Shown here: in pieces, positions 1 to 64,000 of the stretch
How the letters are laid out: each line of letters opens with the position of its first letter
How positions within the stretch are numbered: position 1 is the first letter of the stretch
Assembly: GCA_014879845.1 (NCBI GenBank)
Contig: JACSRI010000113.1
Span: 27,862-91,861 of the forward strand
DNA: 64,000 nucleotides
From: Opitutaceae bacterium
Lineage (GTDB): Bacteria; Verrucomicrobiota; Verrucomicrobiia; Opitutales; Opitutaceae
Direction: 5' to 3'
The notes under the pieces: generated by a model
Told to the model about the DNA's origin: nothing
The model's input: the letters and a program-made list of their open reading frames with translations, nothing else
Databases searched by the model: none
Translations under genes and position numbers: made by a program

Positions 1-153
1 CGTGGCCGCGAGCTCGTCCTCGCGCCAGAGCCCGGCCCAGATGCGCGCGGGCGAGAGCCACATGTCCCCCACGGCGAGCGCGCCGAGGGTGAAGACCGCG
101 AGCACGGTGATCGCCACGGGCAGGGCGAAGCGCGCCGCGCCGCGCGGGATCAC
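1..153 (-). CDS. FecCD-type ABC transporter permease, N-terminal part only (runs off the window edge)
   Basis: Minus-strand frame reads (V/M)IPRGAARFALPVAITVLAVFTLGALAVGDMWLSPARIWAGLWREDELAAT; GTG start at 153 overlaps the stop of the upstream binding protein (GTGA); hydrophobic first helix and neighbourhood typical of FecCD/BtuC. Confidence 0.65.
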   Translation of the reverse strand, partial: MIPRGAARFALPVAITVLAVFTLGALAVGDMWLSPARIWAGLWREDELAAT

Positions 154-1061
154 GGAAACACCTCCGGGTGCAGCGCGCGCGCGAGGCGCTCGTAGGCGTT
201 GACTCGGAGATGCGTCACGCAGCTGAGCTGCCACGGCTCGATCAGCACGGCGCGCCCCTCGCGCACCGCGGCCATGAGCGAATACGGCGGCACGCGGCGG
301 TAGAGCGCGAGCTGCTCCTCGAGCGAGCCGCCCGCGAGCACGACGCGCTCGACCGGCCAGGTGAGCATCTGCTCATTGGGGGGCGCCTCGTGGCCGCGCA
401 GGCGGCCGAGAGTCGCCCCGAGATTCTCCGCGCCGGCATAGTCGCACAGGTCCTGGAAGGTCGTCTCGCTCCCGGGGATCACGCCGTAGGTCGACGGGGC
501 GATCACACGCACCGGACGCACGCCGTGGAGCCGCTCGCGCAGCGTGCGCACGCGCGCCTCGCAATCGGCGATGACCGCCTCGGCCCGCGCCTCCGCCCCG
601 AGCTCGACCGCGAGCCGCCGCAGGTTGGCATAGGCGTCCTCGAGGGTCTTGTAGCGATCGAAGATCAGCACCTTCACGCCCGCCCGCCGCACCTGCTCGA
701 CAAGCTCGGCGCGGCTGTAGTCGGCAAAAAGTACGAGGGTGGGCCCGTACCGGATGATTCCCTCGGCATCCGCCGTCTTGTCGATCCTCGGAAAGGCCCG
801 GGCCTGCGCAGCCACGGCGGAAAATTCTGGCGCGTCGGCGATGTGGCTGAGCGCCGCCACCTGCGCCGGTTCGGCGAGCGCGAGCAGCAGCTCGTCGGAG
901 CCGACAGTCTGCGAGACCACGCGCACCGCACGGACCACGTCCGCCCGCGCCGGCCCGGCCGCGCCCCCGGCGAGGGCGAAGCAGGCGAGAGCGATGAGGC
1001 GGACGAGGCGCATGGACAGCGTGGTCGCGGGCGGCTGGGCGGGGACGATCAGAACGCCCAC
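150..1061 (-). CDS. Periplasmic substrate-binding protein of iron-siderophore/heme/cobalamin ABC transporter (BtuF/HmuT-like)
   Basis: Signal peptide followed by VRAVRVVSQTVGSDELLLALAEPAQVAALSHIAD...; located between a TonB receptor and a FecCD-like permease. Confidence 0.8.
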   Translation of the reverse strand: MGVLIVPAQPPATTLSMRLVRLIALACFALAGGAAGPARADVVRAVRVVSQTVGSDELLLALAEPAQVAALSHIADAPEFSAVAAQARAFPRIDKTADAEGIIRYGPTLVLFADYSRAELVEQVRRAGVKVLIFDRYKTLEDAYANLRRLAVELGAEARAEAVIADCEARVRTLRERLHGVRPVRVIAPSTYGVIPGSETTFQDLCDYAGAENLGATLGRLRGHEAPPNEQMLTWPVERVVLAGGSLEEQLALYRRVPPYSLMAAVREGRAVLIEPWQLSCVTHLRVNAYERLARALHPEVFP

Positions 1062-2941
1062 TCCACGCCGGCGAAGACGCCGATGGGCAGGGCGGGGTAA
1101 CCAAGGACCTCCTCATACTCCGCGTCGAAGAGATTCTCGACGCGCAGCTTGAGCAGGATGTCCTCGGCGGCACGGTAGCTGGTGAAGAGACGCACCGTCG
1201 TGTAGTCCTCGAGTTCGGTGCCGCCCGACTCGACGCGATCGGCGACGAGGTGGAGGCCGGCGCCTATCGTCCACGCGGATGCCGGGCGCGTGGTGACCTC
1301 GGCGTCGAGCACGTGGCGCGGACGGCGGACCAGGCGCACGTCGTCGGTCTCGTTGCGCGCGTCGAGGTAGGTGTAGCCGAGGCGGGCCTTGACCGAGGCC
1401 GTGATCCTGGCGTCGATGCTCGTCTCCACACCCTCGGTACGGGCGCGGGCGCGATTGACCGTCATGCCCTCAAACGTCTCGAAGTTCACATACTCCCACT
1501 CGAAGAGATTGCGGTAGTCGTGGCGGAACCAGGTCAGGCCGAGCGTGATGTCCCCGCCGCGCAGGGCCTGGTCGACGCCGATATCCCAGCCTTCGACCTC
1601 CTCGGCCTGGAGCGTGTCATTCGGGAGCTGGCCCCACTGCGGCACGCCGAAGCGGTCGTCGGAGCCGGGGGCGGAGAACCCGTTGCCGAAGGTGGCGCGG
1701 AGCTTGGTCGAGTCGGTCGCGTTCCACGCCGCGCCGAGGCGCCCGGTGGCCGCGCTGCCGAAGCTGTCGAAGTCGTCGAGCCGCCCGCTCGCCGTGAGCG
1801 TTAGCGTGCGCATCGGGCGGTAGATGGCGGACGCGAAGCCCGCCGCCACCTCGTCGCGGGTGGTGTCCGTGCCGACCTCGTAGCGGGAGCGCTCGTAGTT
1901 GGCACCGCCCACGAGCTCGACCTGCTCGGAGACGGACCAGGTGTTGAGCCAGTCAAGGATCTCGCGGCGGTTTTCCGTCCCGCTCGTGCCGAAGGCGGAG
2001 GTGAAGGCGTAGTCGCGCTTGTGCACGGCCGCCGTCAGGCGTGAGGAGAATCCGTCGGACGGCCGCACCTCGGCGAAGGCCGTGCCGAGCGTGTTGGCGG
2101 AGTCGACGACGCCGGGGAATGGAGACTGCGTCGAACCGGGCTCCTCGTAGGTGCCGTCCTGGCGGCGGAACGTGCCGCCAAGCACGAGTGGGCTGTCGGC
2201 CGGCGCGAACTCGACCCGGCCGGCGTAGCTCCACGCGTCGTAGGCGTTGCCCGGGCGATCGTTGTCGGTCTCGCCGTAGCCGACCGAGGCGCTGTAGCCG
2301 AGGGCGCCGAGACCGCCGCGGCCCTCGAGGCCCGCGCCCCAGGTGCCGAACGAGCCGCCGCCGGCCATGACTCGCCCGTGCGCCGGTCCGTCGCCGACGG
2401 GCAGTGTATCCATGGCGATGACACCGCCCATCGCCGAGCTGCCGTAGAGGCCGCTCTGCGGACCGCGCAACACCTCGAGCCGTCCGAGCCCGTCGACGCC
2501 CGCGCCGCCGAGGAAGTTCACATACGAAGCGGCGCGATCGTTCATGCGCACACCGTCCACAAAGAGCAGAGTCTGGTGGCTGCTGCCGCCCCGCATGAAG
2601 ATGGAGGATTGGCTGCCCGTGGCGCCAGTACTGACCACGGCGACCCCGGGCTCGCGCCCGAGCGCAGCCTGCAACTCGACCACCTGGCTCTCATCGAGTT
2701 CGGCGAGTGAGACCAGCGTCACGCTGCTGGCCGTGTACTTCGGGTCATTGCGCGAGCGCGAAGCGGAGACCACGATCTCCTCGCGGTCGATGGCTGCCTC
2801 GTCGGCGGCGTCGGGCGCGGTGGGCGCGGTGGGCGCGGCGACGCCGGTGTCGGCGCGGAGGCCCGCGGCTGAGAGGGCCGCGACGCCAGAGACGAGGGCG
2901 AGCCGGCGCAATCCGGTGGTGGTGAAAAGTCGGGCGTTCAT
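1049..2941 (-). CDS. TonB-dependent outer-membrane receptor (BtuB/siderophore type)
   Basis: Plug domain (EEIVVSASRSRNDPKYTASSVTLVSLAELDES...GSSHQTLLFVDGVRMND...LEVLRGPQSGLYGSSAMGGVI) and C-terminal beta-barrel ending in ...GVFAGVEWAF. Confidence 0.92.
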   Translation of the reverse strand: MNARLFTTTGLRRLALVSGVAALSAAGLRADTGVAAPTAPTAPDAADEAAIDREEIVVSASRSRNDPKYTASSVTLVSLAELDESQVVELQAALGREPGVAVVSTGATGSQSSIFMRGGSSHQTLLFVDGVRMNDRAASYVNFLGGAGVDGLGRLEVLRGPQSGLYGSSAMGGVIAMDTLPVGDGPAHGRVMAGGGSFGTWGAGLEGRGGLGALGYSASVGYGETDNDRPGNAYDAWSYAGRVEFAPADSPLVLGGTFRRQDGTYEEPGSTQSPFPGVVDSANTLGTAFAEVRPSDGFSSRLTAAVHKRDYAFTSAFGTSGTENRREILDWLNTWSVSEQVELVGGANYERSRYEVGTDTTRDEVAAGFASAIYRPMRTLTLTASGRLDDFDSFGSAATGRLGAAWNATDSTKLRATFGNGFSAPGSDDRFGVPQWGQLPNDTLQAEEVEGWDIGVDQALRGGDITLGLTWFRHDYRNLFEWEYVNFETFEGMTVNRARARTEGVETSIDARITASVKARLGYTYLDARNETDDVRLVRRPRHVLDAEVTTRPASAWTIGAGLHLVADRVESGGTELEDYTTVRLFTSYRAAEDILLKLRVENLFDAEYEEVLGYPALPIGVFAGVEWAF

Positions 2942-2961
2942 CGAAGGCGGCGGAGTTTTGG

Positions 2962-2983
2962 TATTGAAATGCCATTATCAATA
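2962..2983. promoter_or_regulatory. Candidate Fur-family (Fur/Zur) operator between divergent TonB receptor and Fur-family gene
   Basis: TATTGAAATGCCATTATCAATA: 6-bp perfect outer arms (TATTGA/TCAATA) in a 22-bp AT-rich dyad inside GC-rich DNA; reverse strand contains TTGATAATGG, similar to Fur-box hexamers. Confidence 0.6.
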
Positions 2984-3067
2984 GAAATCACGTTTTCGGC
3001 CCGAAGTTCCCGCGGCAGCGACGCCTTCCGCCTTTCAGCCGTTCCATCTTTCGGTCTTCCTCGCTCC

Positions 3068-3454
3068 ATGCGCTCCCGCCAGACCCGACAACTCGAGGCC
3101 ATCGAGCACGCGCTGCGCTCGGCCGGCCGGCCCCTCGCCATCGCCGAGGTGCACGCGGCCGCCGCGGCGGAGTTCCCGGGTCTGGGCATCGCGACGGTGT
3201 ATCGGGCGGTGAAGACGCTCTCGGACGACGGCAAGATCGTGAGCGTTGCTTATGCTGGCCAGCCGCCCCGCTACGAGTGGGCGGTCGCCCAGCACCACTC
3301 CCATTTCATCTGCCACACCTGCAAGCGCGTGTTCGACATCGAGGCGCCCGAGTCCGTGCCCCTGCCCAAGCGCAAGCCGCGCGGTTTTGTCTTCAGCGGC
3401 GACGAGGTGATCTACTACGGCACCTGCGCGGAGTGCCGCGCGGCGCAGAAGTGA
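3068..3454 (+). CDS. Fur-family transcriptional regulator
   Basis: MRSRQTRQLEAIEHALRSAGRPLAIAEVHAAA...GIATVYRAVKTLSDDGKIVSV...HHSHFICHTCKRVFDIE...YYGTCAECRAAQK: Fur winged helix plus two CxxC motifs. Start set at ATG 3068 rather than the ORF-track start 2969. Confidence 0.9.
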   Translation: MRSRQTRQLEAIEHALRSAGRPLAIAEVHAAAAAEFPGLGIATVYRAVKTLSDDGKIVSVAYAGQPPRYEWAVAQHHSHFICHTCKRVFDIEAPESVPLPKRKPRGFVFSGDEVIYYGTCAECRAAQK

Positions 3455-3574
3455 CTCCGGCGACGTGGAGAGCGAGGCTCCCGGGATCCGCCGGGCACGC
3501 GCCCACTGCCGGCTCTTACAATTCCGTGACAACCCCGTCCCGGATGTGGGCTTTACAGGATATCGGGCCGGACC

Positions 3575-6544
<2,970 letters not shown>

Positions 6545-6547
6545 AAC

Positions 6548-6576
6548 ACCCAGCGGGGTCGCACGCCGGGTTTTTT
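6548..6576 (+). terminator. Probable Rho-independent terminator after hybrid kinase
   Basis: acccagcg-gggtcgca-cgccgggt followed by TTTTTT (stem with one mismatch). Confidence 0.6.
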
Positions 6577-6640
6577 CGAGTAGGGTGCCCAAGAAACCAC
6601 CTGCCCGCGCGTCATCCCTAACAGACAACCCATTCTTCCC

Positions 6641-6820
6641 ATGTCATCGTCGGACATCTTCTGGATCGTGGTCGGTATCGCCCTGATCATCGGCGTCTGG
6701 TTCGCCCAGAACGCCGGCTTCTCCGCTGGCAACTACCTCAAGCACCGCCAGCGCAAGCGTCAGGAGGAGGAGGAAGGCAGCGAGCGCCGCGGCTATTTCC
6801 GCGGCAAGCGCGGTCAATAG
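6641..6820 (+). CDS. Small membrane-anchored protein (59 aa), unknown function
   Basis: ATG at 6641: MSSSDIFWIVVGIALIIGVWFAQNAGFSAGNYLKHRQRKRQEEEEGSERRGYFRGKRGQ*; one TM helix plus charged tail. Absent from the supplied ORF track (length cut-off). Confidence 0.6.
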   Translation: MSSSDIFWIVVGIALIIGVWFAQNAGFSAGNYLKHRQRKRQEEEEGSERRGYFRGKRGQ

Positions 6821-6843
6821 CGGCGGAGCACCGGGGCCGACCG

Positions 6844-7872
6844 TTAGGGATACCCCTGCTCGCGCAGGATCCGCTGCAGGCGCGGACGCACCAGCGCGGC
6901 GAGTGCCTCGTTGGCATACCCGACCCACGCCACCGGCGTGACCGTGTCGAGCGGCACGCGCAGCGGCGAGCCGTCCGGGGCCTCCACCACCCCGCCTGCC
7001 TCGCTCAGGATGAGCGCCGTGCAGATGTCGTAGGGATGGCAGGTCAGCGCCAGCGGTACGCCGGCCTTCGGGAAGATCACCGGTCGCAGGTCGGCGGTGA
7101 TGCGGTCGCGACCACTCAGCAACTCGTAGATCTGCCCGCCCGTGCTCGGGTACTGATCGTCGAAGATGAGCGGAAACACCGTGGCCCCCGCCTCGCCGAG
7201 TTCGCGCCACAGCGCCTCCTCGACCCGAGCCGTGGCCTCCTTGCCGTCGGGAAAAAACTTCACGACCGACGCGAAGCCGTGGTGCAGGTCGCGCGCCCGC
7301 GATGGCCGCAGCGCGAGAGGCGCCCGCGCGCCGGTGACGATGTGCACCGCCTCGGCCACGACACCCTCGCAACCGAGGCCACGCACAGCGCTGACCTGGT
7401 CGGCGCGCCATTGCTTGCTGGTCGGCAGCTCGGTCATGGCCGCCGCCACGATATCGCCGAGATGTGTGGCCGTGCCCCGCTGCGGCGCCACGGCGGCGAG
7501 CGCCCAGGCCGGGCGCTTGTCGTACATGATGCAGCGTGTGCCGTCGATCGGATCGATGATCACCTTCCAGCATGTGGCCTCCACCGCGGTGCCGCGCGGA
7601 AAGGTCAGCGGCCCATGCCCCTCGAGCCCCTCCATCACGACCTCGACCGGCATTGATCCCGGCCAGGTCTCCTCAAACCACGCGACGATCGCCTCCTCGC
7701 TGATCTTGTCGATGCGGTAGATCGTGTCCGCCGCCGTCACTTCGGCCACGCTCGCGAGTTCGTCGCTGGTCGACGCCGCGCGCGCCGCCACCACGCGGTC
7801 GCGGATGGCATCACCGAGCCGGCAAAGCAACTGGCGCAGGATCTGGAGTGCGGCACCGTCGGCCATGCCCAT
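6844..7872 (-). CDS. Inositol monophosphatase family protein
   Basis: WKVIIDPIDGTRCIMYDKRPAWALAAVAP (IMPase metal-binding DPIDGT motif); C-terminal 'GGVVEAPDGSPLRV'. Start uncertain (7908/7872/7866). Confidence 0.85.
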   Translation of the reverse strand: MGMADGAALQILRQLLCRLGDAIRDRVVAARAASTSDELASVAEVTAADTIYRIDKISEEAIVAWFEETWPGSMPVEVVMEGLEGHGPLTFPRGTAVEATCWKVIIDPIDGTRCIMYDKRPAWALAAVAPQRGTATHLGDIVAAAMTELPTSKQWRADQVSAVRGLGCEGVVAEAVHIVTGARAPLALRPSRARDLHHGFASVVKFFPDGKEATARVEEALWRELGEAGATVFPLIFDDQYPSTGGQIYELLSGRDRITADLRPVIFPKAGVPLALTCHPYDICTALILSEAGGVVEAPDGSPLRVPLDTVTPVAWVGYANEALAALVRPRLQRILREQGYP

Positions 7873-7923
7873 CACGGTGGAGGCACGCGCCCGCCTGCGC
7901 CAATGCAAAGCGGAGCCGGCCCG

Positions 7924-10017
7924 CTACGGTGCGTAGACCTCGACCAGCACGACCCCGCGCGCGTCGCTGTCGCCTGCCGGCACGGCGTGCAGCGTGTAGC
8001 GACCTTCCGTGAGCGTCGCACGCAAGGCCGCATCCTCGCTGCCCCCGCGCAGCGCGAAGGCGCCGGTCTGGGCCATCATCACGGCCGCGGCCCCGGCCTC
8101 GGCATCGAGCGACCACGTGTCGTTGGTGGCCACGACGGCGTCGCCGCGGTAGAGCCGCACGAGCGGATCGCGCAGGAAGGCGCTCACCCCGTGCGACTCA
8201 AGGCCCGGACCGACCGCCCGCAGCAGGACCGATCCGCCGCCGGAGATGATGAGGCCCGGGATAACCGTCGCCTCGCCGCGCCCCGCGAGCGCCCGCGTGG
8301 AGACGTTGATCAACCGCGCCGTGGCCGGCTCCGGTGATGCATCGTACAATTCGACCAGGACAACTCCCGACGCCGCACCGGACTTGGCCAGCGCATGCAC
8401 GGTGTAGGCGCCGGGACCGAGCGTCGCGAGCACCGCGCTGTCCGCGCTCCCCGCCGCGAAGGCGAAGGCCCCGACCGCGCTCGCCGTCGACGCGATAGCC
8501 CCGGCCTGCGGGTCGGACTGCCAATCGTCGTTGGAGGCGAGAACCGTGGCCCCCGCGTAGAGGCGCAGCTCCGGGTCGGCCAGCGCGGAGGACACGCCCA
8601 ACGGCACGAGTCGCGGTCCGGCCACGCGGATGAGCACGGTGCACGTGCCGGTGCCCCCGATGACAAATCCGGCGATCACCGGCTCACCGGAAGTGGTCTC
8701 GGCCCGCGTGGAGAGATTGTGCACGCGCACGCCGGAGGCACCGCCGCCGCCGGATGGCACCCGCTCAAACGCACCGGCATCGACCGCCGTGCCCTGCGGT
8801 CGCGGCACGCCCAGGGCATCGCGGGCGGCGTCCGCATCGGCCTCCGCCAGGCCCGCGTCGACGGCATTCGACGCCGCGGCCGGCCGGTAGTCTCCACTGG
8901 CACGCACCGGGAAGAGCGCGTCGAGCGCCGGCGCGACTCGCGAGTGCGCATCCTGACCGGTCGCGGTGCGCCAGGCGGCGAGCGACTGCACGGTATCGCC
9001 GGCGTCGCCGCTCATGCGATCGACGAGCACGTTATAGTCGCTGCTCAGGCCGAGGCGGGACGCGGCGTCGATGGCGAGCGCCCCGCGGAAGCTGTGGCCG
9101 GTCACCAGGATATTGTGACGCAGGGTCAGCCCGGTCGCACCGTCGACCGCCAGGATGCACCAGCGGCCGTTGGCGGCCTGCACGATCGTGTTGTTCACGA
9201 TCCAGGCGCCGCGCGAGGAGGCCGCGGCGTCGACCTGGAAGAGCGCGATGCCCGTGGCGTGGTTTTCGTAGAGGACGTTGTTGTAGATGCGCGCGTTGAT
9301 CGCGCCGTCGAGGTTGATGGCGGCGCCCCCGCCCACGCCGTTCTCCCAGATCACATTGTCGTGGATACGACAGTCGGAGCTCAGGCCGTCTCCGCCCATG
9401 GTGGCGTCGGCGTTGATCTGGATGCCGCCGCCATGGTTGTGGTGCGAGCGGTTGTGGCGGATCACGGCGCGGTCCGAACTGTTGGAGACATAGATGCCGT
9501 GCTCCGCGACCGAGCCCGAGCAGTGGTTGAACTCGAGCAACAGGTCGTCGGTGAATCCCGTGAAGATGCCCCAGCGGCCGTTGTCCGCGCAGGTCGTGCG
9601 CCGGATCACGATGTGGTCGCCGAGCACGGCGCGGATGCCCGCGCGCTCGAGGCCCGAGCAGTCGAAGCCGTCGATCACGATCCAGTCGGCACCCTCGATG
9701 TTGATGCCGTCGCGACCGGTGAATGTGTTTGGTGTCGTGATACGCGCACCCAGCCCGGTCGCGCGGTACGTGATCGGGCTGCCCGACGCGCCGCTGCGCG
9801 TGATGTTGCAGCCCGCGTAGGTCCCGTCCGCGACGAGCACGGTGTCGCCCGGCTGCATGGTGTTGGCCGCGTGCTGGAGCGTGGCCCAGGCGGTCTCCGG
9901 GGTCAGACCGGCGTCGGCGTTGCTGCCGCCCGGGGCGACGTGGTAGGTGGCGGCCCGCGACGACAGGGCCAGCACGACGGCGGAGATCAGGAGGAGGATC
10001 GGACGGGCGGAGGGCAT
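7924..10017 (-). CDS. Secreted right-handed parallel beta-helix (pectate-lyase-fold) protein with two tandem C-terminal ~130-aa repeats
   Basis: Signal peptide MPSARPILLLISAVVLALSSRA; 'TYHVAPGGSNADAGLTPETAWATLQHAANTMQPGDTVLVADGTY'; many beta-helix turns; two C-terminal copies of a VxxNxSTR...GPxLxxxGVxxxLxDPxxRLYxG...GVVLVExY module. Confidence 0.85.
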   Translation of the reverse strand: MPSARPILLLISAVVLALSSRAATYHVAPGGSNADAGLTPETAWATLQHAANTMQPGDTVLVADGTYAGCNITRSGASGSPITYRATGLGARITTPNTFTGRDGINIEGADWIVIDGFDCSGLERAGIRAVLGDHIVIRRTTCADNGRWGIFTGFTDDLLLEFNHCSGSVAEHGIYVSNSSDRAVIRHNRSHHNHGGGIQINADATMGGDGLSSDCRIHDNVIWENGVGGGAAINLDGAINARIYNNVLYENHATGIALFQVDAAASSRGAWIVNNTIVQAANGRWCILAVDGATGLTLRHNILVTGHSFRGALAIDAASRLGLSSDYNVLVDRMSGDAGDTVQSLAAWRTATGQDAHSRVAPALDALFPVRASGDYRPAAASNAVDAGLAEADADAARDALGVPRPQGTAVDAGAFERVPSGGGGASGVRVHNLSTRAETTSGEPVIAGFVIGGTGTCTVLIRVAGPRLVPLGVSSALADPELRLYAGATVLASNDDWQSDPQAGAIASTASAVGAFAFAAGSADSAVLATLGPGAYTVHALAKSGAASGVVLVELYDASPEPATARLINVSTRALAGRGEATVIPGLIISGGGSVLLRAVGPGLESHGVSAFLRDPLVRLYRGDAVVATNDTWSLDAEAGAAAVMMAQTGAFALRGGSEDAALRATLTEGRYTLHAVPAGDSDARGVVLVEVYAP

Positions 10018-10133
10018 GGCGGGGAACGGCGGTACTGCCGACCTCAAGCAACGCCGCACGTTCCCGCGCGCTCAAGCCGTCCGGCCGCCGCCACCCCGGA
10101 AAATCCGGTCAAAGCGCGCGCGACCCCGGCAAA

Positions 10134-11429
10134 TCACGGGGCCGTGCCGTGGGGAAACACCCAGGGCCGGCCGTTGATCGTCACGCGCGTGGTAGTCACA
10201 TCACGCACGTCGCCGACGTCGAAGGCCGTATCCGCGAGCGTGAGATCGATGTCCTCCATCACGATGCCCGCGAGCGTGTCGTGCGGGCTGCCCTTGAACA
10301 CGCCGAGCGTGCCGTAGCTGCCGCGCACACGGCGGATGGTGAGATCGCGCACGACCGAGGGGGGCGGCGGCAAGCCCTGCGGGTCGAAGAACTGCGTCCA
10401 GGGATCGACGCGGAAGAAGCGTCCCGCGTCGCCACTCAGCGTGATGTCCTCGAAGAGGATCCGCTCGTAGAGCTGCGGCGTGTCGGGCCGGAGCTTGAGG
10501 CGCACGAGATTGTTCGGGCCCGACACCGTGCAGCGACGCACGATCACATCGCGCACGATCGTGGCCTCGCTGCCGAAGGTCACCACGCCGTGGCCGCGCG
10601 GAAACTCGCAGTCCTCCACCACGATCTGCTCCACCGGAGGACTGTCGGCATCCTGGTCGGCGCGCGGGCCCTTCGTGCCCTTTAGCGCGATGCAGTCGTC
10701 GTCCACCTCGATCCGGCAGCGCCGCACGGTCACGCGCTGGCAGCTGTCGATGTCGATGCCGTCCGTGCTGGGCGCACGCACGCTCGACCCCTGGCCCGGC
10801 GTGAAGATGTTCACACCCTCCACCAGCACGTCCTGGCAGCGATAGAGGTGGATGTTCCAGAAGCCCGAGTCGCGCAGCGACACGCCCTCGATGCGCACGT
10901 CATGGCAGTCGGCGAGATGGAGCAGGCGCGGGCGCTCGACCTCGAGGTTGGTGCACTTGGGGTTCTCCTTCCGGCGCTGCCAGAAGGCGGCCCAGAAGAG
11001 GATGCCGTTGCCGTCGATCGTGCCCTCACCATGGATACGCACGCCCCCGAGGCCCGTGCCATTGACGAGCGCGAGTCGCCACTCGGGGAAATGCCCCTCG
11101 ATGCGCGTGCGGCGCTTCGGGTAGTCCTCGATGCGGTTGGAGCCGAGCAGCACGGCGCCCTTGTCGAGCCGCAGCTCGACCGCGGGCCGGAGGAAGATGG
11201 AGCCGCTGCGGAAGACGCCGGCCGGGACCACGACCGTGCCACCGCCCGCGCCGGCCGCGGCGTCGATCGCCGCCTGGATGGCCGCGGTGTTCATCGTCGT
11301 GCTGTCACCAACCGCGCCATACGCGGTGATATCGAACAGGCGCGATTCGGCCGCACGGGCGGGCCCCGGGATCCAGGCGCCCAGCAGCGCCGCGAGGAAG
11401 GCAAACCAGCGTGTCATGGAGGGCATCAT
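10134..11429 (-). CDS. Glycoside hydrolase family 28 / polygalacturonase-like secreted protein
   Basis: 'RLFDITAYGAVGDSTTMNTAAIQAAIDAAAGAGGGTVVVPAGVFRSGSIFLRPAVELRLDKGAVLLGS', 'STDGIDIDSCQRVTVRRCRIEVDDDCIALKG', 'RGHGVVTFGSE'. Confidence 0.9.
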   Translation of the reverse strand: MMPSMTRWFAFLAALLGAWIPGPARAAESRLFDITAYGAVGDSTTMNTAAIQAAIDAAAGAGGGTVVVPAGVFRSGSIFLRPAVELRLDKGAVLLGSNRIEDYPKRRTRIEGHFPEWRLALVNGTGLGGVRIHGEGTIDGNGILFWAAFWQRRKENPKCTNLEVERPRLLHLADCHDVRIEGVSLRDSGFWNIHLYRCQDVLVEGVNIFTPGQGSSVRAPSTDGIDIDSCQRVTVRRCRIEVDDDCIALKGTKGPRADQDADSPPVEQIVVEDCEFPRGHGVVTFGSEATIVRDVIVRRCTVSGPNNLVRLKLRPDTPQLYERILFEDITLSGDAGRFFRVDPWTQFFDPQGLPPPPSVVRDLTIRRVRGSYGTLGVFKGSPHDTLAGIVMEDIDLTLADTAFDVGDVRDVTTTRVTINGRPWVFPHGTAP

Positions 11430-11527
11430 GCTCCCGCCGCGGTACGGCGCGAGGCAAGCGCGGGGTTCGGCATGCGCAGCTTGATCCTCGCGGTGAAATG
11501 CGACCCCTGTTTCATCCCATGCACCCC

Positions 11528-11806
11528 ATGACACGCCGCGACTTCCTCTGCACGGCCACGGGCGGCGCCGCCGCCCTCATGCTTTCGCCCCAAAATTCCG
11601 GCGCCGCGTCGACGCCGGACTGGTGACTGGAGGAGAGCGACGAGGCCGCGCTCGCGCCGATCGACGAGGCGAGCGCGTGGGGCCGGCAGTACGGCGTCCA
11701 CATCGACCTGAGTTTCCACCGAATCCCCGGCTACTGCATCAACTGATGCGAGCGCGAGCCGCACCAGCTCGACCGGCGCATGCTCGAGCTCCTGCTCGAG
11801 GACTGA
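11528..11806 (+). pseudogene. Decayed Tat-exported GH5-like glycosidase remnant
   Basis: MTRRDFLCTATGGAAALMLSPQNSGAASTPDW*LEESDEAALAPIDEASAWGRQYGVHIDLSFHRIPGYCIN*CEREPHQLDRRMLELLLED*: Tat-like signal and a GH5-like 'wGrqyGvHi.l.fHR.PGYC.N' block with in-frame TGA at 11624 and 11744, then loss of the rest of the domain. Confidence 0.75.
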
Positions 11807-11822
11807 CCCGCGCGGGGCGGCC

Positions 11823-12431
11823 TCACGCCACGCCGAGGGACAGCCCCGTCTTGAAAATCAGCACGACCGTCGCCACGGCGGCTCCGACGCCGATGAGGAA
11901 GGGCTTTTTCGTATCGTGCCAGTGCAGCAGCACGAACACGAACGAGACAAAGGGCACGAAGAGGCTGCCGAGCCCCCACAGGATCCCGGCGCGAAACGCC
12001 GTGATCAAGATGACGATGTTGCACACGGCCGACACGATCGCGAGCGCGACAAAACATAGCCAGAACCACGCGGGCAGTTCCGGTCCGCCCGCGGAGTCAC
12101 CGTCGTAACCGGAAAAGCCCGACGCCTCCGGCTCGCTGCGGGCTGCCGGAGGCGTGCGCTCGGGCACGACCGTCATGTTCTCGCCCGCGGACGCGGGGGA
12201 CACGGCCGGCGCCCCGTTCTCGAGCCCCTCGACCGAGGCGACCACGCCGTTCTTGAACGTCACGCGCACCCCGTTCGCGTAGACCCACACCTCGCCCTTG
12301 CCGGTCGTGCGCGACATCTGCGGACGACCGATGGCCGTCTCCACGGCCTGGGCGGTGTCCCCGACGCTCTGGGCGTGGGACAATGGTGCGATGCACACGA
12401 AAAGGATGAGGGCAGTGAGAAGGCGCAGCAT
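11823..12431 (-). CDS. Secreted/membrane protein of unknown function
   Basis: Signal peptide MLRLLTALILFVCIAPLSHAQ, then SmpA-like 'QAVETAIGRPQMSRTTGKGEVWVYANGVRVTFKNGVVASVEGL' and several C-terminal TM helices. Confidence 0.6.
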   Translation of the reverse strand: MLRLLTALILFVCIAPLSHAQSVGDTAQAVETAIGRPQMSRTTGKGEVWVYANGVRVTFKNGVVASVEGLENGAPAVSPASAGENMTVVPERTPPAARSEPEASGFSGYDGDSAGGPELPAWFWLCFVALAIVSAVCNIVILITAFRAGILWGLGSLFVPFVSFVFVLLHWHDTKKPFLIGVGAAVATVVLIFKTGLSLGVA

Positions 12432-12613
12432 GGCGGTTCGGAGGCTCGCGACCATGTCTCGACGCCCGGCCCGCGCCAGCAGCCGGGCGGACGGACATCG
12501 CGACAAAGTCAACTAACCCTACGGCCAAAGCCCGGCCCAGTTTAGCCGGGTTGCAGCACCTCGACATGCACGCCAGGACTCACGCCCGGGTCGCGCGATC
12601 GGCCGGGCGCGCC

Positions 12614-13534
12614 TCAACCGAGATTGAGCATGGCGCGCACGCGCGAGAAGAGCTGCAGGCTCGAGAGTTCGAGGTCGCTCATGCCCGCGCCACCCAGGCC
12701 GATCTCGATGAGTTGCTCGGTGGTCAGCTGGAAAATGCCCTGCTCGGCCGGCAGGCCGGCCGGGATCTTCTCGGCGATCAGGCTGGCAAGGAATACGGCG
12801 GCACCCGGGCGACCGACGGTCTGGCGTCGCGGCACGACGTAACGCGCCGCCACCGCGCCGGCCAGATCCTCCGGGAAATTCCAGACCCGCATCACACGCG
12901 CGGCGACCTCGGGGTTTTCCACCCCGAACTGATCGCGCTCCCAGTCGCACAGCGGCTGGGTCTCCGCGCGCGGCGGAAGCTTCCGCGCCAGGGCGATGCC
13001 ATTGAGCGCGACCATGCCGACGGTGTGGAGCAGGCCCGCGAGATAGACCACCTCGGCGTTGAGGGCGTAGCGTCCGGCGACCTGTTCGCCAGCGGCAGCC
13101 ACCGCGAGCGCGTGTTGCCAGTGCAGCGAGGCGGAGATGCGGTAGACTGGCAGGTCGCGCGAGACGACCTGACGGGCGCCCAGCGAGGTGACCAGGCGCA
13201 GGATCTCGTTGAGCCCGACGTGCTGGATCGCCTCTTCGACTGTGCCGACCCGCTCGTGCAGGCCGTAGTGCGGGCTGTTGGCGAGGCGCAGGGTCTGCGC
13301 CGCGAGGGCCGTATCTGCGCGCATGAGGCGCGCGATATCCTGCACTTCGCTGTTCGGATCGCGCATCACCGCGAGCAGGCGGCGGATGACGCTGACCACG
13401 GGCGGGAGTTGGTCGACAGCTTGGGCGAGTTCCTGATCGGAGATGGGGACAGACACGTGGACTCTGGACTGAAGGGCGGGGCAGGCGTGACGGGAAGTGC
13501 GCTCACGTTTGGCACATCCATCCGGCGCGTCCAC
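12614..13534 (-). CDS. HDOD domain-containing protein
   Basis: 'VSVPISDQELAQAVDQLPPVVSVIRRLLAVMRDPNSEVQDIARLMRADTALAAQTLRLANSPHYGLHERVGTVEEAIQHVGLNEILRLVTSLGA...'. Confidence 0.85.
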   Translation of the reverse strand: MDAPDGCAKRERTSRHACPALQSRVHVSVPISDQELAQAVDQLPPVVSVIRRLLAVMRDPNSEVQDIARLMRADTALAAQTLRLANSPHYGLHERVGTVEEAIQHVGLNEILRLVTSLGARQVVSRDLPVYRISASLHWQHALAVAAAGEQVAGRYALNAEVVYLAGLLHTVGMVALNGIALARKLPPRAETQPLCDWERDQFGVENPEVAARVMRVWNFPEDLAGAVAARYVVPRRQTVGRPGAAVFLASLIAEKIPAGLPAEQGIFQLTTEQLIEIGLGGAGMSDLELSSLQLFSRVRAMLNLG

Positions 13535-13615
13535 GCATAAAGTATTCGCACGATGGTGCTTCGCATCCGGTCATCACCGGACCGCACGCACACGCGAGGA
13601 TCCCGTCGCCCGGCC

Positions 13616-13945
13616 TCAGGCCAGGGCCGCGCGAAACAGCTGCGCCCGCCCCTCGGTGAGGCAGAAGTCCCACAACACCACCCAGGAAGCCTGCGCCCCG
13701 GTCCGGCTCACCCGGTTGGCCGGGTCGAGCAGCCGGGCACGCACGAGCGGCCGGTTCTCGCCTGATGGATCGCCGCCGATGACCTCGAGCACGTGCAGGC
13801 AGGGCTGCGGAAAACCGGGCTTGAGCGCGCGCTGCAGGACCACGTCCCCAGGCTTGAGTTCACCGACCGAATGAACGGCTTCGGCCGGCTGGTAAACGCC
13901 CCAGCCTGCCTCCAGAGCCCCCGATGACTGCGGTTGTGTCGCCAT
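13616..13945 (-). CDS. Hypothetical protein (109 aa)
   Basis: MATQPQSSGALEAGWGVYQPAEAVHSVGELKPGDVVLQRALKPGFPQPCLHVLEVIGGDPSGENRPLVRARLLDPANRVSRTGAQASWVVLWDFCL...; start chosen at ATG 13945. Confidence 0.5.
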   Translation of the reverse strand: MATQPQSSGALEAGWGVYQPAEAVHSVGELKPGDVVLQRALKPGFPQPCLHVLEVIGGDPSGENRPLVRARLLDPANRVSRTGAQASWVVLWDFCLTEGRAQLFRAALA

Positions 13946-14097
13946 GCGGATGGTGGATTGGGCGCACGAAGCGCCGCCCTCGGGCATGCAGGACGCGCGC
14001 CACGGGGCGCGACGGGCCGGAGATTGTTCGATTTTGCGCAGCCCGCGTCGTCGATGCGGGCTCGCCACGCCTGAAGCACCCGCCGCAAAGTCGGGCC

Positions 14098-15354
14098 ATG
14101 GTCGAATTCGCGCACCGCTGGCTCTTCGCGGGTCGCGGCGCATGCGCCGCGCTCGTCACGCTCGCGGCCGGGTTGCGTCCGATCCACGCGACCGGGACCT
14201 GGCGCACCGCCGCGGGATCGGAACTGCGCGTGGAAATCCTCGAGCCCATGCCCGCTCCCGCGACGACGCGCGCGCCGGTCGTGCTCTACTTGAAAAACCT
14301 GGCGAGCCCGCGCATCGGCACCGAAGACGACGTCTCGATCCTACGCGACTTGCGAGCCGCGGGGCATCTCGTCGCGATCATCGACTTCGCCGGTCGGACG
14401 GACGCGCGCGTGCCGACGCTCCATCGCGACCTCGGGAAACTCCGCGACGACATCCACGCCCACACGCTCCTTGGCGACCACGCGATCGATGGGACACGCG
14501 TCTACCTCGTGCCGGAGGGCTGCCGCCTCGTGCGCGACGTCCTCTTCTACGCCGACGCGAGACGTCCGCTCGCGCTCGACATCATCCATCCGTCGCGACC
14601 GCGCCAGCCCGTCGGCGCCGTGCTGGAGTTCTCCTGCGACAACCGCGATCGTTTCGGCAACGGCTCGCTCTCGATCTGCAGCGACACGCTCCTCGACGGC
14701 GCGGCCGCCGCGGGCCTGATCGTCGCGATGGCCGACCACCCGGTCGCGCCTCCCTACAAGGGAATCGACGCGATGCCGGAGAGCGCCCGCCGCATCAAGG
14801 CCGCGGTCCGCACGCTGCGCGCCCGCGTCGCGTCGCTCGGCGGCAGCGGCGCGATCGTGCCGGTCGGGTTCTCCCGCGGCAGCGGCATGGCCTTGATGCT
14901 CGTGACCACGGCCGGGAAGACAGAGTTCGAGGGCTTCGGCGAACACGTCGGGGTGTCGAGCGACGTGCAGGGTGCGGTCGTGATGTCCGGGCGATTCACC
15001 TACCTCGACCTGTTGCCGGACGACACGATGATCCCGCGCTACACCCAGGCGTGGGGTCCACGCGACACGGCCCGGGCCACATGGCGGGCGCACGGCGCGC
15101 TCGACTACCTGCAGACGCCGACCCTGCCGTTGTTTCTCACCATCAACGCGACCGAATCCCCCGAGGCCCGGCACCAGATGCAGGTGCTGCGCGACCGGCT
15201 GACGGCGCTCGGCTCACCGTTCACCTACGTCCCGGAGGAGGAGCCGCGTGGCCACAAGGTCGCCCTCGATCCAGCCGTGCTCACGCCATTGCACGCCTAC
15301 CTGCGCAAACGGCTCGGCCCACCGAACCACGCGATGGGCACGCACGGAGATTGA
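14098..15354 (+). CDS. Secreted alpha/beta-hydrolase-fold protein
   Basis: N-terminal signal; 'GAIVPVGFSRGSGMALML' nucleophile-elbow-like GxSxG; C-terminal 'PRGHKVALDP'. Confidence 0.6.
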   Translation: MVEFAHRWLFAGRGACAALVTLAAGLRPIHATGTWRTAAGSELRVEILEPMPAPATTRAPVVLYLKNLASPRIGTEDDVSILRDLRAAGHLVAIIDFAGRTDARVPTLHRDLGKLRDDIHAHTLLGDHAIDGTRVYLVPEGCRLVRDVLFYADARRPLALDIIHPSRPRQPVGAVLEFSCDNRDRFGNGSLSICSDTLLDGAAAAGLIVAMADHPVAPPYKGIDAMPESARRIKAAVRTLRARVASLGGSGAIVPVGFSRGSGMALMLVTTAGKTEFEGFGEHVGVSSDVQGAVVMSGRFTYLDLLPDDTMIPRYTQAWGPRDTARATWRAHGALDYLQTPTLPLFLTINATESPEARHQMQVLRDRLTALGSPFTYVPEEEPRGHKVALDPAVLTPLHAYLRKRLGPPNHAMGTHGD

Positions 15355-15394
15355 TCCGGCGCGCGCGCCTCGTCTAGGCTGCGCGGCTTTCTTT

Positions 15395-16126
15395 ATGGGA
15401 CGCCAATGGCTGCACGCAAAACGCGCGATCGTTAACCTGAAAAAGGGCAAGGTCGTCGGCAAACTGGTGAAGGAAATCTCCGTCGCCGCAAAGATGGGCG
15501 GCCCGGATCCCTCCGCCAACCCACGCCTCTTCGCCGCGCTGGAGAAGGCGCGGAAAAACTCCGTCTCACGCGACGTGATCGAGCGCGCCGTCAACAAGGG
15601 CGCCGGCGTCGGCGACGACAAGATGATCCTCGAGCACGTCGCCTTCGAGGGCTACACGCCGCACAAGGTCCCGGTCATCGTCGAGTGCATGACCGACAAC
15701 CTCCAGCGCACCGTCCCGGAGATCCGCGTGCTCTTCAAGAAGGGCGTGCTCGGCGCCGCCGGCAGCAACAAGTTCCTCTTCGACCACGTCGGCCTCGTGG
15801 AGGCGCACACGACGACGGCCGGGATCGACATCGAGGCGGCGGCGATCGAGGCCGGCGCGAACGACTTCACGCCGCTCTCGCACGCGGAGAACGACGACAT
15901 CCCGGAAGGCGCCACGGGCGCGCGCTTCATCTGCGACCGCACCGCGGTGCACGCCGTCGCCACCTGGCTCGGCAAGAATGGCTGGTCGGTGGTCACGGCC
16001 GAGATCGGCTACCTCGCCAAGCAGTTCCCCGAACTCGACGAAACGCAGCGCGCCGAGGTGGGCGAGTTCCTCCAGGAACTCGACGACCACGACGATGTGC
16101 AGCGCGTCTGGGCCGCGTTGAAGTGA
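15395..16126 (+). CDS. YebC/PmpR family DNA-binding regulatory protein
   Basis: MGRQWLHAKRAIVNLKKGKVVGKLVKEISVAAKMGGPDPSANPRLFAALEKARKNSVSRDVIERAVNKGAG...; strong YebC signature. Confidence 0.93.
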   Translation: MGRQWLHAKRAIVNLKKGKVVGKLVKEISVAAKMGGPDPSANPRLFAALEKARKNSVSRDVIERAVNKGAGVGDDKMILEHVAFEGYTPHKVPVIVECMTDNLQRTVPEIRVLFKKGVLGAAGSNKFLFDHVGLVEAHTTTAGIDIEAAAIEAGANDFTPLSHAENDDIPEGATGARFICDRTAVHAVATWLGKNGWSVVTAEIGYLAKQFPELDETQRAEVGEFLQELDDHDDVQRVWAALK

Positions 16127-16163
16127 GTCGGGCGCGCGGCCCCGCACCGCGTCGCTGAAGCAT

Positions 16164-16185
16164 GGGTCAGGGTTGTCCCTGACCC
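16164..16185. terminator. Hairpin after yebC-like gene (terminator or small repeat)
   Basis: gggtcaggg-ttgt-ccctgaccc: 9-bp perfect stem, no T-tract. Confidence 0.45.
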
Positions 16186-16264
16186 TGCCGCCCGCACCCC
16201 GAGCCGCGATTACGGCCAGCACCGGGTATCGCCGGGGAGCGCCGGCTGTTATGCTGATGGCACG

Positions 16265-16483
16265 ATGAACAACGCTCCCCACGACTCCTGGATGCCGATG
16301 CGGATGTATCCGCCGGAAGCCTGCGAGACGTACGATATCCGGCTCGAGGATGGCACGGCCTGTCGCGCCTTCTGGACGGGCGTGAAGTGGTGGCGGAACA
16401 AGGCCGTCGTGCAACCGGCGGCGTGGCGACCGGCCACGCCGGGCACGATCGAGATGCCGCCCGCGCTGCGCGCGGCGTCGTAG
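16265..16483 (+). CDS. Small conserved-looking hypothetical protein (72 aa)
   Basis: MNNAPHDSWMPMRMYPPEACETYDIRLEDGTACRAFWTGVKWWRNKAVVQPAAWRPATPGTIEMPPALRAAS. Confidence 0.5.
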   Translation: MNNAPHDSWMPMRMYPPEACETYDIRLEDGTACRAFWTGVKWWRNKAVVQPAAWRPATPGTIEMPPALRAAS

Positions 16484-16573
16484 TCGCACGCCGACGCGCG
16501 CGACAGGCGCGGTCCGTCCCGTCCGCGCGAACCCGTCTGGCCGGCGGCGGGATTTTCATGCACGCTCGCCCGC

Positions 16574-17272
16574 ATGGAGCTTCACCTGCTGCCCGCGCGC
16601 ACGGCCGACGCCGCCGGAAACATGGCGGTCGATTTCCTCCTGCTGCAGCGCTACCCGCACCCGCAGGCTGCCGTGCGCTACCGCCACTACGACTGGCGGC
16701 GGCCGGCCTTCACCTTCGGCTACGCGCAGAAATACGCGTTCATCCGCACACGCCTGCCGCAGGAGACATCGCTCGACGTGACCCGTCGCGCCACGGGCGG
16801 CGGCCTGGTCGATCACCGCGACGACTGGACCTATGCGCTCGTGCTCCCGCGCGAGCATCCGCTCTGGGATCGGCCCGGCCCGGTGATCTACCGCGCCGTG
16901 CACGAGGCGCTCGCGGGTGCGCTCAACGCGACCGGCGCCGACGTGACACTGCAGCGCGACGAACCCGAGACCGCACCCGGCGTGTGCTTCGAGCGACCCG
17001 AGGTCGGCGACGTCGTGCGCGCACGCGATGGCATCAAGGTCGCCGGCGCCGCGCTCAAGCGCGGCAAACACGGGCTGCTCCTGCAGGGCTCGATCTGGCG
17101 GCCGTTCGCCGGACCGGTCGACTGGGCTGCATTCGAGGAGAAACTACCGGCGACCTTCGCTCGCGCGCTCGACATCACGCTCACCGAGCCGGGTTGGCCG
17201 AACTTCGATCCCGACGAGGAGCAGGCGCTCGTCGACCAATACGCCTCGAGCGAGTGGATCGAGGCGCGCTGA
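16574..17272 (+). CDS. Lipoate-protein ligase A-like (BPL/LPL catalytic domain) protein
   Basis: 'NMAVDFLLLQRYPHPQAAVRYRHYDWRRPAFTFGYAQK...DVTRRATGGGLVDHRDDWTYALVLP...DGIKVAGAALKRGKHGLLLQGSI'. Confidence 0.85.
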   Translation: MELHLLPARTADAAGNMAVDFLLLQRYPHPQAAVRYRHYDWRRPAFTFGYAQKYAFIRTRLPQETSLDVTRRATGGGLVDHRDDWTYALVLPREHPLWDRPGPVIYRAVHEALAGALNATGADVTLQRDEPETAPGVCFERPEVGDVVRARDGIKVAGAALKRGKHGLLLQGSIWRPFAGPVDWAAFEEKLPATFARALDITLTEPGWPNFDPDEEQALVDQYASSEWIEAR

Positions 17273-17411
17273 TGCGCGCGGTCGCCGCGCGGGCCGCCGG
17301 CATTTCAGCGTTTCCACCCCGCGCCTGTGCGCGTTACAAGGCCGATACACACGCGGGCACAACGTTGCGGTATCGTTGTCCCGACTCCTGTTCGCACCCA
17401 ACCGACCTTCC

Positions 17412-19073
17412 ATGAACCTTCGTCTTCTCTCCCTCTGTGCGATCTCAGCACTCCTGCCGGGCGCGCTCGGCGCCGCGCCCATCGCCGCGGATTCCCGCAT
17501 CACCACCGTCACCGTCTACGGCCACGGCGCCCTCGTCACCCGCCACGCGGAGGTCGCGCTGACCGCCGGCACGCAGGACGTGCTCTTCGCCGGGCTGCCG
17601 GCGTCGCTCGATCCGAGTCTGCTGCAGGTCTCCGGCAACGGCACCGCGCAGGTGACGATCCTCGACGTCACCGCCACCCCCGCCCAGCTCGAGTCGCCGG
17701 CCCACGCCCGCCTGAAGGAACTCCACGACCAGGCCCGCGCCATCCAGACCGAACTCCACGCCGTGGAACTGCGCGGGCAGATCCTCAAGGGTCAGTACGA
17801 CTATTATGAATCGATCAAGCGCGCGAGCGTCGCCCCGCAGGGCGGCAAGGACACGCCCGCGGCGTTTCCTTCCTCCGACGTGTGGGACCGGTTGATCGCC
17901 TTCTACACCGACGGCATCACCAAGGTGCTCACCGCCAGCCAGGCGGCGGACCGCGAGAAGGAGGAACTCGAGGCCCGGCTCGAAGTCATCGAGCGCCAGG
18001 TCGAAGAGCTCAACGCGCCTGAAGCCAAGGCGGTGACCAACGTGGCCGTGCGCCTCCAGGTCGCCACCGCCGGCACATTGGCCGTGAAGCTCGCCTACAC
18101 GATCGACGCCGCGTCGTGGCGTCCCGCCTACGACGTGCGCGTGTCCTCCGCCGACAAGGCCATCCGTCTCGACTACGGCGCCACCGTCGCGCAGAGCTCC
18201 GGCGAAGACTGGACCGGCGTCGCGCTCGTGCTCTCCACCGCCCAACCCAATCGCGATAGTACGCCGCCGGATCTGGCACCGTGGTACGTCGAGCAGGAGC
18301 AGGTGCGCACCTACGAGGTGGCGATGCCCGCGCCCGCCGCCGCGATGGAAGCGCGCAAGCGAGGCATGGACTTCGCCGTCGGCAACTTCGAGGGCGCCGA
18401 CAAACTCGCCACCCTCCACGCCATGCAGGTCGCGGCCGCCAGCGTGGAAGCCGGGCTCAACGCCTCGAGCTTCGCCATCCCCTACCCGGCCGACATCCCG
18501 ACCGACAACGCCGCGCACAAGGTCACGATCACGAGCGCGCCGCTCGCCGGTGAGATCAACCACCTGGCCGTGCCCAAGCTCGCCGAACTCGCCTACCTGC
18601 GTGCGGCTGTGACGAATACGACGGAGTTTCCGCTCATCGGCGGCGAGATCGCGCTCTTCCTCGACGGCAACTTCGTCGCGCGCTCCTCGATCAAGACAGT
18701 CGCTCCGACGGAGAAGTTCGTGCTCAACCTCGGCGTCGACGACGCGATCAGCGTGAAGCGCAAGCTCGTGAACAGGCTGCGCGAGGACACCGGCGTGCTC
18801 TCGCGCCGCGTGCGCACGACCTACGATGTGCTCATCACCGTGCAGAACAACCGCACGACGGCCGAAAAGCTCGTGGTCAAGGACCAGCTCCCGATCTCGA
18901 AGGACGAGAAGATCGTCGTGACGCTCATCGCGCCGCCCGCCCGCGACATCACGCAGGACGAGGACGGCACGATCCGCTGGTCGCTCGATCTCAAGCCCGG
19001 CGAGAAGCGCGAGCTCCCGCTCAAGATCTCGATCGAACATCCCGCCGACCTCTCGGTCGCGGGCCTCGAGTAG
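17412..19073 (+). CDS. MuiA-type (mucoidy inhibitor A; DUF4139/DUF4140) protein
   Basis: 'ITTVTVYGHGALVTRHAEVALTAGTQDVLFAGLPASLDPSLLQVSGNG...' and C-terminal 'ISVKRKLVNRLREDTGVLSRRVRTTYDVLITVQNNRTTAEKLVVKDQLPISKDEKIVV'. Confidence 0.85.
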   Translation: MNLRLLSLCAISALLPGALGAAPIAADSRITTVTVYGHGALVTRHAEVALTAGTQDVLFAGLPASLDPSLLQVSGNGTAQVTILDVTATPAQLESPAHARLKELHDQARAIQTELHAVELRGQILKGQYDYYESIKRASVAPQGGKDTPAAFPSSDVWDRLIAFYTDGITKVLTASQAADREKEELEARLEVIERQVEELNAPEAKAVTNVAVRLQVATAGTLAVKLAYTIDAASWRPAYDVRVSSADKAIRLDYGATVAQSSGEDWTGVALVLSTAQPNRDSTPPDLAPWYVEQEQVRTYEVAMPAPAAAMEARKRGMDFAVGNFEGADKLATLHAMQVAAASVEAGLNASSFAIPYPADIPTDNAAHKVTITSAPLAGEINHLAVPKLAELAYLRAAVTNTTEFPLIGGEIALFLDGNFVARSSIKTVAPTEKFVLNLGVDDAISVKRKLVNRLREDTGVLSRRVRTTYDVLITVQNNRTTAEKLVVKDQLPISKDEKIVVTLIAPPARDITQDEDGTIRWSLDLKPGEKRELPLKISIEHPADLSVAGLE

Positions 19074-19097
19074 TCCGCCCACGATTCAAGGACGCAG

Positions 19098-19131
19098 CAA
19101 GGCCGCGCGGCTCCCGAGCCACGCGGCCTTG
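19098..19131. terminator. Hairpin between convergent genes
   Basis: caaggccgcgcggct-cccg-agccacgcggccttg (15-bp arms, one mismatch). Confidence 0.6.
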
Positions 19132-19161
19132 TCGTCGTATCGACCCGCCCGGGCGGGCGCG

Positions 19162-20208
19162 TCACCGCGCCGCTTTGCGGAAGACGATGTCGCCCATCAG
19201 CGCGGTGATGGAGAGGTCGGGGCCGCCGCCGTTGAGCGTGCCGGCGACCACCTTACCGCCGGCGAGCGGAGGCAGCGGGGGCAGCGGCGGGATGGGCGGA
19301 ATCGGCGGGACCATGCCGTCCGCCACGCCGGAGGTGGAGGCCTCCTTGGCGGCGCGCTTGGCCTGCTCGGCCGCCTCGCGGGCGGCACGCTCGGCCTGGC
19401 GGGCCTCGTCGCGGGCCCGCTGCGCCTCGGCCCGCACCCGTTCGCGCTCGTTGCGGAGCGTCTCGGCGTCGCCGCCGGTGGATTCGATCACGAAGGTGTC
19501 GGACTGCTCCATCTTCGTCACGAGCTGCTCCTTCGCGAAGTCGGTGAGCACCTCGCCGCGCAGGGTGCGGAAGCGCACCTTGGCCTTGGACGCCTCGGGC
19601 ACGCGCACCTCGACGTCGCCGTGTGCCGTGGAGATGGATACGGGCCGGTCGGCCGGAAACGCCGCAAACTCCGCGGAGACGTCGCCGTGCGTCGACTCCA
19701 CCACCAGGCCGCCGGAGAGGTCGCCCAGGGCGATGTCGCCGACGAGCGAGCGGATCTCGATGTCGCCCGAGAGAGCCTCGATCTGCGTGTCGCCCGGCCC
19801 CGAGCGCTGCACGATGAGATAAACCCCCTTCGGCACCGTGAGGTCGAGGTCGGTGCTCTCGCCATGGCGGCCTCCCAGGAGGGCGCCGCAGGAGATCGTG
19901 ATGACGTTGCCGGAGGCGTTGATGGCATGGGTGTCGCCGCCGGAATCGAGGCGACGCAGCCCGTCCTCGCGCGGCTCGGCGTCGCCGCCGAAGTCGTCCT
20001 CGGATCGAAGGGTGACGTCCTTGACGTCGGCGCCGCTGACCCGGAGGTCGCCCAGGCCCATCTGGATGACGAGCTTGCCGGGCTTGGAGGGATCAGCGAA
20101 GGACAGGACACGTTCCTCGGCGCGGGCCGCGAGGGCGGCGCCGCCGGCGAGCAGGAGCACGAGGGCTCCGCGGGTGAGGGAGGCGGGGTGAATGGTGGAG
20201 AGTTTCAT
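19162..20208 (-). CDS. DUF4097-type (adhesin-like beta-helix) exported protein
   Basis: Signal MKLSTIHPASLTRGALVLLLAGGAALAARA; repetitive 'GDIEIRSLVGDIALGDLSGGLVVESTHGDVSAEFAAFPADRPVSISTAHGDVEVRVPE'; Ala/Glu/Arg-rich coiled-coil insert. Confidence 0.7.
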   Translation of the reverse strand: MKLSTIHPASLTRGALVLLLAGGAALAARAEERVLSFADPSKPGKLVIQMGLGDLRVSGADVKDVTLRSEDDFGGDAEPREDGLRRLDSGGDTHAINASGNVITISCGALLGGRHGESTDLDLTVPKGVYLIVQRSGPGDTQIEALSGDIEIRSLVGDIALGDLSGGLVVESTHGDVSAEFAAFPADRPVSISTAHGDVEVRVPEASKAKVRFRTLRGEVLTDFAKEQLVTKMEQSDTFVIESTGGDAETLRNERERVRAEAQRARDEARQAERAAREAAEQAKRAAKEASTSGVADGMVPPIPPIPPLPPLPPLAGGKVVAGTLNGGGPDLSITALMGDIVFRKAAR

Positions 20209-20269
20209 GGATGATGATACGGGCGGATTGTCGTGTGTGGTTTTGTCGGGCTGCGTCCGGGCCGGACCC

Positions 20270-21109
20270 TCACATGCGAGTGAGCGCGTAGGTCGCGGCC
20301 TCGCGGACGAGCGGATTCTGGTTCTGGTTGTGCACAAGGGTTTCGAGCGCGGCCGTGGCCTCGGGGTCGCGGGTGTTGGCGAGGAAGTCGATCATCGCGA
20401 GTTGCACCACGGGCGCGGATTCGCGCACGAGGGCGCGCGCCACGGCGGTGCGGACGGTGGGACGATCGGCGTAGCGGTAGAGCGCCTGCACGGCGCTCTC
20501 GCGCACCTGGCTGTTGGAATCGAAGGCGACGAGGCCGAGCAGCTGGTTCACGTCGACCGGATTGAGATCGGCGGAGGCCATGACGCGCACCGCCTGGATG
20601 CGGTCGCCGGCATTGGGTTGCTGGAGCGTCTGCCACGTCACGGCCTGGCTCATGGAGGCGACCTGCTCGCGCAGCGCGGCGATCTCGGCGGCGTTCTGCT
20701 GGTTGGCGAATTGGGCCCCGGAGGACGAGCCGGTGCGCGAGCCGACCACGAGGCCGAGCGCGAAGACCGCGCAGGCCGCGACGGCGACGAACCCGGAGAT
20801 CGTGGCCGGGTGGTTCCAGAACGACACGCGGATGATGTTCGTGCGCTCGGGCGCGGCCGCGACGTGGCGCGGAGCCGGCATGGCTCGCGCCTCGGCCTCG
20901 AGCCAGGCGTGGAACGCGGTGTGGACGTGCGCGCCCGGCTCGGGGCGGCGCTCCCGCTTGATGGCGAGGTCGAGCTGGCGCTGGAGCTGGAGCTCCTGCG
21001 CGCAGGCCGGGCAGCGGTCGAGGTGCTCGCGCACGCGGCGCATGTCGGCGGCGGAGAGCCGGCCGGATTCGTAGTCGGCGAGCAGGAGGATGGTTTCGTC
21101 GCAGTTCAT
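20270..21109 (-). CDS. Anti-sigma factor with zinc-finger (zf-HC2) domain, TM helix and HEAT-like repeats
   Basis: MNCDETILLLADYESGRLSAADMRRVREHLDRCPACAQEL (HxxxCxxC), TM 'ATISGFVAVAACAVFALGLVVG', C-terminal HEAT-like 'SNSQVRESAVQALYRYADRPTVRTAVARALVRESAPVVQLAMIDFLANTRDPEATAALETLV'; overlaps the sigma gene by ATGA. Confidence 0.8.
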   Translation of the reverse strand: MNCDETILLLADYESGRLSAADMRRVREHLDRCPACAQELQLQRQLDLAIKRERRPEPGAHVHTAFHAWLEAEARAMPAPRHVAAAPERTNIIRVSFWNHPATISGFVAVAACAVFALGLVVGSRTGSSSGAQFANQQNAAEIAALREQVASMSQAVTWQTLQQPNAGDRIQAVRVMASADLNPVDVNQLLGLVAFDSNSQVRESAVQALYRYADRPTVRTAVARALVRESAPVVQLAMIDFLANTRDPEATAALETLVHNQNQNPLVREAATYALTRM

Positions 21110-21777
21110 GCGGACTCCTTTTCCCGGGTGGCGGTCGGCAGACCCATGGGCGGGATTTCTTGGATACGGAAGTAGGCGGCGCGAAGGTCCTTCATCGCGC
21201 GATGGATGCGCGTCTTCACGGCGGAGAGCGAGATGTCGAGGATGCGCGCGACCTCCTCGTAGGGCAGCTCCTGGAAGCGGGCCAGGACGATGACCTCGCG
21301 CACATCCTCGGGCAGCGTGGCGAGGGCGCGGTGCAGGAGCGCCGTCTGGTCGCCCGCCTCCGCGGCGTCGGCCGCGTGCGTGCGTTCGTCGGCGAGCTGC
21401 TCGAGCGCGGGTTCCTCGGCCGGCGGCTGGTGTTGCGCGCGGTGCCGCTGAAAGTCGGCGAGGACACGGCGGGCGATGATGTACATCCAACCGGTGAAGC
21501 TGCCGACGTCGCGGTAGGTGTGGCGGTAGCGCAGGATGCGGTGAAACACCTGCTGCACCATGTCGTCGCTGCCGGCGCGGTCGCCGGTCAGGCGCACGAA
21601 AAAGCCATACAGCGGCCGGGCGTGGCGCTGGAAGAGCTCGCCCAGCATCGGGATGTCGCCCTCGCGCACGCGGAGCATGAGCGTGTGGTCGTCGATCGCC
21701 TCGGGCGGGGCGGACGTCAGTGCCTCAACCATGGAGCGGGGGGGCCGGAATTCGGCGATGGCGGTTACGATAGTCAC
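21106..21777 (-). CDS. RNA polymerase ECF sigma-70 factor
   Basis: 'LGELFQRHARPLYGFFVRLTGDRAGSDDMVQQVFHRILRYRHTYRDVGSFTGWMYIIARRVLADFQR...LPEDVREVIVLARFQELPYEEVARILDISLSAVKTRIHRAMKDLR'. Confidence 0.93.
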   Translation of the reverse strand: MTIVTAIAEFRPPRSMVEALTSAPPEAIDDHTLMLRVREGDIPMLGELFQRHARPLYGFFVRLTGDRAGSDDMVQQVFHRILRYRHTYRDVGSFTGWMYIIARRVLADFQRHRAQHQPPAEEPALEQLADERTHAADAAEAGDQTALLHRALATLPEDVREVIVLARFQELPYEEVARILDISLSAVKTRIHRAMKDLRAAYFRIQEIPPMGLPTATREKESA

Positions 21778-21917
21778 GGGACACGAATGCGCAGGAGTTC
21801 ATCGAGGGATACTGCGCAGCCGCGCCGCGGTTGCGGGAAATCTTCACCTCCCTGCTCCCAGGGGCAAAACGAAAGACCCGGGCGGCTCGCGCCCCGCCCC
21901 CGGCGATCTCTGGGAAA

Positions 21918-23177
21918 TCAGAGGGATGCCGGGGTCGTGGTCGGGGCCGAGATCATGGACTCGTGGACCAGGTAGATGTCGGTGCCACCGACGATCCGAC
22001 CGTCCGACCCGACGGCATCGAGTCCGCTTGTGTTCTTCTGCTCGGCGACGGCCTCGACCGTCCACGGACCGGGCAGCTTCTCCGGATCGATCGCCTCGCG
22101 GGCGGCCACGGTGGCGAGGACCTTGGGGACATACATGCGAGTCTCGAGCGGCAGGCGATGGGCCACGGCGTCGAACGAACTCGCCTGCTCCCGCGCGAGC
22201 AGGCGGCCGACGCGACCCTCACCGGCATTGTAGGCGGCGATCGCGAGCGGCCAGGAACCAAACCTCCGGTGCAGCACGCGCAGGTAGGCGGCCGCCGCAC
22301 GCGCCGATTTCTCGGGATCGGTGCGCTCGTCGACCATCACGCCGGTCTCGAGCCCGAATCGCGCTGCCGTGAGCGGCATGAATTGAAACAACCCCCGCGC
22401 CCCCACCGGACTGGTCGCCTCGGGATTCATCGAGGACTCGACCTCGGCGATCCAGACGAGCTGCGGCGGCACGCCGGCGGCGGCGAAGATCTCCTTGAGT
22501 CGCGGCACGAGGTCGACCGCGCGCCGCGGCGCGTGGCGGCGGGTGAGCACCTGGTCCCAATAGGTTCGGGTGTACTGCGGCCGCGCGATCTCGGCGGCGG
22601 GCAGCATCGGCGCGGGCGCGACGGTGGCGGAATCGGCGACGTCGGGAGATTCGCCCGGGATGAATTCAGGCCAGCGCGCCACCGGCGCGGACGCGATCTG
22701 GGACGCGGCCTTGAGGAGGTCGAGCCGCGGCTCGAGCCACGCGGCCAGCAGATCGCCTCCTTCACATCGGCGCAGCACGCGCAGCGCGCGCCGCGCATCA
22801 CGTTCGTAGGCGGCGATTTCCTCGGACGAACCGCTGTCGAGTTCGGACTCGAGGCGCGCGAGAAAATGGCGGAGTTCGTCGACCGAAGGAAACTCGTAGG
22901 CCGCACGGATCTCCGCAGGCACATACTGCTCCCAGAGACGCTGACCGGCGGCCGCGAGATCCTCGGCGCTGACCTGACCCGGCGGCGCGGCCTCGGCTGC
23001 TGCGGCGGCGCCGGTGGACGGCCGCTCAGCCCCGACTGGAGGCTCCGCCGGCCCGGTTCGGAGCAGGGCATCGCCGCTCGCGCGCGCGAACCACATCACG
23101 CCCGCGCCGACACCGGCCAGCGATGCGGTCAGCAGCGCGCGCCTCGCCCAGCCGGGAAAGTCGGGGAACCTGCGCAT
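21918..23177 (-). CDS. Lytic transglycosylase (SLT domain)
   Basis: 'AAGVPPQLVWIAEVESSMNPEATSPVGARGLFQFMPLTAARFGLETGVMVDERTDPEKSARAAAAYLRVLHRRFGSWPLAIAAYNAGEGRV'. Start at MRRFPDFPGWARRALLTASLAG (23177). Confidence 0.9.
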   Translation of the reverse strand: MRRFPDFPGWARRALLTASLAGVGAGVMWFARASGDALLRTGPAEPPVGAERPSTGAAAAAEAAPPGQVSAEDLAAAGQRLWEQYVPAEIRAAYEFPSVDELRHFLARLESELDSGSSEEIAAYERDARRALRVLRRCEGGDLLAAWLEPRLDLLKAASQIASAPVARWPEFIPGESPDVADSATVAPAPMLPAAEIARPQYTRTYWDQVLTRRHAPRRAVDLVPRLKEIFAAAGVPPQLVWIAEVESSMNPEATSPVGARGLFQFMPLTAARFGLETGVMVDERTDPEKSARAAAAYLRVLHRRFGSWPLAIAAYNAGEGRVGRLLAREQASSFDAVAHRLPLETRMYVPKVLATVAAREAIDPEKLPGPWTVEAVAEQKNTSGLDAVGSDGRIVGGTDIYLVHESMISAPTTTPASL

Positions 23178-23315
23178 GGGAGCACGCCTTGGAAAACAAA
23201 CCCGGCCCCGAGGTTCCACACGCAAAAGGCGAAATCCGCGCCGCCGACCCGGGCCGTCGCGGGCGGGAAAACGCCTCGCCCGACGGCGCCTGTCGGGTTT
23301 TCCTCGCCGGACCCC

Positions 23316-25304
23316 ATGATGCCCGCGCGATTTCTCCGCATCCTCCAGCTCGGTCTCGCCTTTGCCATGACCTACGGACTCCCCGTTCGGCTCACCGCCA
23401 TCGACGCCACTCCGGTCACCAGCCCTGACGGCCGACTCACGGTCCACCTCACCCTCACCAAAGATGGTGCGCCCACCTACGCCGTCAGTCGCGACGGCCG
23501 GCCCGTGCTGCGTCCCTCGCGCCTCGGGCTGGTCCGCGACGACGCCGACTTCTCCACGGGGCTCCGTCGCGCGGCTCCTGCGAGCGAACCGCGCGCCATC
23601 GACGAGCGCTACGAACTGCTCACTTCCAAGCGCCGGCACAATCACTACCAGGCCAACGAGGTCGTCGTGCCGCTCCAGTCTGCGGGCGGCGCCCGCCTCG
23701 ACCTCTGCTTCCGTGTGTCGAACGACGGCGTCGCATTCCGCTACGTCTTCCCGGAACAGTCCGACCGGGTGCACCGGCTCACCCGCGAGACCACGTCGTT
23801 TCACCTCCTGCCGGATTCGCGCGCCTGGGTCCAGCCGATGGCCGTGGCCAAGAGCGGCTGGAGCGAAACGAATCCCTCCTACGAGGAATACTATGAGAGG
23901 GATGTGCCCGCCGGCACGCCCTCGACGCTCGGCGCCGGCTGGGTGTTTCCCGCACTCTTCCGCTCCGGCGACACCTGGCTGCTCGTGAGCGAGGCCGGCC
24001 TGGGCCGCGACTATTGCGGCTCACGCCTGGCCCATGAGTCGCCGGATGGTGAATACAGCATCGCCTTCGCCGACGCGCGCGAGACCTTCGGCGACGGCCC
24101 CGCGCTGCCGGAGTCGACGCTGCCCTGGGCCACACCCTGGCGCCTGATCGTCATCGGCAGCCTCCGGACCGTCGTGGAGTCGACGCTCGGCACCGACCTG
24201 GCCGCGCCGCCCGCGGTCGCCGTCGACCCCACCGTGCTCGAGCCGGGCAAGGCCTCGTGGAGCTGGCCCCTGCTCGGCGACCCCAACACCACCTTCGACG
24301 TGCAGAAGCGTTTCATCGACTACGCCGCGGAGATGGGCTGGCGCTACTGCCTGATCGACGCGCTCTGGGACACGCAGATCGGCTACGACAAACTCGCCGA
24401 ACTCGTCACCTACGGGGCCGGCAAGGGCGTGAAGATCCTCGTCTGGTACAACTCCGCCGGCGCCTGGAACAGCGCGCCCCAGACCCCGCGCGGCAAGCTC
24501 CTCACGCGCGAGGACCGTCTCGCGGAGTTTGCCCGCCTCAAGCAGCTCGGCGTGGCCGGACTGAAGATCGATTTCTTCGGCGGCGACGGCCAGTCCATGA
24601 TCGCCTACTACCACGACCTGCTCACGGACGCGGCGCCGTTCGGGTTTCTCATCAACTTCCATGGCGCCACGCTGCCGCGCGGGTGGCAGCGCACCTACCC
24701 GCACCTCATGACCATGGAGTCGATCCGCGGGCTGGAGTTCATCACTTTCGATCAGGCCAATGCCGACCGCGCGCCCGCACACGCCAGCATGCTGCCGTTC
24801 ACGCGCAATGTCTTCGACCCGATGGATTTCACCCCGGTCGTGCTCGATCAGATCCGCAACATCGAACGACGCACGACCAGCGGGTTCGAGCTCGCGCTCG
24901 CCGTGCTCTTCACCTCGGGCATCCAGCATTATGCCGAGATCCCCGAAGGCATGGCCAAGGCGCCCGAAGCCGTGCGAGACTTGATGCGGGAGGTGCCTTC
25001 CGTGTGGGACGACGTGCGTTTCCTCGACGGCATGCCCGGCGAGTACGTCATCCTGGCGCGTCGCTCGGGGACGCGCTGGTACGTCGCCGGCATCCAGGCT
25101 GGCGACACGCCACGTGAGGTCGTCGTGGATCTGTCCGGCCTGCGTGCCGCGACCGCGGCAACCAGCACGCGAGCCCGGTTGATCACGGACGCCGCGGAGG
25201 GCGGCAACCTCGCTTTCGCCACCTCCACGCCCGACCTGAATGCCCAGGCGACACTCCGCCTCACCCTCCGCCCGCGCGGAGGATTTGTCCTCGTCCTGGA
25301 GTAG
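23316..25304 (+). CDS. Glycoside hydrolase family 97 protein (alpha-glucosidase/galactosidase-like)
   Basis: 'VTSPDGRLTVHLTLTKDGAPTYAVSRDGRPVLRPSRLGL'; 'GWRYCLIDALWD...VKILVWYNSAGAWN...GVAGLKIDFFGGDGQSMIAYYHDLLTDAAPFGFLINFHGATLPRGWQRTYPHLMTMESIRGLE'. Confidence 0.92.
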   Translation: MMPARFLRILQLGLAFAMTYGLPVRLTAIDATPVTSPDGRLTVHLTLTKDGAPTYAVSRDGRPVLRPSRLGLVRDDADFSTGLRRAAPASEPRAIDERYELLTSKRRHNHYQANEVVVPLQSAGGARLDLCFRVSNDGVAFRYVFPEQSDRVHRLTRETTSFHLLPDSRAWVQPMAVAKSGWSETNPSYEEYYERDVPAGTPSTLGAGWVFPALFRSGDTWLLVSEAGLGRDYCGSRLAHESPDGEYSIAFADARETFGDGPALPESTLPWATPWRLIVIGSLRTVVESTLGTDLAAPPAVAVDPTVLEPGKASWSWPLLGDPNTTFDVQKRFIDYAAEMGWRYCLIDALWDTQIGYDKLAELVTYGAGKGVKILVWYNSAGAWNSAPQTPRGKLLTREDRLAEFARLKQLGVAGLKIDFFGGDGQSMIAYYHDLLTDAAPFGFLINFHGATLPRGWQRTYPHLMTMESIRGLEFITFDQANADRAPAHASMLPFTRNVFDPMDFTPVVLDQIRNIERRTTSGFELALAVLFTSGIQHYAEIPEGMAKAPEAVRDLMREVPSVWDDVRFLDGMPGEYVILARRSGTRWYVAGIQAGDTPREVVVDLSGLRAATAATSTRARLITDAAEGGNLAFATSTPDLNAQATLRLTLRPRGGFVLVLE

Positions 25305-25357
25305 TTGGGTCGGAACGTGCGCCCGGAGCCGCAGCGCCGGGCGCGCGCAGAGTCAGC

Positions 25358-25561
25358 TCAGTCGACGTCGACCATCTCGGACAGCGGATCGTGCTGGCTG
25401 CCCATGGCCTCCGCCTTCTTCTCCTGAAGCCAGCGGCAGAGCATGTCGACCTCCTCAGGCGGCACGGCGAAGAAGCAGTCTTCGTTCATGTCGCGCCGGG
25501 CGATGCAGACATTTCCAGCGGGGCTGACGTAGACTTCCAGTTCCTGTTCAATCACTTGCAT
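25358..25561 (-). CDS. Small hypothetical protein (67 aa)
   Basis: MQVIEQELEVYVSPAGNVCIARRDMNEDCFFAVPPEEVDMLCRWLQEKKAEAMGSQHDPLSEMVDVD; start at ATG 25561. Confidence 0.55.
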   Translation of the reverse strand: MQVIEQELEVYVSPAGNVCIARRDMNEDCFFAVPPEEVDMLCRWLQEKKAEAMGSQHDPLSEMVDVD

Positions 25562-25835
25562 AGTGTTTCTCCTTCCCGTGGAGTCGGCCCGGGTCGGCAG
25601 CTTCTCATCGACGGAAGGGAAGTCGCCGAGGCGTGTCGGCCACACCGATTGTTGCGACACGAAGTGTCTACGGCATAGAATGGAACTAATCCAAGCTCCA
25701 TCAACCAGTAGCCGATATTATTAAGACTCCGACCATCTCCCGTAAGCCGGCCAATCGCCAGCGGTCATCTCGACCGTCCGCGTCGGTCTGCTTTCCGCGA
25801 ACCGACCCTGTGCTCGGCCCGGGATCGCGTCGCGC

Positions 25836-26621
25836 TCAGCGGGCCGGTACCATCGAGACCGCCGACGACGACTCATTTGTCGCCCCCGTGATTGCGGGCA
25901 CGGAAGCCGGCGCGAGATCGCGCGACGGCACTCCGAGCAACCTGCGCAGGAAGGTCATCGCAAACTCGAGATCCTCATGGAGCGGCGGCAATCGGTCCAT
26001 CTTCACCTCGATCGCAGCCTGGACCATCTTCTCCGCCACTTCCGCGAGCAGGAGGAAACCCGCCGACTTCGCCCGTTCCGCGAGTCCGCTGGTCCGGGCC
26101 TGCAGGGCGATGTCGACGCAGTTGTTCGTCAGGCGCGCCGCAAGTTCGACGATCTGGCCTTCATCCTGATGCAGGGCCTGCAGCGCTTCGCGGCGTGCAG
26201 CGTCCGGGCCATCCGCCGCCGGCAACGCCGGAAAATCAAAGAATGGTTCGCGCCACCCGGATTCGGCCGCACGCGCAGCCTCCTCCATCAAACGCGCGGG
26301 AGTGTAGGGTTTGACGAGCAGGCCCTGCACGCCGAGCAGCATGTAGCGCCGCACGATATCGCGACGCCACATCGACGAGTATACGATCACCGGCAGTTCG
26401 CGAAACACGACGCTGCGCCGCACACGCTCAAGCATCTCCCAGCCCCATTCGCCGCCAAGATCCGTATCGAGCACGAGCAGGTCGGCCGACTCCGCCCGCA
26501 ACATACGCCACGCCTCGCCGATGCTGGTCGCTGAACGCGCGTTATGGCCGTTCATCGCGAATATCCGCGTCACAAGTGCCGCCGAAGCGGCGTCATCCTC
26601 GAGTACGATGATGCTCAGCAT
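25836..26621 (-). CDS. Response-regulator receiver protein with non-DNA-binding helical C-terminus
   Basis: 'MLSIIVLEDDAASAALVTRIFAMNGHNARSATS...LLVLDTDLGGEWGWEML...LPVIVYSSMW...GVQGLLVKPYTPARL' receiver signature. Confidence 0.8.
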   Translation of the reverse strand: MLSIIVLEDDAASAALVTRIFAMNGHNARSATSIGEAWRMLRAESADLLVLDTDLGGEWGWEMLERVRRSVVFRELPVIVYSSMWRRDIVRRYMLLGVQGLLVKPYTPARLMEEAARAAESGWREPFFDFPALPAADGPDAARREALQALHQDEGQIVELAARLTNNCVDIALQARTSGLAERAKSAGFLLLAEVAEKMVQAAIEVKMDRLPPLHEDLEFAMTFLRRLLGVPSRDLAPASVPAITGATNESSSAVSMVPAR

Positions 26622-26834
26622 GGTGGGAAGTTGCAGGAGTCGGACCGACCGGCGGGGTGCGCCGGCGGCAGACCCTACATCGACATCCGTAGCGGCGCAC
26701 GGAAGTCCCGCCTGACTGAAAAGGTTGTCAATTCATCGTCGCCAGCCGCCGCCGTCCGACGATCCGTCGAGTCGAGACCCATTCGCTCGCCGCCGCGCCA
26801 TGCTCGCCACACGCGGCATGTGCGCGCGGTCGCG

Positions 26835-27512
26835 TCATGCGGTCGCGTCGACGAAACTGCCCGCGGCCTGCGCCGAGGGCTCTGCCCCGGAATACGCCGC
26901 CGCCACGCGCCCGGCCTGGCGTTCCGCGAGTTGCTCGCGCGCCTGCGCCTCGGTTTGGGCCGCCTTGGCCGCAACGGCATGATCGGCCCCCGAGGGATCC
27001 GCCGGGGCGAGAGCCGCGGCCCGCACCTGCTGCATTTTCTGGATCGTGGCCTGCGGGTTGTTCGGGACGCTGGAGACATCGATCCCGACTTCGCCGCCGT
27101 TGGCGTATTGTTTTCCGTCGGGGCCCTGCTGATACGAGTAGCTGGCGCCACCACGCACGTGCGAACCTCCCGCCGCCATGTGCGCGGCCTCGTGCGCGCG
27201 GACCTCGGCGTCGCGAGCGCTGAGTTTCTCGACCTGACGACGCTCCTCCTCGCTGAGTTCGCGGTCGCTGGCGGCCGCGCCCTCGCCGCGCGAATCGGCA
27301 TCCGTGCGCGACTCGGTGTCTTCTACCTCCGCGGATTCGCCGCGAGCGAGCGCGAGCGCTTCAGGGCTGAACGTCGCCTGATCCGTCGCCGCGTCGTTCT
27401 CCCGTGGCGCAGTCGACGCGACAGGATCCTCGCCAGGTCGCGCGACCTCACGCTCCGGGCGCGCGGCCGGTGCGATCGAGGGCGACGAAAACTCCAGGCG
27501 GGAGACGACCAT
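26835..27512 (-). CDS. SprA/CJM1_0395-type putative metalloprotease
   Basis: 'LSARDAEVRAHEAAHMAAGGSHVRGGASYSYQQGPDGKQYANGGEVGIDVSSVPNNPQATIQKMQQVRAAALAPADPSGADHAVAAKAA': HExxH and family-typical block. Confidence 0.8.
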   Translation of the reverse strand: MVVSRLEFSSPSIAPAARPEREVARPGEDPVASTAPRENDAATDQATFSPEALALARGESAEVEDTESRTDADSRGEGAAASDRELSEEERRQVEKLSARDAEVRAHEAAHMAAGGSHVRGGASYSYQQGPDGKQYANGGEVGIDVSSVPNNPQATIQKMQQVRAAALAPADPSGADHAVAAKAAQTEAQAREQLAERQAGRVAAAYSGAEPSAQAAGSFVDATA

Positions 27513-27833
27513 CACCCTCCTCATCGGCCATCGTGCCTGCAGATCAAGGCCGCATGTCGCTCGCCGATGCGTCGTGCCGGGCAAGCTTCTATCATGTTAG
27601 CAAACATCATTTTACAGAATAACTCAGCATGCCAGAAATGCCGGCGACTCCTGCCTGCGCGCGATTTGATTGGCCAACGAGGGCAAAACCCGTCCTTGTG
27701 CCGCCTCGTTCGAGTATCGTTAGAGCCGAGGTTATGGTGAATTGTCAGTTGGAGTGACTGCTTCAGTGATGGTTCGAAACCCGAAGGTCGGGAACAGACT
27801 GCAGGTATCGCGTATCGACGAACACATCACACA

Positions 27834-28217
27834 ATGAGCAACTCCAAACTCTACGTCGGAAATCTTTCCTTCAAGAGCACCGAAGAAGACATCCGCGCTG
27901 CTTTCGAGCAGTTCGGCGCCGTGACCGACGTCTACGTCGCCATGGACAAGATGACGGGCCGCCCGCGCGGCTTCGCCTTCGTCACCATGGGCACGGCTGA
28001 AGAGGCCCGCGTCGCGATCGAGAAGATGAACGGCACCGATCTCGGTGGCCGCGCCCTCACGGTCAACGAGGCCCGCCCGAAGGAGGAAGGCTCCGGCCGT
28101 TCCTTCGGCGGTGGCGGCGGCTTCGGCGGCGGCGAGCGCCGTGGCGGCTTCGGCGGCGGCGATCGTCGCGGTGGCGGCGACCGCGGTGGTTTCGGTGGCG
28201 GCCGCGGCCGCTACTAA
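27834..28217 (+). CDS. Glycine-rich RRM RNA-binding protein
   Basis: [51 protein letters not shown]2 (LYVGNL) and RNP1 (RGFAFVTM); Gly/Arg-rich tail. Confidence 0.95.
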
Positions 28218-28255
28218 GCCTCCTTCCGGCTCACACCCTCCCAACGAGGATTCGA

Positions 28256-28284
28256 GAGGCGCCTGCGGGCGCCTCTTTTCTTTT
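28256..28284 (+). terminator. Rho-independent terminator of RRM gene
   Basis: gaggcgcc-tgcg-ggcgcctc followed by TTTTCTTTT. Confidence 0.85.
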
Positions 28285-28445
28285 GTCCGGTCGCGGCAAT
28301 CTCGCACGCCGCGCCGGGATTGAACCCCGGCGGACAAAACCGCGATTCCCTGCGTTCATCCGAGAGACGGTGCACCGGCATTGACCTCGCCCGCCGAGCG
28401 TGAGTGAAAAGCGCCCGCTTTCTTCATCGCACCTCCACCTCCCTC

Positions 28446-29492
28446 ATGAGCAGATCCAAAGACATCTTCATCGGCACCGACAGTGGCGCCACCACCTCCA
28501 AGACCGGTGGCATCTGGGCCGATGGCTCCACCATCTCGACCAAGCTCCGCCAGAGTTCGACCAACTCCCAAGCCGGCACGGCCGCGGTGATCCAGGGCTG
28601 GGTCGAGGGCGTCGTCGGTTTTCTCGCCGACAACAATCTCTCGTGGGACCAGGTGCGGGGCGTGGGTCTCGCGATCCCCGGGCCGTACCAGAGTTATGGC
28701 GTGCTCGACCGCTCGGCCAATCTGCCAAAGTCATTTGAAGGCTGGAATTTTCACGCCGACTACAGCCAGGCTCTCGCGGAAAAGGCCGGTCGCCCCATCC
28801 CGCTCGTCGTCGGCAACGACGGCAACTACGGCGGCGTGGCCGAGGCACAGCGCGTGCGCGGCGACCGCAAGGCCTCCGTGCTTATGCTCGCGCCCGGTTC
28901 CGGGCTCGGTGCCGCCTACATCGACGCCAACGGCCTGCCGCTCGACGGCGACACGCTCGCCGGCATGGAAGGCGGCCACATGCCCGCCGCGCTCCACCTG
29001 CTCGGCGTGCGCCCCTACAAATGCGGCTGCGGCAAGGACTGGGGTTGTATCGAAGCCTACACGACAATCTCCGGCCTGCCTCAGCTCCTCGAGGACATGC
29101 TCAAGAAGCACCCGGGCCACGAACTCGCCACCTCGACGGCGCCCGTGAAGGAGAAGGTGCTCTCGCTGCGCAGTCGCGCGCAGAAGGGCGACCCGCTCGC
29201 GCTGGACATCTTCGACTTTCAGGCCAGGGCGCTCGGCCTGCACGTCGCGTCGCTCGCGATGGCGTTGGATCCTGAATACGTCGTGATCGGCGGCGGGCTC
29301 ATCGACCCGGAGTCGACCACGCCCGAGTTCCGCCACCGCTACCTCGAGGGCATCCACCAGGCCGCGATGCCCTACCTGTGGCCGGCGCAGCGCCGCAAGC
29401 TCAAGGTCGTGCCGGCCACGCTCGGCGAACTCTCGCAGGCGATCGGCGCCGCCCTGGTGGCGCTCTACAGCGCGCGCCAGAGCCGGATCTGA
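28446..29492 (+). CDS. ROK family protein (sugar kinase/glucokinase-like)
   Basis: 'IGTDSGATTSKTGG...GVGLAIPGPYQSYGVLDRSANLPKSFEGWNF...VGNDGNYGGVAEA...LAPGSGLGAAYIDANG...CGCGKDWGCIEAYTTISGL'. Confidence 0.85.
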   Translation: MSRSKDIFIGTDSGATTSKTGGIWADGSTISTKLRQSSTNSQAGTAAVIQGWVEGVVGFLADNNLSWDQVRGVGLAIPGPYQSYGVLDRSANLPKSFEGWNFHADYSQALAEKAGRPIPLVVGNDGNYGGVAEAQRVRGDRKASVLMLAPGSGLGAAYIDANGLPLDGDTLAGMEGGHMPAALHLLGVRPYKCGCGKDWGCIEAYTTISGLPQLLEDMLKKHPGHELATSTAPVKEKVLSLRSRAQKGDPLALDIFDFQARALGLHVASLAMALDPEYVVIGGGLIDPESTTPEFRHRYLEGIHQAAMPYLWPAQRRKLKVVPATLGELSQAIGAALVALYSARQSRI

Positions 29493-29530
29493 CCGGTCCA
29501 CCGCCGCGCCGCCCGGCGGCGCACGTCAGC

Positions 29531-31276
29531 TCAGAACCGCCGGCGGTACTCGCGACCGCGGCGGTCCTGGAAGACCAGGGCGTTGCCGTCGATGCCGACG
29601 AAGGTGATGCCCAGTTGCGCCTCCACGAGGTCGCCGTTGCGATAGACGCGGCCGTCGAGGATCGCCTTGTCCTCGCCACCCTCGCCGCGGGTCACACCGA
29701 TGATCTGGAGGCCGGCGATGATCATATCCGCCGTCTTGCCGTCGAAAGTGGTCGCCGGAGCCGCGCCGGATGCAGCCGGGGCCGGACCGGCCGCGCCACC
29801 GACGACAGGTGCGGGCGCACGCGCCGTCTGCTGGGCCTGGCGGACCTCGGCCTGGAGCGAGACGTTGGCCCGGGCGAGCCGCTCCTTCTCCTCGCGCATC
29901 GCATTCAATTCGGCGACGACGGTCTGAAAGCGCAGCAGTGTGTCGTCCCGCAGCCGGCGCGTCTCCTCGAGCTGGCGCTGGGTGAGCTCGATCTGCTCGC
30001 GTGCGGTGTTGCGCTCGGACTCGAGCTCGAGCACGCGGCGCTCCATGCGTTGCACCTCGGCGACGAGTTGCTCGCGCATGACGGCGCTGAAGGACGGGCC
30101 CCCCTCGGCGGCGGGAGCCGGTGAGGCCGGGGCCACCGTCGCGGCCGCCGGAGCCGCGGCCGCCAGCCTGGCTTCGGCCCCCTCGAGACGGGATGCGAGC
30201 GCGTCACGCTCGGCCGTGAGTCGCTGGTTCACGGTAACGAGACCCTCGTTGTCGTGCTGAGCCTGCGCGGCCGCCTGTTCCATGCCAGTGAGGCGCGCCC
30301 GCAGGTCTTCGCGCTCGCGGGCCGCCGAGGCGAGTTCGGTCCCGAGGGCAGCCACACGATCTTCGAGGGCGCGTCGGGCCAGGGCGTCGGATTCGGCGTC
30401 GCGCGCCACGCCGGCCGAACGAGTCTCGGCCGCCGCCAGGCGCTCGACCGTCGAGGCCCGTTCGCGCTCAAGGGCCGCGACCTGCTGCCGCGCCTGCCCG
30501 AGCTCGGCGGTGAGGCGGTCCGACGTCGCGCGCGTGTCATTGACCGTTGTCTCCAAAGACTGGGCACGACACTCGGCTGCGGCGGCGCGCCCCTCGGCCT
30601 GCTCCGTCCGCGTGCGCCACTCGGCGACAGCCGCGCGTTCCTCGTCGAGTGAGCGGCGGAGCATCTCCAGCTCGGCGACGAGTGCCGGGGCCGGGCCGGA
30701 CTGGACGGCCGGGGCCGGCGCAGGAACGACGGCGGGCTGAGCGGATGCGGGCCGGCGGAATTTCCCTTCCACCCGGACCAACCCGGAGAGCCCAAAGACG
30801 CGGATCGGCTCGACGCTGGAGGTCTCGAGCACGATCACGCCGCCGCGCTCCGAGACTTGTTCGCGCGCGTCGCGGCGGTTGCCCTCGGCGTTGGTCCAGG
30901 CCACTGCCGCGCCGCTCAACTCGCCATAGTACCGATCCACCGGCTGCGAGGGCCGGGTGACCGAGGACTCGAGTCGCCCGAGTCGGATGGTCTGGCGGGC
31001 CACGACGGCGTAGGCGCCCGTGCCGTCATCGAGCACCGTCTCGGTCACGAGCGTGTCGCCCTCCCACGTGGCGCGGCGCGCGGCCGACACGGTCTTGAGG
31101 ACAAAACCGTCCATCGCCTTGATCTGCGCCTCGCCCGTCCACTCGCCGGCCACGCGGTCGAGCGCGGCGCGCAAGGCTCCTTCGTCGTCCGCCCGCATCG
31201 ACGCCGCGAGGCTGAGCAGGACGACGAGCAGCAACTCTCGCACGAGGAGGATGCGCAAGGGGGAGGCGGCGATCAT
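29531..31276 (-). CDS. Exported long coiled-coil protein, unknown function
   Basis: Signal MIAASPLRILLVRELLLVVLLSLAASMRA followed by ~300 aa heptad-rich Glu/Ala/Arg coiled coil; C-terminal beta-rich 'KAILDGRVYRNGDLVEAQLGITFVGIDGNALVFQDRRGREYRRRF'. Confidence 0.65.
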   Translation of the reverse strand: MIAASPLRILLVRELLLVVLLSLAASMRADDEGALRAALDRVAGEWTGEAQIKAMDGFVLKTVSAARRATWEGDTLVTETVLDDGTGAYAVVARQTIRLGRLESSVTRPSQPVDRYYGELSGAAVAWTNAEGNRRDAREQVSERGGVIVLETSSVEPIRVFGLSGLVRVEGKFRRPASAQPAVVPAPAPAVQSGPAPALVAELEMLRRSLDEERAAVAEWRTRTEQAEGRAAAAECRAQSLETTVNDTRATSDRLTAELGQARQQVAALERERASTVERLAAAETRSAGVARDAESDALARRALEDRVAALGTELASAAREREDLRARLTGMEQAAAQAQHDNEGLVTVNQRLTAERDALASRLEGAEARLAAAAPAAATVAPASPAPAAEGGPSFSAVMREQLVAEVQRMERRVLELESERNTAREQIELTQRQLEETRRLRDDTLLRFQTVVAELNAMREEKERLARANVSLQAEVRQAQQTARAPAPVVGGAAGPAPAASGAAPATTFDGKTADMIIAGLQIIGVTRGEGGEDKAILDGRVYRNGDLVEAQLGITFVGIDGNALVFQDRRGREYRRRF

Positions 31277-31518
31277 GCGTTGGGAGCGTGGAAGATGGGG
31301 CGACGCCGACCGCGCCGGCGGGCACCGCACCATGGCGACACGTTCAGGGCCCGGCGGCGACAGTTTTTCGAGCCCGGCAGGTCGCGGAACAGGTTAAGTC
31401 GCGCGGCCCGGTCCCGAAGAAAGAATCCTCCGCCCATGACGGCCCTGCACCGCCCGACCCTCGCGCCTCACGCCCATCACCGGCACGCCGCCGGCCGCAT
31501 CCTCGCGAGCCCCGGCGC

Positions 31519-32514
31519 ATGAGCCCGTCGACCGCCACTGGACTGGAGCAGGTCCGCGTTGTCCTCAGCGCCCACCCCTGGATCCACGCGCCCCTTTTCG
31601 TCGTCGCGTCGCTCGTGCTGGTCTGGGCGCTCGAGCGCATGGCGAAACACGGACTCGAGGGAACGGCGCTCGGCACGATCGCGATGCCGTACTGTTCGGG
31701 CCTGGGAAACCTCGTCTTCGTCGGCGTGATCCTGCGCGACGGCCGGCCCGGCGCGGAAGTCGTGGTCAATGCGCTGGTCAACAACGTCACCAATCTCACC
31801 CTGCTGCTCGGCCTGCCCGCCCTGATCTGGGGGCTGAACGTCGCCCCCGGCCGGCGCACGAAGAAGGCGGTGCGGGCTTCGCAGCTCAACCGCCTCTCCC
31901 TTGCGCTCACGCTCACGGCCGCGGGATTTTTCGCCGGTCTGCTCTGGATCCTCGCGCGCGACGGGACGCTCGACCGCTCGGACGGGGCGGTGTTGGTGGC
32001 CCTGTTTCTCTTCTGGCAATGCCTGCAGGTGGTCGACGCGCTCAAGTCCAACGTCCATGCCAATCGCCGCCTGCACCCGCTGTTGTTGGTCGATGGCATG
32101 GTGATGCTCGCGGCCGGCGCGGTGATCTACCTCTCCGTCGAGGGTATGGTGACGTGGATCGAGGCCGCAGGTGCGACGGCACTTGGCAACCACAGCATCG
32201 GTTGGCTGACCGGCTGGGTCATGGTCCTGCCCAACGGCATCCTCGCGATCCACTACGCGCGCACGGAACGGGCTGAGGTCGTCTACAGCTCACAGCTCGG
32301 CGACGGGCATGTGTGCATCCCGCTGTGCGTGGGTCTCGTGGCCCTCGGCGCACCCGTGGCGGTGCCGGCGTTTCTCACTCCGGGCCTGATCGTGATCGCA
32401 GTCGCGGTCGCCGTGCACGCGATCGTGCTCGGCTGGAACGGCTCGCTGCCGCGACCGCTCGGGCTCGCGCTCGCGGGCGCCTACGGGTGGTTCCTCGTGG
32501 CCGGGCTGGCCTGA
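31519..32514 (+). CDS. Multi-TM sodium/calcium exchanger-like (CaCA superfamily) membrane protein
   Basis: About ten TM helices; internal pair 'TIAMPYCSGLGNLVFVGVILRDG' and 'NLTLLLGLPALIWGL' resembling alpha-repeats. Confidence 0.6.
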   Translation: MSPSTATGLEQVRVVLSAHPWIHAPLFVVASLVLVWALERMAKHGLEGTALGTIAMPYCSGLGNLVFVGVILRDGRPGAEVVVNALVNNVTNLTLLLGLPALIWGLNVAPGRRTKKAVRASQLNRLSLALTLTAAGFFAGLLWILARDGTLDRSDGAVLVALFLFWQCLQVVDALKSNVHANRRLHPLLLVDGMVMLAAGAVIYLSVEGMVTWIEAAGATALGNHSIGWLTGWVMVLPNGILAIHYARTERAEVVYSSQLGDGHVCIPLCVGLVALGAPVAVPAFLTPGLIVIAVAVAVHAIVLGWNGSLPRPLGLALAGAYGWFLVAGLA

Positions 32515-32569
32515 TCGGCCGGCATTGCGCGGCGGCAGACCGCGACCCGGGCGTGGCGCCGGCGGAGAC

Positions 32570-33001
32570 TCAGGCCACGCCCGCGGGCACCAACGGATGG
32601 TGGCGGAAAACCTCGGCGAGATCGGCAAACGGCACCTGGGCCTGGCGCCACCGCGGATCGCGCGCGATCTCGGCGACGCTCTCCTGGGTGTTGTTGCAGA
32701 CCAAATACACGCCCGCACCCACGACGATGTAAGCGTCGATCGCAGTCCCGTCGGCGCCGCGCGAGAATGCGAACGCGCCCGGCTCGCGCCGCTCACCCTC
32801 GGTGTCGGTGCGCAGCTGGACGAGGTCCTTGTGCAAGGCCGTCGCGAAACGATCGCGGCGCGGGCCCTCGTAGGCCAACACGGCGACCTTCGCACCCTCG
32901 AGCGCGAGCACCGCCCACTCGTCGAAGACGGTGCGTCCATAAAAGGCGTCCATGCGAACGAACGCCGTCCGGATCTTCTCAAACGCGAGGGATGGAGTCA
33001 T
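32570..33001 (-). CDS. Hypothetical protein (143 aa)
   Basis: MTPSLAFEKIRTAFVRMDAFYGRTVFDEWAVLALEGAKVAVLAYEGPRRDRFATALHKDLVQLRTDTEGERREPGAFAFSRGADGTAIDAYIVVGAGVYLVCNNTQESVAEIARDPRW... Confidence 0.6.
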   Translation of the reverse strand: MTPSLAFEKIRTAFVRMDAFYGRTVFDEWAVLALEGAKVAVLAYEGPRRDRFATALHKDLVQLRTDTEGERREPGAFAFSRGADGTAIDAYIVVGAGVYLVCNNTQESVAEIARDPRWRQAQVPFADLAEVFRHHPLVPAGVA

Positions 33002-33293
33002 GTTTTGCGGAGACGGGGCCGGAGACCGAAGAGAACACGGCCCGACAGCCCGTCCATCGGACCGGCGATCAACAGCTTAAGTCCGGCACGCACACGCAGC
33101 GGCTGCCCCGATGTTCCCTCGCCCTGCACACATCGCATGGCTTTCGCGGGATTTTTGCAGGTCGCTCGTGACATCGGCGCCCGCGCCCAGCGGAAAAGGC
33201 GCCTCCGAGGTCATCGTTCTTTTCGGTTGGCCGGCGCGCTCGAAGGCGGCAGCGTCGCCCCACGCAGCTCTCGCACCGCGCTTGACCATCGCC

Positions 33294-34595
33294 ATGCCCG
33301 CACCTCGCCGCCTCCCCCTCGCCACGCTCGCCCGCGCGTCTGGCGCGCGGCGCCGCGGAGGCAAGGGGCGACTGGCCCTCGTCACGCTGGCACTCACCGC
33401 AGCCGTGGTGGCCGCCGTGTGGTATTTCCGATTCCGCAGCTCCACCGACGACACGCTACCGCCGATCGACGAGGCCGTGCCGGACGCATCGCCGCTCGCT
33501 GCCGCGACCCCGGATGCGCTGCCGGCCCAGGACGTCAGCGCCGCACCCGAGCCCGCGCCCCTCACCTTCGGCGCGACCCTCGCGCCGGACGCCGCCGCAG
33601 CCACGACGGCACCCGGCCCACCGACGGGGCCGGTGTTGTCCAAGCCCACGCCTCCGGGCACACCCGTGCCGGAAGCACCCGCACCCGTCCCGCCGCCGGC
33701 GGTCGGCCCGGTCGAAAGCGATTTCCGCCCGCGACTTCCGCGCGATGTCTTCGAAGCCCAGGTCGCCCTCATGCGCGACGCCATCTGCCCGGGCTCGATC
33801 GATGGCGCCTGGGGCGGCCAGACGCGCGCGGCCGTCGCCGCCTTCCAGGAAAAGCACGGCCTGCGCGTCACGGGGCAGCTCGACAACGCCACGCGCGATG
33901 CGCTCCAGCTCCAGCGCCAGCCGCTGCGCCACTACGTCGTCACCGAGGAGGATATCGCCCGCCTGCGTCCCTTCCCCAAGGGCTGGCTGCAGAAATCCGA
34001 ACTCGACAGCATGGGCTACGCGACCGTCCTCGAGGCGATCGCAGAGCGCACCTGCACCAACCCCAAGCAGATCACGCGCCTCAACCCGCAGGTCGCCTGG
34101 GCCTCGATCAAGGCGGGCACGGTCCTCGTCGTGCCGGACATCGGACGACGCGCCACGCCGTCGACACGGCCTGAATACATCCTCATCTCGCTGGGCGAGA
34201 AAACCCTGCGCCTCTACGACGCCACGAACAACCTGCTCGCCCACTTCCCGTGCAGCATCGCCCGCCGGGTGGAGAAGCGCCCCGTGGGCGAACTCTCGGT
34301 GCTGACCGTCGCGCCGAACCCGAACTACACGTTCAACCCCGAGACCTTCCCCGATTCCCCGGACGCGCAGAAGGTCGGCCGCAAACTCATCCTCCAGCCC
34401 GGGCCGAACAATCCCGTCGGCATCGCCTGGATCGCGCTGAGCGCCGGCGACGGATCATACGGCATCCACGGCTCGCCCGAGCCGGAGCAGATCGGCCGCA
34501 CCGAATCGAGCGGCTGCTTCCGCCTCGCGAACTGGAACGCCGAATACCTCGTGCCCCTCGTGCGCGCCGGCATGCTCGTGCGTGTCGAGCCCTGA
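33294..34595 (+). CDS. L,D-transpeptidase (YkuD) with N-terminal TM and peptidoglycan-binding domain
   Basis: 'EAQVALMRDAICPGSIDGAWGGQTRAAVAAFQEKHGLRVTGQLDNATRDAL' (PG-binding) and 'YGIHGSPEPEQIGRTESSGCFRLANWNAEYLVPLV' (YkuD catalytic Cys). Confidence 0.92.
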   Translation: MPAPRRLPLATLARASGARRRGGKGRLALVTLALTAAVVAAVWYFRFRSSTDDTLPPIDEAVPDASPLAAATPDALPAQDVSAAPEPAPLTFGATLAPDAAAATTAPGPPTGPVLSKPTPPGTPVPEAPAPVPPPAVGPVESDFRPRLPRDVFEAQVALMRDAICPGSIDGAWGGQTRAAVAAFQEKHGLRVTGQLDNATRDALQLQRQPLRHYVVTEEDIARLRPFPKGWLQKSELDSMGYATVLEAIAERTCTNPKQITRLNPQVAWASIKAGTVLVVPDIGRRATPSTRPEYILISLGEKTLRLYDATNNLLAHFPCSIARRVEKRPVGELSVLTVAPNPNYTFNPETFPDSPDAQKVGRKLILQPGPNNPVGIAWIALSAGDGSYGIHGSPEPEQIGRTESSGCFRLANWNAEYLVPLVRAGMLVRVEP

Positions 34596-34699
34596 CGGCC
34601 GCCGAGGCGGCGGGGTTGAAGCGAGAAATCGAAGAGCCAGGGACGCTCGCCCATCGTCGCGCCTTCCCTTCAACTTCAACTCGTCTCGTCAGCTCCTGC

Positions 34700-34999
34700 C
34701 TAGGCCCAGTCGTAGACGACGAAGCGCTTCACGTACGGCTTCACGCACTGCTCGATGAACTTCAGGTGCAACGGATGCGCCTGGTAGACATCGGCGGCCG
34801 CTTGGTCGACGAAGGTCATCGAGATCGCCACGGAGAAGCTGTCGTCGACGACGCCGCGCGGACTGGCCACAGGCTTGCCGCACCGAAACTCGAGCACCCC
34901 CGGGATCGGCCCGAGATACTCGCGCGCCCCGGCCAGCAGCCGGTCGCAGTTTTCCGCATGAGGTTTGTCGGTCCAGAAGATGACGACGTGGGTGATCAC
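34700..34999 (-). CDS. Dabb (stress-responsive A/B barrel) domain protein
   Basis: (V)ITHVVIFWTDKPHAENCDRLLAGAREYLGPIPGVLEFRCGKPVASPRGVVDDSFSVAISMTFVDQAAADVYQAHPLHLKFIEQCVKPYVKRFVVYDWA; probable GTG start. Confidence 0.85.
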   Translation of the reverse strand: MITHVVIFWTDKPHAENCDRLLAGAREYLGPIPGVLEFRCGKPVASPRGVVDDSFSVAISMTFVDQAAADVYQAHPLHLKFIEQCVKPYVKRFVVYDWA

Positions 35000-35138
35000 C
35001 GCGCCAGTGTGGCCGTCCGCTGTCCGCTGACAATCCCGACTTCCGAGGTCGCCCGGCCGATCTCGTCCGAGCTGCACGGACGTTACATCTCTGTAAGGTC
35101 TGCAACCATGGAGACCGACAAACGTCTACCTCCACATC

Positions 35139-35675
35139 ATGAAAACCACAATCTTCAGCGTCATCGCCACGACCGCAGCACTCGCCGCCTCCAGCGCCGC
35201 GTTCGGCACCAACGGCAGCGCGTCGAAGGCTGCGGCTCAGGTCGCCTACAACGAGCCCGAAAAGTTCACCGATTTCCGGATGTCCGAGTACTACTCCGAC
35301 TCCGATGCCGAGATCCTGCAGAAGGAACTCACCCGTTCCATCGTCCGCACGGCCGAGCACGCCCTGCCGCCCGGCTACACGATCAACATCCGCTTCACCG
35401 ACATCGACCTGGCCGGGGACATCAACCCCTTCCACCGCTCGAACATGAACGACGTGCGCATCTACCAGAGCATCTACGCGCCGCGCCTGACCTTCGACTA
35501 TGCGGTGCTCGATGCCGAGGGGAACACCGTGCTGACGGGCTCGGAAAAGCTACTCGACATGGCCTATGACATGCGCCTGCGCATGCCCGACACCGACTAC
35601 ACGCGCGTCGAGGCCGACCTGATGCGCGACTTCGTCAACGGCCTCGGCCGCAAGATCGCCAGGGCCCAGGCCTGA
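35139..35675 (+). CDS. DUF3016-type exported protein
   Basis: Signal MKTTIFSVIATTAALAASSAAFG; 'VAYNEPEKFTDFRMSEYYSDSDAEILQKELTRSIVRTAEHALPPGYTINIRFTDIDLAGDINPF'. Confidence 0.75.
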   Translation: MKTTIFSVIATTAALAASSAAFGTNGSASKAAAQVAYNEPEKFTDFRMSEYYSDSDAEILQKELTRSIVRTAEHALPPGYTINIRFTDIDLAGDINPFHRSNMNDVRIYQSIYAPRLTFDYAVLDAEGNTVLTGSEKLLDMAYDMRLRMPDTDYTRVEADLMRDFVNGLGRKIARAQA

Positions 35676-35748
35676 GACGCGTCTCCACACTTTGGAGCCG
35701 GAGGGGTCCGGCTCCTTGACAGCAGCTGGATTGGGTTAGGAAACAGAA

Positions 35749-35783
35749 CGGCGCCCGTTGGGTTCGGGCGCCGTTTCTTTTTT
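35749..35783. terminator. Strong Rho-independent terminator
   Basis: cggcgcccg-ttgggtt-cgggcgccg followed by TTTCTTTTTT. Confidence 0.85.
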
Positions 35784-35792
35784 GAGACCGCC

Positions 35793-36815
35793 CTACCCGC
35801 GCACGGCGGTGAGCCCGAGCCGCACGATGCGCTCGATGAGCCGCGGGTAGTCCAGGCCCGCCTTCTCCGCCGACAGGGCGAAATCCTCGCCCTCGGCGAG
35901 AAACGGATTCGGGTTGGCCTCGATGAACACGACCTCGTTCTGCGGGGTCAGGCGCAGATCGAGCCGCGCGTAGCCATCGATGGCGAGCAGATGGTAGATG
36001 CGCCGACAGATGCGCTGGATGTCACGCAAAACCTCCGGCGTGAGATTCTCGGCGAATCGGCTCTCGATGCCCCAGCGTTTGCGGTAGGCGTCGTTCCACT
36101 TCGCCGTATAGGTGGCGATGCGCGGTTCGTCCGGCGGCACCTCGCGGAAGAGCAGCTCGCGCAGCGGCAGCACGTCGACGCGGTGGTTGCCCAGCATGCT
36201 GGCGTAGAGTTCGCGCCCGTCGACGTACTCCTCCGCGATGACGTCCTGCCCGAGCTTGTCGTGCACGAACTCCACGCGCTCGCGGAACGCATCGTCGGTC
36301 TCCACGAACGAGGCCTGCGAGATCCCGGTCGAGGCCTCCTCCTTGAGCGGCTTGACCAGGATCGGGAACGGAAGCCACTTCGGCCGGACCGGCCGCCGTC
36401 CCCGCGGGATCATGGCGAACTGCGGCACGCGGATGCGGTGGTAGCCGAGGATCTTCTTCGAGATGCCCTTGTTGCGGCAGAGCGTGAGGCCCGTCGATCC
36501 GCAGCCAGTGAACGGCACGTCCGAGAGCTCGAGGAAGGAGGCGACATTCTGGTCGAAGGCGCGGTTGTTGCGGAACTCCTCGACGAGGTTGAAGATGATG
36601 TCGGCGGGAAACCCCTGGAGCTTTTGGCGCAACAGGTCGGTGTCGTCGTGGATCGCCTGATACTGCACCTCGTGGCCGAGGGTGCGCAGGGCCTTGAGCA
36701 CATCCGCCTCGGTCTTCCAGCCCTCGGTCAGGAGGGCCTCGGAGAAATCCTGGTCGAGCGCGGCCGGTTCGCCCAGGTCGAAGAGGGCGAGCACGCGCAA
36801 TCCGCGTTTCTTCAT
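35793..36815 (-). CDS. ATP-grasp (D-Ala-D-Ala ligase-like) protein
   Basis: 'ADIIFNLVEEFRNNRAFDQNVASFLELSDVPFTGCGSTGLTLCRNKGISKKILGYHRIRVPQFAMI...PILVKPLKEEASTGISQASFV...DGYARLDLRLTPQNEVVFIEANPNPFLAEGEDFALSAEKAG'. Confidence 0.88.
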   Translation of the reverse strand: MKKRGLRVLALFDLGEPAALDQDFSEALLTEGWKTEADVLKALRTLGHEVQYQAIHDDTDLLRQKLQGFPADIIFNLVEEFRNNRAFDQNVASFLELSDVPFTGCGSTGLTLCRNKGISKKILGYHRIRVPQFAMIPRGRRPVRPKWLPFPILVKPLKEEASTGISQASFVETDDAFRERVEFVHDKLGQDVIAEEYVDGRELYASMLGNHRVDVLPLRELLFREVPPDEPRIATYTAKWNDAYRKRWGIESRFAENLTPEVLRDIQRICRRIYHLLAIDGYARLDLRLTPQNEVVFIEANPNPFLAEGEDFALSAEKAGLDYPRLIERIVRLGLTAVRG

Positions 36816-36828
36816 GGGAGAGGGATGG

Positions 36829-37851
36829 TCATTTCGTGCGCTTGAAGCGGCCGGTGAACAGGTAGTTCATGACGAGCGTGGTGACATACGCGGCCACACG
36901 CAATGGCGCTCCGCTGTCGTGCGCGGCGACCTGGAGGCCGAGCTCGGCGCAGCGGTCGGTGAGCCGGTGCAGGAGCTTGTCGACGCGGTACTTTCTCTCG
37001 TTGGTCCAGTCGCACACCGCGTCCATGATGGCGCGCCGGTGCCCGCGCAGCCAGGCCGCGGCCTTGTGCACGCCGGCCCCCTCCGGCACCGACGGAAAGA
37101 GGGTCCGCAGGTCCTTGTCGTAGAAATCCGGGTACGAATCCTCGTAGAGCTTGCGCTTGCGGGCGTAGTAGGTGCGCAGCTTGACGCCGAGGCAGTCGTA
37201 GTCGCGCGGGCGGTAGGCGGGCTGGTGCACGGGCGGCCGGCCCGCGAGGGAGCCCATGAGCTCGTCGACGTACTCGAGTTTCTGCAGGGCCTTCCAGCCC
37301 TTGTAGCGCGCCCGCCAGTCGAGGTCCGGCGTGAGCCACACGGCGAAGGTCTCGGCCCAGTCCTCGTCGGGGTGGGCCTGGGCGTACCAGTCGTCGAGGT
37401 GCACGACGAAACTCCGGCTGAACGGCCGCGGGCGGTACGACCCCGGATCCTCCGTCGAAGCCAGGCCAAAAGTCTGCTGCCAGCGGCGCTTGTGCTGGAG
37501 CTTGTAGGCATAGGAGTAGGCGTGGGCGGCCTCGTGCCGCATGAGCTTCATGAACCACGCCTCGGTCTCCCCCTCGACCTCGAGCACCATGCGCCGCTCC
37601 AGCTCGCGCAGGCGCGGGTGGACGAGGAAGAACGGCACGAAGATCGCCGGCACGCCCACGGGCACGAACCACTCATCACCCACGTGGCACGGCGGCATGA
37701 AGCTGAGCCCGCGCGCGGCCAGTTCCCCGTGCAGACGCTGCACCAGCGCATCGAGTCCCGAGCCCTCGAGCCGCAGGCGAAGGTCGCGTATCCTCTTCTC
37801 GAGAAGCTGCGGGTCGTCGAGGTCGACCCAGGGTGGGGCCGGCTGGTCCAT
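36829..37851 (-). CDS. Putative zinc-binding metallopeptidase (HExxH)
   Basis: 'GETEAWFMKLMRHEAAHAYSYAYKLQHKRRWQQTFG' (HEAAH); 13 nt upstream of the ATP-grasp gene, same strand. Confidence 0.8.
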   Translation of the reverse strand: MDQPAPPWVDLDDPQLLEKRIRDLRLRLEGSGLDALVQRLHGELAARGLSFMPPCHVGDEWFVPVGVPAIFVPFFLVHPRLRELERRMVLEVEGETEAWFMKLMRHEAAHAYSYAYKLQHKRRWQQTFGLASTEDPGSYRPRPFSRSFVVHLDDWYAQAHPDEDWAETFAVWLTPDLDWRARYKGWKALQKLEYVDELMGSLAGRPPVHQPAYRPRDYDCLGVKLRTYYARKRKLYEDSYPDFYDKDLRTLFPSVPEGAGVHKAAAWLRGHRRAIMDAVCDWTNERKYRVDKLLHRLTDRCAELGLQVAAHDSGAPLRVAAYVTTLVMNYLFTGRFKRTK

Positions 37852-37965
37852 GGCGCTGGTATGGTCGGGGGTCCGCGCCAGCACAAGCCTTCCCATGCCG
37901 CCGGGCGTAAGCGGCTTGCGCATCCACGTGCAGCGGAGCGAGAGTCCCGCTCCACACCCGAAATC

Positions 37966-40194
37966 ATGGAAACGACCGCCCGTCCGTCCTCCTCGGGTCA
38001 GGCCCACTCCTGGCGCTTCTTTCGCGCAGGCGGCCTCGACCTCGTTCGCCTCGAAAACGCCGGCGACTTCCGGAACCTCCAACACCTCGACCAGAAACTC
38101 TGGACCGCCCTCGCCTGCCCGGTGAAGGGCCTGGAGTTCGACGAGAAGACGCTCGCCCTCATCGACACCGACAAGGACGGCCGCGTCCGCGCCCGCGAGA
38201 TCCTCGCCGCGGTCAACTGGCTGTGTGACGTGCTCGAGGACCCCGCCGTGATCGTCGAAGGCACGGGTGAACTCGCCGTGGCTGCGATCAAGGACGCGGC
38301 CCTCGCCGCCTCCGCCCGCGAGATCCTCGCCAGCCTGGGCAAGGCCGGCAGCGCCACCCTCTCGCTCGGCGACGTCGCCGACACCGCGAAGATCTTTGCC
38401 GCGACGAAGTTCAACGGCGACGGCGTGGTCATCGCCGACTCCGCCGGCGACGACGCCGCCACGAAGCAGGTGATCGCCGACATCGTCGCCACGCTCGGTG
38501 GCGTACCGGATCGCTGCGGTGTCGCCGGTGTGGACGCCGCCAAGGTCGCCGCCTTCTTCGCCGAGCTCGCCGCCTACGATGCCTGGAACAAGCAGGCCGA
38601 GACCGACGGCGCCAAACTCAAGCCCGCTGGCGACGGCACCGCCGCCGCCCTCGCCGCCGTGCAGTCCGTGCGCGCCAAGGTCGACGACTACTTCGCCCGC
38701 TGCCGCCTCGCCGCCTACGACGCCCGCGCCCTCGGCGCCCTCAACCGCCAGGAGAGCGAATACCTCGCCCTCGCCGCCAAGGATCTCTCGATCACTGTCG
38801 ACGAGATCGCCGGCTTCCCCATCGCGCGCGTCGAGGCCGGGCGTGCCCTGCCGCTGGATACGACGGTCAACCCCGCCTGGGCCCCCGCCATCGCCACGCT
38901 CAAGGCAGCCGCCGTCGATCCGATCCTCGGGGCCGGCAAGACCGCGTTAACCGAGGCCGAATGGTCCGCGCTCAAGGCCGCCCTCGCCGCCTTCGAGGCC
39001 TGGAGCGCCACGAAAGCCGGCGCCGCCGTGGCCGGGCTCGGTCTCGCCCGCGTGCGCGAGATCCTCGCCTCCAAGGCCGCCGACAAGATCGGCGCCCTCA
39101 TCGAGCAGGACAAGAAACTGGAGGCGCAGTTCGCCGCCATCTCCGGCGTGGAGAAGCTCCTGCGCTTCCACCGCGACCTCTACCGCCTGCTCATGAACTT
39201 CGTGTCGTTCTCCGACCTCTACGACCCGAAGGTGCCGGCGATCTTCCAGGCCGGCACGCTCTATCTCGACGCGCGCTCCTGCGACCTGTGCATCCGCGTC
39301 GACGGCCCGAATCCGCTCGTGCCCATGAGCAAGACCTACGTGGCCTACTGCTCATGCACCCGCCCCGGCAGCGCTCCGATGACCATCGCCGCATGCTTCA
39401 CCCAGGGCGACAGCGACTATCTCTTTGTCGGCCGGCACGGTATCTTCTACGACCGTCAGGGCCGCGACTGGGACGCCGTCATCACCAGCATCGTCGACAA
39501 CCCCATCAGCATCCGCCAGGCGTTCTGGGCGCCCTACAAGAAGCTCCTGCGCATGATCGAGGAGCAGGTGGCCAAGCGCGCCGCCGCCGCCGAGGCCGCC
39601 TCGGACGCCAAGCTCGCCAAGGCCGCGACCGATGCGGCCCATGTCGACAAGACCGCCGCCGCGGCGCCCGCCGCCCCGCCCAAGAAGGTCGATATCGGCG
39701 CCGTCGCCGCCATCGGCGTGGCGATCTCCGGCGCGATCAGCGCCCTGACCTTGATCCTCGGATACGTCTTCGGCCTCAAGGCCTGGCAGTACCCGCTCGT
39801 GCTCGTCGGCATCGTCCTCGTGATCTCGGGCCCGGCGATGATCATCGCCGCCCTCAAGCTGCGCCAGCGCACGCTCGGCCCGATCCTCGATGGCAACGGC
39901 TGGGCGGTGAACGGCCGCGTGAAGATCAACATCCCCTTCGGCACCTCGCTCACCGAGCGCGCCACGCTGCCCCCGGGCTCGCAGCGCACGCTCGAGGATC
40001 CGTTCGCCGAGAAGGGCACCCCGTGGGGGGCCTACATCGTGATGCTCGCCATCCTCGCGGCCGCCGCGATCTGGATCCGCTGGGACGCGACCAAGCACGA
40101 CGGAAAGTACTTCTGGATGGACCGCTCCGCACCGCCCACCGCGCCCGCCGCGACGCCCGAGGCGCCGGCGCAACCGACCGCCCCGGCCCACTGA
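37966..40194 (+). CDS. 742-aa protein of unknown function with EF-hand-like motif and C-terminal TM helices
   Basis: 'FDEKTLALIDTDKDGRVRAREILAAVNWL' (DxDxDG EF-hand loop), 'LDARSCDLCIRVDG', two TM helices (IGAVAAIGVAISGAISALTLILGYVFG; YPLVLVGIVLVISGPAMIIAALKL) and a further C-terminal TM. Confidence 0.75.
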   Translation: METTARPSSSGQAHSWRFFRAGGLDLVRLENAGDFRNLQHLDQKLWTALACPVKGLEFDEKTLALIDTDKDGRVRAREILAAVNWLCDVLEDPAVIVEGTGELAVAAIKDAALAASAREILASLGKAGSATLSLGDVADTAKIFAATKFNGDGVVIADSAGDDAATKQVIADIVATLGGVPDRCGVAGVDAAKVAAFFAELAAYDAWNKQAETDGAKLKPAGDGTAAALAAVQSVRAKVDDYFARCRLAAYDARALGALNRQESEYLALAAKDLSITVDEIAGFPIARVEAGRALPLDTTVNPAWAPAIATLKAAAVDPILGAGKTALTEAEWSALKAALAAFEAWSATKAGAAVAGLGLARVREILASKAADKIGALIEQDKKLEAQFAAISGVEKLLRFHRDLYRLLMNFVSFSDLYDPKVPAIFQAGTLYLDARSCDLCIRVDGPNPLVPMSKTYVAYCSCTRPGSAPMTIAACFTQGDSDYLFVGRHGIFYDRQGRDWDAVITSIVDNPISIRQAFWAPYKKLLRMIEEQVAKRAAAAEAASDAKLAKAATDAAHVDKTAAAAPAAPPKKVDIGAVAAIGVAISGAISALTLILGYVFGLKAWQYPLVLVGIVLVISGPAMIIAALKLRQRTLGPILDGNGWAVNGRVKINIPFGTSLTERATLPPGSQRTLEDPFAEKGTPWGAYIVMLAILAAAAIWIRWDATKHDGKYFWMDRSAPPTAPAATPEAPAQPTAPAH

Positions 40195-40222
40195 TCGCGG
40201 GATCGCGCCACGGACTTCCCCA

Positions 40223-40255
40223 CGCCGGCCGTGCTACCACGGCCGGCGTTTCTTT
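40223..40255 (+). terminator. Rho-independent terminator
   Basis: cgccggccgtg-ctac-cacggccggcg followed by TTTCTTT; perfect 11-bp stem. Confidence 0.85.
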
Positions 40256-40451
40256 GCGGTAGGGCGCGCTCTCCGAACGCGCCGCGTCGACAAAGAGACG
40301 CCCCCTTCTCCGCAGGTCCTCGACGCCCGGCAGCTTCGGCGCAACCGCCCCACCGCGGTCCCTCTCGGATTTGCGCCCATGGTGATGATCCTCTCAGGCG
40401 CTTGACCCGGCCCGGGGCCGACCTACTGTCTGCCGTCCATTCATCCACCAT

Positions 40452-42561
<2,110 letters not shown>

Positions 42562-42580
42562 GAGCCGCGACGCAGGCCAG

Positions 42581-42719
42581 GCCTCCGTGCCTGTCCCTCT
42601 CCAGCCCGCCCGCCGTAGGACGGGCCTCCGTGCCCGTCGTCTCCATCGAGCCGCGCTCCGTGCCTGTCCCTGCTTCGGCGAAGCCCATTCGAGACAGGGG
42701 CGGGCAGGGACGCCCGCCC
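42581..42719. repeat. Intergenic repeat cluster, CTCCGTGCCTGTCCCT-type units with GC hairpins
   Basis: Three related units: gcctccgtgcctgtccct (42581), gcctccgtgcccgtcgt (42624), gctccgtgcctgtccct (42655); hairpins gacgggc-ctccgt-gcccgtc and ggcgggc-aggga-cgcccgcc. Confidence 0.7.
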
Positions 42720-42810
42720 TTCGTCGAGAGCCGGCCCGACTTGCGCCAGAATGGTTTCGTCGCACGGGCCTTTCACGTTACACCTGACGTTCGAGCCAAC
42801 CGCACCGCCC

Positions 42811-43499
42811 ATGCCCGAACCCGCCTACCAACCCACCTCACGCCGGCCGATCGCCGACCTGTTTCGCGCCACCGCCCGCGGCACCGTGCGCGTGTGCGTG
42901 CGGCTCGGCGTGCATCCCGACACCGTGTCGTATCTCTCGATCGTCGCCGCGGCCGGCGCGGCGACGAGTTTCTGGCAGGCAGCAAACCACCCGTGGCTGC
43001 TCATCCTCGGGCCGGCGTTCTGCTACCTGCGCCTGTGGTTCAACATGCTCGACGGCATGGTCGCGCTCGCCTCAGGCAAGGCCAGCCTGCGCGGTGAGAT
43101 TCTCAACGAGGTGCCCGACCGCGTCTCCGACGTGCTCATCTTCGCCGGAGTGGCCCACAGCGGGCTGTGCTCGCCGTTCGTGGCCTACTGGGCGGCGATC
43201 CTCGCGCTCTTCACCGCCTACATCGGGATGTTCGGGCAGGCGGTCGGCGTGCAGCGGGAGTTTTCCGGATGGATGTCGAAGCCGTGGCGCATGGTCACCC
43301 TGCACGTCGGCGCGTGGGTGGCGCTCGGAATGTTCTGGTTTTGGGATACACCGCTCGCGACGCCACATGGCCGGCTCACGGTGCTCGACTGGACCTGCGC
43401 GGTGGTGATCGCGGGCTGCGTGCAGACATGCACGCTGCGCCTCGCGCGCATCCTGCACGCGCTCGATCGCAAGGCCGCGTCAAGAAAGGCCGCCGCGCC

Positions 43500-43503
<4 letters not shown>
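42811..43503 (+). CDS. CDP-alcohol phosphatidyltransferase (YnbA-like)
   Basis: 'FNMLDGMVALASGKASLRGEILNEVPDRVSDVLIF' CDP-OH-P_transf motif; first gene of the ynb-like cluster. Confidence 0.85.
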
Positions 43504-44458
<955 letters not shown>

Positions 44459-44462
<4 letters not shown>

Positions 44463-45235
44463 GCCCGGATGACCCCGGCGCTCCGCCGCGCGCCTCGACT
44501 CCGGGCGAGGCGCACCCAGTCTGGCACTACACGCCGGCCGACGACCTCGACCAGTCGCTGACCGAGCGCCTCCGGCATTTTCCGCGCAAGCCGGAGATAT
44601 TGGTCCACTTTTCGCGCCTGGCCGCCGCGCTCGTCATCCGCGGCTGGCTCCGCCTCTATCACCGCTACGAGGTCCACGGGGGTGAGCATCTGCCGCGTGA
44701 GCGATCGTTCGTGATGGTCTGCAACCACGCCAGCCACCTCGACGCCGCCTGCCTGCAATCCGCCCTGCCGCTGACCAAGCTGCATCGCGCCTTCTCAGCC
44801 GCCGCCGCGGACTACTTTTTCTGCAGCGTGCCGCTCACGTGGTTCGCCGCGGTCATCGCGAATGCGCTGCCGTTTTCCCGCGAGGTGCATGTGCGGCAGA
44901 GCCTGAAGTTGTGCGAGCAGCTGCTCCACAACCCCGGCAACGTGCTCATCCTCTTCCCCGAGGGCACACGCTCGACGACCGGCCAGCTCGGCCACTTCAA
45001 GCCCGGGATCGGCTCGCTGCTCGCGGGCCGGGACATCCTCGCCGTGCCGTGTCATCTCGCCGGCGCGCATGCCGCCTGGCCCAAGGGCGCATACATCGCG
45101 CGCCCGGCCAAACTTCGGCTCCGCATCGGCCCTCCGCGCACCTACGCCCACCTCACGCCCGGCAAAGCCGGCGCACTCGCCGTCGCCGCCGATCTCGAGC
45201 AGGCCGTGGCCGGCCTCGCCGCTCCCACCCGCTGA
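44459..45235 (+). CDS. 1-acyl-sn-glycerol-3-phosphate acyltransferase-like (PlsC)
   Basis: 'FVMVCNHASHLDAACLQSALP' (NHxSxxD) and 'VLILFPEGTRSTTGQLGHFKPGIGSLLAG' (FPEGTRS); ATGA overlap with the cytidylyltransferase gene. Confidence 0.93.
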
Positions 45236-45482
45236 ACTCCTTTCCCCCTGACACGAAATGCCCCCGGGAAACCTTTCCTGAGCCTCGTGCCGGAGCCGTG
45301 ACTCCGACCGGACCGATGCCCCGTCGCCGACCTCCTCGACCGGATCGTCCAGTCCACGTCTCCCGGAAACCGCTCTCCCCGAACACCCTACCGAAACCGA
45401 AATTCTCCGGCTGATCGCGATCCAGCCGCCGACCTCGCCCCATGGACCGCCCCCACGGTGCGTCGCCTGCGTCTAACCCGGC

Positions 45483-47204
45483 ATGTCCATGAACTCCACC
45501 GAACACGCCTTCACGTCCTGGGATGGCACGTCGCTCTTCTACCGCGCCTGGTTGCCGGCGCGCCCGACCACGCGCGCGCTGCTTCTCTTCCACCGCGGCC
45601 ACGAACACTCCGGCCGCTGGCAGGAAACTGTCGAGGCCCTCGCGCTCGAAGACACCGCGGTCTTCGCCTGGGAGGCGCGCGGGCACGGCCGATCGCCCGG
45701 CGAGCGCGGCTCGGCGGAGAACCTCGTGGCGGTGATCAAGGACGCCGACGCCTTCGCCCGCCACCTTGTCGCCGTCCACGGCATCCGCCTCGAGGATACG
45801 GTCGTGCTGGCCCACAGCGTCGGCGCGGTCGTGGCCGCAGCCTGGATCCACGACTTCGCGCCGCCCGTGCGCGGACTCGTGCTGGCCGTGCCGGCGTTTC
45901 GCGTGAAACTCTACGTGCCGTTCGCCGTGCCGCTCCTGCGCCTGAAGCAGAAACTGTTCGGGCCCGGCTATGTGAAGAGCTACGTGAAGGCGAAGATGCT
46001 CACGCACGATCCGGAGCAGGCCGCCGCCTACGCCGCCGACCCGATGATCTTCCGCCAGATCGCGGTGAACATCCTGCTCGACCTCTTCGATACCTCGACG
46101 CGCCTGCTCGCCGACGCCGGTGCCATCACCGTGCCCACGCTGATGCTCACGGCCGGCGCCGACTGGGTCGTGAAGCAATCCGCACAGCGCACGTTCTTCG
46201 AGCGGCTCTCCTCGCCGGTGAAGGAGATGGAGATATTTCCAGACATGTACCACGCCGTGTTTCACGAGAAGGGACGCGATGCGCTCGTCGCGCGCACCCG
46301 GCGGTTCATCCTCGAGCGCTTCGCCCAGCCGGTCGATCGCGCGGACCTGCTCGACGCCGATCAGCACGGGTACACGAAGAATGAATACGACCGCCTGCAG
46401 CGCCCGGGTTCGCCGCACTTTGCCATCACGCGTGCATCGATGAAGACGCTCGGCCGCATGAGCGCCGGCATCGCGCTCGGCTGGCGCAGCGGCTTCGACT
46501 CGGGCACCACGCTCGACTACATCTACGAGAACCGGGCGCGCGGCTTTACGCCGATCGGCCGCCTGATGGACCGCTCCTACCTCGACGCGATCGGCTGGCG
46601 CGGCATCCGCGTGCGACGCGCCAATCTCGAGCGCATGCTCCGCACGCTGATCGAGCAGACGCACGCCACGGGCCAGCCGGTGCGCATCCTCGACATCGCG
46701 ACCGGCGCCGGGCGCTACGTGCTCGAGACGCTCCATGCGCTCCGCCACATCCCGGCCACCGCGCTTCTGCGCGACTACAAGGAGGAAAACCTCGAGGCCG
46801 CACGCCGCACCGCGAAGGAGCTCGGCGTGCAGGACGTGACGTTCACCCGCGCCGACGCCTTCGATCCCGCGACCTACGAAAACCTCTCGCCGCGCCCGAC
46901 GATCGGCATCGTCTCGGGCCTGCACGAGTTGATCCCCGACAATGCGCGCGTGCGTCGCTCGCTCGAGGGGCTCGCCCGGGCCATCCCGCCCGGCGGCCAT
47001 CTCATCTACACCGGCCAGCCGTGGCATCCGCAGGTCGAGTTCATCGCGCGTGTGCTGCGCAACCGCGAGGGCCAGCCCTGGATCATGCGCCGTCGCACAC
47101 AGGCGGAGATGGACGAGCTCGTGCGCGCCGCCGGCTTCGACAAGATCGCGATGGATATCGATCCGTGGGGCATCTTCACGGTGTCGGTGGCGATCAGGAG
47201 GTAG
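45483..47204 (+). CDS. Bifunctional alpha/beta hydrolase / class I SAM-dependent methyltransferase (YnbC-like)
   Basis: N-terminal 'LLFHRGHEHSGRWQETVEAL...AWEARGHGRSPGERG...VVLAHSVGAVVAAAWIHDF'; C-terminal 'VRILDIATGAGRYVLETLHALRHIPATALLRDYKEENLEAARRTAKELG'. Confidence 0.9.
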   Translation: MSMNSTEHAFTSWDGTSLFYRAWLPARPTTRALLLFHRGHEHSGRWQETVEALALEDTAVFAWEARGHGRSPGERGSAENLVAVIKDADAFARHLVAVHGIRLEDTVVLAHSVGAVVAAAWIHDFAPPVRGLVLAVPAFRVKLYVPFAVPLLRLKQKLFGPGYVKSYVKAKMLTHDPEQAAAYAADPMIFRQIAVNILLDLFDTSTRLLADAGAITVPTLMLTAGADWVVKQSAQRTFFERLSSPVKEMEIFPDMYHAVFHEKGRDALVARTRRFILERFAQPVDRADLLDADQHGYTKNEYDRLQRPGSPHFAITRASMKTLGRMSAGIALGWRSGFDSGTTLDYIYENRARGFTPIGRLMDRSYLDAIGWRGIRVRRANLERMLRTLIEQTHATGQPVRILDIATGAGRYVLETLHALRHIPATALLRDYKEENLEAARRTAKELGVQDVTFTRADAFDPATYENLSPRPTIGIVSGLHELIPDNARVRRSLEGLARAIPPGGHLIYTGQPWHPQVEFIARVLRNREGQPWIMRRRTQAEMDELVRAAGFDKIAMDIDPWGIFTVSVAIRR

Positions 47205-47293
47205 GGACGCCCCGCCGACGCGTCCGCCAGCACCCCTCGCAAGCACGATGGTCCCCGGCGGGGACCTCGGCGAGGCCTCCCACCCAACACGCC

Positions 47294-48598
47294 ATGACCC
47301 GCACCCGCTTCATCCGCACCGCACTCACCTCCGCGGCACTCTCGGTCCTGTTTCTCGTTGTCTACAGCGGATGCAACATCCTCACCGGCTGGCGCAGCGA
47401 CGTCGGCACGATCGCGTTCGCCTGGGAACGATTCATTCCCTTCGTGCCGCTCATGATCGTGCCCTACATGTCGATCGATGCGTTCTTCGTGGTCGCACCG
47501 TTCCTGTGCGCGGGCGAGGACGAGCGCCAGCGCTTCGCGCGACGCATCACGATGGCGATCCTCGTGGCCGGGCTGTTCTTCCTCGTGTTTCCGCTGCGTT
47601 TCGCCTTCGAGCGGCCGGCCGCCGGCGGCGGGATGCTCGGCGCGGTCTTCGACTGGTTCCGCACCATGGACCAGCCGTTCAACCTCGCACCCTCGCTCCA
47701 TATCGCCCTGCGCACGATCCTCGCGGAGCACTATCACCGGCACACGCGCGGTATGCTGCGCGCGGCGTCGCACGTCTGGTTTTTCCTCATCGGACTCTCG
47801 ACGCTGCTCGTGTGGCAGCACCACCTCGCCGACGTCGCGACCGGTTTCATCCTCGGCGGCTTCTGCCTGTTTGCGTTTCCCGAGTCCGACGCACCGCGCA
47901 CGGTCGTCGCAAATCGCCGCATCGGTCTCATCTACGCGTGCGGCGCGTTCGTCGTGCTCGCGTTCGGCTGGCTGCTGCGGCCGTGGGGCGTGTTTGCGCT
48001 CTGGCCGGTGCTCAGCCTCGGCGTGATGGCGCTGGCGAATTTCCGCGCCGGCGCAGCGATCTTCCAGAAGCACGACGGCCGGCTGCCGTGGCGCACACGG
48101 CTTGCCCTCGCTCCCGTGCTCGCGGGGCAGTGGCTTTCGCTCCGTCACTACGCGCGGCAATGCCGGCCTTGGGATGCGGTGACGACCGGGGTGTGGCTGG
48201 GGCGCGTGCTGAATGAGCGCGAGGCCCGCGAGGCGATCGACCGCGGCGTCACCGCCGTGCTCGATCTCACGGGCGAGTTCAGCGAGTCGAACGTCTTCCT
48301 GCGCACGACGCGCTACCGCAACGTCCCCGTGCTCGACCTCACGGCGCCGACGCCGGCGCAGCTCCGCGCGACGACGGACTTCATCGCAGCCGAGTCGGCA
48401 CGCGGTGTGGTCTACGTCCACTGCAAGATCGGCTACTCGCGCAGCGCCGCCGCGGTGGGCGCGTGGCTGCTCGCCTCCGGTCGCGCACGCTCGGTCGAGG
48501 AGGTCGTCGCGCAGCTCGTGCACGCCCGGCCATCGATCGTGATCCGGCCCGAGGTGCGCCGGGCGCTGGCGGAATTCGCGACTGGAAATGCCGCGTGA
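47294..48598 (+). CDS. PAP2 phosphatase / dual-specificity protein phosphatase fusion (YnbD-like)
   Basis: 'FNLAPSLHIALRTIL...LSTLLVWQHHLADVATGFILG' (PAP2-like) and 'GVVYVHCKIGYSRSAAAVGAWLL' (HCxxGxxRS). Confidence 0.9.
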   Translation: MTRTRFIRTALTSAALSVLFLVVYSGCNILTGWRSDVGTIAFAWERFIPFVPLMIVPYMSIDAFFVVAPFLCAGEDERQRFARRITMAILVAGLFFLVFPLRFAFERPAAGGGMLGAVFDWFRTMDQPFNLAPSLHIALRTILAEHYHRHTRGMLRAASHVWFFLIGLSTLLVWQHHLADVATGFILGGFCLFAFPESDAPRTVVANRRIGLIYACGAFVVLAFGWLLRPWGVFALWPVLSLGVMALANFRAGAAIFQKHDGRLPWRTRLALAPVLAGQWLSLRHYARQCRPWDAVTTGVWLGRVLNEREAREAIDRGVTAVLDLTGEFSESNVFLRTTRYRNVPVLDLTAPTPAQLRATTDFIAAESARGVVYVHCKIGYSRSAAAVGAWLLASGRARSVEEVVAQLVHARPSIVIRPEVRRALAEFATGNAA

Positions 48599-48623
48599 TC
48601 GCGTGTCTTTTGGTCGCCCCCCC

Positions 48624-49343
48624 ATGGCCCTCGATCCCGCCCAACGCGAAACCATCCGCCAGGCCGCGCTCGCCGGCGTGCTGCGGCGCTGCCAGCTCTT
48701 CGAAGATCTGCCCGAACCCGACCTGATGGCCGTCGCCAGCGCCTGCACCGTGCGTGCGCTGGCCAAGGGCGAGTATCTCTTTCGCGAGGGCCAGCCGGCC
48801 GAGGGGTTTTATGTCATCCAGACCGGCGTGGTGAATGTCCACCGCATCACGCCTGATGGACGCGAGCAGGTCATTTGCTTCTTTCGGCCCTACGAGAGTT
48901 TCGCCGAGGCAACACTCGTGACGATCGACACGTATCCAGCGCATGCCGTCGCGACCGAACCCAGCCAGGTGATCGTCGTGCGGCGCCAGGAATTTCGCGA
49001 CCTCATCGCCCGCCGTCCCGAACTCGCGTTGCGCATGCTCAGCTCGATGAGCCAGCACCTGAAGCACCTCGTGCAGCTGCTGCAGAACCTCAAGGGCCGC
49101 CAGATCGAGGCTCGGCTCGCCGACTGGCTGCTCGAGCACGCGCCCGCCTGCCCGGCTCATGATCAGGAGGCCGTCCTCGAGCTGCCGGTGAGCAAGAAGG
49201 TGCTCGCCGGCCAGCTCGGCGTGACGAGCGAAACGCTCTCGCGCACGCTCGCGCGCTTCCGCGACGAGGGTTCGATCGTGGTCGACGGCAAACGCATCAC
49301 CCTGCGCGATCCCGCGCGCCTGCGCGCGTGGGTCGCCGGATAA
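48624..49343 (+). CDS. Crp/Fnr family transcriptional regulator
   Basis: cNMP-like domain 'ALAKGEYLFREGQPAEGFYVIQTGVVNVHRITPDGREQVICFF'; HTH 'KKVLAGQLGVTSETLSRTLARFRDEGSIVVDGKRITLRD' with FNR-type ExxSR recognition helix. Confidence 0.93.
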   Translation: MALDPAQRETIRQAALAGVLRRCQLFEDLPEPDLMAVASACTVRALAKGEYLFREGQPAEGFYVIQTGVVNVHRITPDGREQVICFFRPYESFAEATLVTIDTYPAHAVATEPSQVIVVRRQEFRDLIARRPELALRMLSSMSQHLKHLVQLLQNLKGRQIEARLADWLLEHAPACPAHDQEAVLELPVSKKVLAGQLGVTSETLSRTLARFRDEGSIVVDGKRITLRDPARLRAWVAG

Positions 49344-49377
49344 CCGATCACGACCGGGGACCGTGTCGCGTGGCCGC

Positions 49378-49683
49378 TCAGTGACAGCGGAAGTCCGCCA
49401 CGGGCGCGCCGAAACCGTCGACGGGGGAGCCGACCTTGCTCACGCGAATCGCGACCGCATCGTCGTCCACGAGCCCGGGAACGTGCTCCCAGCGGAAGCA
49501 CCCGGGAAACTGGCCGTCGAGGAACGCGCGCAGCGGCACGGGATCGTGGCCGTTGATGAGCACGAAGCTCGAGCCGACCGGCAGGTTGACGCAGCGGTCG
49601 ATCACGGCCGGGCGCTTGATGTCGCACGTGAGTTCACGCGCGTCGAAGATGTCCTCTGCGGACTGGGTGGATGTAGTGCTCAT
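49378..49683 (-). CDS. DUF2249 domain protein
   Basis: MSTTSTQSAEDIFDARELTCDIKRPAVIDRCVNLPVGSSFVLINGHDPVPLRAFLDGQFPGCFRWEHVPGLVDDDAVAIRVSKVG. Confidence 0.8.
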   Translation of the reverse strand: MSTTSTQSAEDIFDARELTCDIKRPAVIDRCVNLPVGSSFVLINGHDPVPLRAFLDGQFPGCFRWEHVPGLVDDDAVAIRVSKVGSPVDGFGAPVADFRCH

Positions 49684-49718
49684 AGGTGAGTGGTGAGAGA
49701 AGGAGTTGGCTCCGGCCG

Positions 49719-50042
49719 CTACATCATCCCCAGTGCCTCGCGGCCCTCGGGGGTGATGCGCTCGGGCGTCCACGGCGGATCGTAGGTGAAACGAACGTCG
49801 ACCGTCGTCACGCCGCGCACGCCGCCGGCCAGGCACTTCGCGCCCTCAGACAGGGTGTCGTGCATCGGGCAGCCGGCCGTGGTCGGGATCATCTCGACCA
49901 CGATCCCGCCATCGTCCGCGATATCGATCGCGCCGATCATGCCGAGGTCGACGACGTTGATGCCGACCTCCGGGTCGATCAGGTGATACAGCGCGGAGCG
50001 GATCTCGTCGCGCGACGGCGGCTGGGCAGTCGTGTCGTTCAT
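49719..50042 (-). CDS. MIP18/SufT-like metal-sulfur cluster assembly factor
   Basis: 'EIRSALYHLIDPEVGINVVDLGMIGAIDIADDGGIVVEMIPTTAGCPMHDTLSEGAKCL'. Confidence 0.88.
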   Translation of the reverse strand: MNDTTAQPPSRDEIRSALYHLIDPEVGINVVDLGMIGAIDIADDGGIVVEMIPTTAGCPMHDTLSEGAKCLAGGVRGVTTVDVRFTYDPPWTPERITPEGREALGMM

Positions 50043-51361
50043 GCGGATACGGACCTCGGGAGAGCTTTCGGCGCGCCGAGGGGCGCGAGCCGCGGGTGCA
50101 CGAGGTGCGGGATCAGACCGACACCCGTGATCGCCAGGCACACGGAACCGGCGAGGAAGGCGATCGCGCCCATGCGCAGAGCCACCGGCGACTCGATGGC
50201 CACGCCGAGGACGACGGCGAACAACCCGGCCACGAGCGCCACGAACTGGACGCGCAACACCGGCACCCGCACGAGGTCCGCCACGAGCGGCACGCGCGCG
50301 CGGCCGACATGGGGCGCATAGCGCCACTGCCACGCGAGGAAGGGGACGATGCGGCCCGCCATCCCGAGGATGCATGGTGTGAGCACACCGAATACGCCGA
50401 GGACAAAAACCGTGAGACCCGGCCGCACCGGCGCCCATGCGATCCAGCCGGCGGAATGGAGCACACCGACGAGTCCCGCCAGGGCCGCCGGCAGGAGCAT
50501 GGTCACCCCGGCGAAAAAACCCCGCAGCGGCCAGTCGAGTGCGCGCATCCGCCGGCGAACCAGCACGACCATCTCGACAAGGAACACCCCGATGCCCGCG
50601 ACGATGGCGACCGCGGCCAGCGCGACCACGCCGTCGAATCGTCCCAGCAGGCCCGGCACGGCCAGGACGAGCCCGGCGTTGAGCAGAATGATCGAGGCCC
50701 ACGCTCGCGCCGGCGTCTTCACCGCGCTGAGCAGGAACATCGGCACGAGCTTGAATGCGACCGAGACGAGCGTGCCCGTGAAAAAGCCCACCACGCCGCA
50801 GGTCATGTGCAGGTGCAGCACCGCCGTCGCATCGAGCCCCGGAAGATTCCCCGATCGCGCGAACGCGAGCAGCACACCCATCACGACCGTCGCGAGGAGC
50901 CAGAAGAGCGCGAGTTGCAGACCGACGTTGTCGGGCGTCCAGCGCGAGCGCCGGCTGGCCGTGACCGCGAGGTTGACCACGCCGATGACTGCGCCCGCGG
51001 CCAGGAGCGAGCCGGCGTGCGCAGCACCGGCAAACCGTTCGTGCACCATCGACCCGAGCAGCACTGGCAGCGCCGTCGCATGCATCGCGGCATGGACCCA
51101 GGCGAGGGCGCGGCTGAAGAGCGGTCCCTCGGAAATGACAGGGATCAGCTGATACGCCGCGCCAAAGACAAACGAGCCCATCCATCCCAGGATGGTGAGA
51201 TGCACCAGCGCGACCATCTCCCCGGCGCGCGCCGCACCGAGAAAGGTCGCCGGTCGCGCCGCCAGCCAGCCGAGCGCGACGCCGAACGACGCGAGCCCAA
51301 GCGCAAAGAAAACAAACGAGATCAGCGCCTGCGGGCGAAAACTGGCGGGGCTCCCACTCAT
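50039..51361 (-). CDS. Polytopic NnrS / cytochrome oxidase subunit I-like membrane protein
   Basis: About 12 TM helices with His-containing segments ('LVHLTILGWMGSFVFGAAYQLIPV', 'VLHLHMTCGVVGFFTGTLVSVAFKLVPMF'). Confidence 0.7.
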   Translation of the reverse strand: MSGSPASFRPQALISFVFFALGLASFGVALGWLAARPATFLGAARAGEMVALVHLTILGWMGSFVFGAAYQLIPVISEGPLFSRALAWVHAAMHATALPVLLGSMVHERFAGAAHAGSLLAAGAVIGVVNLAVTASRRSRWTPDNVGLQLALFWLLATVVMGVLLAFARSGNLPGLDATAVLHLHMTCGVVGFFTGTLVSVAFKLVPMFLLSAVKTPARAWASIILLNAGLVLAVPGLLGRFDGVVALAAVAIVAGIGVFLVEMVVLVRRRMRALDWPLRGFFAGVTMLLPAALAGLVGVLHSAGWIAWAPVRPGLTVFVLGVFGVLTPCILGMAGRIVPFLAWQWRYAPHVGRARVPLVADLVRVPVLRVQFVALVAGLFAVVLGVAIESPVALRMGAIAFLAGSVCLAITGVGLIPHLVHPRLAPLGAPKALPRSVSA

Positions 51362-51387
51362 GGCAGGATCGCCTTTGTTGAAGCGCA

Positions 51388-51558
51388 GCAGAGCGAGACA
51401 CAGAAGACGCAGAGGATGTACAGAGTCCACAGAGAGCCCTGCCGCTGGCCCGCGATTCTCCGCGTCACGCAAGCGGCAAAAGGAAGCTCTCTGGATGATT
51501 CTTCCGACAACATCACTCTGTGTATCTCCTCTGGAATCTCTGTGACCTCTGTGTTACC
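51388..51558. repeat. Inverted-repeat element rich in CACAGAG/CTCTGTG motifs, inserted in the DUF2249 cluster
   Basis: Left arm cagagcgagacacagaagacgcagaggatgtacagagtccacagaga and right arm tctgtgtatctcctctggaatctctgtgacctctgtgttacc are imperfect inverted repeats. Confidence 0.65.
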
Positions 51559-51583
51559 ATGGCTGTTCGGATCGGTCCCGGGC

Positions 51584-52060
51584 TTAGCCAGCCCGCTGGA
51601 TGATGGTTTCGTGCGAGCCGTCGGGCTGCTCCGCGGTCTCCGCGGCGTAGCCGCGCTCCTCGAGGATCTCAAGAAGATGGACAGGCCGGAAGCGCGTGAG
51701 CGCGACGATCGCGCCGCCCGCCGGCAGGGCGTCGAGCTCCTCGAGCACACGCATCATCGGCTGCGGCGGCTCGAGGCCGCGCAGGTCGAGCAGCACGGGA
51801 TCCGGACGCCGCGGCGCGCCCGGCGTGAAAGTGATCTCGAACACGCCGTCGTCGCGCCGACGGGTCGCGTGGGAGAAACCCATGTCGCCGAGTTTCGCAT
51901 ACAACGGGGCCGGCTCGAAGGGTGCGATCAGTCGCAGCGCCTGTCCCGGCGCGAGCGACCGGACCGCCTCGAGGATCGCGCCGAGCGGTCCCTGGCCGGA
52001 GGTGAGGAGCGGCCGCACGTCGATCTCGCGCACGTCGGTTCTGGAGTTTCGTTCACTCAT
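51584..52060 (-). CDS. Tandem DUF2249 domain protein
   Basis: 'REIDVRPLLTSGQGPLGAILEAVRSLAPGQALRLIAPFEPAPLYAKLGDMGFSHATRR...VLLDLRGLEPPQPMMRVLEELDALPAGGAIVALTRFRPVHLLEILEERGY': two related halves. Confidence 0.8.
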   Translation of the reverse strand: MSERNSRTDVREIDVRPLLTSGQGPLGAILEAVRSLAPGQALRLIAPFEPAPLYAKLGDMGFSHATRRRDDGVFEITFTPGAPRRPDPVLLDLRGLEPPQPMMRVLEELDALPAGGAIVALTRFRPVHLLEILEERGYAAETAEQPDGSHETIIQRAG

Positions 52061-52415
52061 CGCGGGTCGACGCGCCCTCCTTCACGAGCGTGAGCAGCAT
52101 CGAAAACGGCTCGTTCGCGCGCACGGCATGGCGCGTGCCCGGCGGCATGTGCAACACCTCGCCGGCGGCGATCTCCATGCGCGCGCCCGCGACGGTCCAT
52201 TCGGACTTGCCCGAGAGGACCTGGATGATCGCCCGCGAACTCGAGGCGTGCTCGGTGAGTTCCTGGCCCTCGGCGAACCCGAAGAGCGTCACGCGCAAGG
52301 CCGGCGTGTTCACGAGCGCACGGCTCACGATGCCCTGGGGCGAGAACTGCGTATTGCCCGCGAGCGAGATGACGCCCGCCGAGGCCGGATCGAAGAGGGA
52401 TGAGTTGGGTTTCAT
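52053..52415 (-). CDS. Cupin domain protein
   Basis: 'SRAIIQVLSGKSEWTVAGARMEIAAGEVLHMPPGTRHAVRANEPFSMLL'. Confidence 0.88.
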   Translation of the reverse strand: MKPNSSLFDPASAGVISLAGNTQFSPQGIVSRALVNTPALRVTLFGFAEGQELTEHASSSRAIIQVLSGKSEWTVAGARMEIAAGEVLHMPPGTRHAVRANEPFSMLLTLVKEGASTRDE

Positions 52416-53209
52416 GAAAGGGATGGTCCGGTGGTCACACACGCAAGGAGGCCGAGCACAGCCTCCATCCAGCCGATCCGCCGCGCCGGCCACGACGGCG
52501 CCCACGGCCCGAGCAGCCAGAGCGTGCGGACGAGAAACAGCGTCAACCACGCCGCAGGCACCCACGTGTCAAGCAGGCCGGCCGCGGCCAGCGCCGCCAC
52601 GAACAGACCCGCAGCCACGATCAACGGGAAGGCGACCGGCGTGGACTGGCCCTTGCGACGGCGCACATAGGCCCGCACGGTAAGGATGCTGGTCAGCGCG
52701 CGGGCCACGGCGAATCCACCGACCGCGAGCGCGCACGGGAGCACATCGTCGCCACCAGCGAGCACGACCATCGCCACGGCCCACGCCGCAAACGTCGTCG
52801 CTCCCGCGCACTCCGCCAGGACGGCGCGCGCTTCGCGCTGCCGGTCGAACCACAGAAAAACGGCCGCCGCGACCGCGGCCACGATCCCCGGCCCGAGCAG
52901 GCCCATTTCGGCTCCGCTCATCGCGAACGTCGCCGACGCCACGGAGAACAGGCCCAACACCACGAGGGCGCAGCCCGCCGTTTCGCGGCGTCCGTCATTG
53001 CCGGCCCCCTGCACGACCTGCCACGGACGCCGCATCAGGAACAACGCCACACCGGCTGCCCCGAGCGCAGTCCCGCGCCACGACGGCGCGGCGAGCATCG
53101 CAAGGACCAGCGGCTCTGCCACGAGCGCCCAGCTCCCGTGCTCCCGAGGCAGGAGCGCCGCGAGCCGGAGTCCGCGCCTGGGCGTCGGGGCCTGCAGGGG
53201 TGTGGACAT
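52412..53209 (-). CDS. YwiC-like integral membrane protein
   Basis: 'AALLPREHGSWALVAEPLVLAMLAAPSWRGTALGAAGVALFLMRRPWQ' (YwiC-like PREHGSW) and multiple TMs. Start probably 53209 or 53224; the ORF-track start at 53272 lies in the FNR box. Confidence 0.85.
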   Translation of the reverse strand: MSTPLQAPTPRRGLRLAALLPREHGSWALVAEPLVLAMLAAPSWRGTALGAAGVALFLMRRPWQVVQGAGNDGRRETAGCALVVLGLFSVASATFAMSGAEMGLLGPGIVAAVAAAVFLWFDRQREARAVLAECAGATTFAAWAVAMVVLAGGDDVLPCALAVGGFAVARALTSILTVRAYVRRRKGQSTPVAFPLIVAAGLFVAALAAAGLLDTWVPAAWLTLFLVRTLWLLGPWAPSWPARRIGWMEAVLGLLACVTTGPSLS

Positions 53210-53258
53210 ATCACTCAGGATCATGCCGCCATCCTCGCACAGGTTGGCCGCAAATGCC

Positions 53259-53272
53259 TTGATGCGCATCAA
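53259..53272. promoter_or_regulatory. FNR/DNR-type operator TTGATGCGCATCAA
   Basis: Exact match to consensus TTGAT-N4-ATCAA, ~35-50 bp upstream of the YwiC-like start; a Crp/Fnr-family gene is in the same locus. Confidence 0.75.
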
Positions 53273-53745
53273 CCCGGGTGCGAATCGCCCGACCTACGGC
53301 CGATGCCGGAGCACCACGCAGCGTTCACTCCGGTCGAGTCCTTAGGGCGCGAAATTGACACGCATATTGAGTCCGAAATGTGCCCGAAATTGCTCGCACG
53401 AACGCTACTTTAGTACCATGGTGAAGGCTCAGCAGTAGGGGTTCGGGTCGGCCGGTGCCGCCGTTCAAAGCGGGGTGCCGGCCGACATTCTTTTCGGCCG
53501 TTGCGATCGATCTGGGCTGAGCGAACCGATGGCGGAGACTTCCAGCCGGCCTCCTCCATCAAACCGTGCCTGGAGCAGTCGGCCCGTCGGTGCCACACGC
53601 CCGACATTTCCTGTCGCCGGCCCACCATTCTGCGCTCCAGCCATCGTCGTCCGCGTTTCGCCCGGCGCATTTTTCCCGGCTGAAAATCAGAGAGTTGCGC
53701 GTCGGCAGGTCTCGTCGGCACCCATCCAGCGACGACCCCCGCGCC

Positions 53746-56700
53746 ATGGCCGACCTTGTTCCCTTTCCGACCGATGATATCGCCGAGCTCACCCCGGCTG
53801 ACTGCGAGGACTCCGACCAAAGTCCGACCTCGCGTCCAGGGACGCCGATTGCCTCCCGACACGGCGCTCCGCATAACCACCGGCGCATGTCCCCCTCGCC
53901 CTCCGGCATCGGCCACCTGTTCGCCACGCGCCGTTTTCTGCCGCTCTTCCTCGTCCAGTTCCTCGGCGCGTTCAACGACAACGTCTTCAAGAACGCCTTC
54001 CTCATCCTCGCGACCTTCGAGTTCACGCAGCGCCTCGCGATGGATACGAAGGTGCTCAATCAGGCGATCGGCGGCGTATTCATTCTCCCTTTCTTCCTTT
54101 TCTCGGCCTTCGCCGGTCAGCTCGCGGACAAGTTCGAGAAAGCCCGCATGGTGCGCTGGACCAAGGTCTGGGAGGTCGCGGCCATGGTGCTCGGCACGAT
54201 CGGCCTGGTACGTCACGACCCCTGGCTGCTCTTCGGCACGCTCTTTCTCATGGGCGCGCAGTCGGCTTTTTTTGGTCCGCTGAAATACAGTCTCCTGCCC
54301 CAGCACCTGCGCGAAGAGGAACTGGTCGGCGGCAACGCGGTGTTCGAGGCCGCGACCTTCGTCTCGATCCTGCTCGGCACCGCACTCGGCGGCTGGCTCA
54401 TCGGCGTGGACGGCGGCGCGTGGATCGTCAGCGCGACGGTGATCGTCATCGCCATCCTCGGCTGGCTCGCGAGCCTGCTCGTGCCGCCCGCGCCCTCCGC
54501 CACGCCGGATCTCAAGGTCAACACCAACATCGCGACCTCCACCTGGGAACTCCTGCGCTACGCCCGCACGCAGAAGGGCGTGTTCCGCTCGATCCTCGGC
54601 ATCTCGTGGTTCTGGCTGATCGGCGCGTTCTGGCTGATGCTCGTGCCCGCCTACGTGAAGGACCACCTTTTCCCGGGCGCGATTGAGGAGACGCCGGCCG
54701 CACGCATCGCGATCCAGGTGTTCCTGCTCACCTTTGCACTGGGGATCGGCGTGGGCTCGTTCCTCTGCAGCAAGCTCCTGCGCGGCGCGATCTCCGCGAA
54801 ATATGTGCCACTCGCCGGCCTCGGTATCTCCCTCTTCATGGCCGACGCCGCGTGGCTCACGCATGCGCTCGGCGACCGTTACGCGACCGAAACCTTCGCC
54901 CTGCTCTCAGCGACCGGCATCCGCCTGATCGTCGACCTCGGCGGGATCGCGATCTGCGGCGGCTTGTTCACCGTGCCGCTCTACACGATGATGCAGGCCT
55001 GGGCCGAGCCCGCCTACCGCTCGCGCGTGATCGCCGCGGGCAACGTCATGAGTTCGCTCTTCATGACGCTCGTCGCCGTTGTCACCGGCGGGCTCTTCGC
55101 CGTCGGCATGTCGACGGAGGCCGTGATCGCGCTCATCGCTGCGGGCAACGTCATCGTCTCCCTCTACGTGATCACGCTCGTGCCCGAGTCGGTGATACAC
55201 ACCTTCCTGCGCTGGATCCTGCGCCTGCTCTACCGCGTGGAGGTGCGCGGCGAGGAAAACTACGGCAAGGCCGGCGCACGCCGCGTGATCATCGCCAACC
55301 ACACGTCGTTCCTCGACGCCGCGCTGCTCACGGCGTTCCTGCCCGAGCGGCCGACGTTTGCGATCAACACCGAGATCGCCAAGCGCTGGTGGCTGCGCCC
55401 GTTCCTCTGGATGGCCAAGGTCCATCCGCTCGATCCCACCAAGCCCATGGCGATCAAGATCCTCACCGAGCTCGCGCGCAGCGGCACGCCGGTGGTGATT
55501 TTCCCCGAGGGCCGGCTCACGGTCACGGGCGCGCTGATGAAGGTCTACGAAGGCCCGGGTTTGATCGCCGACAAGGCCGATGCCGACCTCATCCCGGTCC
55601 AGATCGACGGCGCCACACACACGCCCTTTTCCCGCCTGAAGGGCAAGGTGCGCCAGCGCTGGTTCACGAAGATCACGCTCACGATCCTGCCACCGCGGAA
55701 GTTCCATCCGCCGGAAAATCTCCGCGGCCGCGCCGGCCGCCAATACATGGCGCGCGAGCTTTATGAGATCCTCGCCACGATCAACGTCGCGACGGCCGAC
55801 ACCGGCCGCACGCTCTTCCAGGCGCTGCTCGACGCCGGCGCGACGCACGGTCGCGGTTTCCCCGTGCTCGACGACCTGCGCTTCTCGCCGCTGACATATC
55901 GCAAGCTCACGGCCGGCGCGCTCCTGCTCGGCCGCAAGCTCTGCGCCGGCACGCAGCCCGCCGAGCCCGTCGGCCTGCTCATCGCCAACAGCTCGGCCGC
56001 CGTGGCCGCCTTCTTCGGCGTGCAGTCCTGCGGTCGCGTGTGCGCGATGCTCAACTACTCCGCCGGCCCGGCCAACCTCGTCTCCGCCTGCCAGACCGCG
56101 AAGGTGCGCGTGGTGTGGACCTCGAGGCGGTTCGTCGAGCTGGCGAAACTCCAGCCCGCCGTCGACGCCATGGCCGCCGCCGGGGTGTCGGTCCGCTTTC
56201 TCGAAGATGTGGCCAAGCGCACGCTCGGCGACTGGCTGCACCTGCCCGCATATCTCTTCGCCGCCGCCTCGGTCTACCGCGGCCGCTGCGGCACGACGAA
56301 GCCGCGCGAGGTCGCGGCCGACGCACCCGCCGTCGTCCTCTTCACCTCCGGCTCATCCGGCACGCCGAAGGGCGTGGTCCTCTCGCACCGCAACCTCCAG
56401 GCCAACCGCCACCAGCTCACCGCGCGTATCGACTTCGTGCGCACGGACCGCGTGTTCAACTGCCTGCCGGTGTTCCACGCTTTTGGGCTGACCGGCGGCA
56501 CGCTCGTGCCGCTGCTCCACGGCGTGCCGGTGTTCATGTATCCCACGCCGCTTCACTACGGCATCATCCCGGAGCTGATCTACCAGACGAATGCCACCGT
56601 GGTTTTCGGCACGAACACCTTTCTCTCCGGCTACGCGCGGCGCGCGCACCCGTATGACTTCTTCTCCGTGCGCTACGTCTTCGCCGGCGCGGAAAAGCTC

Positions 56701-57360
56701 AAGGACTCCGTGCGCCAGCTCTACATGGAGAAGTTTGGCGTGCGCATCTTCGAAGGCTACGGCGCCACCGAGACCGCGCCCGCGCTGACCATGAACACGC
56801 CGATGTTCAACCAGCCCGGCTCGGTCGGACGTTTTCTCCCCGGCATCGAATGGCGCAAGGAGCCCGTGCCCGGCATCGAGCGAGGCGGGCGCCTCTGGGT
56901 GCGCGGCGCGAACATCATGCTCGGCTACTACCTCAGCGACCGCCCGGGCGAGCTCCAGCCGCCGGAAGATGGCTGGTACGACACCGGTGACGTGGTCGAC
57001 GTCGATGCCGATGGCTTCGTGAAGATCCTCGGCCGCGCCAAGCGTTTCGCCAAGGTCGCGGGCGAGATGGTCTCGCTCACCGCCGTGGAGGAACTCGCCT
57101 CCGCCGTCTGGCCGAAGGCGCTGCACGCCGCGGTCTCGCGCAGCCACCCGCAGAAGGGCGAGGAGATCGTCCTCATCACCGAGCAGCCCGAGGCCCGGCG
57201 CCCCGAGCTCCTCGCCACCGCGCGCGAGCGCGGCATGCCCGAGCTCTACGTGCCGCGATCGGTCGTGGTGAAGAAACGCCTGCCCGTCCTCGGCTCGGGC
57301 AAACCCGACTACGTCACGCTCGAGCAGGAGATCCGCGCGCAGGCGCCCGCCGCCGACTAG
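53746..57360 (+). CDS. LplT-Aas-type fusion: MFS transporter + PlsC acyltransferase + AMP-dependent acyl-ACP/CoA ligase
   Basis: MFS 'FLPLFLVQFLGAFNDNVFKNAFLIL'; acyltransferase 'VIIANHTSFLDAALL...VIFPEGRLTVTG'; ligase 'AVVLFTSGSSGTPKGVVLSHRNLQAN...FEGYGATETAPAL'. Start uncertain (53566/53746/53887). Confidence 0.92.
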   Translation: MADLVPFPTDDIAELTPADCEDSDQSPTSRPGTPIASRHGAPHNHRRMSPSPSGIGHLFATRRFLPLFLVQFLGAFNDNVFKNAFLILATFEFTQRLAMDTKVLNQAIGGVFILPFFLFSAFAGQLADKFEKARMVRWTKVWEVAAMVLGTIGLVRHDPWLLFGTLFLMGAQSAFFGPLKYSLLPQHLREEELVGGNAVFEAATFVSILLGTALGGWLIGVDGGAWIVSATVIVIAILGWLASLLVPPAPSATPDLKVNTNIATSTWELLRYARTQKGVFRSILGISWFWLIGAFWLMLVPAYVKDHLFPGAIEETPAARIAIQVFLLTFALGIGVGSFLCSKLLRGAISAKYVPLAGLGISLFMADAAWLTHALGDRYATETFALLSATGIRLIVDLGGIAICGGLFTVPLYTMMQAWAEPAYRSRVIAAGNVMSSLFMTLVAVVTGGLFAVGMSTEAVIALIAAGNVIVSLYVITLVPESVIHTFLRWILRLLYRVEVRGEENYGKAGARRVIIANHTSFLDAALLTAFLPERPTFAINTEIAKRWWLRPFLWMAKVHPLDPTKPMAIKILTELARSGTPVVIFPEGRLTVTGALMKVYEGPGLIADKADADLIPVQIDGATHTPFSRLKGKVRQRWFTKITLTILPPRKFHPPENLRGRAGRQYMARELYEILATINVATADTGRTLFQALLDAGATHGRGFPVLDDLRFSPLTYRKLTAGALLLGRKLCAGTQPAEPVGLLIANSSAAVAAFFGVQSCGRVCAMLNYSAGPANLVSACQTAKVRVVWTSRRFVELAKLQPAVDAMAAAGVSVRFLEDVAKRTLGDWLHLPAYLFAAASVYRGRCGTTKPREVAADAPAVVLFTSGSSGTPKGVVLSHRNLQANRHQLTARIDFVRTDRVFNCLPVFHAFGLTGGTLVPLLHGVPVFMYPTPLHYGIIPELIYQTNATVVFGTNTFLSGYARRAHPYDFFSVRYVFAGAEKLKDSVRQLYMEKFGVRIFEGYGATETAPALTMNTPMFNQPGSVGRFLPGIEWRKEPVPGIERGGRLWVRGANIMLGYYLSDRPGELQPPEDGWYDTGDVVDVDADGFVKILGRAKRFAKVAGEMVSLTAVEELASAVWPKALHAAVSRSHPQKGEEIVLITEQPEARRPELLATARERGMPELYVPRSVVVKKRLPVLGSGKPDYVTLEQEIRAQAPAAD

Positions 57361-57371
57361 CCCGCTCCCGG

Positions 57372-57403
57372 CCGAGTGTCATCCATTACGCGACACTCGG
57401 TTT
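57372..57403 (+). terminator. Terminator-like hairpin after LplT-Aas fusion
   Basis: ccgagtgtc-atccattacgc-gacactcgg followed by TTT; 9-bp perfect stem. Confidence 0.6.
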
Positions 57404-57447
57404 GGGTGGGAGCCGCGTCCGGAGGATACTACTGAACAAAATTTCAC

Positions 57448-59355
57448 TTGCCGCCGCACGCGACCGCGCTTGAGGTCGAGCCGCGCGTCCGACTCACTGC
57501 GCGGCCCGTGGACGACCTCCTTCTCACGCTCAAGACGACCTTCGGCTACAGCGGCTTTCGCCCGCTGCAGCGCGAGATCATGGAGGCCTCGCTCGCCGGG
57601 CGCGACGTGCTCGCGCTCCTGCCCACCGGCGGCGGCAAATCCATGTGCTTCCAACTCCCCGCCCTCGTGCGCCCGGGGCTCACGGTCGTGGTCTCGCCGC
57701 TCATCGCGCTGATGAAGGACCAGGTCGACCAGCTCCAGGCCGCCGGCGTGGCCGCGACCTACCTGAACTCCACGCTCTCCGCCGACGCCGCCCGCTCGCG
57801 CCTCGCCGGCCTGCACCGCGGCGAGTGGCGCCTGCTCTACGTCGCACCCGAGCGCCTCATGCTCGATGGCTGGAAAGAAAACCTCAAAAACTGGAACGTC
57901 GTCGCGCTCGCCATCGACGAGGCCCACTGCATCAGCGAGTGGGGCCACGACTTCCGGCCCGAGTACCGCCAGATCGCCTCGCTGCGCGAGCTGCTGCCCG
58001 AGGTGCCCGTGATGGCGCTCACCGCCACGGCGACGGAGCGCGTGCGCGCCGACATCATCCGCCATCTCAAGCTGCGCGACCCGGCCGTGTTCGTCGCCTC
58101 GTTCAACCGCCCCAACCTCACCTACCGCGTCGTCCCCAAGGACCAGCCGCTCAAGCAGCTCATCGACTTCATCCGGCGCCGCGAGTCGGAGAGTGGGATC
58201 ATCTACTGCGCCTCGCGCGCCGCCACCGAGCGCACGGCCGAAGCCCTCGCCGGCCGTGGATACAGCGCCCGCGCGTATCACGCCGGGCTCGACGCCGAGG
58301 AGCGCAGCCGCAACCAGGAGGCCTTTCTCCGCGACGAGGTGCGCATCATCTGCGCGACAATCGCGTTCGGCATGGGCATCAACAAGCCCAACGTCCGCTA
58401 CGTCATCCACTACGACCTGCCGAAGAACCTCGAGGGCTACTACCAGGAGACCGGCCGCGCCGGACGCGACGGCCTGCCCGGCGACTGCCTGCTGCTCTAC
58501 TCGGCCGGCGACGTGGCCAAGCAGCTGCACTTCATCGACGAGATGACCGACGCGACGGAGCAGCAGGTCGCCCGCCGCCAGCTCCAGACGATGCTGCACT
58601 ACGCCGAGGGCGCGGCCTGCCGCCGCCGCGAGATCCTCGGCTACTTTGGTGAACGGTATCCGCACGAACACTGCGGGGGCTGCGACAACTGCCTCGAGCC
58701 GCGCGAGACCTACGACGGCACGCTGCTGGCGCAGAAGTTTCTCTCCTGCGTGTTCCGCATCGGCCAGGCCAGCCGCTTCTCCACCGGGATGGGCCACATC
58801 ATCGAGGTGCTCACCGGCGCCGAGACGGAGAAAATCCGCCGCTGGGGCCACGACCGGCTCACGACCTACGGCATCGGCAAGGACCTTCCGCGTCAGGAGT
58901 GGGCGGGGGTGGGCCGCGAGTTGCTGCGACTCGGGCTCGTGGCGGTGTCGTCGGGTGAGTTCGCCACGGTCGAGCTGACCGACGCCGGCATCGCCGCGCT
59001 GCGCACGCGCCAGACGATCACGCTGACCAAGCCCATGGAGCGCCCCACCGCCGCGCCCGGCTCGACGCGCCGCGCCAGCGCGCGCCGCAGTGGCGAGATC
59101 GAGTGCGACGAGATCCTCTTCGGCGTGCTGCGCAAGCTCCGCAAGAAACTCGCCGACGAGCGCGGCGTGCCCGCCTACATCGTCTGCGGCGACGTCACGC
59201 TGCGCGAGCTCGCGCGCTTCTATCCAACCGATGTCGAGGCGATGGAGGACATCTCCGGCTTCGGCGAAAAGAAGCTGGCCGAGTACGGCGAGATTTTCGC
59301 GGCAGCGATCGGCGAGTATCTCGAATCGAACAGCCGCGTGGCGTTCAGCGACTGA
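57448..59355 (+). CDS. recQ: ATP-dependent DNA helicase RecQ
   Basis: 'FGYSGFRPLQREIMEASLAGRDVLALLPTGGGKSMCFQLPAL', 'AIDEAHCISEWGHDFRPEYRQ', zinc-binding 'CRRREILGYFGERYPHEHCGGCDNC', HRDC domain. TTG 57448 or GTG 57508 start. Confidence 0.97.
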   Translation: MPPHATALEVEPRVRLTARPVDDLLLTLKTTFGYSGFRPLQREIMEASLAGRDVLALLPTGGGKSMCFQLPALVRPGLTVVVSPLIALMKDQVDQLQAAGVAATYLNSTLSADAARSRLAGLHRGEWRLLYVAPERLMLDGWKENLKNWNVVALAIDEAHCISEWGHDFRPEYRQIASLRELLPEVPVMALTATATERVRADIIRHLKLRDPAVFVASFNRPNLTYRVVPKDQPLKQLIDFIRRRESESGIIYCASRAATERTAEALAGRGYSARAYHAGLDAEERSRNQEAFLRDEVRIICATIAFGMGINKPNVRYVIHYDLPKNLEGYYQETGRAGRDGLPGDCLLLYSAGDVAKQLHFIDEMTDATEQQVARRQLQTMLHYAEGAACRRREILGYFGERYPHEHCGGCDNCLEPRETYDGTLLAQKFLSCVFRIGQASRFSTGMGHIIEVLTGAETEKIRRWGHDRLTTYGIGKDLPRQEWAGVGRELLRLGLVAVSSGEFATVELTDAGIAALRTRQTITLTKPMERPTAAPGSTRRASARRSGEIECDEILFGVLRKLRKKLADERGVPAYIVCGDVTLRELARFYPTDVEAMEDISGFGEKKLAEYGEIFAAAIGEYLESNSRVAFSD

Positions 59356-59540
59356 GGCGTCTCCGAGAACGTGGGCGCATCCACCCGGAGGTGACATGGA
59401 GACCGCCTGCTCGCGGGCGCCCGAGCGGTCTACCTCCGACGGCTGACCGCGGCGCCCGGTTCGTCGCCGCCTGAGCCCGGAGGGGGCGACGCGCGGGAGT
59501 TGGATTGCCCGCGACACGAACGTTCGCTACCCTTGGGCCA

Positions 59541-61892
59541 ATGTCCGAGTCCACGCCGTCGTCGCCGGGCGACCTTGCCACCACGCTCAGCGAACAGGCC
59601 GCCCAGCTGCGTTCTGCCCAGCGTATCGCACGTCTGGGGACGTATGTGCTCGATGTCGCCTTGGGCCGATGGACGAGTTCCGAGATGCTCGACGAGATCT
59701 TCGGGCTCACGGGCGACCCACGCGTCCGCGACGTGGCGCTTTGGGCCGAACTCATCCATCCGGACGACCGGGCCGACATGGTCGACTACTTCACCACGCG
59801 CGTGATCGGCCGCGGCGAGCGCTTCGACCGCGAATACCGGATCGTGCGCCCCGCCGACGGCGTCGTGCGCTGGGTGCACGGCTGCGGCGAACTCACGCTC
59901 GATGCGGCCGGACGGCCCACGCAGATGATCGGCACGATCCAGGACTGCACCGACCGCTACGACGCCGACGCCGCCCTGCGCGCCGCGCACGCGCGCCTGA
60001 CCGAGATGTTCGAAGGCGCGCACGACGCCATCTTCCTCGCTGATGTGGAGACCGGTGTGATCGTCGATGCCAACCGCGCGGCCACGCGCCTGCTCGGACG
60101 CCCCAAGCACGAGATCATCGGCCTGCATCAGACACAGCTTCACCCACCCGACCGACTCGCCGACCACCGCAAGAAATTCGAGGAACACGTCCACGACACG
60201 ACCCTGGTCATGGATGACTCTGAGCTCCTCTCCGCCGACGGGGCGCGCATCCCGGTCGAGGTGACGGCGAGCATCGTCGAGCTGCCGGACGGGCGGCGCG
60301 TCATTCAGGGCATCTTTCGCGATATCACGCGCCGCCGCCAGGCCGAGGCCGAGCTGCGCCACCGCGAGGCCCGGCTCGCGAGCGTCTTCCAGGCGGTCCC
60401 GGTCGGGTTGTTCGTCGTGGCCGACCGCCGGTTTCTCGAGGTCAACCCCTACGTGACGCTGCTCACCGGATACACACCCGAGGACCTCGTCGGGCAGTTC
60501 TCGCGGGTACTTTACGCCGATGACGAGCAGTTCGCGCGCGTCGGTCGCGAGGCCTACGAGACGATCCGCCGCGAGGGCTCCTGCCGGATCGAGACCACGT
60601 GGCGCCACAAGGACGGCCGCCTGCTGGACATCATCCTCAGCGCCGCGCCCATCGTGCACGAGGGACAGACCACCGCCACGACCTTCGCCGCGCTCGACGT
60701 GACCGAACGCCGCCGTCTCGAGGCCCAGTTGCGTCAGGCGCAGAAGATGGAGGCGGTCGGCCAGCTGGCCGGCGGCGTGGCTCACGACTTCAACAATATT
60801 CTCACGGCCATCCTCCTGCAGCTCGCGTTTCTCAAGGAGGAGGGCATCTCGGGCCCGGAGGCCGCCGAGGCGCTCGGGGACATCCACCGCGGGGCCAATC
60901 GCGCCGCCGATCTGACGCGGCAGCTCCTGCTCTTCAGCCGTCGCCAGGTGATGCGTCGGCAGCCGGTCGACGTGAACCAGGTAATCGTCGGCATGCTGCG
61001 CATGCTGCACCGCGTGCTGGGCGAAAACATCGAGATCAAGTTCCGATCCGCCGCCGACGCGCCGTGGATAGAAGGGGATCCGGGCATGATCGAGCAGGTG
61101 TTGATGAACCTCTGCATCAACGCACGCGACGCCATGCCCGGCGGCGGCGTGCTCACGCTGGGCACCGACCGCATCAGCCTCGACACCACGATCACCTGCA
61201 ACCGCACCGATCGGCGCCCGGGCACCTGCCTGCGTCTCAGCGTGACCGATACGGGCTCCGGGATGACCGATGAGGTCAAGGGCCACATCTTCGAGCCGTT
61301 CTTCACCACCAAGGACGTCGGCAAAGGCACCGGTCTCGGGCTCGCCACCGTCCTGGGCATCGTGCAGCAGCACGGAGGCTCGATCGAAGTCGACTCCGCT
61401 GTCGGCCGCGGGTCGACCTTCACCATCCTTCTCCCCGAGTGTCCCGCACCGGCCGAGTCCTCCGCACCATCCCCACCCGCACCGGCCGCCGAGGTGGTCC
61501 GCCGTGGAAGCGAACTGATCCTCGTCGTGGAGGACGAGGCCGCCGTGCGCCGGCCCATCGCCACGGTCCTGCGCCGGCACGGCTACCGCGTGCTCGAGGC
61601 GGCCGAGAGCCGCGAGGCCCTGGAGCACTGGAGCCTCCAAGGCTCCGCGATCGACCTCGTCATCTCCGACATCGTCATGCCCGGGCGGATGTCCGGCCTG
61701 GAACTCTGCGAGCGACTCACAGCGCAGCGTCCCGACCTGCCCGTGATCGTGCTCTCTGGATACAACCCGGAGACGACGGCGCGACAGCCCTCCTCACCCG
61801 ATCACTTCGTGCACATGGCCAAGCCCTGCGACAGCGCGGCGCTGACACGCATCGTCGGCGAGCTGCTCGAGCGGTCGCGCCCACGCGCCTGA
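59541..61892 (+). CDS. Multi-PAS hybrid sensor histidine kinase with C-terminal receiver
   Basis: Three PAS/PAC segments; 'QKMEAVGQLAGGVAHDFNNILTAILLQLAFL'; 'SVTDTGSGMTDEVKGHIFEPFFTTKDVGKGTGLGLATVLGIVQQHGG'; REC 'ELILVVEDEAAVRRPIATVLRRHGY...DLVISDIVMPGRMSG'. Confidence 0.95.
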   Translation: MSESTPSSPGDLATTLSEQAAQLRSAQRIARLGTYVLDVALGRWTSSEMLDEIFGLTGDPRVRDVALWAELIHPDDRADMVDYFTTRVIGRGERFDREYRIVRPADGVVRWVHGCGELTLDAAGRPTQMIGTIQDCTDRYDADAALRAAHARLTEMFEGAHDAIFLADVETGVIVDANRAATRLLGRPKHEIIGLHQTQLHPPDRLADHRKKFEEHVHDTTLVMDDSELLSADGARIPVEVTASIVELPDGRRVIQGIFRDITRRRQAEAELRHREARLASVFQAVPVGLFVVADRRFLEVNPYVTLLTGYTPEDLVGQFSRVLYADDEQFARVGREAYETIRREGSCRIETTWRHKDGRLLDIILSAAPIVHEGQTTATTFAALDVTERRRLEAQLRQAQKMEAVGQLAGGVAHDFNNILTAILLQLAFLKEEGISGPEAAEALGDIHRGANRAADLTRQLLLFSRRQVMRRQPVDVNQVIVGMLRMLHRVLGENIEIKFRSAADAPWIEGDPGMIEQVLMNLCINARDAMPGGGVLTLGTDRISLDTTITCNRTDRRPGTCLRLSVTDTGSGMTDEVKGHIFEPFFTTKDVGKGTGLGLATVLGIVQQHGGSIEVDSAVGRGSTFTILLPECPAPAESSAPSPPAPAAEVVRRGSELILVVEDEAAVRRPIATVLRRHGYRVLEAAESREALEHWSLQGSAIDLVISDIVMPGRMSGLELCERLTAQRPDLPVIVLSGYNPETTARQPSSPDHFVHMAKPCDSAALTRIVGELLERSRPRA

Positions 61893-61911
61893 GCCCGCCG
61901 ACACCCGGCAA

Positions 61912-63627
61912 TCACCGCATCACTCGCGCGCCGACGGGAGGCATGTCGCCCTCCGCCAGGCCCGTGGTGTCGCGCGCGTGCAGGCCGGTCACGTCCTTGA
62001 GCGACCAGGCCGGCACCCCCGGAAAGGTGTCGAGCAACGTGTCGCCGAAACGCGCGCCCGCGACGTCCTCGAGCAACACGGCCGGACGCGCGTCGGGCGC
62101 GATCACGCGCAACTGCAGGCCGCGCACCTGGAGGTTCGCGACATGGCGCGCGAACAATCCCCAGGACGGCAGTGTGCCAAACTCATAGGGATCCGGATAC
62201 GCCTTCGCCATCTCCGGCACCTCGCGCGCGGCCTGCGCGGCCGTGCCGCCACCGCGAAACTGGAGCATGATGTTCTCCAGCACGACATCCTCGATGCGGT
62301 GCCCCGCGAGGCCGGCGATGAGGATGCCATGCTCGGGCGCGACGTCCTGGGCGACGAGATTCGAGACAAGGATGCGGCGCACCGGCCCGGGCTCGGTCGT
62401 GTCGGGCCGGCGCAAACGGGCGCCGAGGCGGATGAAGAGCGGCGCGTTCTGCACCTCGCGCATGGTGATGTTGGTGATGGCGATGTCCTCGAGCACGCCA
62501 CCGTCGACCTGCTCGAGGGCGAGGCCGCGGCAGTGCTCGAACACGCAGTTGGCGATCGTGATGTTGCGGAAACCTCCACCCGCCTCAGTGCCGAGCTTGA
62601 TCCGGCCGTGCGGCCCGCCGCGCGTCACCCAGGTGCGCCGGCGGGTGCCGTCGAGCAGCGTGCCCTCGTCGAAGCCGCTCACGAAGCAGTTCACGATCGT
62701 GATGTTCTCGCAGGCGCGAGCGTACCCGAGCGCGTGCGAGGCCTTCAGGCAGATGCCGTCGTCCCACGGCGAATTCACCGAGGTGTTGCTCACCCGCACG
62801 TTGCTGCACGCGTCGATATCGATGCCGTCGCGGTTGGTGTCGATGAGCAGGTTGTCGATCGTGAGGTTGTCCACACCGGTGGCGAGGATGGCGAAGTGGC
62901 CGCCATGCAGGACGGAGAAATCCCTCAGGATCACGTTGCGGCAGTTCTTCAGCGCGATGGCCTTGTTGGCCGTGCCGTCGGGCAGCGTGTCGCGCGCATT
63001 CGGGTAGTTGAACGGCCCGGGAACCAGGTCCGGCCGCGGCGGAAACTCGAAAGCCCCGTCGGCCGCGAGCACGTCAGCCGGAAGCCCGTCGACCGGAGGT
63101 GGCGGCGGTGCGCCGACCGGCCGCGAGACTCGCCCGTTGCCGCGGCTGAGACCACGGCCGTAGATGCGGCCCGGCCCGAGGATCGAGACACCGTCGAGGT
63201 CTTCGCCCCAGATCAAACTGTTGTGCCAGTGCGAGTGCCCAAAGTCCTGATACTGATTCCACGGGTTCGGCTCGGCCAGATCGTAGCCGCCGGGCTCGCC
63301 CGGTTTCGGCGGATCGGCAGCGATGAGCGTCGCGCCCGCGCCGAGGTGAAGCGTGATGTGGCTCTTCAGCCGGATCGAGTGGCAGAGGTACTCGCCTGCG
63401 GGGAACTCCACCGTCCCGCCGCCCGCCGCCGCGGCTGCCGTGATCGCGGCATTGACCGCCGCCGTGTCGAGCGTGCGCCCGTCGCCCGTGGCGCCGAAGT
63501 CGCGCACGGACCACGGCGAGGCCGCGTGGACGGCCGCGGCAAGCAGACCGGCCGCCGCAAAGGTCCCACACAGGGCATGGCGGAACAGACGAAGAACGGA
63601 GGGAGGGTCGAGACGAGCGGGAGACAT
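61912..63627 (-). CDS. Secreted GH28 / polygalacturonase-like protein
   Basis: 'WSVRDFGATGDGRTLDTAAVNAAITAAAAAGGGTVEFPAGEYLCHSIRLKSHITLHLGAGATLIA', 'NRDGIDIDACSNVRVSNTSVNSPWDDGICLK', 'HGRIKLGTEAGGGFRNITIANC'. Confidence 0.92.
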   Translation of the reverse strand: MSPARLDPPSVLRLFRHALCGTFAAAGLLAAAVHAASPWSVRDFGATGDGRTLDTAAVNAAITAAAAAGGGTVEFPAGEYLCHSIRLKSHITLHLGAGATLIAADPPKPGEPGGYDLAEPNPWNQYQDFGHSHWHNSLIWGEDLDGVSILGPGRIYGRGLSRGNGRVSRPVGAPPPPPVDGLPADVLAADGAFEFPPRPDLVPGPFNYPNARDTLPDGTANKAIALKNCRNVILRDFSVLHGGHFAILATGVDNLTIDNLLIDTNRDGIDIDACSNVRVSNTSVNSPWDDGICLKASHALGYARACENITIVNCFVSGFDEGTLLDGTRRRTWVTRGGPHGRIKLGTEAGGGFRNITIANCVFEHCRGLALEQVDGGVLEDIAITNITMREVQNAPLFIRLGARLRRPDTTEPGPVRRILVSNLVAQDVAPEHGILIAGLAGHRIEDVVLENIMLQFRGGGTAAQAAREVPEMAKAYPDPYEFGTLPSWGLFARHVANLQVRGLQLRVIAPDARPAVLLEDVAGARFGDTLLDTFPGVPAWSLKDVTGLHARDTTGLAEGDMPPVGARVMR

Positions 63628-63707
63628 CGGTGTGGGTCGGAGTGCGCCCGCGAATCTTCCTGATCTGCCGCCCTTGAGCGACTGAGAACTTCGTGCAACG
63701 CGCAGCA

Positions 63708-63849
63708 GCTTCGCCGCTCGCGAAGCGCCCTGCCGGCGCGCGCCGGAGCCGACCCTCGAGCTTTCGTTGCGCAACGCTCTGCGCTCGCGTTGCCCCACCG
63801 AACGCACAGCGTTCTTGGGCGAGCCGCCGAACGGTTCGATGGCTCGAAC
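63708..63849. repeat. Dense hairpin/palindrome cluster in intergenic region
   Basis: gcttcg-ccgctcg-cgaagc; ccggcgcgcgccgg; cgttgcgcaacg; aacgc-n9-gcgtt; gaacgc-aca-gcgttc; gttcga-tggc-tcgaac within ~140 bp. Confidence 0.6.
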
Positions 63850-63861
63850 CCGCTACCCCAC

Positions 63862-64000
63862 ATGCTCCGATACGTGGTCCTCGCCGCCTCGGCGGCGGTC
63901 AACGTCACGCTGCTCGTACTCCTGGTCAGGATGCCTCAAGGCGTTCGCGCCGAGGCGACGACTCCCGCACCTCCGATGACCATGGTCGAGCCGCAGCCGG
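63862..64000 (+). CDS. Truncated exported/membrane protein (N-terminus only; runs off window)
   Basis: MLRYVVLAASAAVNVTLLVLLVRMPQGVRAEATTPAPPMTMVEPQP..., open to window end; N-terminal TM/signal. Confidence 0.5.
   Translation, partial: MLRYVVLAASAAVNVTLLVLLVRMPQGVRAEATTPAPPMTMVEPQP

Follow-up and report, generated by a model that had tools for sequence, protein, structure and literature searches.

What does an FNR/DNR-type palindrome control at the head of a minus-strand gene cluster in an Opitutaceae genome, and which regulator would act through it? We analysed a 64,000-nt stretch of this genome (hereafter, the window), in which six minus-strand genes follow the box TTGATGCGCATCAA (positions 53259-53272, no strand assigned) and a Crp/Fnr gene lies at their far end. 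The cluster is most simply explained as an accessory operon that is activated by DNR and serves nitrite and nitric oxide (NO) metabolism, with the enzymes encoded elsewhere in the genome. We assign a probability of roughly 82% to the reading that the six genes form an operon activated through TTGATGCGCATCAA by a DNR-type Crp/Fnr protein, as part of an N-oxide regulon, with products that probably support nitrite and NO respiration.

Pfam searches matched the six genes, in order, to YwiC, Cupin_2, DUF2249 plus TusA, no family, FeS_assembly_P and DUF2249. The first encodes a YwiC-like membrane protein (52412-53224, minus strand as for all six, ATG at 53224; PF14256, E 2.9e-18), followed by a small cupin (52053-52415; Cupin_2, E 2e-10), a DUF2249 and TusA-like fusion (51584-52060; DUF2249, E 6.5e-34), a 440-amino-acid polytopic membrane protein (50039-51361), a SufT-like protein (49719-50042; FeS_assembly_P/DUF59, E 3.1e-14) and a single-domain DUF2249 protein (49378-49683; E 5.9e-12). 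These matches bear out the YwiC-like, cupin and SufT-like labels of the original prediction. Its DUF2249 label also stands, as both PF10006 matches exceed the gathering score of 29.5 (116 and 45.7 bits), with the amendment that the first of the two genes encodes a fusion to a TusA-like domain without the TusA cysteine. The catalytic Cys of the CPxP motif is absent from the aligned fusion members, which have PPQP, PPEP or PPGP, and is replaced by Pro in the window protein (GLEPPQP); sulfur transfer by that route is therefore unlikely, and we disfavour it. The gene junctions, in order, are -1, -5, +222, -4 and about +32 nt, so the cluster had been described roughly correctly as mostly overlapping (junctions -1, -5 and -4), apart from one 222-bp gap. 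This segment (51362-51583, minus strand) separates the DUF2249-TusA and membrane-protein genes and has imperfect inverted arms (CACAGAG/CTCTGTG), and copies of its left part, 84-86% identical, are present on contigs C256 and C237. It resembles a dispersed intergenic repeat that has inserted into the operon, and it could break the predicted cotranscription.

The 440-amino-acid protein had been labelled NnrS-like, which we reject. The NnrS profile PF05940 matched 0 of 16 family members at E<=1, and hhalign gave a probability of 2.5% for a relationship to the true NnrS proteins of relatives, which are themselves PF05940-positive. The protein instead appears weakly similar to heme-copper oxidases: a faint COX1 match was found in 3 of the 16 members (best E 3.5e-5), and H54, H94 and H185 are kept in the closer set of homologues. 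The AlphaFold model from the single sequence was poor (pLDDT 51).

The regulator gene (48588-49343, plus strand, starting at 48588 or 48624) does not face the box; it is convergent with the cluster and meets it at its 3' end. Its product combines a cNMP-binding-type sensor domain (PF00027, E 1.7e-24) with a Crp helix-turn-helix (PF13545, E 1.4e-18), and the recognition helix VTSETLSRTLARF carries the ExxSR pattern originally noted, with SETLSR aligning to PETFSR of DNR. The closest solved structure in the PDB is Pseudomonas aeruginosa DNR (3dkw, E 7e-31), and the N-terminal region has no FNR-type CxxC cysteine cluster. Judged from its sequence, the protein is of the DNR type rather than an O2-sensing FNR, and it is predicted to sense NO and to bind the box directly. 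Upstream of this gene, at 45483-48598, inspection by eye indicated a phosphatase-like open reading frame and a 573-amino-acid open reading frame in which a hydrolase is joined to a methyltransferase-like region.

The box itself is its own reverse complement, a perfect 14-nt palindrome at the position claimed upstream of the first gene. The composition of the window predicts 0.0025-0.007 exact TTGATN4ATCAA sites (about 0.006) in 64 kb, whereas one was observed. A genome-wide scan, which had been proposed as a check, returned three exact sites in 5.44 Mb (99% complete), compared with 0.2-0.6 expected. The second of these is centred 62 nt 5' of the nrfH ATG at the end of contig C257, and the third lies within a coding gene on contig C54. 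Sites with one mismatch are common (69), and only exact or composite motifs are therefore informative.

We compared the sequence 3' of the boxes in an alignment of 27 promoters, 3 from this genome and 24 from its order. The layout is fixed: the box, mostly GG, and then a -10 element starting 22 nt past the box. In this set, in which the relatives' promoters are not mutually independent and divergent sites were oriented by the module gene, 18 of the 27 promoters had TAnnnT at exactly the 22-nt offset (background ~0.7% per position), and the second base of the hexamer is A and the sixth T in 25 of 27. The window element, GAGGAT (53231-53236, minus strand), likewise has A and T at these positions, with G, not T, at position 1. 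It lies exactly 22 nt 3' of the box, and the ywiC ATG follows 6 nt further. In class II FNR/DNR promoters, the box is centred at -41.5 and the -10 element occupies -12 to -7. The 22-nt offset and GAGGAT place the window promoter in this class, with a predicted +1 that coincides exactly with the ywiC ATG at 53224. The nrfH box has no -10 element at 22 nt. No sigma-70-like promoters were found in the region, and Rfam gave no match at 48-54 kb.

Start codons lie 5-12 nt past the -10 element in most regulon promoters of relatives (loci L052-L065 and L109-L124; gene starts called by a simple script), so the predicted mRNAs would be leaderless or have a leader of only a few bases. This pattern suggests near-leaderless mRNAs in the regulon, with start codons at or just past the predicted transcription start. 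For other genes of the loci examined, outside the regulon, a general leaderless signal was only weak, and our literature search found no report of leaderless or near-leaderless mRNAs for Opitutus. More tentatively, and with the balance of our judgement somewhat against it as a whole, the DNR regulon of the order might consist of class II promoters whose transcripts start at or a few bases from the start codon, such that NO-responsive genes would be translated leaderless or near-leaderless, and the conserved set that they encode (the Cys-less DUF2249-TusA protein, the uncharacterized heme-copper-like membrane protein and SufT) might form a dedicated NO-handling or repair unit.

The composite motif TTGAYN4RTCAA-N21/22-KANNNT had six matches in the genome and none for a reversed control, and five of the six lie in the window operon or in an N-oxide gene cluster on contig C81. 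One match is in the window and another, overlapping open reading frames, is on C185; the remaining four are in the C81 cluster, where two of them are the same box read on both strands. The rule in the form TTGAYN4RTCAA-N22-KANNNT is usable for finding further regulon members. The C81 cluster encodes a second DNR-like regulator, an azurin, a DUF2249 protein, a paralogue of the 440-amino-acid membrane protein and a NirK-related copper protein.

As originally noted, the window contains no NO or nitrite reductase; nrfHA and an eNOR-type reductase are located outside it in the same genome. The nrfH gene (TIGR03153, E 9e-22) runs off the end of C257, and nrfA opens contig C276, the window's own contig, indicating that the two contigs are probably adjacent. 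On C34, a B-family heme-copper enzyme has Gln in place of the cross-linked Tyr, with GHQSQQ aligning to the GHPxxY site of ba3 oxidases. This substitution and an upstream cupredoxin subunit II are marks of eNOR (PMC8756737), and a COX2-like gene lies upstream of the enzyme on C34. The minus-strand series around it includes COX2-like, SCO1, globin and DUF2249 genes. Its first visible gene shares 48% identity with a gene in a relative that has a box promoter, and the position of its own promoter falls beyond the contig end. That COX1-like first gene (L048:6768-8168), whose homologue in a relative (L114:1825-3270) has an exact box promoter, precedes the eNOR-type genes and may encode a second NOR-associated subunit. 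The suggested check for nor, nir and nos genes turned up nrfHA and the eNOR-type reductase. Profile searches found no NosZ in this genome and no bona fide NirK, as the sole NirK match, in the C81 cluster, is below the cut-off and lacks the catalytic Asp.

To assess conservation, we searched 177 genomes of the order (this one counted), 21 of which encode the 440-amino-acid membrane protein. In the loci examined, its gene comes after a DUF2249 gene; a SufT-like gene is often next and a DNR-type gene nearby, and cupin and YwiC are present in some. Exact or one-mismatch boxes precede the cluster in most relatives' loci, and the strict promoter motif was found in 13 of 21 genomes with the cluster versus 20 of 156 without it (p 2.6e-6). 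In relatives, nirK, azurin, nosZ or nrfHA is repeatedly found close to the DNR/DUF2249/membrane-protein/SufT core. Genes for true NnrS, hemN, globin, SCO1 and UbiA also appear as neighbours or motif-bearing genes, the latter including DUF2249, azurin, nirK, hemN, globin, SCO1, UbiA and COX1/NOR-like genes. A set of uncharacterized genes (DUF2249-TusA, YwiC, cupin and the heme-copper-like membrane protein) is thereby placed in a defined, testable NO regulon of an understudied lineage.

The promoter could be real and yet be activated by the DNR paralogue on C81, or be shared by both regulators. We consider this rather unlikely but give it serious weight: the C81 regulator is a close homologue of the window regulator (280 bits), carries the same ETLSR helix and sits among further box promoters. 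A DNR-type gene adjoins the cluster in most relatives' loci, however, which favours the adjacent regulator. The signal might also be oxygen, with the box serving an FNR- or FixK-like hypoxia regulon, as both the box and ExxSR are common to FNR, FixK and DNR; we find this improbable, given that the regulator lacks the FNR cysteine cluster and structurally best matches DNR, that the genome has just two clear Crp/Fnr genes (the window regulator included) and that the targets are N-oxide genes.

A chance palindrome 5' of an unrelated, constitutive operon is very hard to reconcile with a box that is rare genome-wide, conserved and spaced from its -10 element and ATG identically to relatives' promoters, even if 69 one-mismatch sites exist and a coding gene contains one of the genome's three exact sites. 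The nitrosative or N-oxide module originally proposed to lie under an FNR/DNR-type box is thus strongly supported by the rarity of the box, the nrfH box, the -10 spacing and the synteny with denitrification genes in relatives; its induction by NO or hypoxia is predicted.

Under the DNR-activated operon reading, a DNR-type dimer, most simply of the protein encoded at the operon's 3' end, would occupy TTGATGCGCATCAA centred at -41.5 and recruit RNA polymerase at the weak -10 element GAGGAT, a class II promoter from which transcription would begin at the ywiC ATG or within a few bases of it. The regulon would comprise the six-gene operon, nrfHA and the C81 cluster with its azurin, copper protein and second regulator. 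The operon's products would probably support nitrite and NO respiration and limit NO damage. Contributors would be the SufT-like protein, in Fe-S assembly or repair, the DUF2249 proteins, which may partner heme-copper NO reductases or serve them as sensors, and the heme-copper-like membrane protein.

Systems of this kind have been described, but the literature searched contained no account of the version in this lineage. In denitrifying proteobacteria, the DNR regulon has an FNR-like activator and a TTGATN4ATCAA box, includes nnrS, hemN and hcp, and is linked to COG4309 (DUF2249), which is co-transcribed with norB and predicted to be under DNR, NsrR or NnrR (Rodionov et al. 2005, PMC1274295). 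The window shares the FNR-like regulator, box and DUF2249 with that regulon, whereas its operon starts with ywiC, adds a cupin, a SufT-like protein and an uncharacterized membrane protein, contains no nor or nir gene and has start codons at the predicted +1. In Thermus thermophilus, the DUF2249 genes drpA and drpB are likewise under a Dnr regulator, DnrT, in a nitrate-respiration context, with DrpA periplasmic and proposed to be a nitrate sensor; unlike in the window, no heme-copper-like or SufT partner is described in the accessible part of that report (PMC6282519). Haloferax mediterranei induces a DUF2249 protein and a truncated globin under denitrification, encoded next to nirK/nor, but with the promoter motif CGAAYATDKTYG and archaeal regulators (PMC11218638). 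Probably closer in lineage, Verruconatronum alginivorum (Opitutales) combines NrfAH, an eNOR-type reductase and NirK, the first two as in this genome, and the available portion of its account describes no regulator or accessory cluster (PMC13274419).

The NirK-fold copper protein of the C81 cluster (L050:2816-4747) scores below the NirK cut-off and is without the catalytic Asp present in a relative's NirK. With its homologues in loci L062, L063 and L064, it forms a group of proteins of ~630-640 amino acids that are extended at the N terminus, have a C-terminal cupredoxin domain, keep the copper-ligand motifs and have lost the NirK catalytic Asp. Their genes recur next to the DUF2249/membrane-protein cluster with the same promoter type. 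In one relative (G126), a locus (L057) contains six exact TTGATN4ATCAA sites in 19 kb, and its denitrification island combines nirK and a NOR-like gene with genes for an Rrf2 regulator, azurin and a cytochrome c.
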